Positions 1-64,000 of a DNA stretch of 64,000 bases are shown one piece after another (within the stretch, counting starts at the first letter, position 1; every line of letters starts with the position of its first letter). Below the pieces are notes generated by a model, which made no database searches, was not told the origin of the DNA, and saw nothing but the letters and a program-made list of their open reading frames with translations. This DNA is from Asticcacaulis endophyticus (lineage in GTDB: Bacteria; Pseudomonadota; Alphaproteobacteria; Caulobacterales; Caulobacteraceae): contig NZ_BMZB01000001.1 of NCBI RefSeq assembly GCF_014652575.1, positions 1,819,470-1,883,469 on the forward strand, in the 5' to 3' direction. Both the position numbers and the translations under genes were made by a program.

Positions 1-792
1 AGCGAATTTCAGGGTGGCAATCTGGTGGTTGAGGCCCTGAACGGCGGTTCGCTGGATTACGGGGGTATGAGCGAAATCCCGCCGATATTTGCGCTGGGCT
101 CGCCCATCCAGAGTTTCCGCCAGATCGCCGTCTTGCACGGTGATGTCAATAATCAGGTCGTTCTGGTGCCCAAAGGCTCGAAGATTGAAAAACTCGAAGA
201 CCTGAAGGGCAAGCGGGTCGGTTATGTGCGGGCGACAACCTCGCAGTATTTCCTGATCAAGATGCTGGAATCGGTGGGCTTAAGTTTTGATGACATCACC
301 CCGGTCGCCTTGGGCGTAACGGACGGGGCTTCGGCCTTTTCGCAAGGGGCGCTTGATGCCTGGGCAATCTATGGCTTTCCGATCCAGCGAGCGGTGGCGA
401 CCGAAGGGGCGCGCGTGCTTAAGACCGCGCTTGGGTTCTTATCTGGCAATTATCTAGTGGTCGCCCATGTCGATGCTTTGAAAAATCTGGCGAAAGTGGC
501 GGAGATTCGTCAATATCTGGGGCTGCTGAGACAGGCCTATGCCTGGGCGGCGGGTCATCAGGATCAATGGGCGGAAATTGTCGCCAAAGAGATTGGCGTC
601 CCGCTGGAATATGTCCGTGACCAGTTTGCGAACAAAAGCGACAATTATGAACTGCGCCCCGTGACCGAAGCCGCCATTCAGTCGCAGCAGGAGGTGGCCG
701 ATACCTTTACCAGAGCCGGTGTCCTGGCAAAGCCCGTGGATGTGCGCTTCCTGTGGGATGACCGATTCAATGATATTTTGGGGGCGGTCTGA
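1..792 (+). CDS. ABC transporter substrate-binding protein, SsuA/NrtT-like (5' end outside window)
   Basis: The frame is open from base 1 to the stop at 790-792, so the start lies upstream; 263 residues are visible. The text matches the NMT1/SsuA periplasmic fold: a GGMSEIPP segment that lines the ligand site, then LEDLKGKRVGYVRATTSQY, which is the usual second-lobe entry, and QGALDAWAIYG. This family delivers sulfonates, sulfate esters, nitrate or taurine to an inner-membrane permease. It is followed after 2 bp by a flavin enzyme and no permease is adjacent; ssuC/ssuB lie 6 kb downstream. Ligand is inferred from neighbours only. The signal peptide cannot be seen. Confidence 0.85.
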   Translation, partial: SEFQGGNLVVEALNGGSLDYGGMSEIPPIFALGSPIQSFRQIAVLHGDVNNQVVLVPKGSKIEKLEDLKGKRVGYVRATTSQYFLIKMLESVGLSFDDITPVALGVTDGASAFSQGALDAWAIYGFPIQRAVATEGARVLKTALGFLSGNYLVVAHVDALKNLAKVAEIRQYLGLLRQAYAWAAGHQDQWAEIVAKEIGVPLEYVRDQFANKSDNYELRPVTEAAIQSQQEVADTFTRAGVLAKPVDVRFLWDDRFNDILGAV

Positions 793-794
793 TC

Positions 795-1964
795 ATGGGA
801 TTGGTAGCTTCTATTTCTGCGGTCGATGATCCGCTGGCCCCGCATAATCTGGAACGCCTGACGCAGGAACTGGCTGAGACGGCAGAAGTTTACGACCGCA
901 GTGGCGAGTTTCCACGCCCTAACTTCGATATTTTGGCCCGCGAGGGACTGATCGGTCTGACCGTGTCCAAGGCCTATGGTGGGCGCGGGGCGGGGCTTGC
1001 GGACGGGCTGAAGGTTTTGGGGGCTGTCGCCAAAGGCGAGCCTTCCACAGCCCTTATTCTGTTTATGACCTATGCCTATCATGCGGCGGGGCGTGGGACG
1101 AACTGGCCCGAACGGCTTTACGAACAACTGGCTCAGGAAGCCGTTAACGGACGGGGTCTTATTGGCGGACTACGGGTTGAGCCAGAGTTGGGCACCCCGG
1201 TACGCGGCGGCTTACCCAAAACGACGGCGCGCCGTGTAGGGGACGCGTGGCGGTTGACCGGCACCAAGATTTACTCAACAGGATCAACGGGGCTTGATTG
1301 GTTTGCCGTCTATGCCCGAACCGATGAACCTGAGCCGCGCGTGGGTACATTTCTAGTCAAACCTGATGCGTCTGGCATCACTATAAACCCCGCCTGGGAT
1401 CATTTGGGGATGCGGGCGACCGTGTCCCATGAAGTTGTGTTTGACAATACGCCGGTGCCGCTCACTCAGGCTGTGGATTTACGAACCCCACGCGAATGGA
1501 GTCTGGTGCCGCCTGATCCGGTGCATCTTTTGTGGAATGCTCTGGCGATTTCGACCATCTATGATGGTGTGGCGCGCGCGGCCAGAGACTGGCTACGGCA
1601 ATACCTCAATGAACGGGTGCCGTCCAATCTGGGGGCGCCGCTGGCAAGCCTTGCACGTGTTCAGGAAAAGTTCGGGGAAATCGAAGCGCTGTTGTATGCC
1701 AACCGCGTCCTCATCGAGACCGCGGCGCAGCGTGCCGATGCGGGCGATCCGCCGACCGCAGCAGAAGGCAATGCTATTAAATTTGTCGCCACAGGTAATG
1801 CTATCCGTGCGGTCGAAATCGGGCTGGAACTGACTGGAAATCCGGGACTCAGCCGCAAGAATCCGCTGGAGCGTCACTACCGTGATGTTTTGTGCTCGCG
1901 CATTCATTCACCGCAAAACGACACCATTCTTACCGCCTTTGGAAAATCAGGACTTTCTCTATGA
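795..1964 (+). CDS. Acyl-CoA dehydrogenase-family flavoprotein (SfnB/DszC-like)
   Basis: The 389-residue protein has the three-part acyl-CoA dehydrogenase layout: helical N-domain (about 15-120, with SKAYGGRGAG), a middle beta-domain (about 125-235, with LTGTKIYSTGSTGLDWF) and a helical C-domain. In sulfur islands this fold is used by SfnB/DszC-type flavin enzymes that oxidise sulfones or thioethers rather than acyl-CoA; the LTGTKIYSTG segment fits that branch, but the assignment is inference. It starts 2 bp after the sulfonate-binding gene and its stop overlaps the next start (ATGA), so it is translationally coupled on both sides. A true acyl-CoA dehydrogenase is less likely because no CoA ligase or hydratase is near. 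Confidence 0.82.
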   Translation: MGLVASISAVDDPLAPHNLERLTQELAETAEVYDRSGEFPRPNFDILAREGLIGLTVSKAYGGRGAGLADGLKVLGAVAKGEPSTALILFMTYAYHAAGRGTNWPERLYEQLAQEAVNGRGLIGGLRVEPELGTPVRGGLPKTTARRVGDAWRLTGTKIYSTGSTGLDWFAVYARTDEPEPRVGTFLVKPDASGITINPAWDHLGMRATVSHEVVFDNTPVPLTQAVDLRTPREWSLVPPDPVHLLWNALAISTIYDGVARAARDWLRQYLNERVPSNLGAPLASLARVQEKFGEIEALLYANRVLIETAAQRADAGDPPTAAEGNAIKFVATGNAIRAVEIGLELTGNPGLSRKNPLERHYRDVLCSRIHSPQNDTILTAFGKSGLSL

Positions 1965-2908
1965 CTTTGGTAATTGCGTCCCAACTTGAAGCGGGGTTTA
2001 ACGACGAACTGCGCGACCATCCTGCACGTCCGCAGGTCATTGATGTCCCGGAAGAGACGCCGTGGGATGCAGCCAAAAGTGCTGATGTGCTGCTGGTGCG
2101 GCCCTCACCGGTATGGAAGAAAAGCCTGTCTTCGCCACGACCTGATCTGTGGCCGGGACGCTTGAAATGGGTCTATAGCGCGTCTACCGGTGTGGATTAT
2201 TATCCGAAATGGTTGCTGGAAGCGCCGCTGGTGACCTGCGGGCGGGGCGTTGCGGCCGATGAAATCGCCGATTACATTATCTCGGCCATCTATCACCGCG
2301 CCAAAGACCTCGAAGGGGCGCGGGTAAGGTCTTTAAGCGAATGGCGGCAAATTCCCCTTGGGCGGGTGACCGGATCGACAATTGGCATAATTGGCTTTGG
2401 CGCGATCGGGCAGGAAGTGGCAAGGCGGGTGATTGCCCTGGGCGCGAACGTCACGGCGGTCCGACGGCGTGATCAGGCCAGTCCGGTGGTGGGTGTTACC
2501 TTACTGGGGTCGATTAGCGAAGTCGTGGCGTCTGCCGATCACATTCTTCTGGCACTACCCGGAACGCCTGCCACCCAAAAGGTCATCAACCGGGCGGTTC
2601 TGGCCCATGCCAAACCCACGGCGCATCTGATTAACATTGCGCGCGGGTCCGTGCTTGATCAGGACGCCTTGCTTGAGGCGCTGGATAGTGGACGGCTGGC
2701 CTATGCGACTTTGGATGTCACTGATCCTGAGCCCTTGCCGGAGGGGCACCGTCTCTACACGCATTCAAAGGTGCGCCTAACGCCGCATATATCGTCCAAC
2801 TATCTGGTCGTTCGCCATCGCCTGCTGGAAAAGGTGGCAAATGACATCGCCCTCTTCACGCGCGGTGAGACGCCGTCCGATGTGGTCGATGCGGCGGCCG
2901 GTTACTAG
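1961..2908 (+). CDS. D-isomer-specific 2-hydroxyacid dehydrogenase
   Basis: The 315-residue product starts at the ATG that overlaps the previous stop; the frame extends further upstream but only inside the preceding gene. It contains the Rossmann segment IGIIGFGAIGQEVARR and the family catalytic set: Arg in INIARGSVLD, Glu in DVTDPEPLPEGH and His in LTPHIS. The family reduces 2-oxoacids with NAD(P)H or runs the reverse reaction. Its place between sulfonate uptake and an AprAB-like pair suggests a sulfonated or thio-substituted hydroxyacid substrate, such as a sulfolactate-type compound, but nothing in the sequence proves this. Confidence 0.85.
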   Translation: MTLVIASQLEAGFNDELRDHPARPQVIDVPEETPWDAAKSADVLLVRPSPVWKKSLSSPRPDLWPGRLKWVYSASTGVDYYPKWLLEAPLVTCGRGVAADEIADYIISAIYHRAKDLEGARVRSLSEWRQIPLGRVTGSTIGIIGFGAIGQEVARRVIALGANVTAVRRRDQASPVVGVTLLGSISEVVASADHILLALPGTPATQKVINRAVLAHAKPTAHLINIARGSVLDQDALLEALDSGRLAYATLDVTDPEPLPEGHRLYTHSKVRLTPHISSNYLVVRHRLLEKVANDIALFTRGETPSDVVDAAAGY

Positions 2909-2920
2909 GCGTTAAACCCT

Positions 2921-4465
2921 ATGTCGCGCACCGTTTATTCCACAGATGTGCTGGTCATCGGTGGCGGGCTGGCGGGGTGCTGGGCCGCCGTGGCAGCGGT
3001 GCGGGAAGGGGTCAGGGTCATCCTGGCCGAAAAAGGCTATGTCGGCACCAGCGGGGTTACGGCAACCGCCGGGCCGGGCCATTGGTGGGTGCCGCCTAAC
3101 CCGCCGGAATTGCGCCAGAAAGCGATAGCCGAACGCCATGCGCGGGGCATGGGACTGTCAGATCCGCAATGGATGGCGCGGATCATTGATACCACCTGGA
3201 AAACCCTGCCGACCCTGTCGAACCATTATCACTTCTATACCGAAAATGGCGTCACCCACTATCGCGGTCTGCGCGGGCCGGAATATATGCGCGCCATGCG
3301 GGCTTTAGCCATAGAGGCGGGCGTGACGATTATGGATCAGAGTCCAATACATGACCTGACGCTGGCTGCCGATGGGAGCGTGGCGGGCGCGGTCGGAGAG
3401 CACCGGCAGTTACAACAGGCTTTTGAAGTCAAGGCTGGCGCAGTCGTTATGGCGACGGGCGGCTGCGCCTTCTTTTCCCACCTGCTCGGCAGCGGTAACA
3501 ATACCGGAGATGGCTACCGTATGGCGGTGGCGGCCGGGGCTGATCTGTCCGGCATGGAGTTCACCAACTACTATACGGTAGCACCCGTAAGATCGAACAT
3601 GACACGCTCGATGGCCTATAGCTTTGCGCGCTATTTCGATAGCGTCGGACGGGAGCTGGATATTAAGCCTGGGCCGGAGGTCAATGAGGCATTGGCCAAG
3701 GCACTGATGCGTGGAAAGGTGTTCTGCTGGCTCGACCGTGTGCCGCAGGACATTCAGGCGATCATGCCTCACGTTCAGCCAAACTTTGTTGCCCCGTTCG
3801 ACCGGCGTGGCATAAACCCCTACCGTGACCGTTTCGAGGTTACGCTGCGCGGGGAAGGCACCATTCGCGGTATTGGCGGCATTAATGTGATTGATGACGC
3901 CTGCCAGACCCGTGTGCCGGGGCTGTTTGCGGCCGGAGATGCCGCCACACGTGAGTTGATTGCCGGTGCGGTATCAGGCGGCGGCGCGCAAAACTCGGCC
4001 TGGGCTTTGTCATCGGGCCAGTGGGCCGGGCGGGGCGCGGCGCGCCGTCGTCAGATCAGGACGAGTGAGGTCGTGTCCATGCGCATTTCGGGGGCGCCGT
4101 TATTATCGGTTGAAGAGGTTGTGACCGCCGTGCGGCAAGAGATGGAACCACCCGCGAAAAATATGTTCCGCAGCGACAGCCAGTTGCGGCGCTCATTGCA
4201 GCGAATGGATGCCGTCTGGGCGGCGGTGCGCGACCGCCCGGTCTCTTCAGAAAGGTGGCGGGATCAGGCTTTGCGGGCCACAGTCGCTACCGCGCGCTGG
4301 AGCCTCAACGCGGCGCTTACCAGAACCGAGAGCCGTGGAATGCATAGGCGCACCGATTTTCCGGCGCTTGACCCGCATCAGGCGCACCGGCTGATCGTTT
4401 CCGGCATGGATCAGGTCGCGGTATGCCCGCATTTTGCGTTGGCCACACCTTTGGAAGCGCTATGA
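2921..4465 (+). CDS. FAD-dependent oxidoreductase, fumarate reductase/AprA-like flavoprotein
   Basis: The 514-residue protein begins with a dinucleotide-binding GGGLAG (residues 14-19) and carries GSGNNTGDGYRMAVAAGADL and a late FAD contact, VPGLFAAGDAATRELIAG, typical of the fumarate reductase/succinate dehydrogenase/AprA flavoprotein superfamily. The next gene is a small two-cluster ferredoxin overlapping by 4 bp, the same pairing as AprA/AprB of adenylylsulfate reductase. I infer a soluble two-subunit redox enzyme acting on an organosulfur intermediate. It is shorter than true dissimilatory AprA (about 600-660 residues), so a distinct reaction is likely. No signal peptide is seen, so it should be cytoplasmic. 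Confidence 0.85.
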   Translation: MSRTVYSTDVLVIGGGLAGCWAAVAAVREGVRVILAEKGYVGTSGVTATAGPGHWWVPPNPPELRQKAIAERHARGMGLSDPQWMARIIDTTWKTLPTLSNHYHFYTENGVTHYRGLRGPEYMRAMRALAIEAGVTIMDQSPIHDLTLAADGSVAGAVGEHRQLQQAFEVKAGAVVMATGGCAFFSHLLGSGNNTGDGYRMAVAAGADLSGMEFTNYYTVAPVRSNMTRSMAYSFARYFDSVGRELDIKPGPEVNEALAKALMRGKVFCWLDRVPQDIQAIMPHVQPNFVAPFDRRGINPYRDRFEVTLRGEGTIRGIGGINVIDDACQTRVPGLFAAGDAATRELIAGAVSGGGAQNSAWALSSGQWAGRGAARRRQIRTSEVVSMRISGAPLLSVEEVVTAVRQEMEPPAKNMFRSDSQLRRSLQRMDAVWAAVRDRPVSSERWRDQALRATVATARWSLNAALTRTESRGMHRRTDFPALDPHQAHRLIVSGMDQVAVCPHFALATPLEAL

Positions 4466-4791
4466 TTGCTGATCTTGATCCGTCTATATGTAATGGCTGC
4501 GGCGTCTGTGTGCAGATATGTCCGGCGAATGTATTTGATATGGGCGCGGGCACGCCTGTCATTGCCCGCACCGACGATTGCCAGACCTGTTTTCTATGCG
4601 AACTCTATTGTGAGACGGACGCTATATATGTCGATCCCGACTGTGAAGCGCCGGTCGCGGTGGACCGTGAGCAGATTTCCCCCCTTCGTGGCAAGTTCAG
4701 GCGTGAGTCCGGCTGGGGCGAACAGGCCGCAGAACATCCTAACCTGCACTGGCGCATGGACGAGATTTTTCGACGGGCGCGGGAGGCGTAA
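4462..4791 (+). CDS. 2[4Fe-4S] ferredoxin, AprB-like subunit
   Basis: The 109-residue protein has two cluster motifs: Cys10, 13, 16 and 20 (CNGCGVCVQICP) and Cys40, 43, 46 and 50 (CQTCFLCELYC). This predicts two [4Fe-4S] clusters. Start chosen at the ATG overlapping the upstream stop by ATGA; an upstream in-frame start would lie inside the flavoprotein gene. The roughly 50-residue charged C-terminal tail resembles the tail by which AprB wraps AprA. It most likely transfers electrons to or from the flavoprotein encoded just before it. It is the last gene of this operon and a hairpin follows. Confidence 0.88.
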   Translation: MIADLDPSICNGCGVCVQICPANVFDMGAGTPVIARTDDCQTCFLCELYCETDAIYVDPDCEAPVAVDREQISPLRGKFRRESGWGEQAAEHPNLHWRMDEIFRRAREA

Positions 4792-4804
4792 ATCCCAAAA
4801 AAGT

Positions 4805-4828
4805 AAGGCCGTGCTTGACACGGCCTTT
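4805..4828. terminator. Bidirectional terminator between convergent genes
   Basis: The stem AAGGCCGTG / CACGGCCTT closes a 5-base loop and is followed by T residues; a run of six A lies just before it at 4797-4802, so it can end transcription from both sides. It sits between the ferredoxin gene (+) and the peroxiredoxin-like gene (-). Confidence 0.8.
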
Positions 4829-4855
4829 AAGTTTCAGAGGATGCGGTCAGAGGCT

Positions 4856-5527
4856 TTAAGCCGCATCCTGCTGACGTGTGAGATGGGCGAGTATGGTCTC
4901 GGATTCAGTGCGCTTAAGCCAGTCGGGGCTGACCTCAACAAACTGCACAATACCGTCCTTATCGGCCAGGATGACGGTCGGCTGCGGCAGTATCCAGCTT
5001 TGGGTGCCGGTCAGATCACCTATCCAGTTGGCCGGGGGCGGTGATGGTTTATCAATAGGTTCAAAGGTAATCCCCAGCGCATTGCCAAAGTGGTTATCTG
5101 TATCCGAGGCGACGGTAAAACCCAGATCGTGGCGTGTTTCAATATCAATCAAGCCTTCGGGCACATGTGGAGAAACCGCAATCAGCCGAATGCCCCGCCG
5201 CTTAAGCTCAGGCCACAGGGTGCGCTGATAATGGGGCAGGGCGATATTGCAGGCGGGGCAGCCCGCATACCGAAAAAATATGAACACCGTCCCGGCCTCA
5301 CCCAGATCGGCGGGCGTGATCGTGCCGCCTTCGACATTTTTAAGGGCAAACTCAGGCAGTTTTTCACCCGCCGATATGTGAGTATCCGGTGCGTACTGCC
5401 TGACCAAGGCTTGTCGTTGATCGATATTTTTCTGAAGCTGGGCTGCAGGCCATGTCCGTTCACGTTCGGCGTGGAGGGCTTCGAATTGCGCAGTCAGACT
5501 GTCAATTGATGTGGGCGCATAGGTCAT
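4856..5527 (-). CDS. Peroxiredoxin/thioredoxin-fold (AhpC-TSA) protein
   Basis: The 223-residue protein has an N-terminal helical extension (1-50), then a thioredoxin fold with FFRYAGCPACN, so Cys90 and Cys93 form a CPAC active site. The family reduces peroxides or disulfides with thiol donors. Start at 5527 was preferred over 5551 because GGAG lies 8 bases before it. It is convergent to the AprAB-like operon. A role in handling thiol or sulfite-related oxidative stress fits the location, but this is inference. Confidence 0.8.
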   Translation of the reverse strand: MTYAPTSIDSLTAQFEALHAERERTWPAAQLQKNIDQRQALVRQYAPDTHISAGEKLPEFALKNVEGGTITPADLGEAGTVFIFFRYAGCPACNIALPHYQRTLWPELKRRGIRLIAVSPHVPEGLIDIETRHDLGFTVASDTDNHFGNALGITFEPIDKPSPPPANWIGDLTGTQSWILPQPTVILADKDGIVQFVEVSPDWLKRTESETILAHLTRQQDAA

Positions 5528-5641
5528 GAGGGGAACTCCATGAGAGCGCATCCCAAAGATACGCAGACAAACAGAATTTCATGTTAGCGGGTCATCCACA
5601 GGGGAAAAAACGAAAAATGCCAAAGCCTTGATGAGTAATAT

Positions 5642-6478
5642 TTATAGGTCACCGATGATATTGCGCGTCAGTTCGGCCAGACGATAAGAGGCCGGATCGA
5701 GGCCCTCGGCGGTCTCAACGACGCATGAAATGTTCGGCAGTTCAGGCAAGCGTGTATCTTCAAGCACTGGCAGGTCATGCAGGAACAGATGGGTACGGCA
5801 ACTGACGGCTAGCCCCGCCTGTACAGCCGCCTTAAGGGTCGACAGGTTTGGTGTTTCGACCGCAATCCGATATGGGATATCGGCATTTTCAAGGGTGCGG
5901 ATAGCCGCTTCGCGGAACCGGCAGGGTTGCTCAATGACAGCCAGAGGCACCACGGCCTTGCGGGTCAGTTCTACACTGCCATACCATTTCATGGCGGCGG
6001 ATTTGACGGCGTTGGCATCCTGACTACCGGCAAAGCCTACGATAATATCAAGTTGTCTGCGTTCCAGCAGGGTTTGTAGCTCCGCAGTACCGGCAACCCT
6101 GGCAAAAATCTGGGCATCGGGATGCAGACTGGCGAATGTGCCTAAAAGTCCGGTCAGCAAGGTGTCAGCAAAGTCCTGGACCATGCCGATCCGAACCGGT
6201 CCGGAAAATTCATGATTGGAAACGGCTGCGACCGCTTCATCGTGCAGGGACAAGACGCGCCTTGCATAGTCGAGCAGCACATCGCCTGCGGGCGTTAGCG
6301 TCAGGCGGCGGCCGTCCCGCACAAACAGCGATTGCTGAACCAGTTCTTCCAGTCGCTTGACCTGAAGGCTGAGGGCCGACTGGGTGACAAATACCTGTTC
6401 TGACGCATTGAGCATAGAGCCGGTGTCAACAATGGCGACGAAGCTTCTGATGAGGTTGGTGGGCAGGTTGACAGGCAT
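5642..6478 (-). CDS. LysR-family transcriptional regulator
   Basis: The 278-residue protein has an N-terminal winged helix-turn-helix (about 8-65) with ASEQVFVTQSALSLQVKRLE and LTPAGDVLLDYARR, and a substrate-binding co-inducer domain from about 90. It is divergent to ssuC with 271 bp between, which holds a perfect palindrome at 6567-6589. LysR proteins commonly control the divergent operon and themselves, so it is the best local candidate for regulator of the sulfur island (CysB/Cbl/SsuR-like role, inferred). It is slightly short for the family (about 300). Confidence 0.9.
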   Translation of the reverse strand: MPVNLPTNLIRSFVAIVDTGSMLNASEQVFVTQSALSLQVKRLEELVQQSLFVRDGRRLTLTPAGDVLLDYARRVLSLHDEAVAAVSNHEFSGPVRIGMVQDFADTLLTGLLGTFASLHPDAQIFARVAGTAELQTLLERRQLDIIVGFAGSQDANAVKSAAMKWYGSVELTRKAVVPLAVIEQPCRFREAAIRTLENADIPYRIAVETPNLSTLKAAVQAGLAVSCRTHLFLHDLPVLEDTRLPELPNISCVVETAEGLDPASYRLAELTRNIIGDL

Positions 6479-6566
6479 GATCTCACTTTAATTTTCGAGA
6501 ATGACCGGTGCTTTATAGGATGCTGCCCGCATTTTTCACAAACCCGTTTGGCTGAGGTCAGGCTTT

Positions 6567-6589
6567 AATAAAACTAATTTTGTTTTATT
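6567..6589. promoter_or_regulatory. Perfect palindrome, candidate LysR operator
   Basis: AATAAAAC and GTTTTATT form perfect 8-bp arms around 7 bases. It lies 89 bp from the lysR start and 160 bp from the ssuC start, in the divergent promoter region. The GTTTTAT half recurs in five other intergenic sites of the island. AT-rich dyads of this size suit LysR dimers; binding is inferred. Confidence 0.6.
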
Positions 6590-6749
6590 TTTAATGATGA
6601 TAATCCGCCCTGGTCTCCCAGGGTTTCTTATTTTTAAGCGGGTCAAGTCGTCAGATGAGAAATGCTTATAGCTGTCCCGAATAATTCTCAATTGAAAGAG
6701 TAGGAAATTGATACCTTAATGCCGGTCCGTATTCGCGTGATCAGGTGCC

Positions 6750-7529
6750 ATGACCCAACCCAATCTCATCCTCAATTATCTTTCAAAGGCGCGCTGGCTG
6801 TCGCCCGTGGCGTTACTGCTGCTCTGGGAAGCTGGCTCAAGGTCGGGCCTTATTCCTGAACGCACATTGGCCGCTCCGTCAGCGGTGCTATCGACGTTGG
6901 TAGACATGGTGTTGTCAGGAGAATTGCCGTCAAACCTTGTGGTGTCAGGCGGGCGTATCCTGATCGGTCTGGCCATTGGCGTTAGTCTGGGAATCATTCT
7001 GGGCTTGGTGTCCGGTCTATCCAAACAAGGTGAGGTGGCGGTCGATCCTTTAATGCAGATCAAACGCACGATCCCGGCTCTGGCCCTGACGCCCTTGTTT
7101 ATCGTCTGGTTCGGGATCGGTGAGACGCCCAAGGTGGCGCTGATCGCCTTTGCGACCGTCTTTCCGGTCTACCTCAATCTTTACAGCGGTATTCGCGGTG
7201 TCGATGTCCGCCTCGTTGATGCGGCGCGCAGTTTCGGCCTGAGCCGGGCTGAGCAGATATGGCATGTCATCTTGCCGGGTGCCTTGCCATCGCTGCTGGT
7301 GGGTTTGCGGTTTTCCTTATCTATATCGATTCTGGTGCTGGTTGTGGCTGAGCAGATCAATGCCTCGGCAGGGCTCGGTTACCTGATCAACAATGCCCGC
7401 GATTTCATGCGCACCGACATCATTGTGGTGTGCCTGATGGTCTATGCGGTCCTGGGCCTTCTGGCCGATGCGTTTGTGCGGTTTCTGGAAGCGGGCGCAC
7501 TCGCCTGGCGTCCGAGTTTAGTAGGGTAA
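6750..7529 (+). CDS. ssuC: Sulfonate ABC transporter permease SsuC
   Basis: The 259-residue protein has about six hydrophobic segments and the ABC importer EAA loop, RSFGLSRAEQIWHVILPGALP, close to its middle-to-end. The N-terminal LLLWEAGSRSGLIPERTLAAP is typical of the SsuC/TauC/NrtB family. It forms the membrane channel for sulfonates with SsuB. Next gene follows after 5 bp. No binding protein sits in this operon; three candidates (1-792, 14139-15110, 25157-26101) could feed it, which is inference. Confidence 0.9.
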   Translation: MTQPNLILNYLSKARWLSPVALLLLWEAGSRSGLIPERTLAAPSAVLSTLVDMVLSGELPSNLVVSGGRILIGLAIGVSLGIILGLVSGLSKQGEVAVDPLMQIKRTIPALALTPLFIVWFGIGETPKVALIAFATVFPVYLNLYSGIRGVDVRLVDAARSFGLSRAEQIWHVILPGALPSLLVGLRFSLSISILVLVVAEQINASAGLGYLINNARDFMRTDIIVVCLMVYAVLGLLADAFVRFLEAGALAWRPSLVG

Positions 7530-7534
7530 AGATC

Positions 7535-8374
7535 ATGAATGCTATTTTATCGACCCTGCAGACCGGCTTTACGCGTCAGTTCCTAAGATACGAAGATCAG
7601 CGTGCGTCCTCATCTACCGCCAATACGACCGGGGGTCTGGTCAGGCTGCGGGGCTTTACGCGGCGCTTTGGTGATAATGCGATCATTGAAGGCCTTGATC
7701 TGGACATTGCGCCGGGTGAGTTCGTCTCGCTTCTGGGGCGATCGGGCAGTGGCAAGACCACGTTGTTGCGCACGCTGGCTGGTCTTGATAGCGCCGAAGG
7801 TCAGGACGTGACGATCCCACAGACCCGCGCCGTGGTCTTTCAGGATGCGCGCCTTTTGCCGTGGAAGCGGGTTTGGCGCAATGTGGCGCTGGGCTTGAGG
7901 GGGTCTGATGTCCGCCAAAGGGCCGAAGCGGCCTTGCGCGAAGTTGGACTTGATCATCGTCTGGATGCCTGGCCGCTGACCTTATCGGGCGGGGAATCGC
8001 AGCGGGTGGCATTGGCGCGGGCTCTGGTGCGTGAGCCGCAGTTGCTGCTAATGGATGAGCCGTTTGCCGCGCTGGACGCTCTGACGCGCTTTCGGGTACA
8101 TGAACTGGTGCTGCGGTTGTGGTCGGTGCATCGGCCCAGTGTGATGCTGGTGACCCACGATGTCGATGAAGCCATCAAGCTTAGTGACCGGGTTCTGGTG
8201 CTGGATAAGGGCCGGATTGTCGCGGAAGAGCGCATCACGGCCCCGCGCGGAGAGCGTGAAATTCTGACCGTGGAGTTGCGCGAGGCACTTTTAAGTAAAC
8301 TCGGCACCGGCCGTATTGAAGATGATGCCGATATCGCCGCCGTCTTTGACGATAAGCCCAATATCCCGTTTTGA
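7535..8374 (+). CDS. ssuB: Sulfonate ABC transporter ATPase SsuB
   Basis: The 279-residue ATPase has Walker A LLGRSGSGKTT (about 67-77), the Q-loop VVFQDARLLPWKRVWRNV, signature LSGGESQRVALARAL, Walker B LLLMDEPFAALD and the switch His in VTHDVDEA. The LPWKRV Q-loop is characteristic of SsuB/TauB/NrtD ATPases. The start is the ATG 5 bp after ssuC; upstream in-frame codons lie within ssuC. The first 33 residues are an extra N-terminal tail before the ATPase core. It powers uptake together with SsuC. Confidence 0.9.
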   Translation: MNAILSTLQTGFTRQFLRYEDQRASSSTANTTGGLVRLRGFTRRFGDNAIIEGLDLDIAPGEFVSLLGRSGSGKTTLLRTLAGLDSAEGQDVTIPQTRAVVFQDARLLPWKRVWRNVALGLRGSDVRQRAEAALREVGLDHRLDAWPLTLSGGESQRVALARALVREPQLLLMDEPFAALDALTRFRVHELVLRLWSVHRPSVMLVTHDVDEAIKLSDRVLVLDKGRIVAEERITAPRGEREILTVELREALLSKLGTGRIEDDADIAAVFDDKPNIPF

Positions 8375-8376
8375 TC

Positions 8377-8997
8377 ATGGCCGGTCTTTCATCCTTAGCG
8401 CCGGTTTCATCATCGGTGCCAAACTTAGGGCGTCTGCGGCAGTTCGTGGCCGATATGTCCGATGTCGTCGATCAGGGCGATGACGAAGCTGCTATTCTGG
8501 CCGCAGGTAAAGTGCTGCTTGAGCGGCTGATTGCCGTCGATGACTGGCTGCCCAATGAGTATGCCCGTCCACATCCGGAGCGATATCAGCAGTATCTTTT
8601 GCACTGCGACAGTCGTGAGCGTTTCTCCGTGGTCAGCTTTGTGTGGGGCGCAGGTCAGGCCACGCCGATCCACGACCACACGGTTTGGGGCCTGGTCGGC
8701 GTCTTGCGCGGGGCTGAATATGTCGAAAGCTATCGGCGCGCACCGTCCGGTTTTGAATATAGCGCGCCGCCTGCGGTTCTCCAACGCGGTGAGGTTGATG
8801 CCGTCAGCCCCAGAATCGGTGATGTCCACCGTGTCTCTAATGGTGTCGAAGGCGGTGTGTCGGTCAGCATCCATGTCTACGGCGCCAATATCGGCGCGGT
8901 CCGGCGCGCGACCTATGTACCGGATGGTACGCCCAAGCCCTTTATTTCCGGCTATGCCAATACTCATCTGCCCAATCTATGGGATCGCTCTAAATGA
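8377..8997 (+). CDS. Cysteine dioxygenase-family thiol dioxygenase
   Basis: The 206-residue cupin has the three-His iron site expected for thiol dioxygenases: His99 and His101 in PIHDHTVWG, and His151 in GDVHRVSN. The family adds O2 to a thiol to give a sulfinate (cysteine, 3-mercaptopropionate or similar). The HDHTVWGLVG text is closer to bacterial 3-mercaptopropionate-type enzymes than to mammalian cysteine dioxygenase, but the substrate is not proven. The ATG at 8377 was preferred over TTG at 8371, which overlaps the ssuB stop. Its stop overlaps the rhodanese start by 4 bp, so the two enzymes are probably made together. Confidence 0.82.
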   Translation: MAGLSSLAPVSSSVPNLGRLRQFVADMSDVVDQGDDEAAILAAGKVLLERLIAVDDWLPNEYARPHPERYQQYLLHCDSRERFSVVSFVWGAGQATPIHDHTVWGLVGVLRGAEYVESYRRAPSGFEYSAPPAVLQRGEVDAVSPRIGDVHRVSNGVEGGVSVSIHVYGANIGAVRRATYVPDGTPKPFISGYANTHLPNLWDRSK

Positions 8998-10226
8998 CTT
9001 TAATCACCGCTCACGACATCAGAAGCGCCTGGATTTTAGGGCAGGAAATCGCCCTTATCGATGTGCGCGACGAAGCCGACTTTGCTCAAGGACATCCGTT
9101 ATTTGCCGCCCAGATTTCGCTGTCACGCATCGACGTTGAGGCGCACTGGCGCATTCCCCGCCGTGACGTTCTGCTGGTGGTTTATGACGACGGTGAAGGT
9201 CTGGCGCAGTCGGCGGCCGATAAGTTTGCCGATCTGGGCTATGAACAGATCCGGCTGCTGAAAGGGGGGCTTCAGGGCTGGCAGGAAGCCGGGTTTGAAC
9301 TGTTTGAGGATGTCAATTCGTACGCCAAGGCCTTCGGAGAGTTGGTTGAGCATCGCCGTCATACGCCGTCGCTAACCTCGCCGGAAGTTAAGGCGCTCAT
9401 TGACGCCAAGGCCAACGTCGTCGTGCTCGATGCCCGCCGGTTTGATGAATATAATACCATGTCGATCCCAACCGGTATTTCGGTGCCTGGGGCGGAACTG
9501 GTGCTGAATGCGCAAGCGCTAGCACCTGATCCGGAGACGACCATCATCGTCAATTGCGCCGGTCGCACACGCTCCATTATCGGCACCCAGTCTCTGATCA
9601 ATGCCGGCATTCCCAATAAGGTCGTCGCTCTGCGCAATGGTACAATCGGCTGGACTTTGGCGGGGCAGGAATTGGATAAAGGTCAGACTCGAAAGGGGTT
9701 CCAGTCGCCGCCGGAAACGCAGGAGACGCGCAATCTGGCCCGTAACGTTGCCTACCGCGCCGGCGTTAAGCGCATCACCCTGTCAGATTTGAAGCTACTT
9801 GAGCAGGACACAGGGCGTACACTCTACCGGTTTGATGTACGCCAGAAAGATAGCTTTGAGGCCGGGCATATTGCAGGCTTTGCCAATGTCCCCGGTGGGC
9901 AACTGGTGCAGGAGACCGATCATTACGTCCCTGTCCGCGGGGCGCGGATCGTCCTGTCGGACAATATCGGCGCACGGGCGGATATGAGCGCGTCCTGGCT
10001 GGCTCAGATGGGGTGGGAAGTCTATGTGCTCGACGGCGGTTTTGATGGTCCCTTGGTGACCGGACCAGATGGCGCACCACCGCCACGCGGACCGGAAGGG
10101 CGCTACCGCAGGCCTTATGAAGGCACGGAAAACCCGGTCGCCGCCATGCAGGCCTATCTCGACTGGGAATACGGATTGGTCGGGCAACTGGCGCGTGATG
10201 CCAGCCACGGCTTTTATGTCATTTGA
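8994..10226 (+). CDS. Triple rhodanese-domain sulfurtransferase
   Basis: The 410-residue protein contains three rhodanese-like domains (about 5-105, 125-228 and 258-350). Only the middle one has a catalytic Cys, Cys188 in IIVNCAGRTRS; the first has VVYDDGEG and the third VLSDNIGAR at the active-loop position. The last 60 residues are a proline-rich linker and short helix. Rhodaneses move sulfane sulfur from thiosulfate or persulfide to an acceptor. Coupled to the dioxygenase by a 4-bp overlap, it probably handles persulfide or sulfite made from the imported compound; that is inference. Confidence 0.88.
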   Translation: MTLITAHDIRSAWILGQEIALIDVRDEADFAQGHPLFAAQISLSRIDVEAHWRIPRRDVLLVVYDDGEGLAQSAADKFADLGYEQIRLLKGGLQGWQEAGFELFEDVNSYAKAFGELVEHRRHTPSLTSPEVKALIDAKANVVVLDARRFDEYNTMSIPTGISVPGAELVLNAQALAPDPETTIIVNCAGRTRSIIGTQSLINAGIPNKVVALRNGTIGWTLAGQELDKGQTRKGFQSPPETQETRNLARNVAYRAGVKRITLSDLKLLEQDTGRTLYRFDVRQKDSFEAGHIAGFANVPGGQLVQETDHYVPVRGARIVLSDNIGARADMSASWLAQMGWEVYVLDGGFDGPLVTGPDGAPPPRGPEGRYRRPYEGTENPVAAMQAYLDWEYGLVGQLARDASHGFYVI

Positions 10227-10254
10227 AGTATTAAATTAGAACAGGAGACGGCTC

Positions 10255-11373
10255 ATGAGCGTCAAATTTATCGGCTATATCGGTTTTAACAATCTGTCCG
10301 AGATTCATAGCCCGACGGCTAAAATCCTGGGTGATGGGGTGGAGCAGCGCAACCGGGTTCTGGATGTGGATTATGTCAATGCGGCCGCAAAAGCTCAGGA
10401 AGACGGCGGCTTTGACCGCGTGCTGATCCCCTTTGGCTCCAATAGTCCGGAAAGCCAGATTGTCGCCGCCCATGCCGCCGCTATCACCACCAAGCTTGGC
10501 TTTCTGGTGGCTCATCGTCCGGGCTTTACGCAGCCCACTCTGGCGGCTCGGCAACTGGCGACGCTGGATCAGTTATCGGGCGGGCGCGTAGCCGTCCACA
10601 TCATCACCGGCGGGGCCGATGAGGAAATGGCCCGTGACGGTGATCACACCCAAAAGCCGCAACGCTATGCTCGTACGGATGAGTATCTTGATGTCCTTAA
10701 GCGCGAGTGGACGGCAACGACGCCGTTCGACCATGAGGGCAAGTTCTATAATGTCAGGCAGGCGTTTTCAGCGGTTAAGCCGGACAATCTGCCGGTCTTT
10801 TTCGGCGGCTCATCGGAGGAGGCGATTGAAGTGGCTGGTAAGCACGCCGATGTCTATGCCACCTGGGGCGAGACGCTGGAGCAGACCCGCGAAATCATCA
10901 GCCGCATCCGCAATTCCGCGGCGAAACATGGCCGGACGGGACTTGGCTTCTCACTGTCCCTGCGTCCGGTGATTGCCGATACCGAAGAGGCCGCCTGGAA
11001 AAAAGCCGATGAGATCGTCGAGCAGGTCAAGGCTGTGCGCGTCGCCGCAGGTCTGCCCATCAGTGGTCATACACCGCCCAATATTGGTGCCCAAAGACTG
11101 CTGGAAACCGCCTCATCCGGTCGTCGTGATGGACGGCTGTGGACGGGGGTGGCGGCACTTACCGGAGCGGCTGGCAATTCAACCGGCTTAGTCGGCACGC
11201 CGGAGCAGGTGGCGGACGCACTGCTTGAATATTATGATCTCGGTGTCGATCACTTCCTGATCCGTGGCTTTGATCCGTTAGGGGATGCCATAGATTACGG
11301 ACGTGACCTGATACCATTAGTCCATGAAAAAGTAGAAAAGTTTAAGTATAAACGGGCATCTCTGGCAAGCTGA
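10255..11373 (+). CDS. ssuD: FMNH2-dependent alkanesulfonate monooxygenase SsuD
   Basis: The 372-residue LLM-fold protein matches SsuD in length and text: LGFLVAHRPGFTQPTLAARQ, GGRVAVHIITGG, and the late RRDGRLWTG loop with GLVGTPEQVADALLEYYD. SsuD cleaves alkanesulfonates to sulfite and aldehyde using FMNH2 and O2, in the cytoplasm. AGGAGA lies about 7 bases before the start. No SsuE-type flavin reductase is adjacent; the nitroreductase at 18078-18701 could supply reduced flavin, which is inference. It ends the ssuC operon and a hairpin follows. Confidence 0.93.
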   Translation: MSVKFIGYIGFNNLSEIHSPTAKILGDGVEQRNRVLDVDYVNAAAKAQEDGGFDRVLIPFGSNSPESQIVAAHAAAITTKLGFLVAHRPGFTQPTLAARQLATLDQLSGGRVAVHIITGGADEEMARDGDHTQKPQRYARTDEYLDVLKREWTATTPFDHEGKFYNVRQAFSAVKPDNLPVFFGGSSEEAIEVAGKHADVYATWGETLEQTREIISRIRNSAAKHGRTGLGFSLSLRPVIADTEEAAWKKADEIVEQVKAVRVAAGLPISGHTPPNIGAQRLLETASSGRRDGRLWTGVAALTGAAGNSTGLVGTPEQVADALLEYYDLGVDHFLIRGFDPLGDAIDYGRDLIPLVHEKVEKFKYKRASLAS

Positions 11374-11397
11374 GGAAATCGTTACAAATATAGATTT

Positions 11398-11424
11398 GGC
11401 CCATATATCTTATGGGCCTTTTTT
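11398..11424 (+). terminator. Rho-independent terminator after ssuD
   Basis: GGCCCATA and TATGGGCC pair across a 5-base loop, followed directly by six T. It closes the ssuC-ssuD operon and separates it from the receptor gene at 11570. Confidence 0.9.
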
Positions 11425-11569
11425 ATTGCTTGGTAGATTGGATCTATAATCGGTTGGGTGGAGATTTAGGCAGCAAAGGTTAAGTTTTCTAAATATAAGG
11501 CCGAATACATATCGTTAGAAAATAATTTCGTACTCATTTAGTGGGGTTATATCAACTCTGGGGCAAATT

Positions 11570-14149
11570 ATGTTGCGATATTCAAAATTCATTTTCACGG
11601 GCCCGGTTCTTTTGGGCTTATTTGCCGGGACGGCCTGGGCTGCACCCGACCCGGTGGCTGCACCTGACGATAGCGCGGTTGAGACCGTGATCGTCACCGG
11701 TATTCGCGGCGGGGTGCCGCGCACCGTCGCTGATAGTCCAGCACCCATCGATGTTATCAGTGCTGAAAAGCTCGATTACACCGGCAATGCCGAATTCGGT
11801 GAGGCGCTCACCAAGATCCTGCCGTCGTTTAATTTTGGGGCCACTCACGCCGGGGTGAACTCTATTGTACGTCCGGTCACCAACCGCAGTCTGGGGCCGG
11901 CCTACACGCTGGTGCTGGTCAACGGTAAGCGCCGTCACAACGGCTCGTTGATTACCAATGGCGGCGGAGATTCGTCGGGCGTTAACCCGGTTGACCTTGA
12001 CCTTGTTCCGACCAGCGGGATTTCCCGTATTGAAGTGTTGAAAGATTCAGCGGCCGCGCAGTATGGCTCTGATGCCGTGGCGGGCGTGATCAACATCCAG
12101 CTTGATCGACGGTCTGAGGGTTTAGGGGGCTCTGTCACTTACGGCGAATTGTTTGACGGCGGTGGTGACCTTGGCAACTATAAGGCCGATGTCCACGGCG
12201 GCTTTAAACTGGGAGAAAATGGCGGCTTTGTCCACCTGAGTGCAGACGTGCGCAAACGCGGCGGCGCATGGTGGAACCCGAAAGCCACCGACATCAATCT
12301 GTATGGCCGCCCGGCTAACCGAACCGTGGCGCAGGTGGTGGCGACATCAGGGCTGACGCAGGCGCAGGTCGAAGCCAATGTCGCGGAGGCCAATGCGCGC
12401 AATGACCAGTGGGATCGTGACGGCGCGCATAACGGCAACCCGGAGATCAAGGCGTGGAATTTGGGTTACAATAGCGAACTCCCGCTTGAGAACGGACTGA
12501 CGCTTTATTCATTTGGGACTTACGGCGAACGCGATACTGAAATCGGCAATAATCTGCGCCGCCCTAATGGTGTGGCCAGTTTCACGGCCCTGTTCCCGGA
12601 CGGCTATTATCCGCTTAACAACACCCATGAATATGATTTTCAGGTCGTGGCCGGGGCACGCGGGCAGGCGATTGGCTGGGATTGGGACTATTCATTGTCC
12701 GGCGGTAAAAACCGTAATCATCAGTTCTCCAAGCTGACCATCAAGCCATCGCTGGGGCCGACCAGCCCGACCTACTGGCCTAATCTGGCGACCTTTCAGT
12801 TCACGCAGTGGACGCATAATCTGGATGTGACGCGCGGCTTTGACTGGGGGTTGGCGACGCCGGTGCAAGTCTCAGCAGGCCTTGAATACCGCATCGAACA
12901 ATTTGAAACCTTTGCGGGGGATGAACTCGCGTGGCGGGCGGATGCCTATGTCATCCGTCCGGGTGATCAGCAGTATGACTGGAACGTAGGCCTTGCTGCA
13001 TCACCGGTCGTGCAGGCGGCGGTCGTGTTGTCGCCCGCCGATGAAGCCGATATTGAGCGCCAGGTCAGTGCAGCCTATGTCGATCTGGGGTTTAATCCAA
13101 CCGAAGACTGGTATGTCGGTTTGGCGGTGCGTGCCGAGCATTACAGCGATACCGGCGACAGCCCGTTCGGCGCTAAGATTAATTCCCGATATGATTTTAC
13201 CGACAGCTTTGCCATTCGCGGCACCTTGGGAACGGGGTTTCGTGCGCCATCCTTGACGCAGGTGGCGTATGCGCAAACCGATGGCCGCACGGCCTTGGTA
13301 TTTAATCCACTTACCAACCAGACCGAGCTTCAACCCAACGTCGCCAAGTTGGTGACGGCGGACTCGGTTGTCGGCAAACTCCTGGGGGCCGAACCGCTCA
13401 AGGCTGAAAAGTCATGGAATGCTGGCCTTGGGTTTGTGTGGCATCCACTGGATAATCTTAGCGTGACGGCCGATGCCTTCTATATCAACATCAAGGATCG
13501 TATTGCCCGCACCGGACGTCTGTCGGGCACGCAGATCAGCGCGATCCTGGCGGCCAATAATCTGTCGGCTATCCAGTCGGTGGAATACTTTATCAATGCC
13601 GTCGATACCGACACGGGCGGCGTGGATGTCGTGGTTGACTATCGTAAAGCGCTCGGACGGTTTGGGCGCCTGAACCTGAATGCCGCCTTCAACTATTCCG
13701 AAACCAATATCAAGAAAATTGCAGAGACGCCGTCTGAACTCAAAGACTCCAATGGTAACTCTATCCTTGGAGCGGGTTTCTACTTCTTCGGGGGCGATAA
13801 GGTCGGTGAGCTTGAAGAACTTCTGCCGCACACCAAGACCACACTCAATGCGGCTTGGTCCATTGCCAGCTTTACCACCAACCTGACGGTGTCGCATTAC
13901 GGCGAATATGTGCAGCGGCAAGCCGCCGGTGATGACCGCCGTTTTGGCGCCAAGACCATCACAGATCTGGATGTCGCCTATGCGGTGACGGAGCGGGTCA
14001 AACTGTCGGTCGGTGGCACCAATATCTTTGATGTTCGCCCGGAACTGAACGGACCGGGCTCGCCTCAGACCGGACAGGGCTATTACGGGCCATCCCCATT
14101 TAACCCCAACGGCGGTTATTATTACACGAGGGTCTCTTATGAATTTTAG
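11570..14149 (+). CDS. TonB-dependent receptor (module copy 1)
   Basis: The 859-residue outer-membrane receptor has a signal peptide ending near AWA (residue about 24), a TonB-box-like VETVIVTG (about 37-44), a plug domain (about 50-180, with VLVNGKRRH and IEVLKDSAAAQYGSDAVAGV), and a 22-strand barrel ending in an aromatic YTRVSYEF. It shares an unusual set of segments with the receptor at 22691 (SPAPIDVI/SPSPIDVI, LVNGKRRH, AAAQYGSDA, GGYYYTR), so the two are paralogs. The next gene, an SsuA-like lipoprotein, overlaps its last 11 bp. I infer uptake of an organosulfur compound; TonB receptors with iron substrates are less likely here. Confidence 0.92.
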   Translation: MLRYSKFIFTGPVLLGLFAGTAWAAPDPVAAPDDSAVETVIVTGIRGGVPRTVADSPAPIDVISAEKLDYTGNAEFGEALTKILPSFNFGATHAGVNSIVRPVTNRSLGPAYTLVLVNGKRRHNGSLITNGGGDSSGVNPVDLDLVPTSGISRIEVLKDSAAAQYGSDAVAGVINIQLDRRSEGLGGSVTYGELFDGGGDLGNYKADVHGGFKLGENGGFVHLSADVRKRGGAWWNPKATDINLYGRPANRTVAQVVATSGLTQAQVEANVAEANARNDQWDRDGAHNGNPEIKAWNLGYNSELPLENGLTLYSFGTYGERDTEIGNNLRRPNGVASFTALFPDGYYPLNNTHEYDFQVVAGARGQAIGWDWDYSLSGGKNRNHQFSKLTIKPSLGPTSPTYWPNLATFQFTQWTHNLDVTRGFDWGLATPVQVSAGLEYRIEQFETFAGDELAWRADAYVIRPGDQQYDWNVGLAASPVVQAAVVLSPADEADIERQVSAAYVDLGFNPTEDWYVGLAVRAEHYSDTGDSPFGAKINSRYDFTDSFAIRGTLGTGFRAPSLTQVAYAQTDGRTALVFNPLTNQTELQPNVAKLVTADSVVGKLLGAEPLKAEKSWNAGLGFVWHPLDNLSVTADAFYINIKDRIARTGRLSGTQISAILAANNLSAIQSVEYFINAVDTDTGGVDVVVDYRKALGRFGRLNLNAAFNYSETNIKKIAETPSELKDSNGNSILGAGFYFFGGDKVGELEELLPHTKTTLNAAWSIASFTTNLTVSHYGEYVQRQAAGDDRRFGAKTITDLDVAYAVTERVKLSVGGTNIFDVRPELNGPGSPQTGQGYYGPSPFNPNGGYYYTRVSYEF

Positions 14150-15110
14150 TCGCCGTATTGTTCTGGCGGGCGGGGCGACGTTGTTTGGCAGCGCCGCTTT
14201 TGGCCTCTCGGCCTGCCGGCCTAAGCCTGCGGGTAAAACCAAGCTGGTGCTGGGGGATCAGGTATTTCTGCTGCGGTCGCGCTTGGAGGCCGCCGGTCAG
14301 TTAAAAGATCTACCCTATGAGGCTGAGTTTGCCAATTTCGCCGGGGCCGCGCCGCTGCTTGAGGCGCTGAATGCCGGGGCTGTCGATACGGCCATAGCGG
14401 GTGACATTCCGGCCATATTTGCCGCGGCGGCGGGGGTGCCACTCAAAATCGTGGCGGCGGGCAGGTCTTCGGCGCGCGATATCGCCCTCATCGTACCTAA
14501 TGGGTCGGATGTCACCTCGGTCGCAGGCTTGCGGGGTCGTAAGGTTATTGTCTCGACCGCCCGCGGCTCGATCTCGCATTACCTGCTTTTGGCGGCGCTC
14601 GAAGAAGCGGGCGTGCCGGAAAAAGAGGTCGATATCGGGTTCATGTTACCTAACGATGCTGCGGCCGCATTCTCTGCCGGACAGATCGAGGCTTGGGCCA
14701 TATTTGGCATCTATCAGGCGAAGGCCGAGGCCGAAGGGGCGCGCATATTGCGGACAGGCGAGGGGATCAATACCGGGCTTGGGCTCATTGTCGCTTCGGA
14801 TAAGGCCCTGGCTGATTCAGCCAAGCGTGAAGCCATCGCGGATATCCTTAAACGGATAAGCCGCGCCAATGAATGGTGTGTTAAAAATCCTGACGCCTAT
14901 GCGAAGATATTTGCGGAACGGACCGGCGTGTCGGAGGCAATTGCCCGTACGGTGGTGAGCTGGAACAATCCTGAATTTGTCGGGCCAACACCGGAGGTTA
15001 TCGCGCTTTTGCAGCGCCAGACCGATAAGTTTCATGGCTACGGGGTGCTGACCAAGTCAGTCAATATCGCTACCATCACCGATACCAGCCTCACGCATAA
15101 CCGTAGCTAA
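14139..15110 (+). CDS. SsuA-like substrate-binding lipoprotein (module copy 1)
   Basis: The 323-residue protein starts inside the receptor gene. It has a twin-arginine-like SRRIVLAGG and a lipobox ending LSAC (Cys26), then KTKLVLGDQ. NMT1/SsuA lobes follow, with DTAIAGDIPAIFAAAAGVP, VAGLRGRKVIVSTARG and SAGQIEAWAIFG. It should bind ligand in the periplasm as a membrane-anchored protein. Gene overlap with the receptor suggests both handle the same ligand. No permease is encoded beside it; SsuBC is the probable partner (inference). Confidence 0.88.
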   Translation: MNFSRRIVLAGGATLFGSAAFGLSACRPKPAGKTKLVLGDQVFLLRSRLEAAGQLKDLPYEAEFANFAGAAPLLEALNAGAVDTAIAGDIPAIFAAAAGVPLKIVAAGRSSARDIALIVPNGSDVTSVAGLRGRKVIVSTARGSISHYLLLAALEEAGVPEKEVDIGFMLPNDAAAAFSAGQIEAWAIFGIYQAKAEAEGARILRTGEGINTGLGLIVASDKALADSAKREAIADILKRISRANEWCVKNPDAYAKIFAERTGVSEAIARTVVSWNNPEFVGPTPEVIALLQRQTDKFHGYGVLTKSVNIATITDTSLTHNRS

Positions 15111-15167
15111 TAGCCGGAATTAAAATATCTCATTAGCTGAAGTCGGTATGTTGGGGTAACGCTAAAT

Positions 15168-15188
15168 CCTAGTCAATTTGTTTTAAAT
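15168..15188 (+). promoter_or_regulatory. Sulfur-island motif site (CCTA-N8-GTTTTA), aldolase promoter
   Basis: CCTAG, 7 bases, then GTTTTAAAT, ending 9 bp before the ATG of the aldolase gene. It shares base content and exact spacing with sites near 16044, 18730, 18880 and 22650. It is so close to the start that a bound protein or a transcription start here would control the gene directly. Confidence 0.5.
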
Positions 15189-15197
15189 GGGTGTTAC

Positions 15198-15992
15198 ATG
15201 GTCGCCGCGCTCAAAGACGTTTCCCAACAGCCTGCGCATTTTACCGAAGCCGAATGGAAGGTCCGGGTTGATTTGGCGGCGTTTTACCGCCTGTCAGCGC
15301 TTTATGGGTGGGACGATCTGATCTTCACCCATATTTCGGCGCGGGTGCCGGGGCCGGATCACCATTTTCTGATCAACCCGTTTGGACTAACCTTCGATGA
15401 GATTACCGCCTCATCACTGGTCAAGGTCGATTTGGACGGTAATCTGATTGGCGAGCATGAATACGGCATCAACTATGCCGGCTATGTCATCCATTCGGCT
15501 ATCCATGCCGCCCGCGAGGATGCCCATTTCGTGGCTCACTTCCACTCTCCGGATGGTATGGCCGTATCCGCCCATAAAGAGGGGCTTTTACCGCTCAATC
15601 AGCGGGCATTAGCGATTATTCCGCGCCTTTCCTACCACGATTATGAAGGTGTAGCGCTTAATTTGGATGAGCGGGAACGCCTAGTAGCCGATATTGGTGA
15701 AACCAAACTCATGCTGCTGCGCAATCATGGCACTCTGGCGGTGGGGGCCCATGTTGGCGAGGCGTGGGGCAATATCTATCAGCTTGAGGCCGCCTGCACC
15801 GCGCAGGTGCGCACGCTGTCCATCGGTCGTGAGGGGGTGCTAATTGCCCCCGAAGAGGCCCAGGAGGAGGTGCGCCGCCAGATGAGTGCGCGAAACCCGA
15901 TCGCTCAGGAAGGCAAGCGCTCGTTCCATGATCTGGTGTGGGAAGCTTCACTTCGAAAGGCTCATCGTTTCTCACCTGGTTTTGATCAGTAA
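15198..15992 (+). CDS. Class II aldolase/adducin-family protein
   Basis: The 264-residue protein matches class II aldolases: FYRLSALYGWDDLIFTHISARV near the start, the metal-binding pair in HFVAHFHSPDGMAVSAH and a third His in LLRNHGTLAVGAHVGEAW. These enzymes split C-C bonds of hydroxy-substituted acids or phosphates with a divalent metal. Substrate cannot be read from the sequence. A motif shared with the sulfur genes lies just upstream, so it may process the carbon skeleton left after desulfurisation. Confidence 0.85.
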   Translation: MVAALKDVSQQPAHFTEAEWKVRVDLAAFYRLSALYGWDDLIFTHISARVPGPDHHFLINPFGLTFDEITASSLVKVDLDGNLIGEHEYGINYAGYVIHSAIHAAREDAHFVAHFHSPDGMAVSAHKEGLLPLNQRALAIIPRLSYHDYEGVALNLDERERLVADIGETKLMLLRNHGTLAVGAHVGEAWGNIYQLEAACTAQVRTLSIGREGVLIAPEEAQEEVRRQMSARNPIAQEGKRSFHDLVWEASLRKAHRFSPGFDQ

Positions 15993-16030
15993 GGGGCTGC
16001 ATCTTTCGCCTTGCTCACCTTGATATTTAT

Positions 16031-16059
16031 CGTCAAAATAAAACTATAAATATAGGAAT
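16031..16059 (-). promoter_or_regulatory. Sulfur-island motif site (minus orientation)
   Basis: On the minus strand CCTAT, 7 bases, then GTTTTATTTTG, with flanking CGTCAA/TTGACG arms spanning 16031-16064. It lies between the aldolase gene and the TTG start at 16067, and the Shine-Dalgarno-like AGGAA of that gene is inside the site. Five sites in the island share the spacing. Confidence 0.45.
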
Positions 16060-16066
16060 TGACGAT

Positions 16067-17548
16067 TTGTCTGAATATGTGCCAGGTACGCTTAAACCCC
16101 AGACCATTGCGATTGTCGGTGCCGGTATAAGCGGGACCCTTTTGGCGCTGAGGCTGAGTGCGCGCAATCAAACGAATGGATCAAACTTTGCACCGCTTCT
16201 GATCGAAGGGGAGCCCAGGGTGGGGCCAGGCCTTGCCTATGGCGCGGCCGATGAGGTGCATCTGCTCAATGTGCCGGTGTCACGTATGGAGGTAGGCTTT
16301 ACGCCGTCGTTTGAAACATGGCTGGGCGCGCATGTTCTGGATACGGCAGCGGCAACCGCAGAAAGCGGTGGTGACCTCAGCGCCGCATTCGTTGGGCGTA
16401 AACTGTTCGGTCAATATGTCTACGAGTGCGCTCAGCGCGCTTTGCGTCGCGCCGAAGTGAATCGGGTGAGGGGGCGCGTCACCCAGATAGACAAGACGGT
16501 AAACGCGCAACATGAAGTAAGCTATAGTCTGAGCATGTCCGATGGACGGAGCCTGCGGGCTGACAAGGTGGTGTTGGCGACTGGCAATGACGCGCCAAAA
16601 GCGCCGGCTCTGTTTGAGGATAGTGACGGGCGCAGCTTGCAGGATTCGGCTCTGTTTATTCCGGACCCTTGGCAGCGGGGGGCTTTCAACGATCTCGATG
16701 TCGATGAGCCCGTTTTGCTGATCGGTACCGGTCTTACCGCAATTGACATCGCCCTGAAACTTCACATGCGTGGCCACAAGGGCCAGATTTGGGCCGTGTC
16801 ACGTCGCGGCCTATTGCCGAAGGCTCACAAACAGGGTGGGGATTGGCCGGGATTTTTGGAGGCCGCCACTCAGACGTCGCCGATTAGGCTTTTGCAGCGC
16901 TTCCGTCAGGAGGCACGGCGTGCCGGTGAGGCCGGTATACCTTGGCAACGGGTTATGGATGCGGCTCGACCCTATGTGGCGCAAATCTGGTCGGGATGGT
17001 CCACGCGACAAAGGCGCCAGTTCCTGCGTCATGTCAGGCCGCATTGGGATATCCACCGTCACCGGTTGGCGCCGCGGATACAGTCCGTACTTACATCGCT
17101 CCATGATCGGGGCCAGTTCGTCGCGTTGGCGGGCCGTCTTGTCAGTTATAGCCGTAAGGGTGAGCACTTGACGGTAAAGGTGCGTCCCCGTCATAAGGCG
17201 GCGTGTATGGAGATTAAGGTCGCGCGGGTCGTAAACTGCACCGGCCCTCGTAGCGACTACGGTCAATCGGGTGATCCGCTGTTTGTGAATTTGCGTGAGC
17301 AGGGCCTCATTCAGCCCGACCTGCTGGGGTTGGGGATCGAAACGTCAGACGCGCGCGTCATTGATGGACGTGGGCAGGTCTCTGACAGTTTGTTCGCACT
17401 TGGCCCCCTGACACGACCGTCGTGGTGGGAAATCACGGCCGTGCCCGAAATTTCGGTTCAAGTGAGCCGGTTGATCGATTTTCTGCATGACCGGGCAGCG
17501 AGTTCCAGCCCGGTCGAGGACTTTTTTGACCTCGGCGCAGGGATTTAA
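16067..17548 (+). CDS. FAD/NAD(P)-binding oxidoreductase (NAD_binding_9 type)
   Basis: The 493-residue protein opens with TIAIVGAGISGTLLALRLSA and has GPGLAYGAADEVHLLNVP, the fingerprint of the large FAD/NAD(P)-binding family PF13454, plus a second nucleotide loop PVLLIGTGLTAIDIALKL (about 215). The start is a TTG with AGGAA 8 bases upstream; no in-frame ATG lies close to the conserved N-terminus. Members are flavin monooxygenase-like proteins of unclear substrate. It is convergent, with 5 bp spacing, to the unknown gene at 17554. Link to sulfur use is by position only. Confidence 0.8.
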   Translation: MSEYVPGTLKPQTIAIVGAGISGTLLALRLSARNQTNGSNFAPLLIEGEPRVGPGLAYGAADEVHLLNVPVSRMEVGFTPSFETWLGAHVLDTAAATAESGGDLSAAFVGRKLFGQYVYECAQRALRRAEVNRVRGRVTQIDKTVNAQHEVSYSLSMSDGRSLRADKVVLATGNDAPKAPALFEDSDGRSLQDSALFIPDPWQRGAFNDLDVDEPVLLIGTGLTAIDIALKLHMRGHKGQIWAVSRRGLLPKAHKQGGDWPGFLEAATQTSPIRLLQRFRQEARRAGEAGIPWQRVMDAARPYVAQIWSGWSTRQRRQFLRHVRPHWDIHRHRLAPRIQSVLTSLHDRGQFVALAGRLVSYSRKGEHLTVKVRPRHKAACMEIKVARVVNCTGPRSDYGQSGDPLFVNLREQGLIQPDLLGLGIETSDARVIDGRGQVSDSLFALGPLTRPSWWEITAVPEISVQVSRLIDFLHDRAASSSPVEDFFDLGAGI

Positions 17549-17553
17549 CGGGC

Positions 17554-18060
17554 TTAAGCCACTGCCTCTGTGGCGAAGCCGGAGCCGTGCGGGGTTGAGC
17601 GGATAAAGGTGGCTACATTTACGGGGGCGCTCAAGACGCCGATGGCGAACCCCTCATCGGCTATGTGTTGCAGGTTGGTAATCCGCTCGTCGCTGAGATT
17701 ATGTTCACCACGACCGGTCACGTCGAAATAGGCCTCGATAAGTTCGGGGTGATCACTCAGCAGGTGTCGGTGTACAGTCGTGACCTGAAGCTTTGCACTT
17801 TGATCGGCAGCTATATCGACAATAGCCACGCGGTCGTGACCTTCGGCAATGGCACTAAGAGCCGTGACGGCATCGACCTGCCGGATCAAATTGCGGATAT
17901 CGTGAGTTTGGCTTTGAGCGCGCAATTGCGGGTTAGGTTCACTGCTCAATGATTTGGCCTTGAAGCCCAGGGCGTGAAAGCGCGCGTCAAAGGCGCTTAC
18001 ATCATCATGGGTAAAATAAATCGTGTCAGAGGCGACAAGCGGAATAGTGTTGGTCAGCAT
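17554..18060 (-). CDS. Conserved-looking protein of unknown function
   Basis: The 168-residue protein has no signal peptide or membrane segment and I do not recognise its family. It reads as an alternating alpha/beta protein, with an N-terminal DTIYFTHDDVSAFDARFHALG that faintly resembles a glyoxalase-like beta-alpha-beta unit, but the metal ligands of that fold are not evident. It follows the nitroreductase gene after 17 bp, so both are probably one transcript under the motif at 18721-18742. Normal codon use supports a real gene. Confidence 0.65.
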   Translation of the reverse strand: MLTNTIPLVASDTIYFTHDDVSAFDARFHALGFKAKSLSSEPNPQLRAQSQTHDIRNLIRQVDAVTALSAIAEGHDRVAIVDIAADQSAKLQVTTVHRHLLSDHPELIEAYFDVTGRGEHNLSDERITNLQHIADEGFAIGVLSAPVNVATFIRSTPHGSGFATEAVA

Positions 18061-18077
18061 GGATTATCCCTTAGTCA

Positions 18078-18701
18078 TTATTCTTGGGGCATATCGGCGG
18101 TGAAGCGGCCCTCGAACACAAAGCTTTCAAGCGGGCGGCGTTCAGACGGGGTTTCCTGATCATGGAACACTTCGTCCAGATGCTCCAATGCAGCCCGCCT
18201 TCCGATCGCAACGGCGGTTTCGACCTGGTAGTTGTCGGGCAACCCTAAAACTTCCGGGGCTCTTTTGCGGTCAAATCCACCGATGGCGCGGGTGTTGTAA
18301 CCCAAAATATGGGCCTGATGGGCCAGATTGCTCCAGGCAGCACCTGTATCGAAGGAGTGGCTGCCGATCGGAAAGGTTTCACCCTGAAAAATGAAATCCT
18401 TGCGCGATACGATAAAGATCAGGGCCGCGGCCCGGTGCGCCCACTGACGGTTCTTACTGTTTAGAAGGCCAAGCAACCGCTCCCAATCCGCGGTGTCACG
18501 GTGAGCATAGATAAACCGCCACGGCTGGGCGTTAAACGCCGACGGGGCCCAGCGCGCGGCTTCGAAGCACGCCCACAGATCAGTCTCAGGGATAGTTTCC
18601 TGTGTCAGCGACCGTGCCGACCAGCGATTAAGAAACAGGGGAGCAACAGCGTGGTCGCTGCGGCGAGGGGCCGTTAAAACATCGGAAGTGTGGATGGACA
18701 T
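18078..18701 (-). CDS. Nitroreductase-family flavoprotein
   Basis: The 207-residue protein has the FMN-binding signature RWSARSLTQETIP (about 26-38) and AARWAPSAFNAQPWRFIYA (about 49-67), typical of nitroreductases that use FMN and NAD(P)H. Such proteins can reduce nitro compounds, quinones or free flavin. Two FMNH2-dependent monooxygenases (10255 and 21164) are encoded in this island without an SsuE-type reductase, so flavin supply is a reasonable inferred role. It is divergent to the receptor gene at 18964 and both promoters carry the shared motif. Confidence 0.88.
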   Translation of the reverse strand: MSIHTSDVLTAPRRSDHAVAPLFLNRWSARSLTQETIPETDLWACFEAARWAPSAFNAQPWRFIYAHRDTADWERLLGLLNSKNRQWAHRAAALIFIVSRKDFIFQGETFPIGSHSFDTGAAWSNLAHQAHILGYNTRAIGGFDRKRAPEVLGLPDNYQVETAVAIGRRAALEHLDEVFHDQETPSERRPLESFVFEGRFTADMPQE

Positions 18702-18720
18702 GCGAACACTCAGTGGTTTT

Positions 18721-18742
18721 TATATAAAACACATAGAGTAGG
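18721..18742 (-). promoter_or_regulatory. Sulfur-island motif site, nitroreductase promoter
   Basis: On the minus strand CCTAC, 7 bases, then GTTTTATATA, ending 19 bp before the nitroreductase start. Same arrangement as the site facing the divergent receptor gene at 18876-18897. TATAAA-like bases inside the 3' half could also serve as a -10 element. Confidence 0.5.
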
Positions 18743-18875
18743 CTTTTGGGTTTGGGAAATGATTTTGGCTAAAGCGCGCATTAGCCATTCTCAACACTCC
18801 GAAAAGCTCATCCACGCCTATGAGTGTTCATTATAATCAGCGGTTGAGAACTCATTTGTCAGCGCAAACATAATT

Positions 18876-18897
18876 CCTATTAAATTCGTTTTATATT
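18876..18897 (+). promoter_or_regulatory. Sulfur-island motif site, receptor promoter
   Basis: CCTATTAA, 4 bases, then GTTTTATATT. It is identical outside the 4 spacer bases to the site at 22642-22663, which also precedes a receptor gene. It lies 66 bp before the ATG at 18964. Confidence 0.55.
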
Positions 18898-18963
18898 GGC
18901 GTCGGGGCAATGGGGAACTTTATGGCATTCCTGTCGGCGCGAACGAATTGACAGGAGATCCTA

Positions 18964-21138
18964 ATGGTTAAGGTTACGGCACGGGCTTTAAGGGGCCGCT
19001 CATCACGCCTTCGGGCATTGCTTATGGTCACCGCCGCTATTGTCTGGCCCTCGGTCGCCAGTGCTGATGATGCACCCGATCCGGCGGCGTCGGCGGAAGA
19101 GGCCACAACCGTCGTCGTGACCGCCCAGCGGCGTACCACGGCCTTGCAGAAAACGCCGATTGCCATCTCGGCGTTCGGGACTGAGACGCTTGGTGACCGC
19201 AATATTAACAATGTTCGCGATCTGGCCGGGCAGGTCCCTAACCTCTATGTTGCCCGCGTGTCGATCAGCCATACCACTCAGACCTTTTCGCTGCGTGGTA
19301 TCGGAGAGGCCGATCCGATTCAGGAGCCGGTGCTGGCCGTATATGTTGATGATGTCTATAGCCCGCGCCAGATCGGCTCCGGCATAGAGTTTGTAGATAT
19401 TGAGCGGGTCGAAGTTCTGCGTGGGCCGCAGGGCACGCTTTATGGTCGTAACTCGTCTGCGGGGGCGTTGCGGATTATCACCCGCGATCCGGATCTGGAA
19501 CTGCGCTATGTGTCCGAGCTGGGGTATGGACGCTTTAACGACATTCAGGCGCGGGGATTGCTGAGCGGGGGGATCAGTAAAAACTGGTCGGGCAGCATCG
19601 CCTATGTTCACCGCAGCCGTGACGGCGTGACCGAAAACCCGACCCTGGGCCACGATGTCAACCGTATCGACCTGAACAGTGCGCGGGGGAAGTTACGCTA
19701 TAACAGTGGCGGCAAACTGGATGCCCTGCTGACGCTCAACCTGACCCGCGACCGCAGCGATACGAGGTCTTATATTCCGGCCGATCAGCCGGGTGGCTTT
19801 GACCGCCGCAAATCCTATTCCGAAGTCGAGCCGTTGCAGCATCTGGACGCAGCGTCTGCGTCGTTGCGTCTAAACTATGCGCTGTCTCCAAACTTAAGTC
19901 TGAAATCGATTACAGCTTTTGGTGGATTTAACCTCAATCCGGTCGATTATGAAAATGACGGCGAAGCCGCGCTCATTCAGAAAAACCTTATCCATTACAA
20001 TGACCAATATGCCACTCAGGAAGTCCAGCTTAACGGCGATTATGGGCGACTGACTTTTACTAGCGGCCTGTTCTACCTGCATGAACGCTTTTTTGTGAAG
20101 CGGGATGGTTTCAGCCGCACCGGCTCATCGCCGACCGCGCCAGTTAGCCGGTTGCGCGCCCATAACATCACTACAACCGATGCCTATGCGGTCTTTGGTG
20201 AGGGCACGTTTGCGGCCAGCGATGTCTGGAGCTTTACGCTGGGCCTGCGCGGCACATCAGAGACAAAGAGTTTCTGGTTCGACAACAAGGTGCTCGATGC
20301 CAATCGCAACCCAATAGCTCAATCGATCAAGGGCGAAGCGGATAAGACATGGTCGGCCTGGACGCCTAAGGCGTCAGTTCAGGCTCAGTGGAGCGACAAC
20401 CTGCTGCAATATCTGTCCTATTCTCGCGGCTTTAAGTCCGGCGGGTTTGATAACCGGGCGACAAGACTGGATCTGGCGACCCTCCCGTTCAACCCGGAAA
20501 AGGTCGCGACCTATGAAACCGGCCTGAAAGGCGGCTTCTTCGGCGGGCGGCTGCGCAGCAATGTCGCAGTTTTCTACAATGATTACGAGGATCTGCAGGT
20601 GTCTTTCTACGATCCGGCCTATGTCGGTAGTCGCCGCGGCAACGCCGGTAAAGCCCATAGCTGGGGCGTTGAGCTTGAAAACAGCTTTCGGGTCACTGAC
20701 CGCCTCGGCATCAACCTATCGGGCGGATATCTTAAGGCCGTTTATGATGAGTACAAAGGCGCCGGCGGTAACGGCGTCAATGCCGATGGCAATCCGCTGA
20801 TCAACTCACCGCAGCAGTCTTACGGTGCGGGCCTTACCTACGACCTGCCGCTGGGGACTGCGGGTGATGTCAAATTTGCGCTCAATGGCCAGTATCAGTC
20901 GAATTTCTACGCCTCAGCACTCAAACGCCCGCAGGATCGTGTGCCGGGGCAGGGTTTCGTCAACAGTTCGATCGTCTGGCAAACCCCCAACCCTCATGTC
21001 CGGATTGCACTAGATGGCCGCAACCTGACCAACAGCGATAAGCCGGTGACGGTCAGCTATGTGCCGTCAACGGGCGTGCTTCATTACAATTTCGCCGATC
21101 CGGCCACCGTGCTGGTGTCGTTCCGGTATTCACTTTAA
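18964..21138 (+). CDS. TonB-dependent receptor (third receptor of the sulfur island)
   Basis: The 724-residue receptor has a signal peptide ending near ASA (about residue 34), TTVVVTAQRR (about 50-59), a plug (LRGIGEADPIQEPVLAVYVDDVY, IERVEVLRGPQGTLYGRNSSAGALRI) and a barrel ending NFADPATVLVSFRYSL. The plug is of the common proteobacterial class with a vectorial VYVDDVY loop, unlike the two module receptors. AGGAG lies 6 bases before the ATG. The LLM monooxygenase gene follows after 25 bp and is probably co-transcribed, which suggests a substrate for that enzyme. Confidence 0.92.
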   Translation: MVKVTARALRGRSSRLRALLMVTAAIVWPSVASADDAPDPAASAEEATTVVVTAQRRTTALQKTPIAISAFGTETLGDRNINNVRDLAGQVPNLYVARVSISHTTQTFSLRGIGEADPIQEPVLAVYVDDVYSPRQIGSGIEFVDIERVEVLRGPQGTLYGRNSSAGALRIITRDPDLELRYVSELGYGRFNDIQARGLLSGGISKNWSGSIAYVHRSRDGVTENPTLGHDVNRIDLNSARGKLRYNSGGKLDALLTLNLTRDRSDTRSYIPADQPGGFDRRKSYSEVEPLQHLDAASASLRLNYALSPNLSLKSITAFGGFNLNPVDYENDGEAALIQKNLIHYNDQYATQEVQLNGDYGRLTFTSGLFYLHERFFVKRDGFSRTGSSPTAPVSRLRAHNITTTDAYAVFGEGTFAASDVWSFTLGLRGTSETKSFWFDNKVLDANRNPIAQSIKGEADKTWSAWTPKASVQAQWSDNLLQYLSYSRGFKSGGFDNRATRLDLATLPFNPEKVATYETGLKGGFFGGRLRSNVAVFYNDYEDLQVSFYDPAYVGSRRGNAGKAHSWGVELENSFRVTDRLGINLSGGYLKAVYDEYKGAGGNGVNADGNPLINSPQQSYGAGLTYDLPLGTAGDVKFALNGQYQSNFYASALKRPQDRVPGQGFVNSSIVWQTPNPHVRIALDGRNLTNSDKPVTVSYVPSTGVLHYNFADPATVLVSFRYSL

Positions 21139-21163
21139 TCCCATTTGAGACGGAGTTCAGCCT

Positions 21164-22507
21164 ATGACGAAAGTGCGTCAAATTAAACTCGGCGCCATGC
21201 TGGAAGGTGTCGGCACCGATCACGGTCGCTGGCAGCATCCCGACCTGCCCGGCGATGCCAGTATCAATATCGACTGGTATATCGAAAATGCCAAACTGGC
21301 CGAAGCCGCGAAATTCGACTTCGTGTTCATCGTCGACAGCCCCTACATCACTAAAGATTCCGCCCCGCATTTTCTGAACCGGCTGGAGCCGTTGACCCTG
21401 TTGTCGGCCGTGGCGGTGACGACGAAGACAATCGGTCTGGCCGGGACGCTGACGACGTCATATTGGGAGCCCTATAATGTTGCGCGTCAGTTTGGATCGC
21501 TGGATCTGATCAGTCGCGGGCGGGCCGGGTGGAATGTGGTCACCACGGGTCTTGAGGGGGCGGCCAGAAACTACAGTCGCGATGAGCACTTTGAGCATGG
21601 CGTGCGTTATGCCCGTGCCGAGGAATTTGTCAGCGTCGTCAAAGGCCTGTGGGACAGTTATGAGGACGATGCCTTCCTGCGCGATAAGGTTTCCGGTCAA
21701 TTTCTGGACGCCGGCAAACAACATGCGCTCAATCACAACGGTACATTCTTTTCAGTCGCGGGGCCTTTAGCCCTAAGCCGCTCTAAGCAGGGGCAGCCGG
21801 TCATTTTCCAGGCGGGCGACAGTTCTGAGGGGCGTGATCTGGGTGCTAAAATCGCCGACGCGACCTTTACAATCTCGGAATCGCTTGAAAGCTCTAAAGG
21901 CTATTACCGTGATCTGAAATCGCGGGCGGCGGCTCTGGGCCGTGACCCTGATCAGATTGTTGTCCTGCCGGGTATAGATCCTATCGTGGCGGACACGGAT
22001 GAGGCGGCCCAAGAAATACTCAAAGCCCGGCAAGGTGCCTTTGATCTGGATAAGGCGCTGGTTCAGGTTGGGCGGGCGTTCAACTATCATGACTTCAAAA
22101 AGTACCCGATTGACGGCCCATTCCCCGATACCTCAAACCTGACACTCAACAGCTACAAAGGCCATGCCGAGCGTATTATAAAGGTGGCCAAAGACGAAAA
22201 CCTGACCCTGCGTCAGGTAGCTGAACGGTTTGGTGTCTGGAAGGCGACCTTTGTCGGCTCACCCGAAACCGTGGCGGACAGTCTAGAGCTCTGGTTCCGT
22301 GAGCGGGCTGCCGACGGCTTTATCCTGCGCGTGTCTGAGCCAGATACGTTCAGGATTTTCCGTGAAAAAGTGGTGCCGATCCTTCAGGCGCGCGGTCTGT
22401 TCAGAAATGAGTATGAACACGATACTTTGCGCGGCCATTTGGGGTTGAGCATTCCAGAAAACCGCTATGCGGATCAAACCCATATCTCTGACGTCGCCGC
22501 GCAATAG
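21164..22507 (+). CDS. LLM-class flavin monooxygenase, NtaA/SnaA/DszA family
   Basis: The 447-residue protein has the group-specific text LGAMLEGVGTDHGRWQHPD, LISRGRAGWNVVTTGLEGAARNYSRD split over two segments, and PVIFQAGDSSEGRDLGAKIAD. It belongs to the NtaA/SnaA/DszA branch of FMNH2-dependent monooxygenases, which open sulfones, aminocarboxylates and related compounds, and is longer than SsuD. The enzyme needs reduced flavin from another protein. Co-transcription with the receptor at 18964 and the shared promoter motif tie it to uptake of an unknown sulfur compound. A hairpin follows its stop. Confidence 0.88.
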   Translation: MTKVRQIKLGAMLEGVGTDHGRWQHPDLPGDASINIDWYIENAKLAEAAKFDFVFIVDSPYITKDSAPHFLNRLEPLTLLSAVAVTTKTIGLAGTLTTSYWEPYNVARQFGSLDLISRGRAGWNVVTTGLEGAARNYSRDEHFEHGVRYARAEEFVSVVKGLWDSYEDDAFLRDKVSGQFLDAGKQHALNHNGTFFSVAGPLALSRSKQGQPVIFQAGDSSEGRDLGAKIADATFTISESLESSKGYYRDLKSRAAALGRDPDQIVVLPGIDPIVADTDEAAQEILKARQGAFDLDKALVQVGRAFNYHDFKKYPIDGPFPDTSNLTLNSYKGHAERIIKVAKDENLTLRQVAERFGVWKATFVGSPETVADSLELWFRERAADGFILRVSEPDTFRIFREKVVPILQARGLFRNEYEHDTLRGHLGLSIPENRYADQTHISDVAAQ

Positions 22508-22529
22508 AGGGCGAATTGTCTGAGGTCAG

Positions 22530-22566
22530 GGCGTCACCGGATTATCCCCCCGGTGACGCCTTTTTT
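22530..22566 (+). terminator. Rho-independent terminator after the LLM gene
   Basis: GGCGTCACCGG pairs perfectly with CCGGTGACGCC across a 9-base loop and is followed by six T. It ends the receptor-monooxygenase operon. Confidence 0.93.
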
Positions 22567-22641
22567 GTGACTGCAACCTTGGAATGCATTTGAAATCCTC
22601 AACAGCGACCGGGCTGAACTTGTTGGTTCTCAGGAGAAAAC

Positions 22642-22668
22642 CCTATTAATCAGGTTTTATATTATACT
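22642..22668 (+). promoter_or_regulatory. Sulfur-island motif site with -10-like element
   Basis: CCTATTAA, 4 bases, GTTTTATATT, then TATACT at 22663-22668, which fits a -10 element 23 bases before the ATG at 22691. No good -35 is present, so the motif may be an activator site covering the -35 position. Confidence 0.55.
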
Positions 22669-22690
22669 GAGTTTGCTATGGGGTCTAAAG

Positions 22691-25147
22691 ATGTATCGTG
22701 CACGTAATCTATTTAATCGCCGCGCCGCGCTGATTTGCGGTGTCGGGCTTGTGGCGCTGAGTTCTTCGCCGGGTTTTGCCGATGATGTGCCCGCCGCCGA
22801 CGCGGCTGAACCGACAACTGTCGTTGTAACAGGCAGCCGCGGAAAACCCCGCACCATATCTGAGAGCCCGTCACCGATTGATGTCATTGATGCTGCGCAG
22901 TTGAGCCAGACCGGTAAGGTCACCCTGAAAGAAGCATTGGCGGTGCTGCTACCCTCATTGAACTACGGCACGGTCAATGGCTTTGCGCACAATAACGTGG
23001 TGCGGCCCGTGAGTATGCGCGGCTTAGGCGGCGGCTACACATTGGTGCTGGTCAATGGCAAGCGCCGCCATCCGACGACCCTGTTGATGAACTCAAACGT
23101 CGATACATCCGGTGCCACGCCGGTTGATCTGGATCAGATTCCCGTAGGTGCTATTGAGCGCATTGAAGTGTTACGTGATGGGGCGGCGGCGCAATATGGC
23201 TCCGATGCTATTGCCGGTGTGATCAATATCATCCTCAAGTCTGGTAAGGGCGGGAGCGTTTCTCTAGGTGCCGGGCAAACCTATAGCGGAGACGGCGAAA
23301 ATGTGCGTGCCGCCGCCGACTGGGGCACGGTTCTGGACAACGGGCTTAAGCTGCATCTGGCGCTGGAGACCAAATATCAGGGCCGGACCGACCGTAATGA
23401 TCCGGCAACAGGCAGTTTCTACTTCCCTATTAACGGTCAGCCCGATCCGCGTGAGGCTACGATCCCGAAGCGCGGCGATTACAACGGCAACCCACAGGTA
23501 CGTGCGGCGACTTTTGCGGCCAATTTTGAGTTGCCCGTGCGCGACGGGCTTGAACTCTATAGCTTTGTGACCGCCGGTGCCAAAAGCGGCAATGCCTTTC
23601 AGACTAAGCGCCGCCCCAATGCCAATACCAATATCCCTGAAATTCACCCCGACGGCTTTATTCCGGTTTATCGCCTGAAAGAGCGCGATTATGAAGTGGT
23701 TGCGGGGGGGCGGGGCCTGATCGGGGACTGGACCTGGGATGCCTCCACGGCTGTGGCGCAAAACCTGACGCGCTCCAGTGCGGATACTTTGAATCCGTCT
23801 CTGGGCCTGGCAAGTCCCACAAAATTCAAACTCTATGACCTGGTGGGACACACATGGACCACTAACCTTGACGTGCGGCGTGGCTATGAGATCGGTCTGG
23901 CGGAACCCCTGAGCGTTGCCGCCGGTGTCGAATACCGCGAAGAACTCTATAAAGTGAAATCGGGTGATGCGGCGTCCTATGTCAATGGCGGCTATGTTTT
24001 CCCGTCGGGGCCGCTGGCTGGCCGTCCGGCCCTGATCGGTGTGCAGGGCGTCAATACGGTTGATGCGTCCGATGCAGGGCAGGCGGATCGTTCCAATCTG
24101 GCGGCCTATGTTGATCTTGGCCTGTCGCCAACCAAAGCGTGGTATGTAGGCTTTGCCTTGCGCTCAGAGCACTATGATGATGATGCGGGCGACACCGTCA
24201 GCGGTAAGCTCACCACCCGCTATGCCTTCACTAACGCCCTGGCGGTACGGGCTACGGTCTCGACCGGATTCCGCGCACCGTCTTTGAGCCAGCAACTCTA
24301 TGGTCAGCGTCGCTATTCGACTCAGACCATTGCCGGCGTGCTCTATCAATTCCCATCGAAGGTGGTGCGGGTGGATTCCCCGCTGGCGCAGGCACTGGGC
24401 GCGCAGCCCCTGACGCCGGAGAAATCGCGCAACTATAGTCTTGGGTTTACCTTTACCCCCAGCCGCAGGTTCCGCACGACGATCGATGCCTACCGCATCG
24501 ATATCGACGACCGCATTGCCCTGACCAGCACCCTGAGCGGACCCGGTGTCAACGCGCTTTTGGCGGCGGCAGGCCTGCCGACCGATATCTATGTGCAGTA
24601 CTTTACCAACGCTATCGACACCAAAACCGAAGGGCTTGATATCGTCAGTGAATATACGACAGGGCTTGGCCGGTTTGGTAACCTTAAGCTTTCCGGCGCC
24701 TTCAACTGGAATCAGACCGAGATCACGAACATCAAGGCCAATCCGCCGGAACTGGCCTCATTGGGTGCCAATCTGGTGCTGTTTGACCGTGTCCAGCAGG
24801 GTACGCTAACGGTTGGTTATCCCGAAACCAAGGCCGTTCTGGGGGCGAACTGGCGTAGCGATCGCTGGACGGTCGATGTGCGCGCGACCCGTTATGATGA
24901 CGTCACTCAAGTCGCCACGGTCGCCACTGATGACCGCACCTTTGGGGCCAAATGGATCACCGATTTATCGGTCAGCTACGCTTTTACGGATAAGCTGGGG
25001 CTGACGGTCGGCGCGGACAATCTGTTTGATGAATATCCCGATGCGGTCGGGATCGTGTCCGCTAACGGTGGCGGCAAATACGGCGCCTTCTCACCCTTTG
25101 GCCAGACCGGCGGCTATTATTACACGCGTCTCGATTACCGGTTTTAA
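22691..25147 (+). CDS. TonB-dependent receptor (module copy 2)
   Basis: The 818-residue receptor starts at the ATG that gives a proper signal peptide (NRRAALICGVGLVAL, cleavage near FADD); a TTG 18 bases earlier is in frame but adds nothing. TTVVVTGSRG follows, then the plug with SPSPIDVID, LVNGKRRH and IEVLRDGAAAQYGSDAIAGV, and a barrel ending GGYYYTRLDYRF. It is a paralog of the receptor at 11570 and, like it, is followed at once by an SsuA-like lipoprotein gene (9 bp). The pair is therefore a duplicated uptake module. Confidence 0.92.
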   Translation: MYRARNLFNRRAALICGVGLVALSSSPGFADDVPAADAAEPTTVVVTGSRGKPRTISESPSPIDVIDAAQLSQTGKVTLKEALAVLLPSLNYGTVNGFAHNNVVRPVSMRGLGGGYTLVLVNGKRRHPTTLLMNSNVDTSGATPVDLDQIPVGAIERIEVLRDGAAAQYGSDAIAGVINIILKSGKGGSVSLGAGQTYSGDGENVRAAADWGTVLDNGLKLHLALETKYQGRTDRNDPATGSFYFPINGQPDPREATIPKRGDYNGNPQVRAATFAANFELPVRDGLELYSFVTAGAKSGNAFQTKRRPNANTNIPEIHPDGFIPVYRLKERDYEVVAGGRGLIGDWTWDASTAVAQNLTRSSADTLNPSLGLASPTKFKLYDLVGHTWTTNLDVRRGYEIGLAEPLSVAAGVEYREELYKVKSGDAASYVNGGYVFPSGPLAGRPALIGVQGVNTVDASDAGQADRSNLAAYVDLGLSPTKAWYVGFALRSEHYDDDAGDTVSGKLTTRYAFTNALAVRATVSTGFRAPSLSQQLYGQRRYSTQTIAGVLYQFPSKVVRVDSPLAQALGAQPLTPEKSRNYSLGFTFTPSRRFRTTIDAYRIDIDDRIALTSTLSGPGVNALLAAAGLPTDIYVQYFTNAIDTKTEGLDIVSEYTTGLGRFGNLKLSGAFNWNQTEITNIKANPPELASLGANLVLFDRVQQGTLTVGYPETKAVLGANWRSDRWTVDVRATRYDDVTQVATVATDDRTFGAKWITDLSVSYAFTDKLGLTVGADNLFDEYPDAVGIVSANGGGKYGAFSPFGQTGGYYYTRLDYRF

Positions 25148-25156
25148 GAGGTATAG

Positions 25157-26101
25157 ATGGAACGGCGATCATTTCTGGCTCTCAGCGCGCTGACTGTGGG
25201 ACTTGCCGCTTGCGGTCAGTCACCAAAGGGGCAAACCAAGCTCATTCTGGGCGACCAACAGCGTGGCCTGCGTATCCCGGTCGAGGCCGCCAACGCTCTG
25301 GAGGGGGCGGATTATCAGGTCGAATGGGCCAATTTCAGTAACCCAACCTCTCTGTTTGAGGCTTCAAGTTCGGGTGCCGTCGATACCCTAATGGCGATCG
25401 ATAATCTGGTCCTTTTGGGGGCCATTGTCGGGCGGCCCTATAAAATCGTCGCCCACTGGAAATCGGCCTCTGATGGTATTGGCATCGTGGTTCCCGCCAA
25501 CTCCCCCATCAAGACCGTGGCTGATCTTAAAGGCCGAAAGGTCATAGTCTCAACCGCGCCCGGCGGCACAGCCGATGGCGTCTTTTACGCCGCGATACGC
25601 GAAGCGGGACTTAAAGACGATGACGTAAAACCGGGCTATATGCTGCAACCTGATGCTCTGGCCGCGTTTGAGCGGGGCAATATCGACGCTTGGGCGACCA
25701 ATGATCCTAATCTGGCGCGGGTCGAAGCCACCGGTGCTCGGCTTTTGCGCAATGGTGTCGGCATCAATAAGAGCGTCAGTTTTCTTGCGGCGTCGGATCA
25801 GGCTTTGAATGATCCCGCGCGCCGGGTAGCGCTTAAGGATGTTTTGCACAGGATCGCCACTGCCTTTGCGTGGAGTAACGATAATCTTGAGGCCTACGCA
25901 AAAATCTACTCCGAAGAGACCCAGCTTTCGCCCGGTCTGGCCTTGACGACACTTAGCCGGCGCGGGCGGCCGGAGCTTAAGCCGATTACGCCGCAAACCA
26001 TTGCCGATGCGCAAGTTGTTGCCGATCACTATGCGGCCCGCGGTATTTTCCCCCGTAAAGCTGATGTCACCGGCTTTTTTGATACGACCCTGTTTACCTG
26101 A
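25157..26101 (+). CDS. SsuA-like substrate-binding lipoprotein (module copy 2)
   Basis: The 314-residue protein has a short lipoprotein signal with lipobox LAAC (Cys19) and then QTKLILGDQQRGLRIPVEAA, like the copy at 14139. It keeps VADLKGRKVIVSTAPGG and FERGNIDAWATND, but the ligand-site loop reads DTLMAIDNLVLLGAIVG instead of DTAIAGDIPAIFAAAAG, so ligand choice has probably changed. It is transcribed with the receptor at 22691. No permease is encoded beside it. Confidence 0.87.
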   Translation: MERRSFLALSALTVGLAACGQSPKGQTKLILGDQQRGLRIPVEAANALEGADYQVEWANFSNPTSLFEASSSGAVDTLMAIDNLVLLGAIVGRPYKIVAHWKSASDGIGIVVPANSPIKTVADLKGRKVIVSTAPGGTADGVFYAAIREAGLKDDDVKPGYMLQPDALAAFERGNIDAWATNDPNLARVEATGARLLRNGVGINKSVSFLAASDQALNDPARRVALKDVLHRIATAFAWSNDNLEAYAKIYSEETQLSPGLALTTLSRRGRPELKPITPQTIADAQVVADHYAARGIFPRKADVTGFFDTTLFT

Positions 26102-26160
26102 TCATGAAGCCAGATCGGTCGCATTAGAAAAACTATGCGCACAATCGATCATTACTGCTG

Positions 26161-26190
26161 TTGACGGGTAGGAATTAGTCCGGCTAATGA
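26161..26190 (+). promoter_or_regulatory. Possible promoter with overlapping inverted repeat
   Basis: TTGACG at 26161-26166 and TAATGA at 26185-26190 are spaced 18 bases. The spacer carries ATTAG-N5-CTAAT (26174-26188), a small dyad that could be an operator. It lies about 170 bp before the receptor start at 26359. Weak evidence. Confidence 0.3.
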
Positions 26191-26358
26191 CGCTTAGGTT
26201 TCACATATGAAAAGATGAGACCGTTTATAAATCCCCGCCTAGGGGATGGGATGAAGCGTCCGCCCGTCGGCGGCCCACTAAGAAGTCAACTTCGCGTCCG
26301 CTCCTTCAATAAATTTACTGAACCGGTTCGGGGCCTGCCCGATCCGCAGGAGCTGATT

Positions 26359-29300
26359 ATGTCTCGATTAACCGTGCCAAGTTTGGCGCGATACCTGCTT
26401 GCGTCCTCATGCCTGATATCGGTGGTGTCTGCGCCGGTCGTTTTTGCCCAATCCACGGAAACCCCAGGTGACAGTGAAACGGTTGAAACCGTTGTGGTCA
26501 CTGGCACGCGAGCGTCTTTGGCCTCGGCTATTGATCGCAAGCGCCGCGCCGGAACGGTTAGCGATTCGATCGTGGCCGAAGATGTCGGTCAGTTTCCGGA
26601 TAAGAACGTCGGCGAAGCTTTGTCGCGCATTACCGGTGTGCAGTTGTCGCGTGATTTTGGCGAAGGGGTGGCCGTGTCGATCCGTGGTGTGGAGCCCGAT
26701 CTGAACCGTGTTGAAATCAATGGTTTGAGCGTGCTGGGCACAAATGGCGAAGGTTCGCGGGGGGCCGATTTCCGTGAGCTTCAGGCCGAACTGATCCAGT
26801 CGATCGATGTATTCAAGGGCTTTACGGCTGACATGACCGAAGGCGGCGTCGGCGGCACGGTCTCTATCAAGACCCGCAAGCCGCTCGATTTCAAAAAGCC
26901 GACCTATTCGGCGACTTTTTCAGGCCAGAAGCTAAGCCTTGATGATGAATGGACACCGCGTATCAGTCTGTTTGGGACGCGCAAGTTTCTCGATAACCGC
27001 TTAGGCGTGCTGTTCAACGCCACCTTTGATCACGTCAATACCCGCCAGGACTATACCGGCAATACCGAATGGGCGCGTCTCGCTGATTTCGATCAATCGC
27101 CGGAAAAGACCGTGGACTATTACAACACAGCTTACGGAGCGGACGTTAGCCGCCAGATCGCGGATGTTGATACCTGGGGCGGTTGCTCGTCGCTGACGTC
27201 CTCCAACACATCGATTATTTCGACGGCGACCATGCGGTCTCAGTGTCTGACCCAGTGGTGGGACTACACGCCGCGCACAGCCCGTTACCGCGTCTGGGAC
27301 CGCGAAGATAAGCGCCTATCGGCCGAACTGACCCTGCAATATCGCATCAATGACCAGTGGAGCGTCTGGGGCAGCTATAATAAAAACCAGCGCAGCCAGC
27401 GCCTGAACGATCGTAACTATGGCACGGCCTTTACAGCCGTGAACCGCCTGAAGACCGGCTCAATCGTCTCCGGCGATCCGGCGTCTGTGCCGGCCGGTAT
27501 TGTGGTTGATGATAATCATAATGTCATCGCCTATACCGTGTCGACGCGTCTGGCCGGTGTAACCGTCGGCGGCAATGACGCCTTCTCGACCTCATCGCGC
27601 GATTTCCAACTCGATATTGATTCTGACTATGTTTCCGGCGGCTTCAACTATCGTGGTGACAGGCTGGCCATCGAGTTTACCGGCGCGCACGCGGAATCGA
27701 CCTATTATGACTCCACCAACGGCGTGACGCTGACGGCGGATTCTCCGGGGCTTAAGGTATCGCTTGATCCGTCAACCGGGGTGCCGAGCTTTACCTTCGC
27801 GCCGGGCTATGAGACGTCGAACCTCAGCGCCTATAATAGTCTGGCCGTGCAATACCGCCCGCGCGAAAACGACATCACCGAAGACCAGTTCAAGCTCGAT
27901 ATCGACTATGACCTTGACCTGCCATTTTTCACCAAGTTTGAAACCGGCGCCCAATATCGCAAGAGCGGATCTTTGCTCTATCGCGACAGCGGCTACATCG
28001 TCTCGACTGGCCCGGATCTGATTGCGGGCACGGCCGATGATATCCGCACCATCAGCGCGCGTATCGACAGAACGTACGACCTGACCACCAATGCAGCCTT
28101 GCTGGCATCATTGGCGGGGGCGGTCACGGACCTGCCGTCTTCGTTCTTTGATGGCTATAATGATGTGTCCGGTCAGGCGTCGAACTGGCTGGTGCCCGAT
28201 ACAGCCGCCATCCTTAAGCTGGTTGGCACCGAGGGCTTCAACCACAACAACCTGCGTCAGGCGCTGGGCACGGACGGTAAGGTTTATCCGCAGATTCCGG
28301 TTCACGACATCGAAGAAGAGGTCAAGGCGGCCTATGCCAAGCTTAACTTTGAAACGGGATTATTCGGGCTGGAACTGGATGGTAATTTCGGGGTTCGTGT
28401 CGTGAGCACAAGCGTGCTGGCGGCGGGACTGCTTCAGCGCAATGAGCGCCGTTCGACCCCAACGGTTGATAATCCGGCGGCGACCACAAATTATCAGATA
28501 TCGAACAGCATCGTCAGCATTGATGAATCCTACACTGATGTCCTGCCGAGCTTCAACCTCAGTACCTGGCTAATTCCCAATGAACTGACTGTGCGCGTCG
28601 GCTGGGCCAAGGTCATGGCGCGGCCAAAGATGACGGATCTGGTGCCGTCGGCGGTTTGTACCTTTGATGCAACGGGCGGCGCTATAGCTGATGATGACTT
28701 TGTCGATATCTGCTCGGCCGGCAATCCGGGGCTTAAGCCTTACCGCGCCGACCAGTTTGATCTCAGCGGCGAATGGTATCCTAACCGCGACACCCAATTC
28801 AGCGTCGGTCTGTTCCATAAGGATATCAAGACCTACATCCTGAACCGGACTTTGGTGCGCAATGTCGATTATTTCAACGATGGGAATGTGATTGATGTGA
28901 CCATGCCCATCAACGGGCAGGGCGCCAAGATCAAAGGGGTGGAAGTGGCGTTCAAAACCGCCTTTACCTTCCTGCCGGGTGTGTTCAATGGCTTTGGTAT
29001 CGACACCAACTACACCTGGTCCGAAGCTGAAAACGGCGGGCTTTACAGTGAACTCGACGGTTCGGAACTGCCGTTCCCTGGCCTGTCGGAGCATAGCTAC
29101 AACGTTTCGCTATGGTATGATAAGGGCCCGATTAATGCCCGTCTGGCCTATAATGGCCGCACGGAATATCTGGTCACAGCCGCCGATCGTTCAGGTAAGC
29201 CGGTGTACCGTGATGGCTCGGAATACCTTGATGGCAAGATTACGTGGAAGGCCTCAAACGGCGTATCACTGTTTGTCGAGGGAAAGAACCTGACGGGAAC

Positions 29301-29391
29301 CGCCGAGCGGGCAACGTCGGGCGATATTCGACTTAATGAATTGTCCTGGCCCGGCAAGCGCGTGTTTGTCGGCGTGACCTATAAGCGCTGA
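26359..29391 (+). CDS. Large TonB-dependent receptor
   Basis: The 1010-residue receptor starts at an ATG with CAGGAG 7 bases upstream; the frame is open for 48 codons before it but without a signal. Signal peptide ends near VFAQ (about 30), then VETVVVTGTRASLASAIDRK, VAEDVGQFPDKNVGEALSR and ITGVQLSRDFGEG, the hallmark of the large oar-like/sugar- or peptide-type receptors common in Caulobacterales. C-terminus WPGKRVFVGVTYKR. No sulfur-island motif is found upstream. A terminator separates it from metN, so a methionine link is not implied. Substrate unknown. Confidence 0.92.
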   Translation: MSRLTVPSLARYLLASSCLISVVSAPVVFAQSTETPGDSETVETVVVTGTRASLASAIDRKRRAGTVSDSIVAEDVGQFPDKNVGEALSRITGVQLSRDFGEGVAVSIRGVEPDLNRVEINGLSVLGTNGEGSRGADFRELQAELIQSIDVFKGFTADMTEGGVGGTVSIKTRKPLDFKKPTYSATFSGQKLSLDDEWTPRISLFGTRKFLDNRLGVLFNATFDHVNTRQDYTGNTEWARLADFDQSPEKTVDYYNTAYGADVSRQIADVDTWGGCSSLTSSNTSIISTATMRSQCLTQWWDYTPRTARYRVWDREDKRLSAELTLQYRINDQWSVWGSYNKNQRSQRLNDRNYGTAFTAVNRLKTGSIVSGDPASVPAGIVVDDNHNVIAYTVSTRLAGVTVGGNDAFSTSSRDFQLDIDSDYVSGGFNYRGDRLAIEFTGAHAESTYYDSTNGVTLTADSPGLKVSLDPSTGVPSFTFAPGYETSNLSAYNSLAVQYRPRENDITEDQFKLDIDYDLDLPFFTKFETGAQYRKSGSLLYRDSGYIVSTGPDLIAGTADDIRTISARIDRTYDLTTNAALLASLAGAVTDLPSSFFDGYNDVSGQASNWLVPDTAAILKLVGTEGFNHNNLRQALGTDGKVYPQIPVHDIEEEVKAAYAKLNFETGLFGLELDGNFGVRVVSTSVLAAGLLQRNERRSTPTVDNPAATTNYQISNSIVSIDESYTDVLPSFNLSTWLIPNELTVRVGWAKVMARPKMTDLVPSAVCTFDATGGAIADDDFVDICSAGNPGLKPYRADQFDLSGEWYPNRDTQFSVGLFHKDIKTYILNRTLVRNVDYFNDGNVIDVTMPINGQGAKIKGVEVAFKTAFTFLPGVFNGFGIDTNYTWSEAENGGLYSELDGSELPFPGLSEHSYNVSLWYDKGPINARLAYNGRTEYLVTAADRSGKPVYRDGSEYLDGKITWKASNGVSLFVEGKNLTGTAERATSGDIRLNELSWPGKRVFVGVTYKR

Positions 29392-29403
29392 TAATCTGAT
29401 GAC

Positions 29404-29435
29404 AAAGGGGCCGGATGATACATGCGGCCCTTTTT
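29404..29435 (+). terminator. Rho-independent terminator after the large receptor
   Basis: GGGCCG (29408-29413) pairs with CGGCCC (29425-29430) over an 11-base loop, with A residues before and five T after. Confidence 0.75.
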
Positions 29436-29528
29436 CATGAGTGTCTGTTGATGCTTTAGAACTTCAAGCGCCTGACTTAAGAAAAATGCGCTTTACCGGC
29501 GGTGGCGCATGACTATAAGCCTACCGTC

Positions 29529-30542
29529 ATGGTCGAGATTAACACAACATCTGCGCAAGCTGACCTCATCCGATTTTCCGGACTGTCGAAACGGTTTCAG
29601 CTGAAACGTGGTCATCAGGATGCGTTGGCAGGCATTGACCTTACGATCCGGCGTGGAGAGATTTTCGGCATAATTGGTCCGTCAGGTTCAGGGAAATCGA
29701 CCCTGATCCGCATGATCAACCGGCTTGAGCGCCCAACGCAGGGGCGGGTTGAAATCGACGGGGTTGATCTGGCCGGGCTGGACGGGGCGGCCTTGTCTGC
29801 GCTGCGCCACAAGCTCGGCATGATTTTTCAGCAGTTCGGCCTGCTGTCGACCAAGACAGCATTACAAAACGTGGCTTTTGCGCTCGAACTGGCCGGAACG
29901 GGCACGGCGTCATCGCGTAAGGCGCGCGCACTTGAACTTCTGGAGCGTGTCGGTTTGTCGGCCCACGCGGATAAGTATCCGGCCCAGCTTTCCGGCGGGC
30001 AGAAGCAACGCGTCGCCATTGCCCGCGCATTAGCTAATAACCCGAATATATTGCTGTGTGATGAGGCGACCAGCGCGCTTGATCCCTATGCCACTCAGGA
30101 TATCCTGAGCCTTCTCACCGATCTCAATCGCGATCTGGGATTGACCATTGTTCTGGTTACTCATGAGATGGAAGTTGTGCGTCAGGTCTGTGATCGTGTC
30201 GCCATTCTCGATCAGGGGCGACTTGCCGAAGTCGGCGCCGTCGCGGATGTCCTGCTTGACCCCCAAAGCCCGGAGGCTGTGGCACTGGCGGCGCATCTGC
30301 TGCCGCGGCCCGAAAACGTCGCATCATCTGAACTGGTGCGCCTGACCTGGTTTGGCGAAGATCGGTTGCACGCCACCGTGTCGGGGCTAGATGTCTGGGT
30401 GTCGCTTCATGCCGGTCAGGTGTCGCATTTGAAATCCGGGCTTTATGGGGATGTGTGGGCGACCGTTTCGGGGCCGGAGCGTCTTACCGCGCTCGCACGC
30501 CTTCGCGATGCTGGCCTTAAGGTGGGTGAGGTGGCGTCATGA
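29529..30542 (+). CDS. metN: Methionine ABC transporter ATPase MetN
   Basis: The 337-residue ATPase has Walker [13 protein letters not shown]-loop [19 protein letters not shown], signature [15 protein letters not shown], Walker [13 protein letters not shown] and His switch VTHEME. FQQFGLL and [10 protein letters not shown] are typical of MetN. A reduced C-terminal NIL/ACT-type domain (about 275-335) starts at [11 protein letters not shown] and would sense intracellular methionine. Start is uncertain: ATG at 29529 is used, but GTG at 29502 adds nine residues and neither has a strong ribosome site. The metI start overlaps the stop by 4 bp. Confidence 0.9.
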
Positions 30543-31216
30543 CCGAATTTCTGTCCGCTTTTTTCGTTAATGTCGATAGCGGAGAAATCCTCCGCGCCAG
30601 TCTGGAAACATTAGGGATGCTCTTCGGGGCGTTAGTCCTGAGTATAGTCCTTGGCCTGCCGCTGGGGATCGGTTTGTCGGTGACCAGCCCGTCAGGCCTA
30701 GCGCCCAACCGCCTAAGCTACGGAGCCTTAAGCCTGATCGTCAATGTGCTCAGGTCCGTACCGTTTGTGATCCTGTTTATTCTGCTGATCCCGGTTACGC
30801 TGGCTCTAGTGGGAACCTCGCTGGGCGTGCGCGGGGCCATCCCGCCACTGGTACTGGGGGCGGCGCCCTTTCTGGCACGGCTGATTGAGATGGCTCTGCG
30901 CGAAGTCGATCCGGCGGTGGTTGAAGCCACGCAGGCGCTGGGGGCTTCAAAGCGACAGATCGTCTGGCGCACTCTGCTGCCCGAAGCCCTGCCGGGCTTG
31001 ATTGCGGCGGTGACCGTGACGGCGATCGCGCTGGTGTCCTATACGGCAATGGCCGGTGTCGTCGGGGCCGGTGGTCTGGGCGATCTGGCCGTGCGTTATG
31101 GTTATCAGCGTTTCCAGACCGATGTCATGCTGGTCACGGTAGTGCTTATTATTTTGCTGGTTCAGGGCCTTCAGGTTGCTGGCGACGCGCTGGTGGCGCG
31201 GTTCTCACACAAATAA
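30539..31216 (+). CDS. metI: Methionine ABC transporter permease MetI
   Basis: The 225-residue permease has about five hydrophobic segments, the N-terminal ASLETLGMLFGALVLSIVLG and the coupling loop EATQALGASKRQIVWRTLLP, both typical of MetI. It forms the channel for methionine (D and L) with MetN. It overlaps metN by 4 bp and metQ follows after 15 bp. Confidence 0.92.
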   Translation: MTEFLSAFFVNVDSGEILRASLETLGMLFGALVLSIVLGLPLGIGLSVTSPSGLAPNRLSYGALSLIVNVLRSVPFVILFILLIPVTLALVGTSLGVRGAIPPLVLGAAPFLARLIEMALREVDPAVVEATQALGASKRQIVWRTLLPEALPGLIAAVTVTAIALVSYTAMAGVVGAGGLGDLAVRYGYQRFQTDVMLVTVVLIILLVQGLQVAGDALVARFSHK

Positions 31217-31231
31217 CTTAAGGATATCATC

Positions 31232-32026
31232 ATGTTGTCACGTCGTTTGTTCGTCTCAGGCGTATCCGCCACGGCTCTGGCCGCCTGTGCGCCCGCCAAG
31301 CCCAAAAGCGATGTCCTGACTGTGGCCGCAACCGCTGTGCCTCACGCCGAAATCCTCAAAGTCATCACACCTGATCTGGCCGCCAAGGGCATTACGCTTG
31401 AAATCAAGGTTTTCAACGATTACGTCCAGCCCAACTTACAGGTCGATCAGGGATTGATTGACGCCAATTATTTCCAAACCTTGCCTTACCTCGAAGCGTT
31501 CAATAAGGAACGCGGCACGAAACTTGTGACCGTCACGGGTGTGCATGTCGAACCGTTCGGCGGCTACTCCAAAAAGGTCAAGTCTATCGCGGAGTTGAAG
31601 ACCGGCGCGGTTATCGCCCTGCCCAATGATCCGTCCAATACCGGCAGAGCCTTGATATTGCTGCATAAGAACGGCCTGATTGAATTGAAAGATGCCGCGA
31701 ACATCAATGCGACCCTGAAAGATATCAAGTCCAACCCGAAATCGTTCCAGTTCAAGGAGCTGGAATCGCCGTCCCTGCCGCGCGTGCTGGGGGAGGTCGA
31801 TCTGGCGCTCATCAATACCAACTACGCGCTTGATGCCGGGCTTGAGCCCAAACGCGACGCTCTGATCCTCGAAGGCGCCGACAGTCCCTATATCAACTAT
31901 CTTGTGGCCCGTGCGGACAAGGTTTCTGACCCGCGCCTCAAACTTTTGTCTAAGGCGTTGACCTCGGCCAAGGTAAAGTCATTTATCACTGAAACCTATA
32001 AAGGCGCGGTTCTACCAGCCTTTTGA
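31232..32026 (+). CDS. metQ: Methionine-binding lipoprotein MetQ
   Basis: The 264-residue NlpA-family protein has a short signal with lipobox LAAC (Cys19), TVAATAVPHAEILKVI, and the MetQ fingerprints YFQTLPYLEAFNKERGTKLV, ALPNDPSNTGRALILL and LINTNYALDAGL. It captures methionine in the periplasm for MetNI. AAGGA lies about 8 bases before the ATG. Gene order metN-metI-metQ is canonical. It is convergent to a NUDIX gene with 10 bp between. Confidence 0.93.
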   Translation: MLSRRLFVSGVSATALAACAPAKPKSDVLTVAATAVPHAEILKVITPDLAAKGITLEIKVFNDYVQPNLQVDQGLIDANYFQTLPYLEAFNKERGTKLVTVTGVHVEPFGGYSKKVKSIAELKTGAVIALPNDPSNTGRALILLHKNGLIELKDAANINATLKDIKSNPKSFQFKELESPSLPRVLGEVDLALINTNYALDAGLEPKRDALILEGADSPYINYLVARADKVSDPRLKLLSKALTSAKVKSFITETYKGAVLPAF

Positions 32027-32036
32027 TAGTTTAAGG

Positions 32037-32498
32037 TCAGGTCGGTGATCGCGTCGCGCTGTCATCGGCTGCAAAGCGCAGGATGATGTCTCTAAGGACC
32101 GGGATCTCAACGAGGCCCGCGGCATATTCCGCATCGAACCAAAGCACCTGTCGCTGTCCCATCTCTGGCCACAGCGTCAGTTGCTGGGTAACATTCATCG
32201 GAAAGACCTCCACACAAGGTATCAGACACTGACCAGGAAGGCCCCGATCCTTAACATACGCAAAGTTGCCAACAGGGGTATCGCTTATGTCACCAATGAT
32301 ACCCGCTTCCTCATAGGCTTCACGTGCGGCCGCTTCTGGCGGACTCAGTCCGGGGATGGGCTTGCCTTTGGGAATGATCCATTGCCGGCTGCCACGAGAG
32401 GTTATCAAAAGGATTTGTAGCCCACCAAAAATTGTCTTCCGGTAGGGAAGGGCGGCATATTGATCTGCATTTTTGTAAGGACCCAGGTTTTCAGTCAT
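32037..32498 (-). CDS. NUDIX hydrolase
   Basis: The 153-residue protein carries the Nudix box starting at GKPIPGLSPPEAAAREAYEEAG (about 42-63), with the REAYEEAG core that binds Mg2+ (strict box REXXEEXGU: R, E, EE and G are present). The first part QILLITSRGSRQWIIPKGK is typical of diadenosine-polyphosphate or NDP-X hydrolases. Substrate not known; housekeeping of nucleotide by-products is the usual role. Confidence 0.88.
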   Translation of the reverse strand: MTENLGPYKNADQYAALPYRKTIFGGLQILLITSRGSRQWIIPKGKPIPGLSPPEAAAREAYEEAGIIGDISDTPVGNFAYVKDRGLPGQCLIPCVEVFPMNVTQQLTLWPEMGQRQVLWFDAEYAAGLVEIPVLRDIILRFAADDSATRSPT

Positions 32499-33459
32499 AA
32501 TTGTCCTTGAACGGATGATGTATCAAGAACTAGGGCAAGTCGCATCAGGCTGCAATGTTTAGCAAAGTGAAGTTTAAAGACCAAAGAGTTGATGCTCTAA
32601 ATCGAGACGGATATTATATGTGTCGTTCGGTTTAGGCGGGCCCCCGCAACCAAAATTAAGGTAGATATTTCTATAAGATAAACACCCTCACGGGCGGCTT
32701 CTTTGTTTGTCCCAAACCCCTCCAGCTACCACATAGCTACCAACCAAACACAAAACGCAATCACGGAAATGTGTGGACAAAGGTGGAGGGGGAAATGGCC
32801 GAGGTTGGCCCTTAAAGGACGTTGCACAGTTTCGAGCAACTCGCGAAAGCAGAAATAAACCTAACCGCGGTGCCGAGAATAGCTGTCGTCTTCACTGTTG
32901 CCGGAAAGGTCGGAGAGCGTCGGATAGCCGTCGGGTGCCAGGTGGATACCGCCCGTCGTGGGTAACTGACGGTCCAAGTCAATGACGGTGATGCCCTTTT
33001 GGACGGCCCCGTGCGCGGATGCCCTCATTCAGGTCTGTGATGCGTTGGGCGTTGAAATCGACGCGATCCGGCGGTATGGCGGGCAGGGTGGCAATATAAA
33101 GGTCATGGCCTTTGGCCTCCTATCATAACGGTGTAAGACGCCATGATGACTGAGACGGGGGTGGCCGCCTCGAAGGAGAGCGAATTGAACGCCGTGGCGG
33201 CGGACGCGAGAACAGGTGAAATGACTGAACGCTTTACGTCCGAACGCCCCCACAGGGCGGATCGTGCCTCAATGACAATCCTAGGGCAGATTTGAACGAT
33301 AATAACAAGATTAGCTGTAGAGGCGAAAACGGCGAATGTGCCGTTTGGGCTTTAAAATCGATTGTTGCCGCTAGATCTTCGCGCCAAAAAAGCAGGTCAT
33401 GCAGTTTGAGTATGGTAGCGTCTTTGTCCTTAAATGGCTTTGCATAAGGATGTGGGCGC
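32499..33459. other. 961-bp gap without an intact gene
   Basis: No frame here has convincing protein text. The left half is AT-richer, with two AGCTACC direct repeats at 32726-32732 and 32737-32743. The right half holds the broken SGNH/GDSL hydrolase (32861-33117). On the minus strand at about 33120-33240, residues such as AATAFNSLSFEAATPVSVIM are open in a different frame and may be a further remnant of the same or another lost gene. No terminal inverted repeats or transposase were seen. Confidence 0.6.
32861..33117 (-). pseudogene. Frameshifted C-terminal remnant of an SGNH/GDSL hydrolase
   Basis: Reading the minus strand from 33117 gives EAKGHDLYIATLPAIPPDR and NAQRITDLNEGIRAR, then a frame change at the four C residues 33007-33010. 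Removing one of them continues as AVQKGITVIDLDRQLPTTGG, IHLAPDGYPTLSDL and a stop at 32861-32863. The layout (strand before PP, variable loop, GIHLAPDGY close to the C-terminus) is that of SGNH hydrolases; the catalytic Asp of the usual DGxH block is Gly here. The N-terminal half with the GDS block is missing. This is a decayed gene. Confidence 0.65.
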
Positions 33460-34203
33460 ATGAAACTGAAAACGGTATCGACGATTTTTAGCGTGGTGGC
33501 CCTGGTCGCGGGGCTGGCCAATTCAACCACAGCTTCGGCGCACGCCATTTGGTTTGCCCAGCGCGCAAAGCAACTGGCGATGATCTATGGCGTGGGGGCC
33601 GATGATCTGGATGCGGTCAAGCGTTTGCCTTTGCTACAAACGGTCAATGGCTATGATGCTGATTGGCAAAAGGTGCCCACCACCATCAAGGCCAATGGCC
33701 CGATCGCTACGGTGGACAGCGAAGATCCGGTTACCACTGTGGCCGCCGTCATGGATTACGGTATCTGGGCCAAGGGCAAGGACGGCGAATGGTACAAGAA
33801 AGGCCGTGACGAACTGCCTGACGCTGTCGTCGCCGAGCATAACTATAAGTACGGCGTCTTTCTGGGGTCGCTGACGGCCAAGGTGCCGCTACTCGAAGGG
33901 CAGGACCTTCAAATCGTCCCGGTCGGTGAAATTCCGGCTGAGTACAATAAGCCTGCAACCTTTAAAGTCATGTTCAAGGGTAAGCCGATAAAGGGCGTTC
34001 AAATCCTTCGCGATTACGTCAACGATCCCGATCAAACGCCTCAGATCACCGCTGACGATGGCACAGTAACATTTGATATACGCAATCAAGGCCTGAATGT
34101 TGTGGTCGCTATCTATGTCGGCCAAACCGATAATGCGGCCAAGTACGATCATATCGAACACCGCGCCACTTTGTCGTTCGTTCTGCCTCATAAGCCCGAA
34201 TAA
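33460..34203 (+). CDS. DUF4198 periplasmic protein (metal uptake-associated)
   Basis: The 247-residue protein has a signal peptide ending at TASAHAIWF and a long beta-rich domain with GEIPAEYNKPATFKVMFKGK and a late DDGTVTFDIRNQGLNVVVAIY, matching the DUF4198/CbiK-like periplasmic family. After cleavage the mature N-terminus is His-Ala, as in several periplasmic copper or nickel proteins. AAGGATG lies 8 bases before the start. First gene of a four-gene unit ending with a HupE/UreJ-type protein, so a role in nickel, cobalt or copper handling is inferred. Confidence 0.82.
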   Translation: MKLKTVSTIFSVVALVAGLANSTTASAHAIWFAQRAKQLAMIYGVGADDLDAVKRLPLLQTVNGYDADWQKVPTTIKANGPIATVDSEDPVTTVAAVMDYGIWAKGKDGEWYKKGRDELPDAVVAEHNYKYGVFLGSLTAKVPLLEGQDLQIVPVGEIPAEYNKPATFKVMFKGKPIKGVQILRDYVNDPDQTPQITADDGTVTFDIRNQGLNVVVAIYVGQTDNAAKYDHIEHRATLSFVLPHKPE

Positions 34204-34215
34204 GGAGTTTTCCCT

Positions 34216-34590
34216 ATGCGTTTTACGACTGCTTTTTTAGCATTGGCCCTACTTGGCGCCCCCATGGCCGCATTCGCCCACGGCAATATGAAGCCCCAGC
34301 ATGGCGGCATCGTGCAGATGTCGGGTGAGACGGTTTTTGAGTTGGTGGTCAAGCCCACAAGCGTCGAGCTTTATGTCTCCGAAGACGATGAACCGGTCGC
34401 CAGTTCGGCAGCTACGGCCAAGTTAACCCTGACCGTGGCTGGTAAGAAGACCGAACTGCCGCTGGCGGCCGGTGCCGGTAATGGTTTTGTCGGTGCTGGG
34501 ATCAAGTTGCCCAAAGGGGCTACAGTCGGCGTAACGGTGGTTGATAAGGCATCGGGTGCCAAGACCTTTACCACCTATACCCTGAAATAA
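34216..34590 (+). CDS. Small secreted protein of the metal module
   Basis: The 124-residue protein has a signal peptide ending at AAFAHGNMKPQHGG, so the mature protein starts with a His/Met-rich segment (HGNMKPQHGG) that could bind a metal. The rest is a compact beta-sandwich-like domain. I do not recognise a named family with certainty. It sits 12 bp after the DUF4198 gene and 23 bp before the HupE-like gene. Confidence 0.78.
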   Translation: MRFTTAFLALALLGAPMAAFAHGNMKPQHGGIVQMSGETVFELVVKPTSVELYVSEDDEPVASSAATAKLTLTVAGKKTELPLAAGAGNGFVGAGIKLPKGATVGVTVVDKASGAKTFTTYTLK

Positions 34591-34613
34591 TCAGTCTTTA
34601 TGAGGGTGCCGCG

Positions 34614-35345
34614 ATGACGGTTTCTCCGCCGAAAGCCTTTTCGGCCAGATGGGGTGTGCTTTGTACTTTGTGTGTCCTTGTGGCGTTCATGGTATTGTAC
34701 GCGCCCGATGCGTTTGCGCACGGCGTTTCTGACAAGGACAAGGCCTATATCCAGTCGATGCAGGGTGTGCATGTCATTCCCTACATGTACCTGGGGGCCA
34801 AGCACATGGTCACCGGTTATGATCACCTGTTGTTTCTGTTTGGAGTGATCTTCTTTCTATACAGGCTCAAGGACGTCACCAAATACGTCACCCTGTTTGC
34901 GGTCGGCCATTCGATCACCTTGCTGGTGGGGGTGCTGTTTAATATTCGGGCCAATCCCTTCCTGATCGATGCCATCATTGGGTTATCGGTTGTCTATAAG
35001 GGGCTTGATAATCTGGGTGGGCTGAAAAAAGTTATCGGTTTCAACCCCAATCCGCGTCTGGCTGTGTTGGTCTTTGGTCTGTTTCACGGGTTCGGACTGG
35101 CGACCAAGATCCAGGAGCTATCCTTCTCCCGTGATGGGCTGCTCGGCAACCTGATCAGCTTTAATATCGGCGTCGAAATTGGTCAGTTCCTGGCCCTTAG
35201 CCTGATCCTGATCCTGATCCTTATGACTTTGTGGCGGCAAACACCGTCGTTTAAGCGCAGCGCTGTCGTGGCCAATGGGCTGCTGATGTGCGCGGGCTTT
35301 ATCCTGATCGGCTATCAATTATCCGGCTATTTGGCGAGCAGATGA
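34614..35345 (+). CDS. HupE/UreJ-family membrane protein
   Basis: The 243-residue protein has a signal-like first segment ending at AFAHGVSDKD, and then about six membrane helices. GAKHMVTGYDHLLFLFGVIF and LFAVGHSITLLVGV are the HupE/UreJ fingerprints, with His in membrane helices suggesting metal passage. VFGLFHGFGLA is the second His motif. The family is linked to nickel, cobalt or other metal transport. It ends 1 bp before the next gene. Confidence 0.88.
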   Translation: MTVSPPKAFSARWGVLCTLCVLVAFMVLYAPDAFAHGVSDKDKAYIQSMQGVHVIPYMYLGAKHMVTGYDHLLFLFGVIFFLYRLKDVTKYVTLFAVGHSITLLVGVLFNIRANPFLIDAIIGLSVVYKGLDNLGGLKKVIGFNPNPRLAVLVFGLFHGFGLATKIQELSFSRDGLLGNLISFNIGVEIGQFLALSLILILILMTLWRQTPSFKRSAVVANGLLMCAGFILIGYQLSGYLASR

Positions 35346-35346
35346 G

Positions 35347-35946
35347 ATGACCAATTCTGAAACGACCTATGCGGTATCGGCCAAGGCCCTGATCAAGGTA
35401 TCGGGAGCTGCGTTTGTGGCGGCGGGTGTCATCCTTATCCTGTTCGTTTTGCCGGCGGAACGGGGCATCGACATTACCGGTGTGGGCAAGTTTTTGGGGC
35501 TGACCCAGATGGCCGGTGGCGAAGATGCCGCTGATGATACGCCTGATGCTACGATTGTGGCCGAGGGTGCCTATGTGGTGCCGGTGCAGACCAAGGCCAG
35601 TATCGTCAAGTCAACACCGATGCGTTCCGATGAAATACAGATCACCTTGGCGCCGCACAAAGGTACTGAGATCAAGGCCCATATGAAGAGCGGCGATCAC
35701 TTTATCTATAGCTGGACTTCGACGGCTCCGGTCAAGGCTGACATGCACGGCGAAAAGATCGGTGCGCCGGATGGTGAGTTTACCCAATACTGGAAAGAGA
35801 AAGGCCTCAGCAAAGATCAGGGCGCCTTTACCGCGCCATTTGATGGCAAGCATGGCTGGTATTTCCGCAATCAGGGCGAAACACCGCTGACGGTCATTGT
35901 TAAGACATCAGGCTTTTATCAGGATATGTTTGAGCCTAAATCATAG
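35347..35946 (+). CDS. Membrane-anchored periplasmic protein of the HupE module
   Basis: The 199-residue protein has one N-terminal membrane segment (about 15-38, AAFVAAGVILILFVLPAE) and a periplasmic domain of about 150 residues with IKAHMKSGDHFIYSWTS and HGWYFRNQGETPLTVIVKTSGFY. The domain looks like a beta-sandwich that binds a small ligand or partner. Its start lies 1 bp after the HupE-like stop, so it is translated with it. Exact role unknown. Confidence 0.8.
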   Translation: MTNSETTYAVSAKALIKVSGAAFVAAGVILILFVLPAERGIDITGVGKFLGLTQMAGGEDAADDTPDATIVAEGAYVVPVQTKASIVKSTPMRSDEIQITLAPHKGTEIKAHMKSGDHFIYSWTSTAPVKADMHGEKIGAPDGEFTQYWKEKGLSKDQGAFTAPFDGKHGWYFRNQGETPLTVIVKTSGFYQDMFEPKS

Positions 35947-35964
35947 TAATTTCAGGATATTATA

Positions 35965-37032
35965 ATGAAAACCTATTCCATTGCTGTCATTCCCGGAGAC
36001 GGTATCGGGAGGGAGGTTATGCCGCCCGCCCTTGAGGTGTTGAATGCGGCTGCTGCCAAATTTGGCTTTGGTCTAGACTATGGTCACTATGACTGGTCTT
36101 GCGAGACCTACAAGGCCACGGGGCAAATGATGCCTGATGATGGCTTGGAGCTACTCTCCAGACATGACAGCATCTTTTTGGGCGCGGTGGGTTATCCGGG
36201 TGTGCCGGATCACGTGTCCTTGTGGGGGCTGTTGATCCCTATTCGCCGGGCCTTTGATCAGTATGTCAACCTGCGGCCTGTGCGTCTGTTGCCGGGTGTG
36301 CCATGTCCCTTGGCCAATAAAAAACCGGGTGATATCGATTTCTGGATCGTCCGCGAAAATTCCGAAGGTGAGTATTCGCAGGAAGGTGGACGCTATGATG
36401 AAGGCCTGCCGACCGAAGGCGTCACTCAGGTCGCTCGCTTTACCGCCAAGGGCACTGACCGCATCTTGCGGTATGCCTTTGAGTTGGCCAACAGGCTGGG
36501 GCGCAAGCATGTGTCGTCGGCCACTAAGTCAAACGGTATCTATCATTCCATGCCCTATTGGGATGAACGCTTCGAGGCCATGGCCAGAGAATATCCTGAC
36601 ACCAAGGTCGATCAGCATCATATCGATATTCTATGTGCGCGTTTTGTTATGCACCCGGAACGCTTTGACGTGGTGGTTGGCTCGAACCTGTTCGGCGATA
36701 TCCTGTCCGATCTGGGGCCGGGGGTGACAGGTACGATTGCCGTGGCGCCATCGGCTAATATCAACCCTGAAGGCAAGTATCCATCGATGTTTGAGCCGGT
36801 TCATGGTTCGGCGCCGGATATCGCTGGACTGGGCATAGCTAACCCCATTGGCCAAATTTGGTCGGCATCAATGATGCTGGAGCACCTGGGAGAACCCGAA
36901 GCCGCGGCAGCCATCATGCGTGCGATAGAAACCGTGCTGACCGCCGCTGATGCGCCCTTGACGCCTGATCTGGGCGGGACGGCCACCACCGATCAATTGG
37001 GGGCCGCTATTGCGGCTGCGTTGCAGGCATGA
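35965..37032 (+). CDS. Tartrate/isopropylmalate-type decarboxylating dehydrogenase
   Basis: The 355-residue enzyme is of the beta-decarboxylating dehydrogenase family: IAVIPGDGIGREVMPPAL, PIRRAFDQYVNLRPVRLLPG, RENSEGEYSQEGGR, VVGSNLFGDILSDLGPGVTG and EPVHGSAPDIAG. The DHVSLWGLLIPIRR segment and length match tartrate dehydrogenase (TtuC) rather than LeuB. It oxidises D-malate or tartrate with NAD+ and a divalent metal. Its stop overlaps the next start by 4 bp. Confidence 0.88.
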   Translation: MKTYSIAVIPGDGIGREVMPPALEVLNAAAAKFGFGLDYGHYDWSCETYKATGQMMPDDGLELLSRHDSIFLGAVGYPGVPDHVSLWGLLIPIRRAFDQYVNLRPVRLLPGVPCPLANKKPGDIDFWIVRENSEGEYSQEGGRYDEGLPTEGVTQVARFTAKGTDRILRYAFELANRLGRKHVSSATKSNGIYHSMPYWDERFEAMAREYPDTKVDQHHIDILCARFVMHPERFDVVVGSNLFGDILSDLGPGVTGTIAVAPSANINPEGKYPSMFEPVHGSAPDIAGLGIANPIGQIWSASMMLEHLGEPEAAAAIMRAIETVLTAADAPLTPDLGGTATTDQLGAAIAAALQA

Positions 37033-38504
37033 GCATTGAGGGATTAAAGCGCGCTGACCTTTTGCGGCAGCAGGCCCTGATTGGTGGCGTATGGTGCGAT
37101 GCCGATGCTGGCATGGTAATCAATGTTGATGATCCTGCCAGTCTTGCCACCATAGCCACGGTACCGGATATGGGCGCGGGTGAAGCGGAGCGGGCGGTCA
37201 CCGCCGCTCATGCCGCCTTATCCGACTGGTCGGCCTTACCGGCCAAGACGCGGGCCAAGTTGTTGCGGAACTGGTTCGATCTGATCGAAACTCATGCCGA
37301 AGATATTGCCCTGATCCTCACCCGTGAGCAAGGCAAACCCTATGCCGAAGCCATTGGTGAAATTGCCTATGCCGCAGGATTCATTGAATGGTTTGCCGAA
37401 GAGGCCAAGCGCATTTCCGGCGATACCTTGCCGGCGCCACGTTCTGATCAACGATTGATGGTGATCAAGCAGCCCGTTGGAGTGGTGGCGGCTATAACTC
37501 CATGGAATTTTCCAGCAGCGATGATTACCCGTAAGGCGGGGGCTGCCTTGGCGGCTGGCTGCACGGTAGTGCTGAAGCCTTCTGATCTGACGCCTTTGAC
37601 GGCCCTGGCGCTGGCGGTTTTAGCGCAGGAAGCCGGTATACCTGACGGTGTATTCAATGTGGTGACGGGGCAACCGCAAGGTATAGGCTCAGTGCTTACC
37701 GGCGATCCACGGGTGCGAAAGCTGACGTTCACGGGGTCAACGGCCGTGGGTAAGTTCCTTACCGCCGCCTGTGCTGGCACCATGAAACGGGTGTCGATGG
37801 AACTGGGAGGGAATGCCGCCCTGATCGTCTTTGATGATGCCGATCTGGATGTGGCGGTCGAAGGTGCCATGGCGTCTAAGTTTCGCAATACCGGCCAGAC
37901 CTGCGTTTGTGCTAACCGTATCCTCGTACAGGATGGCATCTATGATCGCTTTGTCGCGGCCTTGAAACTCAAGGTCGACGCGCTGAAGGTTGCCACAGGG
38001 CTGACCTACGGTGCGACCCAAGGGCCGCTAATCAACAAAGCGGCCCTCGATAAGGTGGAACGCCATGTGGCCGATGCGGTCTCAAAGGGAGCGCAGGTCA
38101 TTACGGGCGGACATGCGCTAAATGATATCGGCGCGGGGGCATTCTTTGCGCCAACCATCCTGACCAATGCCACGACCGCTATGGCTTTATCTCAGGAAGA
38201 GACCTTTGGACCGGTGGCGCCCATATTCCGTTTTTATAATGCGTCTGAGGCCGTGGCTATGGCCAATGCGGTGTCAACTGGTTTAGCGGCCTATGTCTTT
38301 ACGCGTGATCTGTCCCAGGCTCTGGTGGTATCAGAGGGGCTTGAAACCGGCATGGTGGGGCTGAATACCGGGGCGATTTCCACCGAAATGGCCCCGTTTG
38401 GCGGTATCAAGGACTCCGGTCTGGGTCGTGAAGGCTCCAAATACGGCATTGAAGAATATCTCGACATCAAGTTCATGCTGATTGGCGGTGTGAGTGCCCT
38501 GTAA
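37029..38504 (+). CDS. gabD: NAD(P)+-dependent succinate-semialdehyde-type dehydrogenase
   Basis: The 491-residue aldehyde dehydrogenase has NFPAAMITRKAGAALAAGCT, LTFTGSTAVGKFL, catalytic Glu in MELGGNAALIVFDDAD and catalytic Cys in NTGQTCVCANRI. The NTGQTCVCANR text and length are the succinate-semialdehyde (GabD) subgroup. It oxidises a semialdehyde to the acid, feeding the TCA cycle. It is coupled to the tartrate-type dehydrogenase, which may reflect shared use in 4-carbon acid catabolism. An amine operon follows further on. Confidence 0.9.
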   Translation: MSIEGLKRADLLRQQALIGGVWCDADAGMVINVDDPASLATIATVPDMGAGEAERAVTAAHAALSDWSALPAKTRAKLLRNWFDLIETHAEDIALILTREQGKPYAEAIGEIAYAAGFIEWFAEEAKRISGDTLPAPRSDQRLMVIKQPVGVVAAITPWNFPAAMITRKAGAALAAGCTVVLKPSDLTPLTALALAVLAQEAGIPDGVFNVVTGQPQGIGSVLTGDPRVRKLTFTGSTAVGKFLTAACAGTMKRVSMELGGNAALIVFDDADLDVAVEGAMASKFRNTGQTCVCANRILVQDGIYDRFVAALKLKVDALKVATGLTYGATQGPLINKAALDKVERHVADAVSKGAQVITGGHALNDIGAGAFFAPTILTNATTAMALSQEETFGPVAPIFRFYNASEAVAMANAVSTGLAAYVFTRDLSQALVVSEGLETGMVGLNTGAISTEMAPFGGIKDSGLGREGSKYGIEEYLDIKFMLIGGVSAL

Positions 38505-38739
38505 GTGCAGTCGTTTCACATGCGACAGATGCGCGACTTATGCTGTTTAGGGCATATTTTTGGTTAAAACCCTCTGTCGCACCGGTACATACGGCATGAC
38601 GCCGAACAGGCCTTCATTAATATGTCATGATGCGTTCAGGTTCAGCGCGGCAATGGGGAAATGTCATAGACCCTGTTGACGAAACCGCGCGGGCTACGTA
38701 GGTGTTATAAAATAACATATTGAGTTGCGGAGGCCGTTG

Positions 38740-39942
38740 ATGACCCAAGCCACCCCCCTATCGACATCCGGTGTTCTGTCGCCGCCAAAATCTGTCGCTA
38801 TACCTGTTGCCAGCCAAAGATTGATTGCCATCGACGCTCTGCGCGGCTTTGTCATGGTGATCATGTTGCTGGATCACGTACGTGAGACGATTTTCCTGCA
38901 TCATCAGGTGTCTGACCCCATGGCGGCCCTGACCACCGATCCGGCACTGTTTTTCACCCGCATCTCCAGCATGTTATGTGCGCCGGTGTTTGTGTTCCTG
39001 ACCGGGCTTTCGGCCTGGTTATATGGTCAGAACCACACTAAAAAAGAAGTCTCGGCCTTCCTGATCAAGCGCGGGGCGTTCCTGATGCTTCTGGAGTTGT
39101 TCGTAGTCGGCATCGCCTGGTCGGGCAATCTGATCCCTCATACCTTTTGGTTACAGGTCATCTGGGCCATTGGACTGTGTATGATCGTTCTCTCATCCCT
39201 GATCTATCTGCCACGCAAGGCTCAGATTGCGTTGGGGCTAGTGATTGTTTGTGGCCATAATCTGCTCGACGGCATCAAGCTTGATGCCTCGTCCCCATTT
39301 TTTGTGCCATGGGCCATGCTGCATCAGCGCGATGTGATCCACCTGGGCGGCGACCTGATCGCCAAGACGACCTATCCTATTCTGCCGTGGATCGGTGTCA
39401 TGCTGCTGGGGTATGCCATGGGGCCATGGTACGCCAAAGGATCGGATGCCGTGAAGCGTCAGAAGAACCTGATTGTGCTGGGTATTGGTCTGGTCATTGG
39501 TTTCGTTTTACTGCGGGCTTTGAATGTGTATGGCGATAAGCCCTGGTTTATCACCGATGAGCCGGTGCGCACCGTCATGAGCTTTCTGGCCCTGACGAAG
39601 TATCCGCCTTCACTGCTGTTTCTGATGCCGACCATTGGTGTGGGACTGATCCTGCTGAGTGTGTTTGAAAAAGCCGGTGAGGGGCCGGGTTTAAAGCAAC
39701 TGGCCATTCTGGGCGGCGCGCCGATGTTCTTTTATCTGCTGCACTTGTTTGTCCTTAAAGCGTTTTATCTGAGCGGGGTGGCTATCTGGGGACTCAATCA
39801 GGGCGCATTTTTTGGCGTCAGTGTCCTATGGCCGGTGTGGGTGATGTGGCTGGTGATGATCGTGCCGCTGTATTTCCCGGCGCGCTGGTTCTCTAACCTC
39901 AAGAAGCGCCGCAAAGACTTGGCCTTCCTGCGGTATCTCTAA
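38740..39942 (+). CDS. DUF1624/heparan-acetyltransferase-like membrane protein
   Basis: The 400-residue protein begins with a polar tail, then RLIAIDALRGFVMVIMLLDHVRE, the hallmark of the YeiB/DUF1624 acyltransferase-like membrane family, with about ten hydrophobic helices. The start at 38740 has GGAGG 7 bases upstream; a TTG at 38725 would lie on that ribosome site. Related proteins move acyl groups onto sugars across the membrane. No glycan genes are adjacent. Confidence 0.85.
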   Translation: MTQATPLSTSGVLSPPKSVAIPVASQRLIAIDALRGFVMVIMLLDHVRETIFLHHQVSDPMAALTTDPALFFTRISSMLCAPVFVFLTGLSAWLYGQNHTKKEVSAFLIKRGAFLMLLELFVVGIAWSGNLIPHTFWLQVIWAIGLCMIVLSSLIYLPRKAQIALGLVIVCGHNLLDGIKLDASSPFFVPWAMLHQRDVIHLGGDLIAKTTYPILPWIGVMLLGYAMGPWYAKGSDAVKRQKNLIVLGIGLVIGFVLLRALNVYGDKPWFITDEPVRTVMSFLALTKYPPSLLFLMPTIGVGLILLSVFEKAGEGPGLKQLAILGGAPMFFYLLHLFVLKAFYLSGVAIWGLNQGAFFGVSVLWPVWVMWLVMIVPLYFPARWFSNLKKRRKDLAFLRYL

Positions 39943-40192
39943 ATTCAAGCCGCGATATAATCTGCGTTTTGATCGACGTTTACAAACGCTTCGCCTCAAA
40001 TACCGCTGATTTTCGGACACAAAAACTTCATATTTGCGCCACTCTGATTATCAGCAAATAAAAAAATACATAAATATCGGGGCGAATACAGATTACGATT
40101 TAAGGCACCGCAGTAGTGTCCTGAGTGTGATCTTGAGGACGACGGAATTGGGTGAGCGTTGCTTTCATCTTTTGCAATAATAGGGGATTATT

Positions 40193-42331
40193 ATGACTAT
40201 TCTGAAGCACTACAAATCCGCCCTTTTGGCAGGCTCCGCACTTTTGCTGACGGCACCTGCCGCCTTTGCACAAGATGCCGCTCCGGCCGACAAGGTCGAA
40301 GAAGTTGTTATCCAGGGTAAGCGTCAGCCATTTCGCGGTGATGTGCCCTTAAGAAGCGTACCCCAAGCCGTGCAGGTACTTGATGGTGAAATGCTCAAGG
40401 ATCTGGGCATCACCCGTCTGGATGCCGCGCTTGATATGGCTTCGGGCATTTCGCGCCAGAGCAATTTTGGGGGTCTGTGGGATTCGTTTGCTATTCGTGG
40501 GTTTGTTGGCGATCCGAACATGCCGTCCGGCTATCTGGTCAATGGTTATAACGAAGGCCGCGGTTACGGTGGCCCCCGCGATGCCGGCAATGTCGAGCGC
40601 ATCGAAATCATCAAGGGACCTGGCTCGGCGCTGTTCGGTCGCGGTGAACCTGGCGGTACGGTCAATATTATCACCAAGAAGCCTAAGTTCTCTCAGGAAG
40701 GTTCGGTCAATGCGACGATCGGTGAATTTGATCTCTATCGTGTCGATGCCGATTACACCAACAGGATCACCAGCAATATCGCCGGACGCATTACGGGCTC
40801 CTATGAAGAAGCAGGCAGCTTCCGCGACACGATTGAATCAAAGAAATACAGCATCAATCCGTCGTTTCTGGCACGCCTGACCGATACGACGACGCTAACC
40901 TATGACCTGAGCATTACCCATCAGGAAGTGCCTTTCGATCGGGGTATCGTGGTGGTGAATGGTAACCTGAACACCGTGCCCGCCAACCGTTTCTTAGGAG
41001 AGCCCGGTGACGGACCGATCAAGATCAACGCGGTCGGCCATCAGTTCGGTATTGCCCAGAAAATCAGCACCAACTGGAATTTACTGTTAGGGCTGGGTAT
41101 TCGCGATACCACCTTCCAGGGCTTCTCGACCGAAGCCGAACTGGCAACGGGCCGTCAAAAGCTCTATCTCGACGGCACCAACCTGTCGCGTCAGCGTCGT
41201 GAGCGTGATTATCAGACCTCAAGTGTTCTGCCGCGGGCTGAATTGTCGGGTCGCTTCAAGACCGGCAGCTTTACGCATCATATCCTGATCGGCGCGGATT
41301 ACGAAGATCTGGAATATGATAATATTCAAAAGCGCTATCGTCCCGGCACAGCCTCATTAGCCCAAACTGAAGCGGCGGCCAATTCGGTCAATATCTTCAA
41401 TCCGGCCTATGGCAAGCTGCCTGCCACAACAGCCGTGGTTACGAACACACTGGAAAAGGTTGAATCCAAGGGGATTTATCTTCAGGATCAGATCGACCTG
41501 ACCGATCAGTGGAAATTCCGGATCGGTGGCCGCTATGACAAGTTTGAGCGCGAGTTCATCAACCGTGCCACTAATATTACGATCCCGGATGACATCTCGA
41601 AGTTCTCACCCATGGTCGGACTGGTGTATGAGCCTACTAAGACGGTGTCGGTCTATGCGTCTTATGGCGAAGGCTTCCGTCCTCAATCGGGTGCTGATGC
41701 CAGCAACAACCCGTTTGAGCCGGAATTGTCCAAGTCCATCGAGCTTGGCATGAAGGCTGAAGCCTTTGATGGTGCTTTGAGCGGTTCGATGTCGATCTAT
41801 AAGGCGGAAAAGAGCAATATCCTGACCGCCGATCCGATTAATGCCAACTTCTCCATCGCTGTGGGTAAGGCCGAAAGCAAGGGCTTTGAAGCGGACGGTA
41901 AACTGGAATTACCCGGTGATATCAAGATCATGGCATCATATGCCTATACCGACGCCTATGTGTCGGAAGGGATGAAAGACCCTGATTTCAGCCTGACGGT
42001 GCTGGCCGGTGATCCCTTGATCAACGTTGCCAAAAACAGCGGCAATATCATGGTGTTCAAGGACTTCCATGCTGGTGATACCGTCTATAGCGTCGGTGCC
42101 CGTGCCAACTATGTCGGTGAACGTCTTGGCGAAACCGGCACCAAATTCATGCTGCCGGACTACACTCTGGTCAGCCTGTTTGCCGGTTATAAGCCGACCG
42201 AACACATCAAGGTCACGGCTGAGATCAATAACCTGTTCGACGAGGATTACTTCAGCGCCTCTTATTCGCGCCTGTGGATCATGCCGGGGGCTCCACGCAC
42301 CGCCAAGATCAGCCTGGGCTATAGTTTCTAA
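40193..42331 (+). CDS. TonB-dependent siderophore receptor
   Basis: The 712-residue receptor has a signal peptide ending PAAFAQDA, a short plug with EEVVIQGKRQPFRGDVPLRSVPQAVQVLD split in pieces, and VERIEIIKGPGSALFGRGEPGGTVNIITKKP split over two segments. The GxPGGxVNIITKKP box is the fingerprint of siderophore-type receptors (FpvA/FhuA class). Barrel ends PRTAKISLGYSF. A ferric-siderophore substrate is inferred. No Fur box was recognised in the 250 bp upstream. Confidence 0.93.
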   Translation: MTILKHYKSALLAGSALLLTAPAAFAQDAAPADKVEEVVIQGKRQPFRGDVPLRSVPQAVQVLDGEMLKDLGITRLDAALDMASGISRQSNFGGLWDSFAIRGFVGDPNMPSGYLVNGYNEGRGYGGPRDAGNVERIEIIKGPGSALFGRGEPGGTVNIITKKPKFSQEGSVNATIGEFDLYRVDADYTNRITSNIAGRITGSYEEAGSFRDTIESKKYSINPSFLARLTDTTTLTYDLSITHQEVPFDRGIVVVNGNLNTVPANRFLGEPGDGPIKINAVGHQFGIAQKISTNWNLLLGLGIRDTTFQGFSTEAELATGRQKLYLDGTNLSRQRRERDYQTSSVLPRAELSGRFKTGSFTHHILIGADYEDLEYDNIQKRYRPGTASLAQTEAAANSVNIFNPAYGKLPATTAVVTNTLEKVESKGIYLQDQIDLTDQWKFRIGGRYDKFEREFINRATNITIPDDISKFSPMVGLVYEPTKTVSVYASYGEGFRPQSGADASNNPFEPELSKSIELGMKAEAFDGALSGSMSIYKAEKSNILTADPINANFSIAVGKAESKGFEADGKLELPGDIKIMASYAYTDAYVSEGMKDPDFSLTVLAGDPLINVAKNSGNIMVFKDFHAGDTVYSVGARANYVGERLGETGTKFMLPDYTLVSLFAGYKPTEHIKVTAEINNLFDEDYFSASYSRLWIMPGAPRTAKISLGYSF

Positions 42332-42361
42332 ACGACCACTCTACGACCTGGATTTAACTTT

Positions 42362-42396
42362 GCGCTCTCCTTTCACCTTAAGGAGGGCGCTTTTTT
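42362..42396 (+). terminator. Terminator hairpin that also holds the ghrA ribosome site
   Basis: GCGCTCTCCTT and AAGGAGGGCGC form an 11-bp stem with one G-T pair over a 7-base loop, followed by six T. It is a strong intrinsic terminator for the siderophore receptor gene. The 3' arm contains AGGAGG at 42381-42386, and the T-run ends at the ATG of the next gene (42397), so readthrough or folding would change ghrA translation. Confidence 0.85.
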
Positions 42397-43335
42397 ATGA
42401 AATTGATCATGAGCTTATTGTACAAATCTCAAGTGACGCGCGGTCAGGCCTGGCAGGCGATTTTTAGCCGTGAAATGCCCGATCTGGCCTTTCATATCTG
42501 GCCGGAACCTTGCGACCTTAAGGCCGTGAAATATCTGGTGACCTGGCAATTTACACCAAAACTGATCGATAGCCTGCCGGCATTAGAGGTGATCTTTTCC
42601 GTCGGGGCGGGCGCCGATCAGTTTGACCTTAGCCATGTGTCAGCCCACATCAAGGTCGTGCGGATGATCGATACGTCGATCAGTGACGGCATGGGCGAAT
42701 ATATCACCTTCGCTACACTCTATTTACACCGGCATATGATGGATTACCACCATCAGCAGGCCGCGGGAATATGGCATGAAATTCCGCTGATACCCGGCCC
42801 AAAGCGCACCGTCGGAATTATGGGCCTGGGGCAACTGGGACAGGTGGCGATCAATCGCCTCAAACCCTTTGGGTTTAAATTGCGCGGTTGGAGCCGTTCG
42901 GCGCATCAAATTGACGGCGTGGAAGGCTTTGCCGGAGAGGGGGAACTCAAAGCTTTTTTGGCCGGTTGTGATATCCTGATTTGCCTGTTGCCACTGACGG
43001 CTGAAACTACCGGAATATTATGCCGCAGTCTGTTTGAAAGCCTGCCAAAAGGTGCCAGCGTGATCAATGCTGGGCGCGGGGGGCACCTGGTTGAGGCTGA
43101 TCTGATTGATGCGTTGTATAGTGGCCAGCTTTCAGGCGCGGTGATTGATGTGCTGAGTGTTGAACCGGCGCCGGCTACGCACTCTTTCTTCAATCATCCC
43201 CGTATTTTGCTGACACCGCACATCGCAGCCATGACCGATGCGGATAGTGCCGGGCACGTCCTTTTGGACAATGTGCGCCGTCATCGCTCAGGGCAGGATA
43301 TGGTTGGACAGATCGACCGAAAACGCGGCTATTGA
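42397..43335 (+). CDS. ghrA: Glyoxylate/hydroxypyruvate reductase A-type dehydrogenase
   Basis: The 312-residue protein matches GhrA in size and order: FSVGAGADQFDLSHV, VGIMGLGQLGQVAINRL (Rossmann), NAGRGGHLVEADLIDAL with catalytic Arg, and LTPHIAAMTD with catalytic His. The family reduces glyoxylate and hydroxypyruvate with NADPH. The ATG at 42397 is preferred over 42409 because AGGAGG is 10 bases upstream, although it lies in the terminator hairpin. It could clear glyoxylate made from amine oxidation nearby. Confidence 0.88.
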   Translation: MKLIMSLLYKSQVTRGQAWQAIFSREMPDLAFHIWPEPCDLKAVKYLVTWQFTPKLIDSLPALEVIFSVGAGADQFDLSHVSAHIKVVRMIDTSISDGMGEYITFATLYLHRHMMDYHHQQAAGIWHEIPLIPGPKRTVGIMGLGQLGQVAINRLKPFGFKLRGWSRSAHQIDGVEGFAGEGELKAFLAGCDILICLLPLTAETTGILCRSLFESLPKGASVINAGRGGHLVEADLIDALYSGQLSGAVIDVLSVEPAPATHSFFNHPRILLTPHIAAMTDADSAGHVLLDNVRRHRSGQDMVGQIDRKRGY

Positions 43336-43349
43336 GGCTTGAAATCCAT

Positions 43350-43379
43350 CACGGCAAATTATGCTGATTATTTGCCGTG
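43350..43379. promoter_or_regulatory. Perfect inverted repeat containing an Lrp-like box
   Basis: CACGGCAAAT and ATTTGCCGTG are perfect 10-bp arms around 10 bases. There is no T-run, so it is a poor terminator. Bases 43352-43366 read CGGCAAATTATGCTG, which fits the E. coli Lrp consensus YAGHAWATTWTDCTR at 14 of 15 positions. It lies about 95 bp before the start of the long amine operon. Confidence 0.5.
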
Positions 43380-43452
43380 AAAAGATGCTTTGTCATCGAT
43401 TTTGAGGCGTAATCGGCGCGATAGCGGAGTCTAAACTGCGTTAAGGTCGGCA

Positions 43453-43458
43453 TATAAT
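43453..43458 (+). promoter_or_regulatory. Candidate -10 element of the amine operon
   Basis: A perfect TATAAT lies 16 bases before the ATG at 43475. No good -35 was found 16-18 bases upstream, so activation from the Lrp-like site is plausible. Confidence 0.3.
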
Positions 43459-43474
43459 CTTCGAAAGTATTCCC

Positions 43475-44146
43475 ATGACCATCACCTTCCGACCGAAATA
43501 TATCAGCTTTGATTGCTACGGCACCCTGATCTATTTCCAGATGGCGCCGATGGCGCGCAAGCTGTTCGCTGATCGCGTAGCACCTGAACACATGGACGCC
43601 TTCTGCAAGGATTTTTCCAGTTACCGTCTTGATGAGGTCCTGGGGGATTGGAAGCCCTATTACGAGATCGTCTATAATTCGGTTCTGCGTACGGCTAATC
43701 GCTGGAAGGTGCCCTTTCGCGAATCTGATGTGGCCGAAATCTACGCTGCTGTGCCGACCTGGGGCCCGCATCCGGATGTCACGGCCGGGCTTGCCAAGAT
43801 CGCTGACAAAATTCCGCTGGTGATATTGTCCAATGCCATGGACACGCAGATCCCGTCCAATGTCACCAACCTTGGCGTGCCGTTCTACCGTGTTTACACT
43901 GCCCAGCAAGCCAAGGCCTATAAGCCGCGTTTGCGTCCATTTGAATACATGATCCAGTCTCTGGACGCCAAGCCCGAAGACTTCCTGCACGTGTCGTCAT
44001 CCATGCGCTATGACATAATGTCGGCTAATGATATCGGCATCAAGGACAAAGCCTTCGTCAATCGTGGCCATGAGCCGGGTACGCCTTTCTATAACTACGC
44101 CGAAATCAGTGATATTGGTGGTCTGGCGGGTCTGGTAGGTTTGTAA
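43475..44146 (+). CDS. HAD-superfamily haloacid dehalogenase type II-like
   Basis: The 223-residue protein has the nucleophile Asp13 in SFDCYGTLIYF, the motif II Ser in VILSNAMD, motif III Lys in AYKPRLRPFEYM and the HVSSSMRYDIMSANDIG ending. Those are the haloacid dehalogenase type II features. In this position (first gene of an amine operon) dehalogenation is unlikely; phosphatase or related hydrolysis is an alternative. The FAD oxidase starts 4 bp after it. Confidence 0.82.
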   Translation: MTITFRPKYISFDCYGTLIYFQMAPMARKLFADRVAPEHMDAFCKDFSSYRLDEVLGDWKPYYEIVYNSVLRTANRWKVPFRESDVAEIYAAVPTWGPHPDVTAGLAKIADKIPLVILSNAMDTQIPSNVTNLGVPFYRVYTAQQAKAYKPRLRPFEYMIQSLDAKPEDFLHVSSSMRYDIMSANDIGIKDKAFVNRGHEPGTPFYNYAEISDIGGLAGLVGL

Positions 44147-44150
44147 TCAC

Positions 44151-45461
44151 ATGAGCGCCGTCGCCCATCCCCTCGGTTTGTCCTACTGGCTTGATACGGC
44201 CCCGGCCTTTACCGGTGCGGTCGAAGGACCCGTTGCGGGACAGTATGATGTCTGCGTTGTCGGGGCGGGGTTTACCGGGTTGTCGGCGGCGCTTTATCTG
44301 GCCAGGACGGGCGCTAAGGTCGTGGTGGTCGAGGCTGGTGACGTTATGGGTGCTGCGTCAGGGCGCAATGGTGGTCAGTGCAATTCCGGCACCGCCCACG
44401 ATTACGGTGCCTTGGCGAACCGTTTAGGTAAGGATCAGGCCAAGGCCATGTACCGTGCCTATGCGGCTTCGGTCGATACGGTGGAGGCCATGGCTCACGA
44501 TGAAGCTATTGATTGCGATTTTAACCGCTGTGGACGCCTTAAGCTGGCGACTAAACCAGAGCATTTCCAAAAGCTGGAAAAGGCTTATGAGCGACTGATT
44601 GTGGACGGCGTTGACCGCCATGTAAAGCTGGTTCAGCCTGCCGATATGGCATCTGAGATTGGCTCAACTCAATTTCATGGTGGTCTGGTGCAAACCACGG
44701 GGGCGCAATTGCATGTTGGCCGCTTCGGACGCGGTCTGGCCGATCGGGCTGTGTCGGCGGGTGCGCAGATTTTCGACCAATGTGCCGTCAGCGCCATTCG
44801 GCGCCTGAGTGACGCAAAATTTGAGGTTACCTCACAGCGCGGCACATTTGAAGCGGCGCATATCCTGCTGGCCACTGGCGGCACGGGACCAAGTTCGTCT
44901 AATTCTGAGCCCTTTCAGTATTTCCGCAAGCGTATTGTTCCGGTCGGCAGCTTTATCATCGCGACCGAACCTTTGTCTGAGGCCGTTCTCGATCAGATCG
45001 TCCCGACCCGTCGCAACTATGTGACCTCCAAGAATGTTGGCAACTATTTCCGAGTTTCGCCCGACCATCGGCTAATCTTTGGCGGTCGGGCGCGTTTTGC
45101 CATGTCGAGCCCGCGTTCCGACGGCAAGAGCGGTGAGGTGCTTAAGCGCGCCATGACGGATATTTTCCCCCAGCTTATGGGCGTCCGCATTGAGTATTGC
45201 TGGGGCGGGCAGGTCGATATGACCGAAGATCGCCTGCCACGCGCCGGCACTCATGAGGGCATGTCGTTTGCCATGGGCTATAGCGGTCATGGCGTGCAGA
45301 TGTCGGTGCATATGGGACAGGTCATGGGCGCGAAAATCGCCGGTCGTGAAGCTGAGAATCCCTGGGATTTAAACTGGTCGGCTATTCCGTTCTACACGGG
45401 TCGGCCATGGTTTTTGCCGGTTGTCGGGGCCTATTATAAGCTTCAGGACATTTTACACTGA
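44151..45461 (+). CDS. FAD-dependent amine/amino-acid oxidase (PuuB/OrdL-like)
   Basis: The 436-residue DAO-fold protein has CVVGAGFTGLSAALYLARTG, ASGRNGGQCNSG and a late GQVDMTEDRLPRAGTHEG and MGYSGHGVQMSVHMG. These mark the gamma-glutamylputrescine oxidase/OrdL branch. It oxidises amines or N-substituted amino acids with FAD and O2 or an acceptor. The next gene starts in its stop (TGATG), so it is tightly linked to the importer. Confidence 0.87.
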   Translation: MSAVAHPLGLSYWLDTAPAFTGAVEGPVAGQYDVCVVGAGFTGLSAALYLARTGAKVVVVEAGDVMGAASGRNGGQCNSGTAHDYGALANRLGKDQAKAMYRAYAASVDTVEAMAHDEAIDCDFNRCGRLKLATKPEHFQKLEKAYERLIVDGVDRHVKLVQPADMASEIGSTQFHGGLVQTTGAQLHVGRFGRGLADRAVSAGAQIFDQCAVSAIRRLSDAKFEVTSQRGTFEAAHILLATGGTGPSSSNSEPFQYFRKRIVPVGSFIIATEPLSEAVLDQIVPTRRNYVTSKNVGNYFRVSPDHRLIFGGRARFAMSSPRSDGKSGEVLKRAMTDIFPQLMGVRIEYCWGGQVDMTEDRLPRAGTHEGMSFAMGYSGHGVQMSVHMGQVMGAKIAGREAENPWDLNWSAIPFYTGRPWFLPVVGAYYKLQDILH

Positions 45462-46993
45462 TGGCTCAGGACCTTGCTCATCGTCGTGACGTTCTGACCG
45501 GGCTGACCGCCACGGCGGCAGGCTTGTGGTTGCCGCAAACCGTGCAGGCCCAACCTAAGCCCAAGCGCGGCGGTCGTATTCGCGTGGCCTGTATGTCCAG
45601 TTCTATGGCCGATACGCTTGATCCGGCCAAGGGGGCATTGTCCACCGATTATGTGCGCCACTACATGTTCTATAGCGGCCTGACCCAATATGATAAGGGC
45701 CTGACCTATAAACTGGCCCTGGCTCAGTCAATTGAGACCAAAGACCGCATTACCTGGGTCGTCACCTTACGTAAGGGCGTTGTGTTCCACGATGGGGCAA
45801 GATTGAAACCGGCAGATGTCGTCTATTCGATTAATCGCCATAAAAATCCGGATACTTCGTCCAAAGTCAAGCCGATTGCCGAGCAGTTTGCACAAGTGTC
45901 GCAAACTGGCCCTTCGGAAGTTACCATCCGCCTGACCACGGCCAATGCCGATTTGCCGATGATTTTGGCCGCCTCGCACTTTGTGATCATCAAGGCGGGC
46001 ACGACCGATTTCAAAACCGCTATCGGCACAGGCCCCTATCGTTGTACGCAGTTTAAGCCGGGGGTGCGTACCGTTGGCACGCGTTTTGACAATTACTGGA
46101 AATCAGGCCTGCCCTATCTGGATGAGATCGAATTGATCGGCATCCCGGATGAGGTGTCACGGGTCAATGCGCTATTGTCAGGCGATGTACAGTTGATCAG
46201 TCCGATCAATCCACGTTCGACCCGTCGGGTGCGCGGATCAAACAAGCATACCGTAGTTGAGACCAAATCAAGCCTCTATACCGATCTGATTGTGCGTCAG
46301 GATGCCTTTGGTGGCGAAGACTTTACCCTCGGCATAAAACACCTGCTGAACCGCCAACTCATCTCCAAGGCATTGTTCAGAGGCTTTGCGACGATTGGCA
46401 ATGATCAACCGATTGCGCCCAACAATCCCTATTACCTCGAAGGCTTGCCTCAACGGACGTTTGATCCGGATAAAGCAAGGTTCCACTTCAAACGGGCCGG
46501 AATTGGTCGCACGCGCGTACCCTTGTTTGCCTCGCCTGCGGCCGAAGGCTCGGTCGAGATGGCCATGATCATGCAGGAGGCCGGGGCCAATCTGGGGCTC
46601 AATCTCGAAGTCAAACGCGTACCCGCCGATGGCTACTGGTCGCATCACTGGATGAAGCACCCCCTGACCTTTGGCAATATCAATCCGCGCCCAACGGCTG
46701 ATCTGGTGTTCAGTCTGTTCTTCAAATCCGACGCGCCGTGGAATGAATCCGGGTGGAAGAATGCCCGCTTTGATCAATTGTTGACTCTGGCGCGTGCCGA
46801 AGCCGATGAGGCCAAGCGCAAAAGCCTGTACGGTGATATGCAAACCATCGTCCATGAAAAGGGCGGTGTGGGTATCCCGGTATTCATCAGTCTGGTTGAT
46901 GCCTATGATAAGCGCCTGATGGGCTATGAGCCGGTGCCGATTGGTGGGCTGATGGGCTATGGTTTTGCTGAATATGTGTGGTGGGGGGCGTGA
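45461..46993 (+). CDS. ABC transporter substrate-binding protein, DppA/OppA type
   Basis: The 510-residue protein has a Tat-like HRRDVLTG and signal ending VQAQP, followed by KRGGRIRVACMSSSMADTLDPAKGALS and FHDGARLKPADVVYSINRHK, split, which is the SBP_bac_5 family used for peptides, opines and amines. It supplies the permeases encoded next. The start overlaps the FAD oxidase stop; its own stop overlaps the permease start. Confidence 0.88.
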   Translation: MAQDLAHRRDVLTGLTATAAGLWLPQTVQAQPKPKRGGRIRVACMSSSMADTLDPAKGALSTDYVRHYMFYSGLTQYDKGLTYKLALAQSIETKDRITWVVTLRKGVVFHDGARLKPADVVYSINRHKNPDTSSKVKPIAEQFAQVSQTGPSEVTIRLTTANADLPMILAASHFVIIKAGTTDFKTAIGTGPYRCTQFKPGVRTVGTRFDNYWKSGLPYLDEIELIGIPDEVSRVNALLSGDVQLISPINPRSTRRVRGSNKHTVVETKSSLYTDLIVRQDAFGGEDFTLGIKHLLNRQLISKALFRGFATIGNDQPIAPNNPYYLEGLPQRTFDPDKARFHFKRAGIGRTRVPLFASPAAEGSVEMAMIMQEAGANLGLNLEVKRVPADGYWSHHWMKHPLTFGNINPRPTADLVFSLFFKSDAPWNESGWKNARFDQLLTLARAEADEAKRKSLYGDMQTIVHEKGGVGIPVFISLVDAYDKRLMGYEPVPIGGLMGYGFAEYVWWGA

Positions 46994-47943
46994 TGCGCGT
47001 CGGTCTTCTCATCTTGAAACGCCTCGGCGCGGCCTTACTGACCTTGTGGCTGGTATCGCTGTTAGTGTTTATCCTAAGCTCGATGCTGCCCGGTGATGCG
47101 GCGTCAGAGATGCTGGGCCAAAGCGCAACCCCTGAAGCCGTTGCCGCTTTGCGCTTGAAGCTAGGCCTCGATCAGCCCCTCTATGTGCGATATTTTCAGT
47201 GGTTGTTCGGTCTGGTGTCGGGGCATCCCGGTCAATCAATGATCAGCGGTCTGCCGGTTGCGGAAATTATCGGCACGAGGCTGCCCAAATCCCTGTTTCT
47301 GGCCGGTTTGACCGCCTTGGTATCGGTGCCGGTGTCGCTGACCATTGGTATTGTTTCGGCGATCTATCGCAACAGCTTCATTGACCGGGCACTTAATGTC
47401 ATGACCCTGTCGATGGTGGCGGTGCCTGAATTTCTGGTGGCGACGCTGTCGGTATTGGTGTTTGCAGTGAGCCTGCGTTGGCTGCCGGCCTTGACGATCA
47501 TTCCTGATGTCGCCGATCCGGCATCAATTGCGCGGGCCTATGCCTTACCTGTCATGACCCTGTGCTTTGTGGTGGTGGCCCAGATGGCGCGCATGACCCG
47601 CGCTGCTGTCGCCGATCAACTGGATCAGCCCTATGTTGAGATGGCCGTACTCAAAGGCCTCACCAAACCACGGGTTATCCTGCGCCATGTCCTGCCCAAT
47701 GCCACGGGGCCCATCGTCAATGCGGTGGCCTTGTCATTGTCCTATCTGCTGGGTGGTGTGGTCATTGTTGAAACCGTTTTCAATTATCCCGGCGTGGCCA
47801 GCCTGATTGTCGATGCGGTCACCAGCCGCGACATGCCGCTTCTGCTCGCCTGCACCATGGTGTTCTGCACGGCCTATATGGTTTTGGTGCTGATTGCTGA
47901 TGTGGCGGCCATTCTGGCTAATCCGAGGCTTGCGCGCTCATGA
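46993..47943 (+). CDS. ABC transporter permease, DppB type
   Basis: The 316-residue permease has about six hydrophobic segments and the DppB-type N-terminus RLGAALLTLWLVSLLVFILS, MLPGDAASEMLGQ, and the coupling loop KGLTKPRVILRHVLPNATGP. The start overlaps the upstream stop as TGATG; the GTG at 46978 lies inside the binding-protein gene. It pairs with the next permease. Confidence 0.9.
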   Translation: MRVGLLILKRLGAALLTLWLVSLLVFILSSMLPGDAASEMLGQSATPEAVAALRLKLGLDQPLYVRYFQWLFGLVSGHPGQSMISGLPVAEIIGTRLPKSLFLAGLTALVSVPVSLTIGIVSAIYRNSFIDRALNVMTLSMVAVPEFLVATLSVLVFAVSLRWLPALTIIPDVADPASIARAYALPVMTLCFVVVAQMARMTRAAVADQLDQPYVEMAVLKGLTKPRVILRHVLPNATGPIVNAVALSLSYLLGGVVIVETVFNYPGVASLIVDAVTSRDMPLLLACTMVFCTAYMVLVLIADVAAILANPRLARS

Positions 47944-48821
47944 GAAAATCCTATTCCCTTGATGCTGAAGCCCTGCCGCAAGATGGACTTGCGGTGGCGG
48001 AGCGCGCCTGGAAATCCCTTTCGATATCCGGGCGTGTAGGTCTGGTGTTGGTGATTTTTTGGCTGTTTATCGCTGTCTTTGGGGCCTTTCTGTCGCCCTA
48101 TAGCCCCAGCGCCTTTGTCGCCGACGATGTGTTCCTGCCCATGAGTGCCACCCACTGGCTGGGCAGCGATTATCTGGGACGCGATACCTTAAGCCGCGTG
48201 TTAAGCGGCACACGCTATACTGTGGGGTTGGCATTTTTTGGGGCGCTGTTGGCCAGTGCTACAGGCACCTTTCTGGCGCTGTATGCCGCCGTAAGCCAGG
48301 GCGTACTCGATGAGGTGATCAGCCGATTGATGGATACGCTCATTTCAATCCCGTCCAAGATTTTCGCTTTGGTTTTGGTGGCGGTATTTGGTGCGTCCTT
48401 GCCGTTGTTGTTGCTGACTGCGGCGATCATCTATCTTCCGGGATCGTATCGTATTGCCAGGGCATTGGCCGTCAATCTTAATTCTATGGATTATGTAGAA
48501 GTGGCCCGTGTCCGCGGTGAGCGTAAGCTCTACATCGTTTTTCATGAAATCCTGCCCAACATGCTCAATCCGATGATGGCCGATTTCGGTTTGCGATTTG
48601 TGTTCGTGGTGCTGCTGCTGAGTGGCATGAGCTTCCTGGGCCTTGGGGTGCAGCCGCCCGCCGCCGATCTGGGGTCGCTGGTGCGTGAGAACATGTCGGG
48701 CTTGCAGGATATTGCCCCGGCCATTCTGGCGCCCGCCATCGCCATCGCCACCTTGACCATCGGCGTCAACCTGTTGATCGATGCCTTGCCGCAATCCGGT
48801 AATGGCAAGGGAGGGCACTGA
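47940..48821 (+). CDS. ABC transporter permease, DppC type
   Basis: The 293-residue permease has the N-terminal cytoplasmic arm and LGSDYLGRDTLSRVLSGTRY of DppC/OppC, and the coupling loop ARVRGERKLYIVFHEILPNML. It overlaps the first permease gene by 4 bp. Together they form the importer channel. Confidence 0.9.
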   Translation: MRKSYSLDAEALPQDGLAVAERAWKSLSISGRVGLVLVIFWLFIAVFGAFLSPYSPSAFVADDVFLPMSATHWLGSDYLGRDTLSRVLSGTRYTVGLAFFGALLASATGTFLALYAAVSQGVLDEVISRLMDTLISIPSKIFALVLVAVFGASLPLLLLTAAIIYLPGSYRIARALAVNLNSMDYVEVARVRGERKLYIVFHEILPNMLNPMMADFGLRFVFVVLLLSGMSFLGLGVQPPAADLGSLVRENMSGLQDIAPAILAPAIAIATLTIGVNLLIDALPQSGNGKGGH

Positions 48822-48823
48822 GC

Positions 48824-50635
48824 ATGGCCGTTACCGTCAATGTCAGCCACCTTAAGGTCGCCGCACGCGGTGAGGGCGGGATGCCCATTCCCATCATTCG
48901 TGACGTCAGCTTTTCTATCAAAAAGGGCGAGGTTTTGGCCCTGATCGGTGAGTCCGGTTCAGGGAAATCAACCATTGCCCTGTCGCTGATGGGCTATACA
49001 CGTCCTGGGCTTGAGGTCGTGGGCGGCCGCATTCAGGTCGGTGATCAGGATGTATTGGCGCTGAAATCGGATGAACTGCGCGCCCTGCGGGGTAAGACTG
49101 TGGCCTATGTCGCCCAAAGTGCTGCCGCCAGCTTTAATCCGGTAGTGCGTATCATGGATCAGGTGATCGAGACCGCCGTGACCACGCAGATGTGCACGCG
49201 TGCCGTGGCTGAGGCCAAGGCTATTGGTTTGTTTAAATCTTTGGCGTTACCTAACCCCGAAACATTAGGCCATCGTTACCCCCACGAGGTATCCGGCGGG
49301 CAGTTGCAGCGGTTGATGGCGGCTATGGCTCTGATGGCTGATCCGGCCCTGGTGATCTTTGATGAGCCGACAACGGCACTGGATGTCACGACCCAGATTG
49401 AGGTGCTTCGGGCCTTCAAAGCGGCGGTCAAGGAACGGGGTGTCACCGCGGTTTATGTCTCTCACGATCTGGCGGTGGTGGCACAAATCGCCGATCAGAT
49501 CGTTGTCCTGCAACACGGCGAAGTCCGTGAGGCTGGCCAGCGTGATCAGATACTGCACGAACCTGATGCCGATTACACCCAAAGCCTGATGCAGGCCGCG
49601 CAGCCCGAAAAACGGGTACGTCCGTCACCGGCCAAAGCCTTGGGGACGATGGCGCCTATCCTGCAAATTAAGGGCATGAAGGCGGGTTACGGCAAGGCCC
49701 GTGACGGCAGTTTGCAAAAGACGGTACTTGATAATATCGATCTGACCATTGAACCGGGGCGGGCTTTAGGAATTATCGGCGAGTCTGGCTCAGGCAAATC
49801 GACCCTGGCGCGGGTGATCGCCGGGATGTTGCCGCCGGCCGCCGGACAAGTGTGTTTTCATGGTGAGGTGTTACCACCGTCGCTACGCGCCCGCAGTCGT
49901 GATCAACTCCGGCGCATCCAGATAGTGTTCCAGAACGCCGATACTGCCATCAATCCTGCCCAGACGGTGGGCGAAGTGCTGGCCCGACCGCTACAGTTCT
50001 ATTACGGCCTGAAAGGTCAGGCCCTGACGAAGCGGGTGAACGAACTGCTTGATTTGATCCGCATGCCGTCATCAAGTGCTGATCGGCTGTGTCGCAAGAT
50101 GTCGGGTGGCCAAAAACAGCGGGTCAACCTGGCGCGAGCGCTGGCCGCCAAGCCCGACCTGATCCTGTGCGACGAAGTGACCTCAGCGCTGGATTCAGTG
50201 GTCGCCGCAGCTATTCTCGACCTAATGGCGGAGCTGCGTCATGAGTTGAACCTGACCTATGTCTTCATCAGCCACGATATTTCTGCCGTGCGGGCCGTGT
50301 GCGATGATATCATGGTGCTCTATGCCGGTACTCAGGTCGAAGCGGGGCAATCGCAGGCCTTTAAATCGGCACCTTATCATCCTTATACCGACCTTCTCAT
50401 TTCTTCGGTGCCGCAATTGCGTCGCGGCTGGCTGGAAGAGGCGCGTCCCGGCAGTTCGGGCGCACAAGCGCAACCCGAAGATGGCCTGTGTCGCTTCCTG
50501 CCACGCTGCTCGCTCAAAATCCCCGGTCTGTGCGATACCATGCCCGCCCCGCGTCATGCCCTGAGTGATGGACGCAACATCCTTTGTCATCTTGATGAGC
50601 CTTCTTTGAGGGCCGCCCAACTGGAGACTGTCTGA
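48824..50635 (+). CDS. Dual ATPase of a Dpp/Opp-type ABC transporter
   Basis: The 603-residue protein fuses two ATPases. Domain 1 (about 1-260) has Walker A GESGSGKST and SGGQLQRLMAAMAL; domain 2 (about 275-530) has [17 protein letters not shown]-loop IVFQNADTAINPAQTV and [15 protein letters not shown]. Each has an oligopeptide-type linker, and the C-terminus LCRFLPRCSLKIPGLCD is the Cys-rich tail seen in DppD/F proteins. It powers the permeases encoded just upstream. Confidence 0.92.
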   Translation: MAVTVNVSHLKVAARGEGGMPIPIIRDVSFSIKKGEVLALIGESGSGKSTIALSLMGYTRPGLEVVGGRIQVGDQDVLALKSDELRALRGKTVAYVAQSAAASFNPVVRIMDQVIETAVTTQMCTRAVAEAKAIGLFKSLALPNPETLGHRYPHEVSGGQLQRLMAAMALMADPALVIFDEPTTALDVTTQIEVLRAFKAAVKERGVTAVYVSHDLAVVAQIADQIVVLQHGEVREAGQRDQILHEPDADYTQSLMQAAQPEKRVRPSPAKALGTMAPILQIKGMKAGYGKARDGSLQKTVLDNIDLTIEPGRALGIIGESGSGKSTLARVIAGMLPPAAGQVCFHGEVLPPSLRARSRDQLRRIQIVFQNADTAINPAQTVGEVLARPLQFYYGLKGQALTKRVNELLDLIRMPSSSADRLCRKMSGGQKQRVNLARALAAKPDLILCDEVTSALDSVVAAAILDLMAELRHELNLTYVFISHDISAVRAVCDDIMVLYAGTQVEAGQSQAFKSAPYHPYTDLLISSVPQLRRGWLEEARPGSSGAQAQPEDGLCRFLPRCSLKIPGLCDTMPAPRHALSDGRNILCHLDEPSLRAAQLETV

Positions 50636-50637
50636 CT

Positions 50638-50946
50638 ATGGCCCCGCGTTTTTACCGATTGGCGGAAACCGGCCGTAAGGTTGTCAATCTTACGCTCGAC
50701 GGGCAGCCCGTCGCGGCCCTCGAAGGTGATACCTTGATGGTGGCGCTGCTGAGTGCCCATGGCCATCTGCGTCGGTCTGAGTTTGGCGATGGGACGCGCG
50801 CCGGATTTTGCCTGATGGGGGCTTGTCAGGATTGCTGGGTGTGGACCGAAGACGGCGAGCGCTTACGGTCCTGCTCAACGGCGGTCAGTGACGGCCTGAA
50901 TATACGCACTAACCCTCCGGAGGTTTCATGGTCGGACGTGCTCTAA
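50638..50946 (+). CDS. [2Fe-2S] small subunit of a three-part dehydrogenase
   Basis: The 102-residue protein contains CLMGACQDCWVW and a later Cys in RLRSCSTAV, the adrenodoxin-like [2Fe-2S] pattern of HcnA, LhpE-gamma and OoxA-small-type subunits. It transfers electrons in a heterotrimer with the next two genes. The next start is at 50928, 19 bp inside this gene, with GGAGG ahead of it. Confidence 0.87.
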   Translation: MAPRFYRLAETGRKVVNLTLDGQPVAALEGDTLMVALLSAHGHLRRSEFGDGTRAGFCLMGACQDCWVWTEDGERLRSCSTAVSDGLNIRTNPPEVSWSDVL

Positions 50947-52355
50947 ACACACTGAAGGTCGTTATCATCGGGGCCGGACCCGCCGGAGTACGTGCCGCGC
51001 AAACCTTGGTGGCAGCGGGTGTGCGCCCAACCGTCATCGATGAAGGCCGCCGCGCGGGGGGGCAGATATATCGTCGCCAACCGGATAATTTTACGCGTAG
51101 CCTTGAAACCCTGTACGGCACCGAGGCGTCTCGCGCGCAAGGTATTCACGATACCTTTGACGGTTTGGTCGATCAGATCGACTATCTGCCGGAAACTCTG
51201 GTGTGGAATATCTCTGACGGGCGGGTGTTTGCCGTCTCAGAAAAGCGTGAAACGACGATCGAATACGATGCCCTGATCATATGTTCAGGGGCTACGGATC
51301 GGCTGATGCCTGTCAAGGGCTGGGACATGGCTGGGGTCTACAGCTTGGGCGGCTCGCAGGTGGCGTTGAAATCGCAAGCGGTGTCGATTGGCCAGCGGGT
51401 GATCTTCATGGGCACGGGGCCGTTGCTGTATCTGGTGGCCAGCCAGTATCTCAAGGCCGGCGCCGGAGTGGTGGCAGTGCTCGACACGTCCAGCTTTATC
51501 AAGCGAGTGGTGGCAGCCCCAAAGCTGATGAGTGCGCCCGACGCATTGATCAATGGTCTGAAATTTACGTTGGCTCTGAAAGCCGCCGGTGTTCCAGTAT
51601 TGACGGGTATCAGGCCGCTTGAAATCACCGGTGACGTCGAATCTGGCGTGTCGGGTCTGATCTTTGAGACGGGGGCTGGCGAACACCGTGAGATCAAGGG
51701 CGACGCCGTGGCCATGGGGTATCACCTGCGCCCGGAAACCCAACTGGCGGATCTGACGCGCTGCGAGTTCGCCTTCGATGAAAAGTCGCACCTGTGGTAT
51801 CCGAAGGTCGATGAAGACGGGCGGGCGACCACGGCCAATGTTTATCTGGCCGGAGACGGGGCGCGCATCTTAGGGGCGCGGGCGGCGGAGGTCAGCGGCA
51901 AGCTGGCGGCGCTGGCGTGCCTGAAAGACGCCGGGGCACCGGTCTTAGACAATGAGATTATGGCTCTGCGGCAGGATATGGCCTGCTGGAAGCGCTTTGC
52001 CACTGGCTTGCGTGAGGCGTTCCCGTGGCCCGCAGAGCAGGCGGCGAAACTGCCCGATGAAACCGTCGTTTGTCGTTGCGAAGCCATCACGGCCGGTGAA
52101 CTACGCCGCACCGTCAATGCCATGGGGGCCAAGGAAGCCAACCGCGCCAAGGCTTTCAGCCGTGTGGGCATGGGCAGGTGTCAGGGGCGGTATTGTGCGT
52201 TGGCTGGAGCTGAGATTATCGCGGCAGCGGCCGGGATTCCTGTGTCTGAGGCGGGGCGTCTGCGGGGTCAGGCCCCGGTCAAGCCCTTGCCCATCTGTAT
52301 AGAGGACGACGAAGCGGCAGCGGCCATTTCCACTGTACGAGAACTGACTAAATGA
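50928..52355 (+). CDS. FAD/NAD(P) subunit with BFD-like [2Fe-2S] domain
   Basis: The 475-residue protein starts with VVIIGAGPAGVRAAQTLVAA (FAD) and RRAGGQIYRR, has a second nucleotide loop near RVIFMGTGPLLYLVASQYL, and ends with VVCRCEAITAGELRRTV and GMGRCQGRYCAL, a BFD-like iron-sulfur domain. It matches the HcnB/LhpF/OoxA subunit class. It overlaps both neighbours, so the three subunits should be made in fixed ratio. Confidence 0.9.
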   Translation: MVGRALNTLKVVIIGAGPAGVRAAQTLVAAGVRPTVIDEGRRAGGQIYRRQPDNFTRSLETLYGTEASRAQGIHDTFDGLVDQIDYLPETLVWNISDGRVFAVSEKRETTIEYDALIICSGATDRLMPVKGWDMAGVYSLGGSQVALKSQAVSIGQRVIFMGTGPLLYLVASQYLKAGAGVVAVLDTSSFIKRVVAAPKLMSAPDALINGLKFTLALKAAGVPVLTGIRPLEITGDVESGVSGLIFETGAGEHREIKGDAVAMGYHLRPETQLADLTRCEFAFDEKSHLWYPKVDEDGRATTANVYLAGDGARILGARAAEVSGKLAALACLKDAGAPVLDNEIMALRQDMACWKRFATGLREAFPWPAEQAAKLPDETVVCRCEAITAGELRRTVNAMGAKEANRAKAFSRVGMGRCQGRYCALAGAEIIAAAAGIPVSEAGRLRGQAPVKPLPICIEDDEAAAAISTVRELTK

Positions 52356-53503
52356 GCCAATCTGTCAATAATCAGTCGGATGTCATCATAATTGGTGGTG
52401 GCTTGATGGGGGCGTCGGCAGCCTTTTTCCTGCGTCAGCGCAATCGCTCGGTGACCTTGCTGGAAACGGGCCTGATCGGTCAGCAGGCGTCGGGCGTCAA
52501 TTTTGGCAATGTTCGCCGTCAGGGCCGTCCTCTGTTTCAGTTACCTTTGGCCGGTCGGGCCTCGCCGATATGGCGCAATATGAACGCACTTCTGGGCGAA
52601 GACGTCGAATATATTCAGTCCGGTCACATGCGGGTCTGCTACCGTGAGCGCGCCGAACTGGCCGACAGTTTTGAAACCTATGCCCGTGAGGCCAGACAGT
52701 ACGGCCTTGATCTTGAAATCCTCAGTGGCAATGCCTTGCGCCAAAAGTTTCCGTTTCTGGGGCCGGACGTCTATGCCGGTTCCTATTCAGCGACCGATGG
52801 CCATGCCAATCCGCGTCTGGCGGCCCCGGCCTTTGGGCGGGCGGCAGCACGTTTGGGGGCCAACATCTGCGAAAATACCGAGGTGGTGCGGGCTGAAAAA
52901 GACGGCGTAGACTTTCGAGTGACGGCCAAAGGCGGTCGGGTGTTCAAAGCGCCGGTGCTGCTGGTGACCGCAGGTGCCTGGGGCAATGCCTTGTCGGAAC
53001 AGTTTGGCGAGCCCGTACCCTTGACGCCGCGTGGTCCCAATATGTCAGTGACCGAACCCGTGCCCTATACTCTCATGCCGACGGTGGGGGTTTCGACGCC
53101 TCTGGAGATCGAGACCGTCTATTTTCGGCAAATTCCGCGCGGTAATATCATTATTGGCGGCTCCACCCGTGCAGCGTCCTACCCGGATATCCGCCGCGCC
53201 TATGTGAAGCCGGAAAATACCCTGACCCAGCTTCGCGAAATCCGTCGACTGGTGCCAGCCTTGGGGCGGCTTAATATCATTCGCACCTGGAGCGGTATCG
53301 AGGGTTATATGCCCGATTCGCTGCCTGCCATGGGGCCATCGGGGACTACCAGCGGGCTTTATTACGCGTTTGGGTTTTCCGGGTCTGGCTTTCAGGTCGG
53401 CCCGGCGGTCGGTGACGTTATGGCAGAACTGATCGATGAAGGGGCCACGACCACGCCTATAGAGATGTACGATATTCGTCGTTTGAAACCGGTTGCGGTT
53501 TAA
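52352..53503 (+). CDS. DAO-fold FAD subunit of the three-part dehydrogenase
   Basis: The 383-residue protein has VIIIGGGLMGASAAFFLRQR, then GVNFGNVRRQGR, and a late TWSGIEGYMPDSLPAMGPS and YYAFGFSGSGFQVGPAVGDVM. These fit the HcnC/LhpB/OoxB class, which oxidises D-amino acids, glycine or imino acids. It is the catalytic subunit with the two genes before it. A hydrogen cyanide synthase role is not supported (see rejected items). A terminator follows. Confidence 0.9.
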   Translation: MSQSVNNQSDVIIIGGGLMGASAAFFLRQRNRSVTLLETGLIGQQASGVNFGNVRRQGRPLFQLPLAGRASPIWRNMNALLGEDVEYIQSGHMRVCYRERAELADSFETYAREARQYGLDLEILSGNALRQKFPFLGPDVYAGSYSATDGHANPRLAAPAFGRAAARLGANICENTEVVRAEKDGVDFRVTAKGGRVFKAPVLLVTAGAWGNALSEQFGEPVPLTPRGPNMSVTEPVPYTLMPTVGVSTPLEIETVYFRQIPRGNIIIGGSTRAASYPDIRRAYVKPENTLTQLREIRRLVPALGRLNIIRTWSGIEGYMPDSLPAMGPSGTTSGLYYAFGFSGSGFQVGPAVGDVMAELIDEGATTTPIEMYDIRRLKPVAV

Positions 53504-53522
53504 TGAGCGGCTTGAAATAAAG

Positions 53523-53559
53523 AAGGGCGTGTCTCAGGGGGGATTTGAGACACGCCCTT
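53523..53559. terminator. Bidirectional terminator between convergent genes
   Basis: AAGGGCGTGTCTCA and TGAGACACGCCCTT form a perfect 14-bp stem with a 9-base loop, followed by T and preceded by A residues. It closes the nine-gene operon on one side and the aldehyde dehydrogenase gene on the other. Confidence 0.92.
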
Positions 53560-53602
53560 TGCAGTTAGCCAGCGGGGAGCCGCTGACAATGCCCTGATGT
53601 GA

Positions 53603-55090
53603 TTAGAACTCTATCAGGGCCGTTTTGAATTTCAGATTGGCTTCGAACGCCTGCCGCCCCAGATCCTTGCCAATGCCGGAGCGCTTATAGCCGCCGGTCG
53701 GCAGGATGAAATCATGACTGCGACCATAACGGTTGATCCACACCGTGCCCGCTTCAAGGCGGCGCATACCACGCATGGCGCGCTCAAGATCAGAGGTGAA
53801 AATACCGGCCGCCAGACCATACTGGGTGTCGTTGGCCAAGGCGTAAGCTTCGTCTTCGTCGGTAAAGGTTTGCACGGTAAGTACCGGCCCGAACAGCTCT
53901 TCACGCACGGCCTCAGTAGTTTGATTAACCCCCGACAGGATGGTGGGCGTGTAATAGGCCCCTGATGAAGGGCCATCAGCACGGCCCGATCCGGTGATCA
54001 GTTCAGCGCCGCCCGTCAGGGTGCGTTTAACGATGGCGTCGATATCATCGAACTGCTTAGCTGAAATGATCGGTGGTAAGGTGGCTGTGCTATCCCAGGT
54101 CGGTCCGGCGCGCAGGCTTTGGAAAATCGTTGTCACCCGCGCGATGAGTGTGTCGGCTATGCCCGCCTGCACGATCAGGCGCGATCCGGCGACGCAGACC
54201 TGGCCGGCATTGAGGGTGATGGCACGGGCAATGGTTGCCGCAACCTTATCCACGTCCTTGATATCGTCAAACACTACTTGAGGGCTTTTACCCCCCAGCT
54301 CCAGGGTAACAGGCTTGGGCCCCGATTGAGCGCAGGCGGCCATGATCGCCGATCCGGTGCGGGTTGAACCGGTAAAGGTCACTTTGGCGATCTTGGGGTG
54401 GCGCACCAGTGCGTCCCCAGCTTCGTGCCCAAGGCCCTGAATGACATTAAAAATACCCGCCGGAATTCCCGCCGTTATGGCCAATTCTGCCAGCCTGACC
54501 ATCGAAAACGGAGTCAATTCCGAGGGCTTGAGCACCACGGCATTGCCGGCGGCCAAGGCGGGAGCGACTTTCCAGCTTCCCATCACCAAGGGCAGGTTCC
54601 ACGGCGATATGGCCCCGATCACACCGTAAGGCTCGGCAATAATCAGGCCCAGTTTGTCGGACGAAGTCGCCGCGACATCGCCACCCATCTTGTCGGCAAA
54701 TTCGGCATAAAAGCGAATGCCCTCGGCGGTAAAAGGGATATCCCACGCCTTGACATCAACCAGAGGGCGGGTCGATCCCACCGCTTCGAGAGGCGCCAGA
54801 GCTTCTACATCTGCATCGATCAGATCAGCCCACCGGCGCAGGATTTTCATGCGATCACGTGGTGGCATGGTCGCCCAGCCGCTCTGTTTGAACGCTTGGG
54901 CGGCATTTTCTACCGCGGCATCAACCTCATCCGCTGTGGCGCAGGGGATATAGCCATAGACCTGCCCATCCGAAGGGCGGCGAACATCGAGAGGCTGACC
55001 TGCACCGTTTACCCGTTGGCCGCCGATAAAGTGCGTGCCTTTTATAGTGATAGTATTGGGGTCGATATCGTAAGCGGTGAGGGCGGACAT
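53603..55090 (-). CDS. Aldehyde dehydrogenase
   Basis: The 495-residue enzyme has SPWNLPLVMGSWKVAPALAA, VTFTGSTRTGSAI, catalytic Glu in LELGGKSPQVVF and catalytic Cys in NAGQVCVAGSRL. The start at 55090 (MSALTAYDI) matches the family N-terminus; the frame runs 42 codons further upstream without homology-like text. It oxidises an aldehyde made by amine oxidation, as with PuuC/KauB-type enzymes. It is divergent to a GNAT gene, with a 9-bp-arm palindrome between. Confidence 0.88.
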   Translation of the reverse strand: MSALTAYDIDPNTITIKGTHFIGGQRVNGAGQPLDVRRPSDGQVYGYIPCATADEVDAAVENAAQAFKQSGWATMPPRDRMKILRRWADLIDADVEALAPLEAVGSTRPLVDVKAWDIPFTAEGIRFYAEFADKMGGDVAATSSDKLGLIIAEPYGVIGAISPWNLPLVMGSWKVAPALAAGNAVVLKPSELTPFSMVRLAELAITAGIPAGIFNVIQGLGHEAGDALVRHPKIAKVTFTGSTRTGSAIMAACAQSGPKPVTLELGGKSPQVVFDDIKDVDKVAATIARAITLNAGQVCVAGSRLIVQAGIADTLIARVTTIFQSLRAGPTWDSTATLPPIISAKQFDDIDAIVKRTLTGGAELITGSGRADGPSSGAYYTPTILSGVNQTTEAVREELFGPVLTVQTFTDEDEAYALANDTQYGLAAGIFTSDLERAMRGMRRLEAGTVWINRYGRSHDFILPTGGYKRSGIGKDLGRQAFEANLKFKTALIEF

Positions 55091-55177
55091 GGCTGTTTCG
55101 ACTCTTAAACATAAGGCTGAATTGCCTCCCAAATTTAATCTCCGGTCGCGGCAGATGCAGGGGCAAAAGAACCCGAA

Positions 55178-55209
55178 AGTCGCAAGATTGTTCTGAATTG
55201 CTTGCGACT
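55178..55209. promoter_or_regulatory. Perfect palindrome in a divergent promoter region
   Basis: AGTCGCAAG and CTTGCGACT are perfect 9-bp arms separated by 14 bases (ATTGTTCTGAATTG). It lies 88 bp from the aldehyde dehydrogenase start and 62 bp from the acetyltransferase start. Such spacing suits a dimeric repressor or an Lrp-type protein. Confidence 0.5.
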
Positions 55210-55270
55210 GCGGCATGGAATGCCATGGATTCGGCGCTATAGATTGAGGGTATTGAGTAAGGATGCAGTA

Positions 55271-56134
55271 ATGGACACTGTGACGGACGCGGCCTTAAGT
55301 TTCCGAGCGATGACGCCGGCTGATCTTGATCAGGCCTATGGCCTGTCCATGGCGGTTCGTTGGCCCCATCGCCGCGAAGACTGGTCAGCACTGTTACGCC
55401 TCGGGCAGGGCTTTGTTGCCGAAAGTAAGGGGCAAATTGTCGGCACTACCATGTTATGGCCGTACGGCGCAGATGCCGCCAGCCTGGGGATGGTCATCGT
55501 GGCTGAAGATTATCAGGGGCAAGGCATAGGCCGTCAGTTGATGAATGCCGCCCTGAAAGCCGCCGATGGCCGAACCGTGCAGCTAAATGCCACCGACGAA
55601 GGCCTGCCGCTCTATCAAAAACTGGGCTTTGTGCCGGTTGGGGCCATCCATCAGCATCAGGGGTCTGCCTTTTCCATGCCGGTCATTGAATTGGGTGAAG
55701 GTGAGCGTTTGCGCCCCATGGGGACTTCGGATCGCCCGGCACTTATTCAACTGGATACAGAAGTTACCGGTCTTGAACGTGAGGGCCTTTATAGGGCCGT
55801 GTTTGCTAAGGCCAAGGGTATCGTCATTGATTGCGAGGGTGACATCCGTGGCTTTGCGTTGATGCGCCGTTTCGGGCGGGGCTACAGTATTGGCCCGGTT
55901 ATTGCCCGCGACCTGAATGGTGCCAAGGCGATTATCTCTTACTGGCTGGGCTCAAATCCAGGTTTGTTTATTCGCCTGGATGTCACTGAGGAGAGCGGTC
56001 TCACGCCTTGGCTTGATGAAGCAGGCCTTACTCAGGTAGGGCGGGTCGTCACCATGAAACGTGCGGCAGTCACAAAACCGGCAACGGACTCATCACTCAA
56101 ATTATTCGCCATCACCAGTCAGGCCTTGGGTTAG
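55271..56134 (+). CDS. GNAT-family N-acetyltransferase with C-terminal Acetyltransf_18-like domain
   Basis: The 287-residue protein has an N-terminal GNAT domain (about 8-135) with VAEDYQGQGIGRQLMNAALKA, the acetyl-CoA loop, and a second domain (about 145-280) with GFALMRRFGRGYSIGPVIA, fitting the Acetyltransf_18 fold. AAGGA lies 7 bases before the ATG at 55271; the frame is open upstream but without a ribosome site. Acetylation of an amine substrate is inferred from its neighbours. Confidence 0.85.
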   Translation: MDTVTDAALSFRAMTPADLDQAYGLSMAVRWPHRREDWSALLRLGQGFVAESKGQIVGTTMLWPYGADAASLGMVIVAEDYQGQGIGRQLMNAALKAADGRTVQLNATDEGLPLYQKLGFVPVGAIHQHQGSAFSMPVIELGEGERLRPMGTSDRPALIQLDTEVTGLEREGLYRAVFAKAKGIVIDCEGDIRGFALMRRFGRGYSIGPVIARDLNGAKAIISYWLGSNPGLFIRLDVTEESGLTPWLDEAGLTQVGRVVTMKRAAVTKPATDSSLKLFAITSQALG

Positions 56135-56201
56135 CGCATCCCATCGGGCCTGGGTTTTATTTATACAGACCTCGAATTTTTGCAAAGAAAGCTTATTTGC
56201 C

Positions 56202-57617
56202 ATGTCCCTGTTACGGGCCGCTATCGATACAACTGCTCTGGTTTCACCGTTGGTGGAGATTGATCGTCAGCACCTTATTCACCCGGTCAGTTCCATGCGT
56301 GCCCATGAGGCGCGCGGGGCCACAGTCCTGACCTCTGGTAAGGGCATGTATGTGCGCGATGCCGACGGCAATGACCTGCTGGATGCCTTTGCAGGACTAT
56401 GGTGTGTTAATGTTGGCTATGGTCAGGACAGTATCGTCAAGGCGGCGGCCGAGCAGATGACAAAATTGCCCTATGCCACAGGTTATTTTCACTTTGCCAG
56501 CGAACCGGCCATCCTGTTGGCTGAGCGTCTGATTGAGCTGGCCCCGAACTCGTTGAACCGCGTCTATTTTACGCTGGGCGGTTCGGATGCCGTAGACTCG
56601 GCCATCCGCTTTATCACCAACTATTATAATGTTATGGACAAGCCTTCAAAGAAGCAGTTCATCGCCCTGGAGCGTGGTTATCATGGCTCCAGCTCGACGG
56701 GGGCGGGCTTGACAGCTTTGGCGGCGTTCCACCGTAATATGGACCTGCCGTTGCCGAACCAGCACTACATATCATCACCCTATCCCTATCGCCATAAAAC
56801 AGAGACGGATGACGCCGGTATTATTGCGCAGTCGGTTCGCGAACTGAAAGCCAAAGTCGAATCCCTGGGTGGGCCTGATCATGTGGCGGCTTTCTTCTGC
56901 GAGCCAATTCAAGGGTCCGGCGGGGTCATCGTGCCACCCAAAGGTTGGCTTAAGGCGATCCGTCAGGCCTGTACGGAACTGGGTATTCTGTTGGTGGTCG
57001 ATGAAGTTATCACCGGCTTTGGCCGCACGGGGCCAATGTTTGCCTGTGAACACGAAGGCGTTGAACCTGACCTGATGACGGTCGCCAAGGGATTGACGGC
57101 CGGTTATGCCCCGATGGGCGCCGTTCTGATGTCCGAAGACATCTATCAGGTTCTGGCGTCGTCTACGGCATCCGGTGCAACGATCGGCCATGGCTACACC
57201 TATTCCGGCCATCCGGTGTCGGCTGCCGTTGGTTTGGAAGTGCTGCGCCTGTATACGGACGGCGGCGTTCTGGCCAATGGACAGATGGTGGCGCGCGATT
57301 TCGCCGGTGGGCTGGATTCTTTGAAAACCAATCCGATCGTGGGTGATGTGCGTGGTCAGGGATTGCTGGGGGCGATTGAATTGGTGGCCAACAAAGACAC
57401 CAAGGCGCGCTTTGATCCGGCGTTGAAATTACCAGATCGCCTCTTCGCCAAGGGCTATGAGAATGGCGTCATTTTCCGGGCGTTCGGAGATAATATCATT
57501 GGTCTGGCGCCGGCACTGGTGGCCACCCCTGATGAAATATGGTCGATTTTCGAGCGCATCGGCAAGACCTTGGATGATTTACTTGAAGAAAGCGATATCC
57601 GTGCCGCGTTGAGCTAA
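56202..57617 (+). CDS. Class III pyridoxal-phosphate aminotransferase
   Basis: The 471-residue enzyme has ERGYHGSSSTGAGLTALA, DEVITGFGRTG, the Lys Schiff-base segment TVAKGLTAGYAPMG and a late GQGLLGAIELV. These are the omega-amino acid/polyamine:pyruvate class (SpuC type). It moves an amino group from an amine to pyruvate or another acceptor, giving an aldehyde for the dehydrogenase at 53603. The ATG at 56202 fits the family N-terminus; the upstream frame overlaps the GNAT gene. Confidence 0.9.
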   Translation: MSLLRAAIDTTALVSPLVEIDRQHLIHPVSSMRAHEARGATVLTSGKGMYVRDADGNDLLDAFAGLWCVNVGYGQDSIVKAAAEQMTKLPYATGYFHFASEPAILLAERLIELAPNSLNRVYFTLGGSDAVDSAIRFITNYYNVMDKPSKKQFIALERGYHGSSSTGAGLTALAAFHRNMDLPLPNQHYISSPYPYRHKTETDDAGIIAQSVRELKAKVESLGGPDHVAAFFCEPIQGSGGVIVPPKGWLKAIRQACTELGILLVVDEVITGFGRTGPMFACEHEGVEPDLMTVAKGLTAGYAPMGAVLMSEDIYQVLASSTASGATIGHGYTYSGHPVSAAVGLEVLRLYTDGGVLANGQMVARDFAGGLDSLKTNPIVGDVRGQGLLGAIELVANKDTKARFDPALKLPDRLFAKGYENGVIFRAFGDNIIGLAPALVATPDEIWSIFERIGKTLDDLLEESDIRAALS

Positions 57618-57626
57618 AATCGACTG

Positions 57627-57641
57627 CGGTAGATTATGCTG
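57627..57641 (+). promoter_or_regulatory. Lrp-like box upstream of the lrp gene
   Basis: CGGTAGATTATGCTG fits YAGHAWATTWTDCTR at 13 of 15 positions and shares CGG(T/C)A(G/A)ATTATGCTG with the box at 43352-43366. It lies 114 bp before the regulator start. Confidence 0.5.
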
Positions 57642-57754
57642 TAATATGCGCCAGCTTGCGCGTATCGGCAAACCAAACTACGGTGTTGTTTGATGGATTT
57701 GTTCAACTGAATATGCTGAATTGCCTAACTTAAACTCAAGAGTACACTCACAAC

Positions 57755-58255
57755 ATGGCGGGGCAGAATCTCAAGCTTGATCGTATCGACCTGAAGATCC
57801 TGTCGGAACTTCAAAAGGCCGGACGCATCACCAATGTCGAGTTGGCGGAGCTGGTCGGCCTGTCACCGAGCCCCTGTTTGACGCGTGTGAAACGATTGGA
57901 GCAATCGGGCTATATCACCGGCTATGGGGCGCAGATTAATCTGCATAAGCTGGGCGATTTCATCACCGTATTCACCGAAGTTACCTTGCAAGATCACCGT
58001 GCCAATGACTTTGCTCGTTTTGAAACGAAGACCAAGGGTATTGATGAAATCATCGAGTGCCACCTGGTTAGCGGCGGGTATGATTACCTGCTGAAGTTCG
58101 TAACCCCTTCCGTTGCCACCTATCAGGCGATTATCGAAAACATGTTGGAAGGTGATTACGGTATCGAAAAATATTTTAGCTACATCGTCATCAAATCAAG
58201 GTTCGTCAAACATCACTATCCATTGCAACGTCTGTTCGGCGAAAAGAAGACTTAA
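57755..58255 (+). CDS. Lrp/AsnC-family transcriptional regulator
   Basis: The 166-residue protein has an N-terminal helix-turn-helix (about 8-58) with DRIDLKILSELQKAGRITNV and LVGLSPSPCLTRVKRLE, and a C-terminal RAM domain with HLVSGGYDYLLKFVTPSVATY. Size and layout are those of Lrp/AsnC proteins, which bind amino acids and wrap DNA. Its likely targets are the amine operon and itself because of the boxes at 43352 and 57627. Confidence 0.93.
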   Translation: MAGQNLKLDRIDLKILSELQKAGRITNVELAELVGLSPSPCLTRVKRLEQSGYITGYGAQINLHKLGDFITVFTEVTLQDHRANDFARFETKTKGIDEIIECHLVSGGYDYLLKFVTPSVATYQAIIENMLEGDYGIEKYFSYIVIKSRFVKHHYPLQRLFGEKKT

Positions 58256-58269
58256 GGCGGACGTCAGCT

Positions 58270-58284
58270 CAGCACAATATGTTG
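58270..58284 (-). promoter_or_regulatory. Lrp-like box upstream of the amidohydrolase
   Basis: On the minus strand CAACATATTGTGCTG fits the Lrp consensus at 13 of 15 positions. It lies 94 bp before the amidohydrolase start. Confidence 0.35.
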
Positions 58285-58378
58285 CGTTCAAGCTGAATTT
58301 AGCCGTAATCGACTGACGCTTACGCCATTTCGATCTGCCGTATCGCTCAATTTGGGCGCATAGTGGTGTGTAAGACAA

Positions 58379-59560
58379 ATGTATGAGGCTATGGTGAGCA
58401 CAGACCAGACATTCCCAGACATCGCTGATCTAATTGGGCCTCTCATAGAATTGCGCCACGATCTGCATGCGCATCCGGAGTTAGGGTTTCAGGAACACCG
58501 GACGGCCGCACTGATTGCCGAAAAGCTGGGTGAACTGGGACTTGAGGTGCATACCGGCATTGGGGGCACCGGCGTTGTGGGCGTGCTTAAGGTCGGCACT
58601 TCCAGCAAAAGCATTGGTTTGCGGGCTGATATGGATGCCTTGCCGATTCAGGAACAAACAGGATTGGCCTATGCCAGCCGTCATCCCGGTGTCTTTCATG
58701 GCTGTGGTCACGACGGCCACATGACCATGTTGCTGGGGGCGGCACAGTATCTGTCGCGTACCCGCCGCTTTGATGGCACCGTCAATTTCATTTTCCAGCC
58801 AGCCGAAGAAGGTCTGGGCGGAGCGCGGGCTATGATCAAGGATGGCTTGTTCGATAAATGCCCGACGGATCAGGTCTATGCTTTGCACAACTGGCCTGAT
58901 CTCAAAGCGGGGCAAGCGGCCACACGTCCGGGGCCGATTATGGCGGCAGCGGATCGGTTTGAAATCACCGTTGAGGGCCGGGGCGGCCACGCCGCCTTGC
59001 CGCATCAGACACCCGATGCACTGCTGGCCGCCAGCCAGTTGGTGACCCAACTCAACACCATCGTGTCGCGGCGCATACCGGCGACCTCATCGGCGGTGTT
59101 GTCGGTGACGCAGATGCACGGTGGTCACGCTCACAATGTCCTGCCGCCATCGGTAACGATCGTCGGTACTGTCCGAAGCTTTGATGCGGTTTATCAGGAT
59201 GTTATTGAGCAGGCTTTGCGCGAGATGTCGGCCGGTGTGGCCTTGAGCAGCGGCACCAAGATCACGGTTGAATATGATCGTTACTATCCAGCGACCCTGA
59301 ACCACACCGCCGAAGCCGCGGAGGCTTTAACCGCCGCCGCCTGTGTGTGCGACGCCCATCTGGCACCTGATCCGGCATTCACATCTGAGGATTTCGCCTT
59401 CATGCTTCAGGCCAAGCCCGGGGCCTATATGTGGCTGGGCCAAGGCGGCAAGACCGGTAGCCAACCACTGCACCATCCCAAATATGACTTTAATGATGAG
59501 GTCATCCCCTTGGGGCTGCGCTGGCACGCTACTCTGGCGGAGCGTTATCTGGCCGCCTGA
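58379..59560 (+). CDS. M20-family amidohydrolase (HipO/AbgA-like)
   Basis: The 393-residue metallohydrolase has LRHDLHAHPELGFQEHRTAA, the metal-binding GCGHDGHMTMLLGAAQYL, FQPAEEGLGGARAMI with the catalytic Glu, and the dimerisation domain with EGRGGHAALPHQTPDALLA. The family cuts amide bonds of N-acyl amino acids or similar. ATG at 58379 is used; ATG at 58391 is also possible. Release of an acetyl or other acyl group would suit the GNAT gene nearby. Convergent to the copper operon. Confidence 0.9.
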   Translation: MYEAMVSTDQTFPDIADLIGPLIELRHDLHAHPELGFQEHRTAALIAEKLGELGLEVHTGIGGTGVVGVLKVGTSSKSIGLRADMDALPIQEQTGLAYASRHPGVFHGCGHDGHMTMLLGAAQYLSRTRRFDGTVNFIFQPAEEGLGGARAMIKDGLFDKCPTDQVYALHNWPDLKAGQAATRPGPIMAAADRFEITVEGRGGHAALPHQTPDALLAASQLVTQLNTIVSRRIPATSSAVLSVTQMHGGHAHNVLPPSVTIVGTVRSFDAVYQDVIEQALREMSAGVALSSGTKITVEYDRYYPATLNHTAEAAEALTAAACVCDAHLAPDPAFTSEDFAFMLQAKPGAYMWLGQGGKTGSQPLHHPKYDFNDEVIPLGLRWHATLAERYLAA

Positions 59561-59577
59561 TCTATATAGGCCAGTTT

Positions 59578-60510
59578 TTACAGTGCTGATATCGGTTCCA
59601 GCATGCCCAAAACCGCGACAACAACCAGCACCGCCATGCCCGCCGCAGTTTCCAAAATTAAACTATGGCGCAGGGCTTTGACGGCATCATCGACATAGCC
59701 GGGCTGGGCATGGTCAAGGCTGCCTTCAAACTGTGGCGTCAGTTGAAAACGGTTGAGTGCGGCCAGAACCAGCATCCCGATAAAGATGGCTAACTTGGCC
59801 AATAACCACAGACCATAGGGCGAGGTGGTGATCAGTGACAGGCGGTCAAGTCCTATCAGGAACAGGCTGTTGATCACGCCACTGAGAACTAAAACCGCCA
59901 CTAAGGCTGTGCCCATGCCGGAAAAGCCATGCAGGGCTTCGTAAAGCGCCTTTTGATGGTGAGCGGGTTGTGTGTTGGTGGTCAGCAGCAAGATCAGAAA
60001 CGCCATCAGTGCCCCGATCCACAAAGCGGCAGCCAACAGATGGGCGATATCGCTGATCAGATGGGTCATAGCCCCACGACCTTCGGTGGCGGCTCCGTGA
60101 CCGGTCCAGGCAAAGCTAATCATGATCAATGCGCCTGTGACGGCACTAACCCACCATAAGCGCTGGGTGGCTGGGAGGGTAAACAGGCAAATCAGTAAGA
60201 ACAGACCAAGGCCGATGCGCGCGCCTATCCCGGCTCCCCAGGAGGTGCCGGTTAAGACGATATCAATGGCGGCCCAATCCAGTTGCGACAGGGACACACC
60301 GTTCATCATCGCCGCTTGCGAGGCAAGGGACAGGGCGGCCCCTATCAACAGTATTATTGCGCAAGCACGCAGGAATGGACGTGGCCAGCCCAGTCGGCTG
60401 GCGGCGGCATCGCCCTGTTTAGGCAGGAAGGCGATGAAAAACACCGCCGTGCCAAACAGGCCGCTGGCCGCGGCATATTGCAGAAACCGTGCAAGACTGG
60501 CCAATTCCAT
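59578..60510 (-). CDS. copD: Copper resistance membrane protein CopD
   Basis: The 310-residue protein has about eight hydrophobic helices, an FFIAFLPKQGDAAASRLGWPR loop and SFAWTGHGAATEGRGAMTHLISDIAHLLAAALWIGALMAF, split, with His in the membrane region. That is the CopD family, which moves copper across the inner membrane with CopC. It is the last gene of the copper operon, 10 bp after copC, and meets the amidohydrolase gene tail to tail. Confidence 0.88.
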   Translation of the reverse strand: MELASLARFLQYAAASGLFGTAVFFIAFLPKQGDAAASRLGWPRPFLRACAIILLIGAALSLASQAAMMNGVSLSQLDWAAIDIVLTGTSWGAGIGARIGLGLFLLICLFTLPATQRLWWVSAVTGALIMISFAWTGHGAATEGRGAMTHLISDIAHLLAAALWIGALMAFLILLLTTNTQPAHHQKALYEALHGFSGMGTALVAVLVLSGVINSLFLIGLDRLSLITTSPYGLWLLAKLAIFIGMLVLAALNRFQLTPQFEGSLDHAQPGYVDDAVKALRHSLILETAAGMAVLVVVAVLGMLEPISAL

Positions 60511-60520
60511 TATCGTTGAC

Positions 60521-60883
60521 CTATTTCACGGTGAAGGTGAACTCGCCGGTGACCCGGTGGCCATCGGAGGTGACCGCGTGCCAGTTGACCTTATAAAGGC
60601 CGGGGGCCAGTGGTGCCTTGGGCTTGGCCGTCATCATCATGCCGCTGGAATCCACGGTCGGCGTGACATCGATCTTGGCGCCATCGGCGGTCGTGATGTC
60701 AAAGCTCGACAGCTTAGCGGCCATCTTTTCATTGAAGTGCAGCATGATGGTCTTAGGTGAAGGCCCTGTTGACCCCGCCGCCGGCATAGCGGTTTGCAAC
60801 TTGGCGTGGGCCAGAGCCTGCGTCGAAACGGTAGCGGCGATCATCAGGGTGGCGGCCGCGATCAGGTTCATCAACTTTTTCAT
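60521..60883 (-). CDS. copC: Periplasmic copper-binding protein CopC
   Basis: The 120-residue protein has a signal peptide cleaved after ALA so that mature His26 starts the chain, as in copper-binding CopC proteins, with DGHRVTGEF near the end (His109). Both His are known Cu(II) ligands in the family. It lies 24 bp after copB. It binds periplasmic copper and hands it to CopD. Confidence 0.92.
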   Translation of the reverse strand: MKKLMNLIAAATLMIAATVSTQALAHAKLQTAMPAAGSTGPSPKTIMLHFNEKMAAKLSSFDITTADGAKIDVTPTVDSSGMMMTAKPKAPLAPGLYKVNWHAVTSDGHRVTGEFTFTVK

Positions 60884-60907
60884 AGAGATATCCTTTCAAT
60901 TCAAAAA

Positions 60908-61624
60908 TTAAAACAGCCAGCGAATGCCGACATTAAGAGAGAGGGTTTCAGGCTTTTCGCCCTCAGCGCGGGCAAACTCAGCGGTGTCGCCAAATTTGCG
61001 CTCGTAACGAAGGTCGACATAGGGCGCAAAACGGCGGCTGAATTCGTACCGGGTTTGCAGACCGATTTCGGCTGACGTCAGGCCGGAGCCCAGACCGATC
61101 AGGGCATCCTCTTTGGCGTTAAGATTGACCTCGGCATAGGGCTGCATAATCAGGCGATTGGTCAGCAGCCATTCGTTTTCCTGACGCAGACGCGCGCTGA
61201 CCGCGCCATCGTCCCGAACGAACAAATGGGCCCCAGTTTCAAAGAAATAGGGTGCCAGCCCTTCAACGCCTGCCGTAAGGTAAGTATGGCCCTTGGGTTC
61301 GGCATCATACCTTACGCCGACCTGTGCATCCCAGAAGGTGGCGATATTGCGGCTGTAGAGGCCCCAGACTTCGGCCTCTTCAAGATCGCCGTCGGTGAGT
61401 TCCCCTTCGCTGATCAGTTTCAGCTTATGGGTATCGCCGCCGAACCAGGCGTCTACGTCCCACGACGCAGTATCCGTATTTTTAGTGCGCCCAAAATCCG
61501 TTTCCAGTTTGACCGCATGATAGGTGGCGCCGACATGATCGTGGGTGGCATTCTCAGCCGCAAGGCTGAGTGAAGGGAAGGCGATCAGTGCCACGATCAA
61601 AAGGGGCTTAGTTATGATGGTCAT
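60908..61624 (-). CDS. copB: Outer-membrane copper resistance protein CopB
   Basis: The 238-residue protein has a signal peptide ending SLAAENATHDH and the CopB beta-barrel text TDFGRTKNTDTASWDVDAWFGGD, split, and the C-terminal aromatic SLNVGIRWLF of an outer-membrane barrel. Start at 61624 has GGAGG 6 bases upstream; it lies inside the end of copA (17-bp overlap). The Met/His-rich N-terminal repeat present in many CopB proteins is missing. Confidence 0.9.
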   Translation of the reverse strand: MTIITKPLLIVALIAFPSLSLAAENATHDHVGATYHAVKLETDFGRTKNTDTASWDVDAWFGGDTHKLKLISEGELTDGDLEEAEVWGLYSRNIATFWDAQVGVRYDAEPKGHTYLTAGVEGLAPYFFETGAHLFVRDDGAVSARLRQENEWLLTNRLIMQPYAEVNLNAKEDALIGLGSGLTSAEIGLQTRYEFSRRFAPYVDLRYERKFGDTAEFARAEGEKPETLSLNVGIRWLF

Positions 61625-63251
61625 GGGCGGCCTCCTTATGAGGTGTCGCCTCATGTGGCGTCATAGCAACGCCGGGGGCATTGACGATGAAGCTGGTCAT
61701 CATGCCTGACGACATGTGGTAAAGCAGGTGACAATGCAGTGGCCAGTTGCCGACCTCATTAGCGGTCAACAGCACCGAAGCGCTTTGCCCAGGTGGGACG
61801 ATCAGGGTGTGTTTATTGGGCAGAGAGTCCATCGATTGACCGTTTTCCAGTTGCACGAACATGCCGTGCAGATGAACCGGATGAGCCATCATCGTCTCGT
61901 TGATATAGATGATGCGTACCCGCTCATTGAAGGTCGTTTGAATGCCATCGGCCGGATCAAAGGTCTTGCCGTTGATCGTCCAGATATAGCGCTCCATATT
62001 GCCCCCCAGACGAACCGTAATGTCGCGGGTGGGCTCACGGGTGTCCATTTGCGGTGTCAGGCTTTCCAGATCGCTGTAAATCAACACCTTAGTGCCTTCG
62101 GGGGCTCCGGTCTGCGCCCAGCCGCTGTCGGGCATATCTGACATGTCCATATCCGGATCGTCGCGCATCATGATTTCCATGTTCATGTCTGACATGGTGA
62201 GGGTGGCGCGTGGACGTTGAGCCGGGATATCGCCACGCAGTCCTTCACGCGGAGCGAGGGTGCCCAGGGCAAAGCCTTCGCGGTCAAGGGATTCGGCGGC
62301 AATTGTGTAGGCCTTATCATCCTTGGGCTCGACAATTACGTCATAGGTTTCGGCATTGCCAAAGCGGAACTCGTCGACCTCGACTGGCACGACGGGCTGG
62401 CCATCAGCCGCGACGACCGTCATCTTTAGCCCCGGAATACGGATATCGTACATGGTCATGGCCGAAGCATTGATGAAGCGCAGTCGTACCTTTTCGCCGG
62501 GGGTAAACATCCCAGTCCAGTTCTGATCATTGGTCATGCCGTTGACCAGAAAATGATAGCCGGTGACGTCGGACAGGTCAGATGGCAACATGCGCATCTT
62601 GCCCCACTCACCGGAGGTTTTCAGCGCCTTTTTAAGACCATGGGTACGGACGTCTTTGAAGAAATCCCCGACCGTGCGGCGATTGTACTGATAATAATCT
62701 GAGGATTTTTTGAGGTTGCCGAGAATCTGATCGGCCGTTTCACGATTAAAATCCGACAGCAATACGACATAATCGCGGTCAGCTTTAATAGGCTCCGGTA
62801 TCTTTGGATCAATAACAATGCCCGCATAAAGGCCTTCCTGTTCCTGCCCCATGGTGTGCGCGTGATACCAGTAGGTGCCGGATTGGCGGATGGGGAAACG
62901 ATAGGTGAAGCTTTCGCCGGGCTTGATACCTTCAAAGCCGTTAAACCCCGGTGCGCCGTCCATCAGGCCAGGCAGCAGAACGCCATGCCAGTGAACAGAC
63001 GTCGCTTCACGTTTCATAGCGTTTTTGACATGGATGACGGCGTCATCGCCTTCGCTAAAGCGCAGCACCGGCCCAGGAATGGTGCCGTTGACGGTAATCT
63101 TACTCAGCTTTTCACCGGTGATGGTGACGTCCTGACGGTCGATCGTCAGGGTATATTCGCGGGTTTCAGCGGTCGCGGTGGCGGGCATAAGCGCCAGCCC
63201 CCACAGCCCCATGCTCCATAAGCAAAGACCCGCAATAATTGCGTGTTTCAT
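61608..63251 (-). CDS. copA: Multicopper oxidase CopA
   Basis: The 547-residue oxidase has the copper ligands HWHG (His87, His89), HAH (His130, His132), HPVHLHG near residue 460-470, and HCHLLYHMSSGM (His506, His508, His512). A Met-rich DMDMSDM loop lies in the middle, and the C-terminal tail is His-rich. It oxidises Cu(I) in the periplasm. The signal peptide is a plain hydrophobic Sec type (MKHAIIAGLCLWSMGLWGLA) without the twin Arg common in CopA. Confidence 0.95.
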   Translation of the reverse strand: MKHAIIAGLCLWSMGLWGLALMPATATAETREYTLTIDRQDVTITGEKLSKITVNGTIPGPVLRFSEGDDAVIHVKNAMKREATSVHWHGVLLPGLMDGAPGFNGFEGIKPGESFTYRFPIRQSGTYWYHAHTMGQEQEGLYAGIVIDPKIPEPIKADRDYVVLLSDFNRETADQILGNLKKSSDYYQYNRRTVGDFFKDVRTHGLKKALKTSGEWGKMRMLPSDLSDVTGYHFLVNGMTNDQNWTGMFTPGEKVRLRFINASAMTMYDIRIPGLKMTVVAADGQPVVPVEVDEFRFGNAETYDVIVEPKDDKAYTIAAESLDREGFALGTLAPREGLRGDIPAQRPRATLTMSDMNMEIMMRDDPDMDMSDMPDSGWAQTGAPEGTKVLIYSDLESLTPQMDTREPTRDITVRLGGNMERYIWTINGKTFDPADGIQTTFNERVRIIYINETMMAHPVHLHGMFVQLENGQSMDSLPNKHTLIVPPGQSASVLLTANEVGNWPLHCHLLYHMSSGMMTSFIVNAPGVAMTPHEATPHKEAAHDHHN

Positions 63252-63319
63252 ATGATGTTTCCAGAAAACAGATAGGTTTGCCGCCTGTAAGGGACGGCTT
63301 GCAATCGATAGAGTTCTGG

Positions 63320-63703
63320 TCAGGCTCTGGGGGGGCGCTCCAGAGCATCCACCATGCGACCGCGGACATGTGAGTCGTCGCGGCGTGGTAAAGACAGAGT
63401 GTGCGCATAAATCATCGGTGACTCACCCAGCAGGGGTGATCCCATAAGACCCGTTGTCGCCGGGCAGTGGGTGAGAGCGCAATCGCAGGAATCGGCGCAG
63501 TCAGATGATGATTGGGAAGACGACGACTTAGCTGGAGCGTGCGTTTTCATCGACGCAGCGTTCATGTCATGGCACGGGGAGGTGGCCTCAGTTGCGTGAT
63601 GAACCATTTCGATAGGAGCGGGGGTATGCGCATGCGTCGTCGATGACATGGCCACGAAGGCGAACATCACCAAGGTCAACAAACCGGATAGACGCTTTAG
63701 CAT
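63320..63703 (-). CDS. Small secreted Cys/His/Met-rich protein, first gene of the copper operon
   Basis: The 127-residue protein has a signal peptide ending THAHTPAPIEM and then five Cys with many His, Met and Ser (SPCHDMNAASMKTHAP, SDCADSCDCALTHC). I do not recognise the family. Its metal-binding residues and location 68 bp before copA suggest a copper-binding periplasmic protein. It begins at 63703, just after a TATAAA-like element on the minus strand. Confidence 0.7.
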   Translation of the reverse strand: MLKRLSGLLTLVMFAFVAMSSTTHAHTPAPIEMVHHATEATSPCHDMNAASMKTHAPAKSSSSQSSSDCADSCDCALTHCPATTGLMGSPLLGESPMIYAHTLSLPRRDDSHVRGRMVDALERPPRA

Positions 63704-63811
63704 GGTTTTATATTAGGCCTACTAGGCTGTCTTGCAAACCTGTATTTTAAACGCACAGACAGCATATTCGGTTTATTGCAGGTTCTTAAACAGTCATCCC
63801 TGCGAAAAGGT

Positions 63812-64000
63812 TCAGGCGATAACCCAGATTTTGCGCACGGTTTCAATCGTCCGCCATGTGCCGGTGTATCCTGGTTTCATGATGAAATAATCGCCGGCAC
63901 GGTAAGTGATAGGCTCATGGTCGTCTTCGGTGATCTCCGCCACGCCTGACAATATGGCGCAAAATTCCCAGGCCTCCCCCTTGATTGAGCGGTTGGTGCC
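63812..64000 (-). CDS. Cupin-domain protein, C-terminal part (5' end outside window)
   Basis: The minus-strand frame is open from the window edge to the stop at 63812-63814, giving 62 residues. GEAWEFCAILSGVAEITEDD, YRAGDYFIMKPGYTGTWRTI and TVRKIWVIA match the cupin (DUF861-type) fold, which ends in KIWVIA-like strands. The start lies beyond base 64000. Function unknown. Confidence 0.8.
   Translation of the reverse strand, partial: GTNRSIKGEAWEFCAILSGVAEITEDDHEPITYRAGDYFIMKPGYTGTWRTIETVRKIWVIA

Follow-up and report, generated by a model that had tools for sequence, protein, structure and literature searches.

Which regulator, if any, is served by the ten identical bases that stand in front of five genes of an organosulfur island in Asticcacaulis endophyticus? 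There are exactly five occurrences of CCTA-N8-GTTTTA in the window (the whole 64,000-nucleotide stretch of DNA analysed here), and all of them carry the ten fixed bases with the exact spacing that the original prediction had claimed (Table 1). Its rough estimate was about 0.1 chance hit in 64 kb; 100 dinucleotide shuffles give 0.06 sites expected in the window and a largest count of 1. As had likewise been claimed, the sites at 18876 and 22642 differ in four spacer bases, and both are found in front of TonB receptor genes.

Taken by itself, the ten-base pattern is no commoner than a reversed control, either in this genome or across 25 genomes of the genus. There are 9 exact copies in the 3.95-Mb genome compared with 11 for the reversed control, 127 compared with 310 when one mismatch is allowed, and 52 compared with 202 in the 25 Asticcacaulis genomes. 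What is non-random about the pattern is its clustering, its gene context and its flanks. Five of the nine genomic copies fall within 7.5 kb, which has a binomial probability of 3e-12 for that stretch and of about 1e-7 once crudely scan-corrected. Two further copies, outside the window, precede a TonB receptor gene and a divergent pair formed by a DszB-like gene and the Rrf2-family regulator gene Rrf2A, and the last two look like chance. The question of whether the motif is as common elsewhere receives two answers. For the bare ten bases it partly is, as 34 of the 52 copies in the genus lie elsewhere, many within reading frames, and 18 belong to the system, yet in this genome 7 of the 9 belong to it. 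For the refined element described below it is not.

This element is about 26 bp long and forms a weak, imperfect inverted repeat resembling TAwwwC-N11-GwwwTA, with CTA following the C (palindromy r 0.39, best of 17 offsets). Pairs of seven sites are identical at 15-23 of the 26 core positions. The flanks beyond this core share 15-38% identity and are unrelated, and therefore one duplicated promoter does not account for the sites. When flanks are included in a position weight matrix (PWM), those exact copies in the system that were scored reach at least 29.8 bits, and the 29 of the 34 other exact copies that were examined score at most 18.2 bits. The G of GTTTTA is replaced by A in several relatives, three of the eight spacer bases are changed in genome G013, and sites often run into TATATT or AAATT. 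An alignment of 11 TonB-receptor promoters shows a TTG-CAC element just upstream of the site, reading TTGCCAC in 10 and TTGTCAC in 1. A known RNA element was rejected, as there is no Rfam match at gathering scores in positions 5000-30000 of the window.

Table 1. Features of the organosulfur island and the two Rrf2-family genes. Positions are those of the window unless a contig (C1) is named.
Feature	Position	Strand	Remarks
Rrf2A, Rrf2-family regulator	G000:C1:1127372-1127794		PF02082, TIGR00738
Rrf2B, Rrf2A paralog	C1:1817315		about 2 kb left of window, next to island
LysR-family regulator	5642..6478	-	PF00126, PF03466
Weak candidate TAAAAC-N7-GTTTTA	6566..6591	+	lysR/permease divergent region; 20.8 bits
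Weak candidate half-site ATTTCCTACTC-TTTCAAT	6683..6708	-	41 bp before ABC permease gene
Operator-like site CCTAGTCAATTTGTTTTA	15168..15185	+	12 bp before ATG of class II aldolase-like gene
Class II aldolase/adducin-family protein	15198..15992	+	PF00596, NF005451
Operator-like site CCTATATTTATAGTTTTA	16039..16056	-	between aldolase and FAD-oxidoreductase genes
FAD/NAD(P)-binding oxidoreductase	16067..17548	+	PF13454
168-aa shortened relative of DszB-like proteins	17554..18060	-	without Cys at catalytic place
Nitroreductase-family protein	18078..18701	-	PF00881
Operator-like site CCTACTCTATGTGTTTTA	18725..18742	-	before nitroreductase gene
Operator-like site CCTATTAAATTCGTTTTA	18876..18893	+	before TonB receptor 2 and monooxygenase
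TonB-dependent receptor 2	18964..21138	+	TIGR01783 and other TonB-receptor models, all below cut-offs
NtaA/DmoA-family flavin monooxygenase	21164..22507	+	TIGR03860, 499 bits (cut-off 279.7)
Operator-like site CCTATTAATCAGGTTTTA	22642..22659	+	before TonB receptor 3 and substrate-binding protein
TonB-dependent receptor 3	22673..25147	+	PF00593, PF07715
NMT1-like substrate-binding protein	25157..26101	+	PF09084

A model trained on 14 sites, all from other species (R1), gives five matches at E≤10 in this genome, with 150 of the 782 first-look candidates scored. All five are in the system and three are in the window, so that three of the five window sites are recovered. The best of these three is the 18876 site (E 0.007), which has an equivalent in G017 with one change within the ten fixed bases, in front of a gene 74% identical to receptor 2. 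The aldolase site (33.4 bits; R1 E 0.07) is not kept in G017. The weakest R1 match (E 5.0) is the 16056 site, which is reversed relative to the gene at 16067 and reads away from it; it occupies the same place and the same reversed orientation in G016, where it leads, in this order, a gene 52% identical to the FAD-oxidoreductase gene, Rrf2A and a DszB-like gene. There is no R1 match at E≤10 for the two remaining sites, of which 18742 has a G017 equivalent with one change within the ten fixed bases and 22642 (29.8 bits) precedes receptor 3, which has no clear ortholog in the G017 stretch. Two weak candidates lie near the lysR gene. The half-site at 6683 scores 16.8 bits, about what reversed-PWM controls give (16.5 for the window, 17.3 for L010), and recurs at the equivalent place in G017; the candidate at 6566 recurs there in part only (7.9 bits).

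A second model (R2; 18 sites) was scanned against 25 Asticcacaulis genomes. There are 34 matches, found in 14 of these genomes, and all 34 are located upstream of system gene classes. Nine of the matches are at unlinked loci never used in training, and all nine precede DszB-like genes. Of the 23 genus genomes with a C4-type TonB receptor, 14 also have an exact or one-mismatch site, with varying spacers, upstream of it. There are no matches in 174 other genomes of the family at E≤0.1, under stricter filters by which weak sites could be lost. Matches confined to system genes, with none in the searched family genomes outside the genus, indicate a genus-level organosulfur regulon. Sites are conserved in front of the genes for the C4 TonB receptor, DszB-like proteins, the nitroreductase, receptor 2 and the FAD-oxidoreductase, and conservation failed for the aldolase site in G017. 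The claim that a single regulon unites the island genes is supported for the receptor, nitroreductase, aldolase and FAD-oxidoreductase genes, on the strength of conservation and of the model trained elsewhere. The monooxygenase lacks a site of its own and follows receptor 2, which has one, after a 25-bp gap. What is computed here is the element, how it is conserved, which genes follow it and, within the searched genomes, its limits to the genus; from sequence comparison the DNA signal in front of scattered organosulfur-scavenging genes looks real and conserved in Asticcacaulis.

By their sequences, the genes that the sites precede are of sulfur type. The DszB-like protein L196 of G008 matches solved DszB (2de2, E 1.6e-12). 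The copy in this genome, L002, is 34% identical to L196 and has no PDB match at E≤0.001. The catalytic residues of DszB (Cys27, His60 and Arg70) are partly retained in an alignment of DszB-like proteins, with Cys and Arg in all five rows and His in three; a His located three positions further along occurs in all five. The catalytic Cys is absent from the G016 protein and from the 168-aa ORF of the window, and the latter has no Pfam or NCBIfam match.

The element is most likely a docking site for an Rrf2-type, CymR-like regulator rather than for a LysR protein, as judged by gene distribution and protein family. Rrf2A clearly carries the Rrf2 domain (PF02082, 113.5 bits, cut-off 30, E 1e-32; TIGR00738, 98.1 bits, cut-off 73.3) and scores far below the cut-offs of the CymR (NF047409, 57.8 bits, cut-off 195), IscR (TIGR02010, 67.2, cut-off 207.55) and RirA (NF008886, 52.6, cut-off 193) equivalogs; its nearest solved chains include CymR (2y75, 3t8r) and IscR. 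It is present in 17 of the 25 genomes, including all 14 that are R2-positive, and none of the 8 genomes without it is positive. A simple Fisher test that ignores kinship (14/17 versus 0/8) gives p 1.5e-4. We do not count this value as proof, because a DnaB tree leaves 2-3 independent contrasts, which are not significant (on its starred branches, 1 concordant, 0 discordant and 1 uninformative). With the co-occurrence resting on so few contrasts, the identity of the binder is something we infer.

There are five genomes, G013 among them, in which an exact site is located upstream of Rrf2A. In contrast, there is no exact site in the 3.4-kb locus around Rrf2A in G001, G005, G010, G011, G015, G017, G019 and G023, all of which have sites elsewhere, and thus autoregulation is not general. 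For four of the genomes with a site before Rrf2A, the real target could be the other neighbour, which is the DszB-like gene where there is one. In G013, which has no DszB-like gene beside Rrf2A, it could be the divergent symporter gene.

The recognition helix of Rrf2A contains PLHFLEG in 12 of the 14 aligned rows (of 17), as KAPLHFLEG in 9 of the 14, RAPLHFLEG in G011 and G017 and QSPLHFLEG in G004. The paralog Rrf2B has PLHF(L/V)E in common with it. The three genomes that have Rrf2A and lack an R2 match are G002, G004 and G014. In G002 and G014 the helix reads KAPQHFLEG, and the C4-type receptor gene is preceded by a CCGA site in place of a CCTA one. Co-evolution of helix and site would fit this pattern, but the orientation of this site is the reverse of that seen in the other species, it stands closer to the gene, and the two genomes may represent one event. 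In addition, C91, C100, C103 and C109 are invariant in 15 aligned rows (14 of the 17 Rrf2A proteins plus Rrf2B), which suggests a metal, Fe-S or thiol sensor.

The best explanation, and a reasonably probable one, is that the sites are operators of a small Asticcacaulis organosulfur-scavenging regulon that is bound by Rrf2A and/or Rrf2B and repressed under sulfur sufficiency. A dimeric Rrf2-family regulator (Rrf2A and/or Rrf2B) would bind the imperfect inverted repeat near promoters of TonB receptors, DszB-like desulfinase-type genes, and the nitroreductase, aldolase and FAD-oxidoreductase genes. In some species the gene of the regulator itself would be among the targets. Perhaps, when sulfur is sufficient, the regulator represses these targets. 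When sulfur is short, its release would favour the production of outer-membrane receptors and of enzymes that free sulfur from organic compounds. Repression rather than activation, and the signal sensed, are likewise what we infer.

It is possible, though rather unlikely, that another transcription factor, such as a different LysR-type protein or some other shared regulator, acts on the same regulon through the same motif. The few phylogenetic events behind the Rrf2 assignment and the weak palindromy of the element leave room for such a factor, whereas the site upstream of Rrf2A in five genomes, the placement of this gene within the motif-led cluster of G016 and the position of Rrf2B beside the island, with its shared helix residues, favour the Rrf2 proteins. 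A special promoter read by an alternative sigma factor, with the element as part of its -10/-35 region, is improbable. The runs into TATATT or AAATT and the upstream TTG-CAC would suit a promoter. However, orientation varies by gene, being forward at CCTA-type TonB-receptor sites and reversed at the nine unlinked DszB-like genes and the FAD-oxidoreductase gene, which argues against this reading because a promoter element has direction; the distance to the start codon also ranges from 12 to about 240 bp.

The LysR protein of the island is a very improbable binder. Its gene lies in the island, G017 and G016 carry orthologs in their syntenic islands, and the weak candidate sites fall in the divergent lysR promoter region. 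CysB/Cbl-type LysR proteins control sulfonate genes in gamma-proteobacteria, providing sulfur-limitation control of ssu-type genes. In contrast to such a system, the distribution of the island LysR does not follow that of the motif: at E≤1e-40 the protein is found in 3 of 25 genus genomes whereas R2 matches are present in 14, leaving 11 further genomes with the motif and without the protein, in which the DszB-like and TonB-receptor genes retain their sites. This protein, originally suggested for footprinting, is thus rejected as the common binder and is at best a local co-regulator. Finally, chance similarity picked out by eye, or copying of one promoter, has next to no probability and is rejected: despite the post hoc discovery and exact counts that do not exceed the reversed control, the shuffles, the conservation in and prediction from other species, the score gap and the unrelated flanks all speak against it.

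The Rrf2 reading can be compared with known systems. CymR acts in complex with CysK. In Bacillus subtilis and Staphylococcus aureus it is described as an Rrf2-family repressor of cysteine and sulfur genes, including sulfonate genes (PMC3828012, PMC5480029, available portions). The likeness lies in protein family and gene types, that is, an Rrf2-family regulator with sulfur-acquisition targets to which Rrf2A would bind. Unlike that system, the present one has TonB receptors and DszB-like genes as targets, and Rrf2A has four invariant cysteines whereas B. subtilis CymR is reported, in the portion available, to bind no Fe-S cluster (PMC9338935). No sequence for the B. subtilis CymR box was found in the accessible parts of PMC2940859, PMC5480029, PMC9338935, PMC3519770 and PMC3828012. 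In the desulfurizing strain Rhodococcus qingshengii IGTS8, the available text of PMC8557817 names peg394 as a candidate CymR/Rrf2 global sulfur regulator. It likewise proposes an Rrf2 regulator for organosulfur use, with DszB and nitrilotriacetate-monooxygenase proteins in the proteome, but this organism is an actinobacterium, the association is proteomic and that text gives no operator. IscR of Caulobacter crescentus belongs to the same protein family, in the same bacterial family, and the RAWDTCC with which its type II motif begins (28 letters, weakly palindromic; PMC11475020, in part) resembles the left half here (AwTTCC). However, the published right half of this motif (GG...) is unlike the present element. 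Another Rrf2 gene of this genome, C4:216858, is 37% identical to Rrf2A and is, we suspect, likelier to encode IscR than Rrf2A is. Neither Rrf2 nor sulfur nor cysteine is mentioned in the main text of PMC5343134, as available.

In the accessible open-licence literature, no such regulon was found described for Caulobacteraceae. We tentatively propose that two paralogous four-cysteine Rrf2 proteins may sense sulfur, through an Fe-S cluster or a thiol or persulfide, and may directly control outer-membrane receptors and DszB-like desulfinases. If true, sulfur would here be sensed by a cluster-type Rrf2 regulator, without dependence on CysB-like proteins. For organosulfur scavenging in Asticcacaulis, the analysis provides a concrete operator sequence together with a candidate regulator and a set of genes. 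Particular TonB receptors and DszB-like proteins, otherwise hard to annotate, stand out as likely organosulfur uptake and desulfination genes.

All five CCTA-N8-GTTTTA sites claimed by the original prediction are present in the window at the positions given there, and shuffled sequences lead to an expectation of only 0.06. They lie in an organosulfur region that encodes acyl-CoA-dehydrogenase-like and luciferase-like flavin proteins, an ABC permease, a rhodanese, TonB receptors, a peroxiredoxin, a LysR regulator and, as a borderline assignment, a cysteine-dioxygenase-like protein. There are no matches to the position weight matrix above 9.0 bits in the right half of the window (33460-63251). 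From reading translations, this half carries other gene sets, for example genes for an oligopeptide-type ABC transporter accompanied by oxidases and an aminotransferase, as well as a multicopper-oxidase-like gene.

Sites and associated features (bare coordinates refer to the window; C, contigs of this genome; L, fetched loci)
Feature	Position	Strand	Context
Site 15168	15168	+	precedes aldolase-like gene
Site 16056	16039-16056	-	precedes FAD-oxidoreductase gene; reversed orientation
Site 18742	18725-18742	-	precedes nitroreductase and shortened DszB relative
Site 18876	18876	+	precedes receptor 2 (18964..21138); NtaA/DmoA-family monooxygenase 25 bp behind receptor 2
Site 22642	22642	+	precedes receptor 3 (22673..25147) with binding protein
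Exact copy	C4:146383 (L011)		upstream of TonB receptor (C4 receptor)
Exact copy	C1:1127206 (L002)		between DszB-like gene and Rrf2-family regulator gene (Rrf2A)
Exact copy	C1:113742		inside reading frame; below zero with flanks
Exact copy	C3:192074		just behind frame reading like cytochrome-oxidase assembly protein; below zero with flanks
TTAG-N5-CTAA palindrome	L011 8283-8295	-	about 110 bp before C4 receptor
LysR	5642-6478	-	
Shortened DszB relative	17554-18060		168 amino acids
Rrf2B	L012 12244-12708	-	about 2 kb left of window
Monooxygenase-Rrf2B pair	L012 12244-14048		
L-serine-dehydratase-like gene	L010 9818-11212		directly after Rrf2A

Across all 13 contigs of the genome (3.95 Mb) there are nine exact copies versus 11 for a reversed control, and 127 versus 310 when one mismatch is allowed. 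Thus, the bare pattern exhibits no general enrichment. Five of the nine copies fall within 7.5 kb of window sequence. Summed over 25 Asticcacaulis genomes, there are 52 exact copies versus 202 for the control, and the present system accounts for 18 of them. For the bare ten bases, the expectation that the motif would be less common elsewhere fails in part across the genus, with 34 copies outside the system. When flanks are scored, the 29 of these 34 that were examined reach at most 18.2 bits, compared with 29.8-40.7 bits for the system copies that were scored.

In relatives, exact sites with changed spacers recur before orthologs of the C4 receptor, which is present in 23 genomes and has an exact or one-mismatch site upstream in 14 of them and none in nine. 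Twelve of these sites are CCTA-type, and two (in genomes G002 and G014) are CCGA-type in the opposite orientation. Another genome, G017, carries a syntenic island (83% identity for the aldolase and for LysR, 74% for receptor 2). It retains the two sites between the divergent nitroreductase and receptor-2 genes, each with G changed to A at one of the ten fixed positions. The site before the aldolase is absent there, and that stretch contains no clear ortholog of receptor 3. In G016, a site precedes an FAD-oxidoreductase gene (52% identical) and is reversed just as window site 16056 is; this gene is followed by Rrf2A (81%) and then a DszB-like gene. G003, G008, G012 and G013 retain the site before Rrf2A. 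In G013, three of the eight spacer bases are changed, the divergent neighbour is a symporter gene, and no DszB-like gene lies beside Rrf2A.

A motif model (R1) trained on 14 sites from other species (10 receptor, four Rrf2A), none of them from this genome or from an island, returned five matches here at E<=10: three in the window (18876, 15168 and, at E 5, 16039) plus those at Rrf2A and at the receptor. It did not recover window sites 18725 and 22642 at this threshold. A second model (R2), trained on 18 sites including seven from this genome, gave 34 matches at E<=1 in the 25 genomes: 12 before C4-type receptors, five between Rrf2A and its neighbour, eight in islands and nine before unlinked DszB-like genes. 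These nine loci were in no training set, and a DszB-like gene follows in every case (four proteins were aligned and five recognised by N-terminal sequence). Across the family, matches at E<=0.1 occur in 14 of 199 genomes, all of them Asticcacaulis; E-values from models this short are only approximate, and matches are those among the first-look candidates scored, only part of all.

The L002 DszB-like protein has a weak SsuA family match (NCBIfam, 38.7 bits versus a cut-off of 163.5). A related protein (L196) has a match to the solved structure of the desulfinase DszB (2de2, E 1.6e-12); the L002 protein searched alone gave no PDB match at E<=0.001. The DszB Cys that is Ser in 2de3 aligns with a Cys of the L196 protein, and the aligned rows retain the triad Cys and Arg in 5/5 and His in 3/5. 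The DszB-like genes are candidate desulfinase genes. The shortened window relative lacks the Cys and has no family match; it is also shortened in G017, and G016 has a full-length relative, likewise without the Cys.

Agreement between sites is confined to a 26-bp core, with information concentrated in CCTA and R-TTTTA and with A/T-rich flanks. In window 5000-30000, no Rfam family matches at its gathering score. One possibility is a directional promoter element, but the orientation is mixed: receptor sites of the CCTA type run forward, and those at the nine unlinked DszB-like genes and the FAD-oxidoreductase gene are reversed. This speaks against such a reading. As a putative operator, the element has a matrix with modest likeness to its own reverse complement (r 0.39, best of 17 offsets) and can be written as TAwwwC-N11-GwwwTA. 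This form is 23 bp long, the same length as the NsrR operator (PMC9338935), and would suit an Rrf2 dimer, a fit that proves nothing. A second conserved palindrome, TTAG-N5-CTAA, is located between the site and the C4 receptor gene start in all 11 of the upstream regions that were aligned, and may be a second operator.

LysR, proposed originally as the binder, is not supported, being found in three of 25 genomes (E<=1e-40) versus R2 matches in 14. Rrf2A is present in 17 genomes, including all 14 that are R2-positive, and none of the eight genomes lacking it is R2-positive; G002, G004 and G014 have Rrf2A and no R2 match. On a DnaB tree this co-occurrence reduces to only 2-3 independent contrasts, none discordant, and thus is not statistical proof. 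The Rrf2 family includes CymR-like sulfur repressors. This, together with the five genomes that have a site at Rrf2A, the gene cluster in G016 and the paralog Rrf2B beside the island, makes Rrf2A and/or Rrf2B the best candidate, and the binder is likely to be an Rrf2 regulator. Against Rrf2A, there is no exact site around it in eight site-bearing genomes, and its scores fall short of the CymR, IscR and RirA equivalog cut-offs. Rrf2B is 50% identical to Rrf2A, and its gene has a four-base overlap with that of another luciferase-like monooxygenase. Rrf2A of G014 and G002 (L040, L042) carries L38Q in the recognition helix (A5 position 38), and both genomes have CCGA rather than CCTA upstream of the receptor; perhaps regulator and site have co-evolved. 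The gene after Rrf2A reads like L-serine dehydratase both here and in G013.

Weaker sites were kept out of our claims. The lysR/ABC-permease region has sites of 20.8 and 16.8 bits, compared with reversed-matrix controls of up to 16.5 (window) and 17.3 (L010), and the half-site ATTTCCTACTC-TTTCAAT at the 16.8-bit site recurs in G017. About 160 bp upstream of the monooxygenase-Rrf2B pair is a 15.6-bit site with the palindrome TTTCCTAC-N7-GTCGGATTT (control 14.0).

All of these results are computational, and any statement on binding, on the direction of control or on the signal is a prediction. The regulon idea itself is supported, in that sites are conserved before orthologous genes and are found at system genes by R1, from other species. 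The element is conserved, a putative organosulfur operator at the level of the genus.
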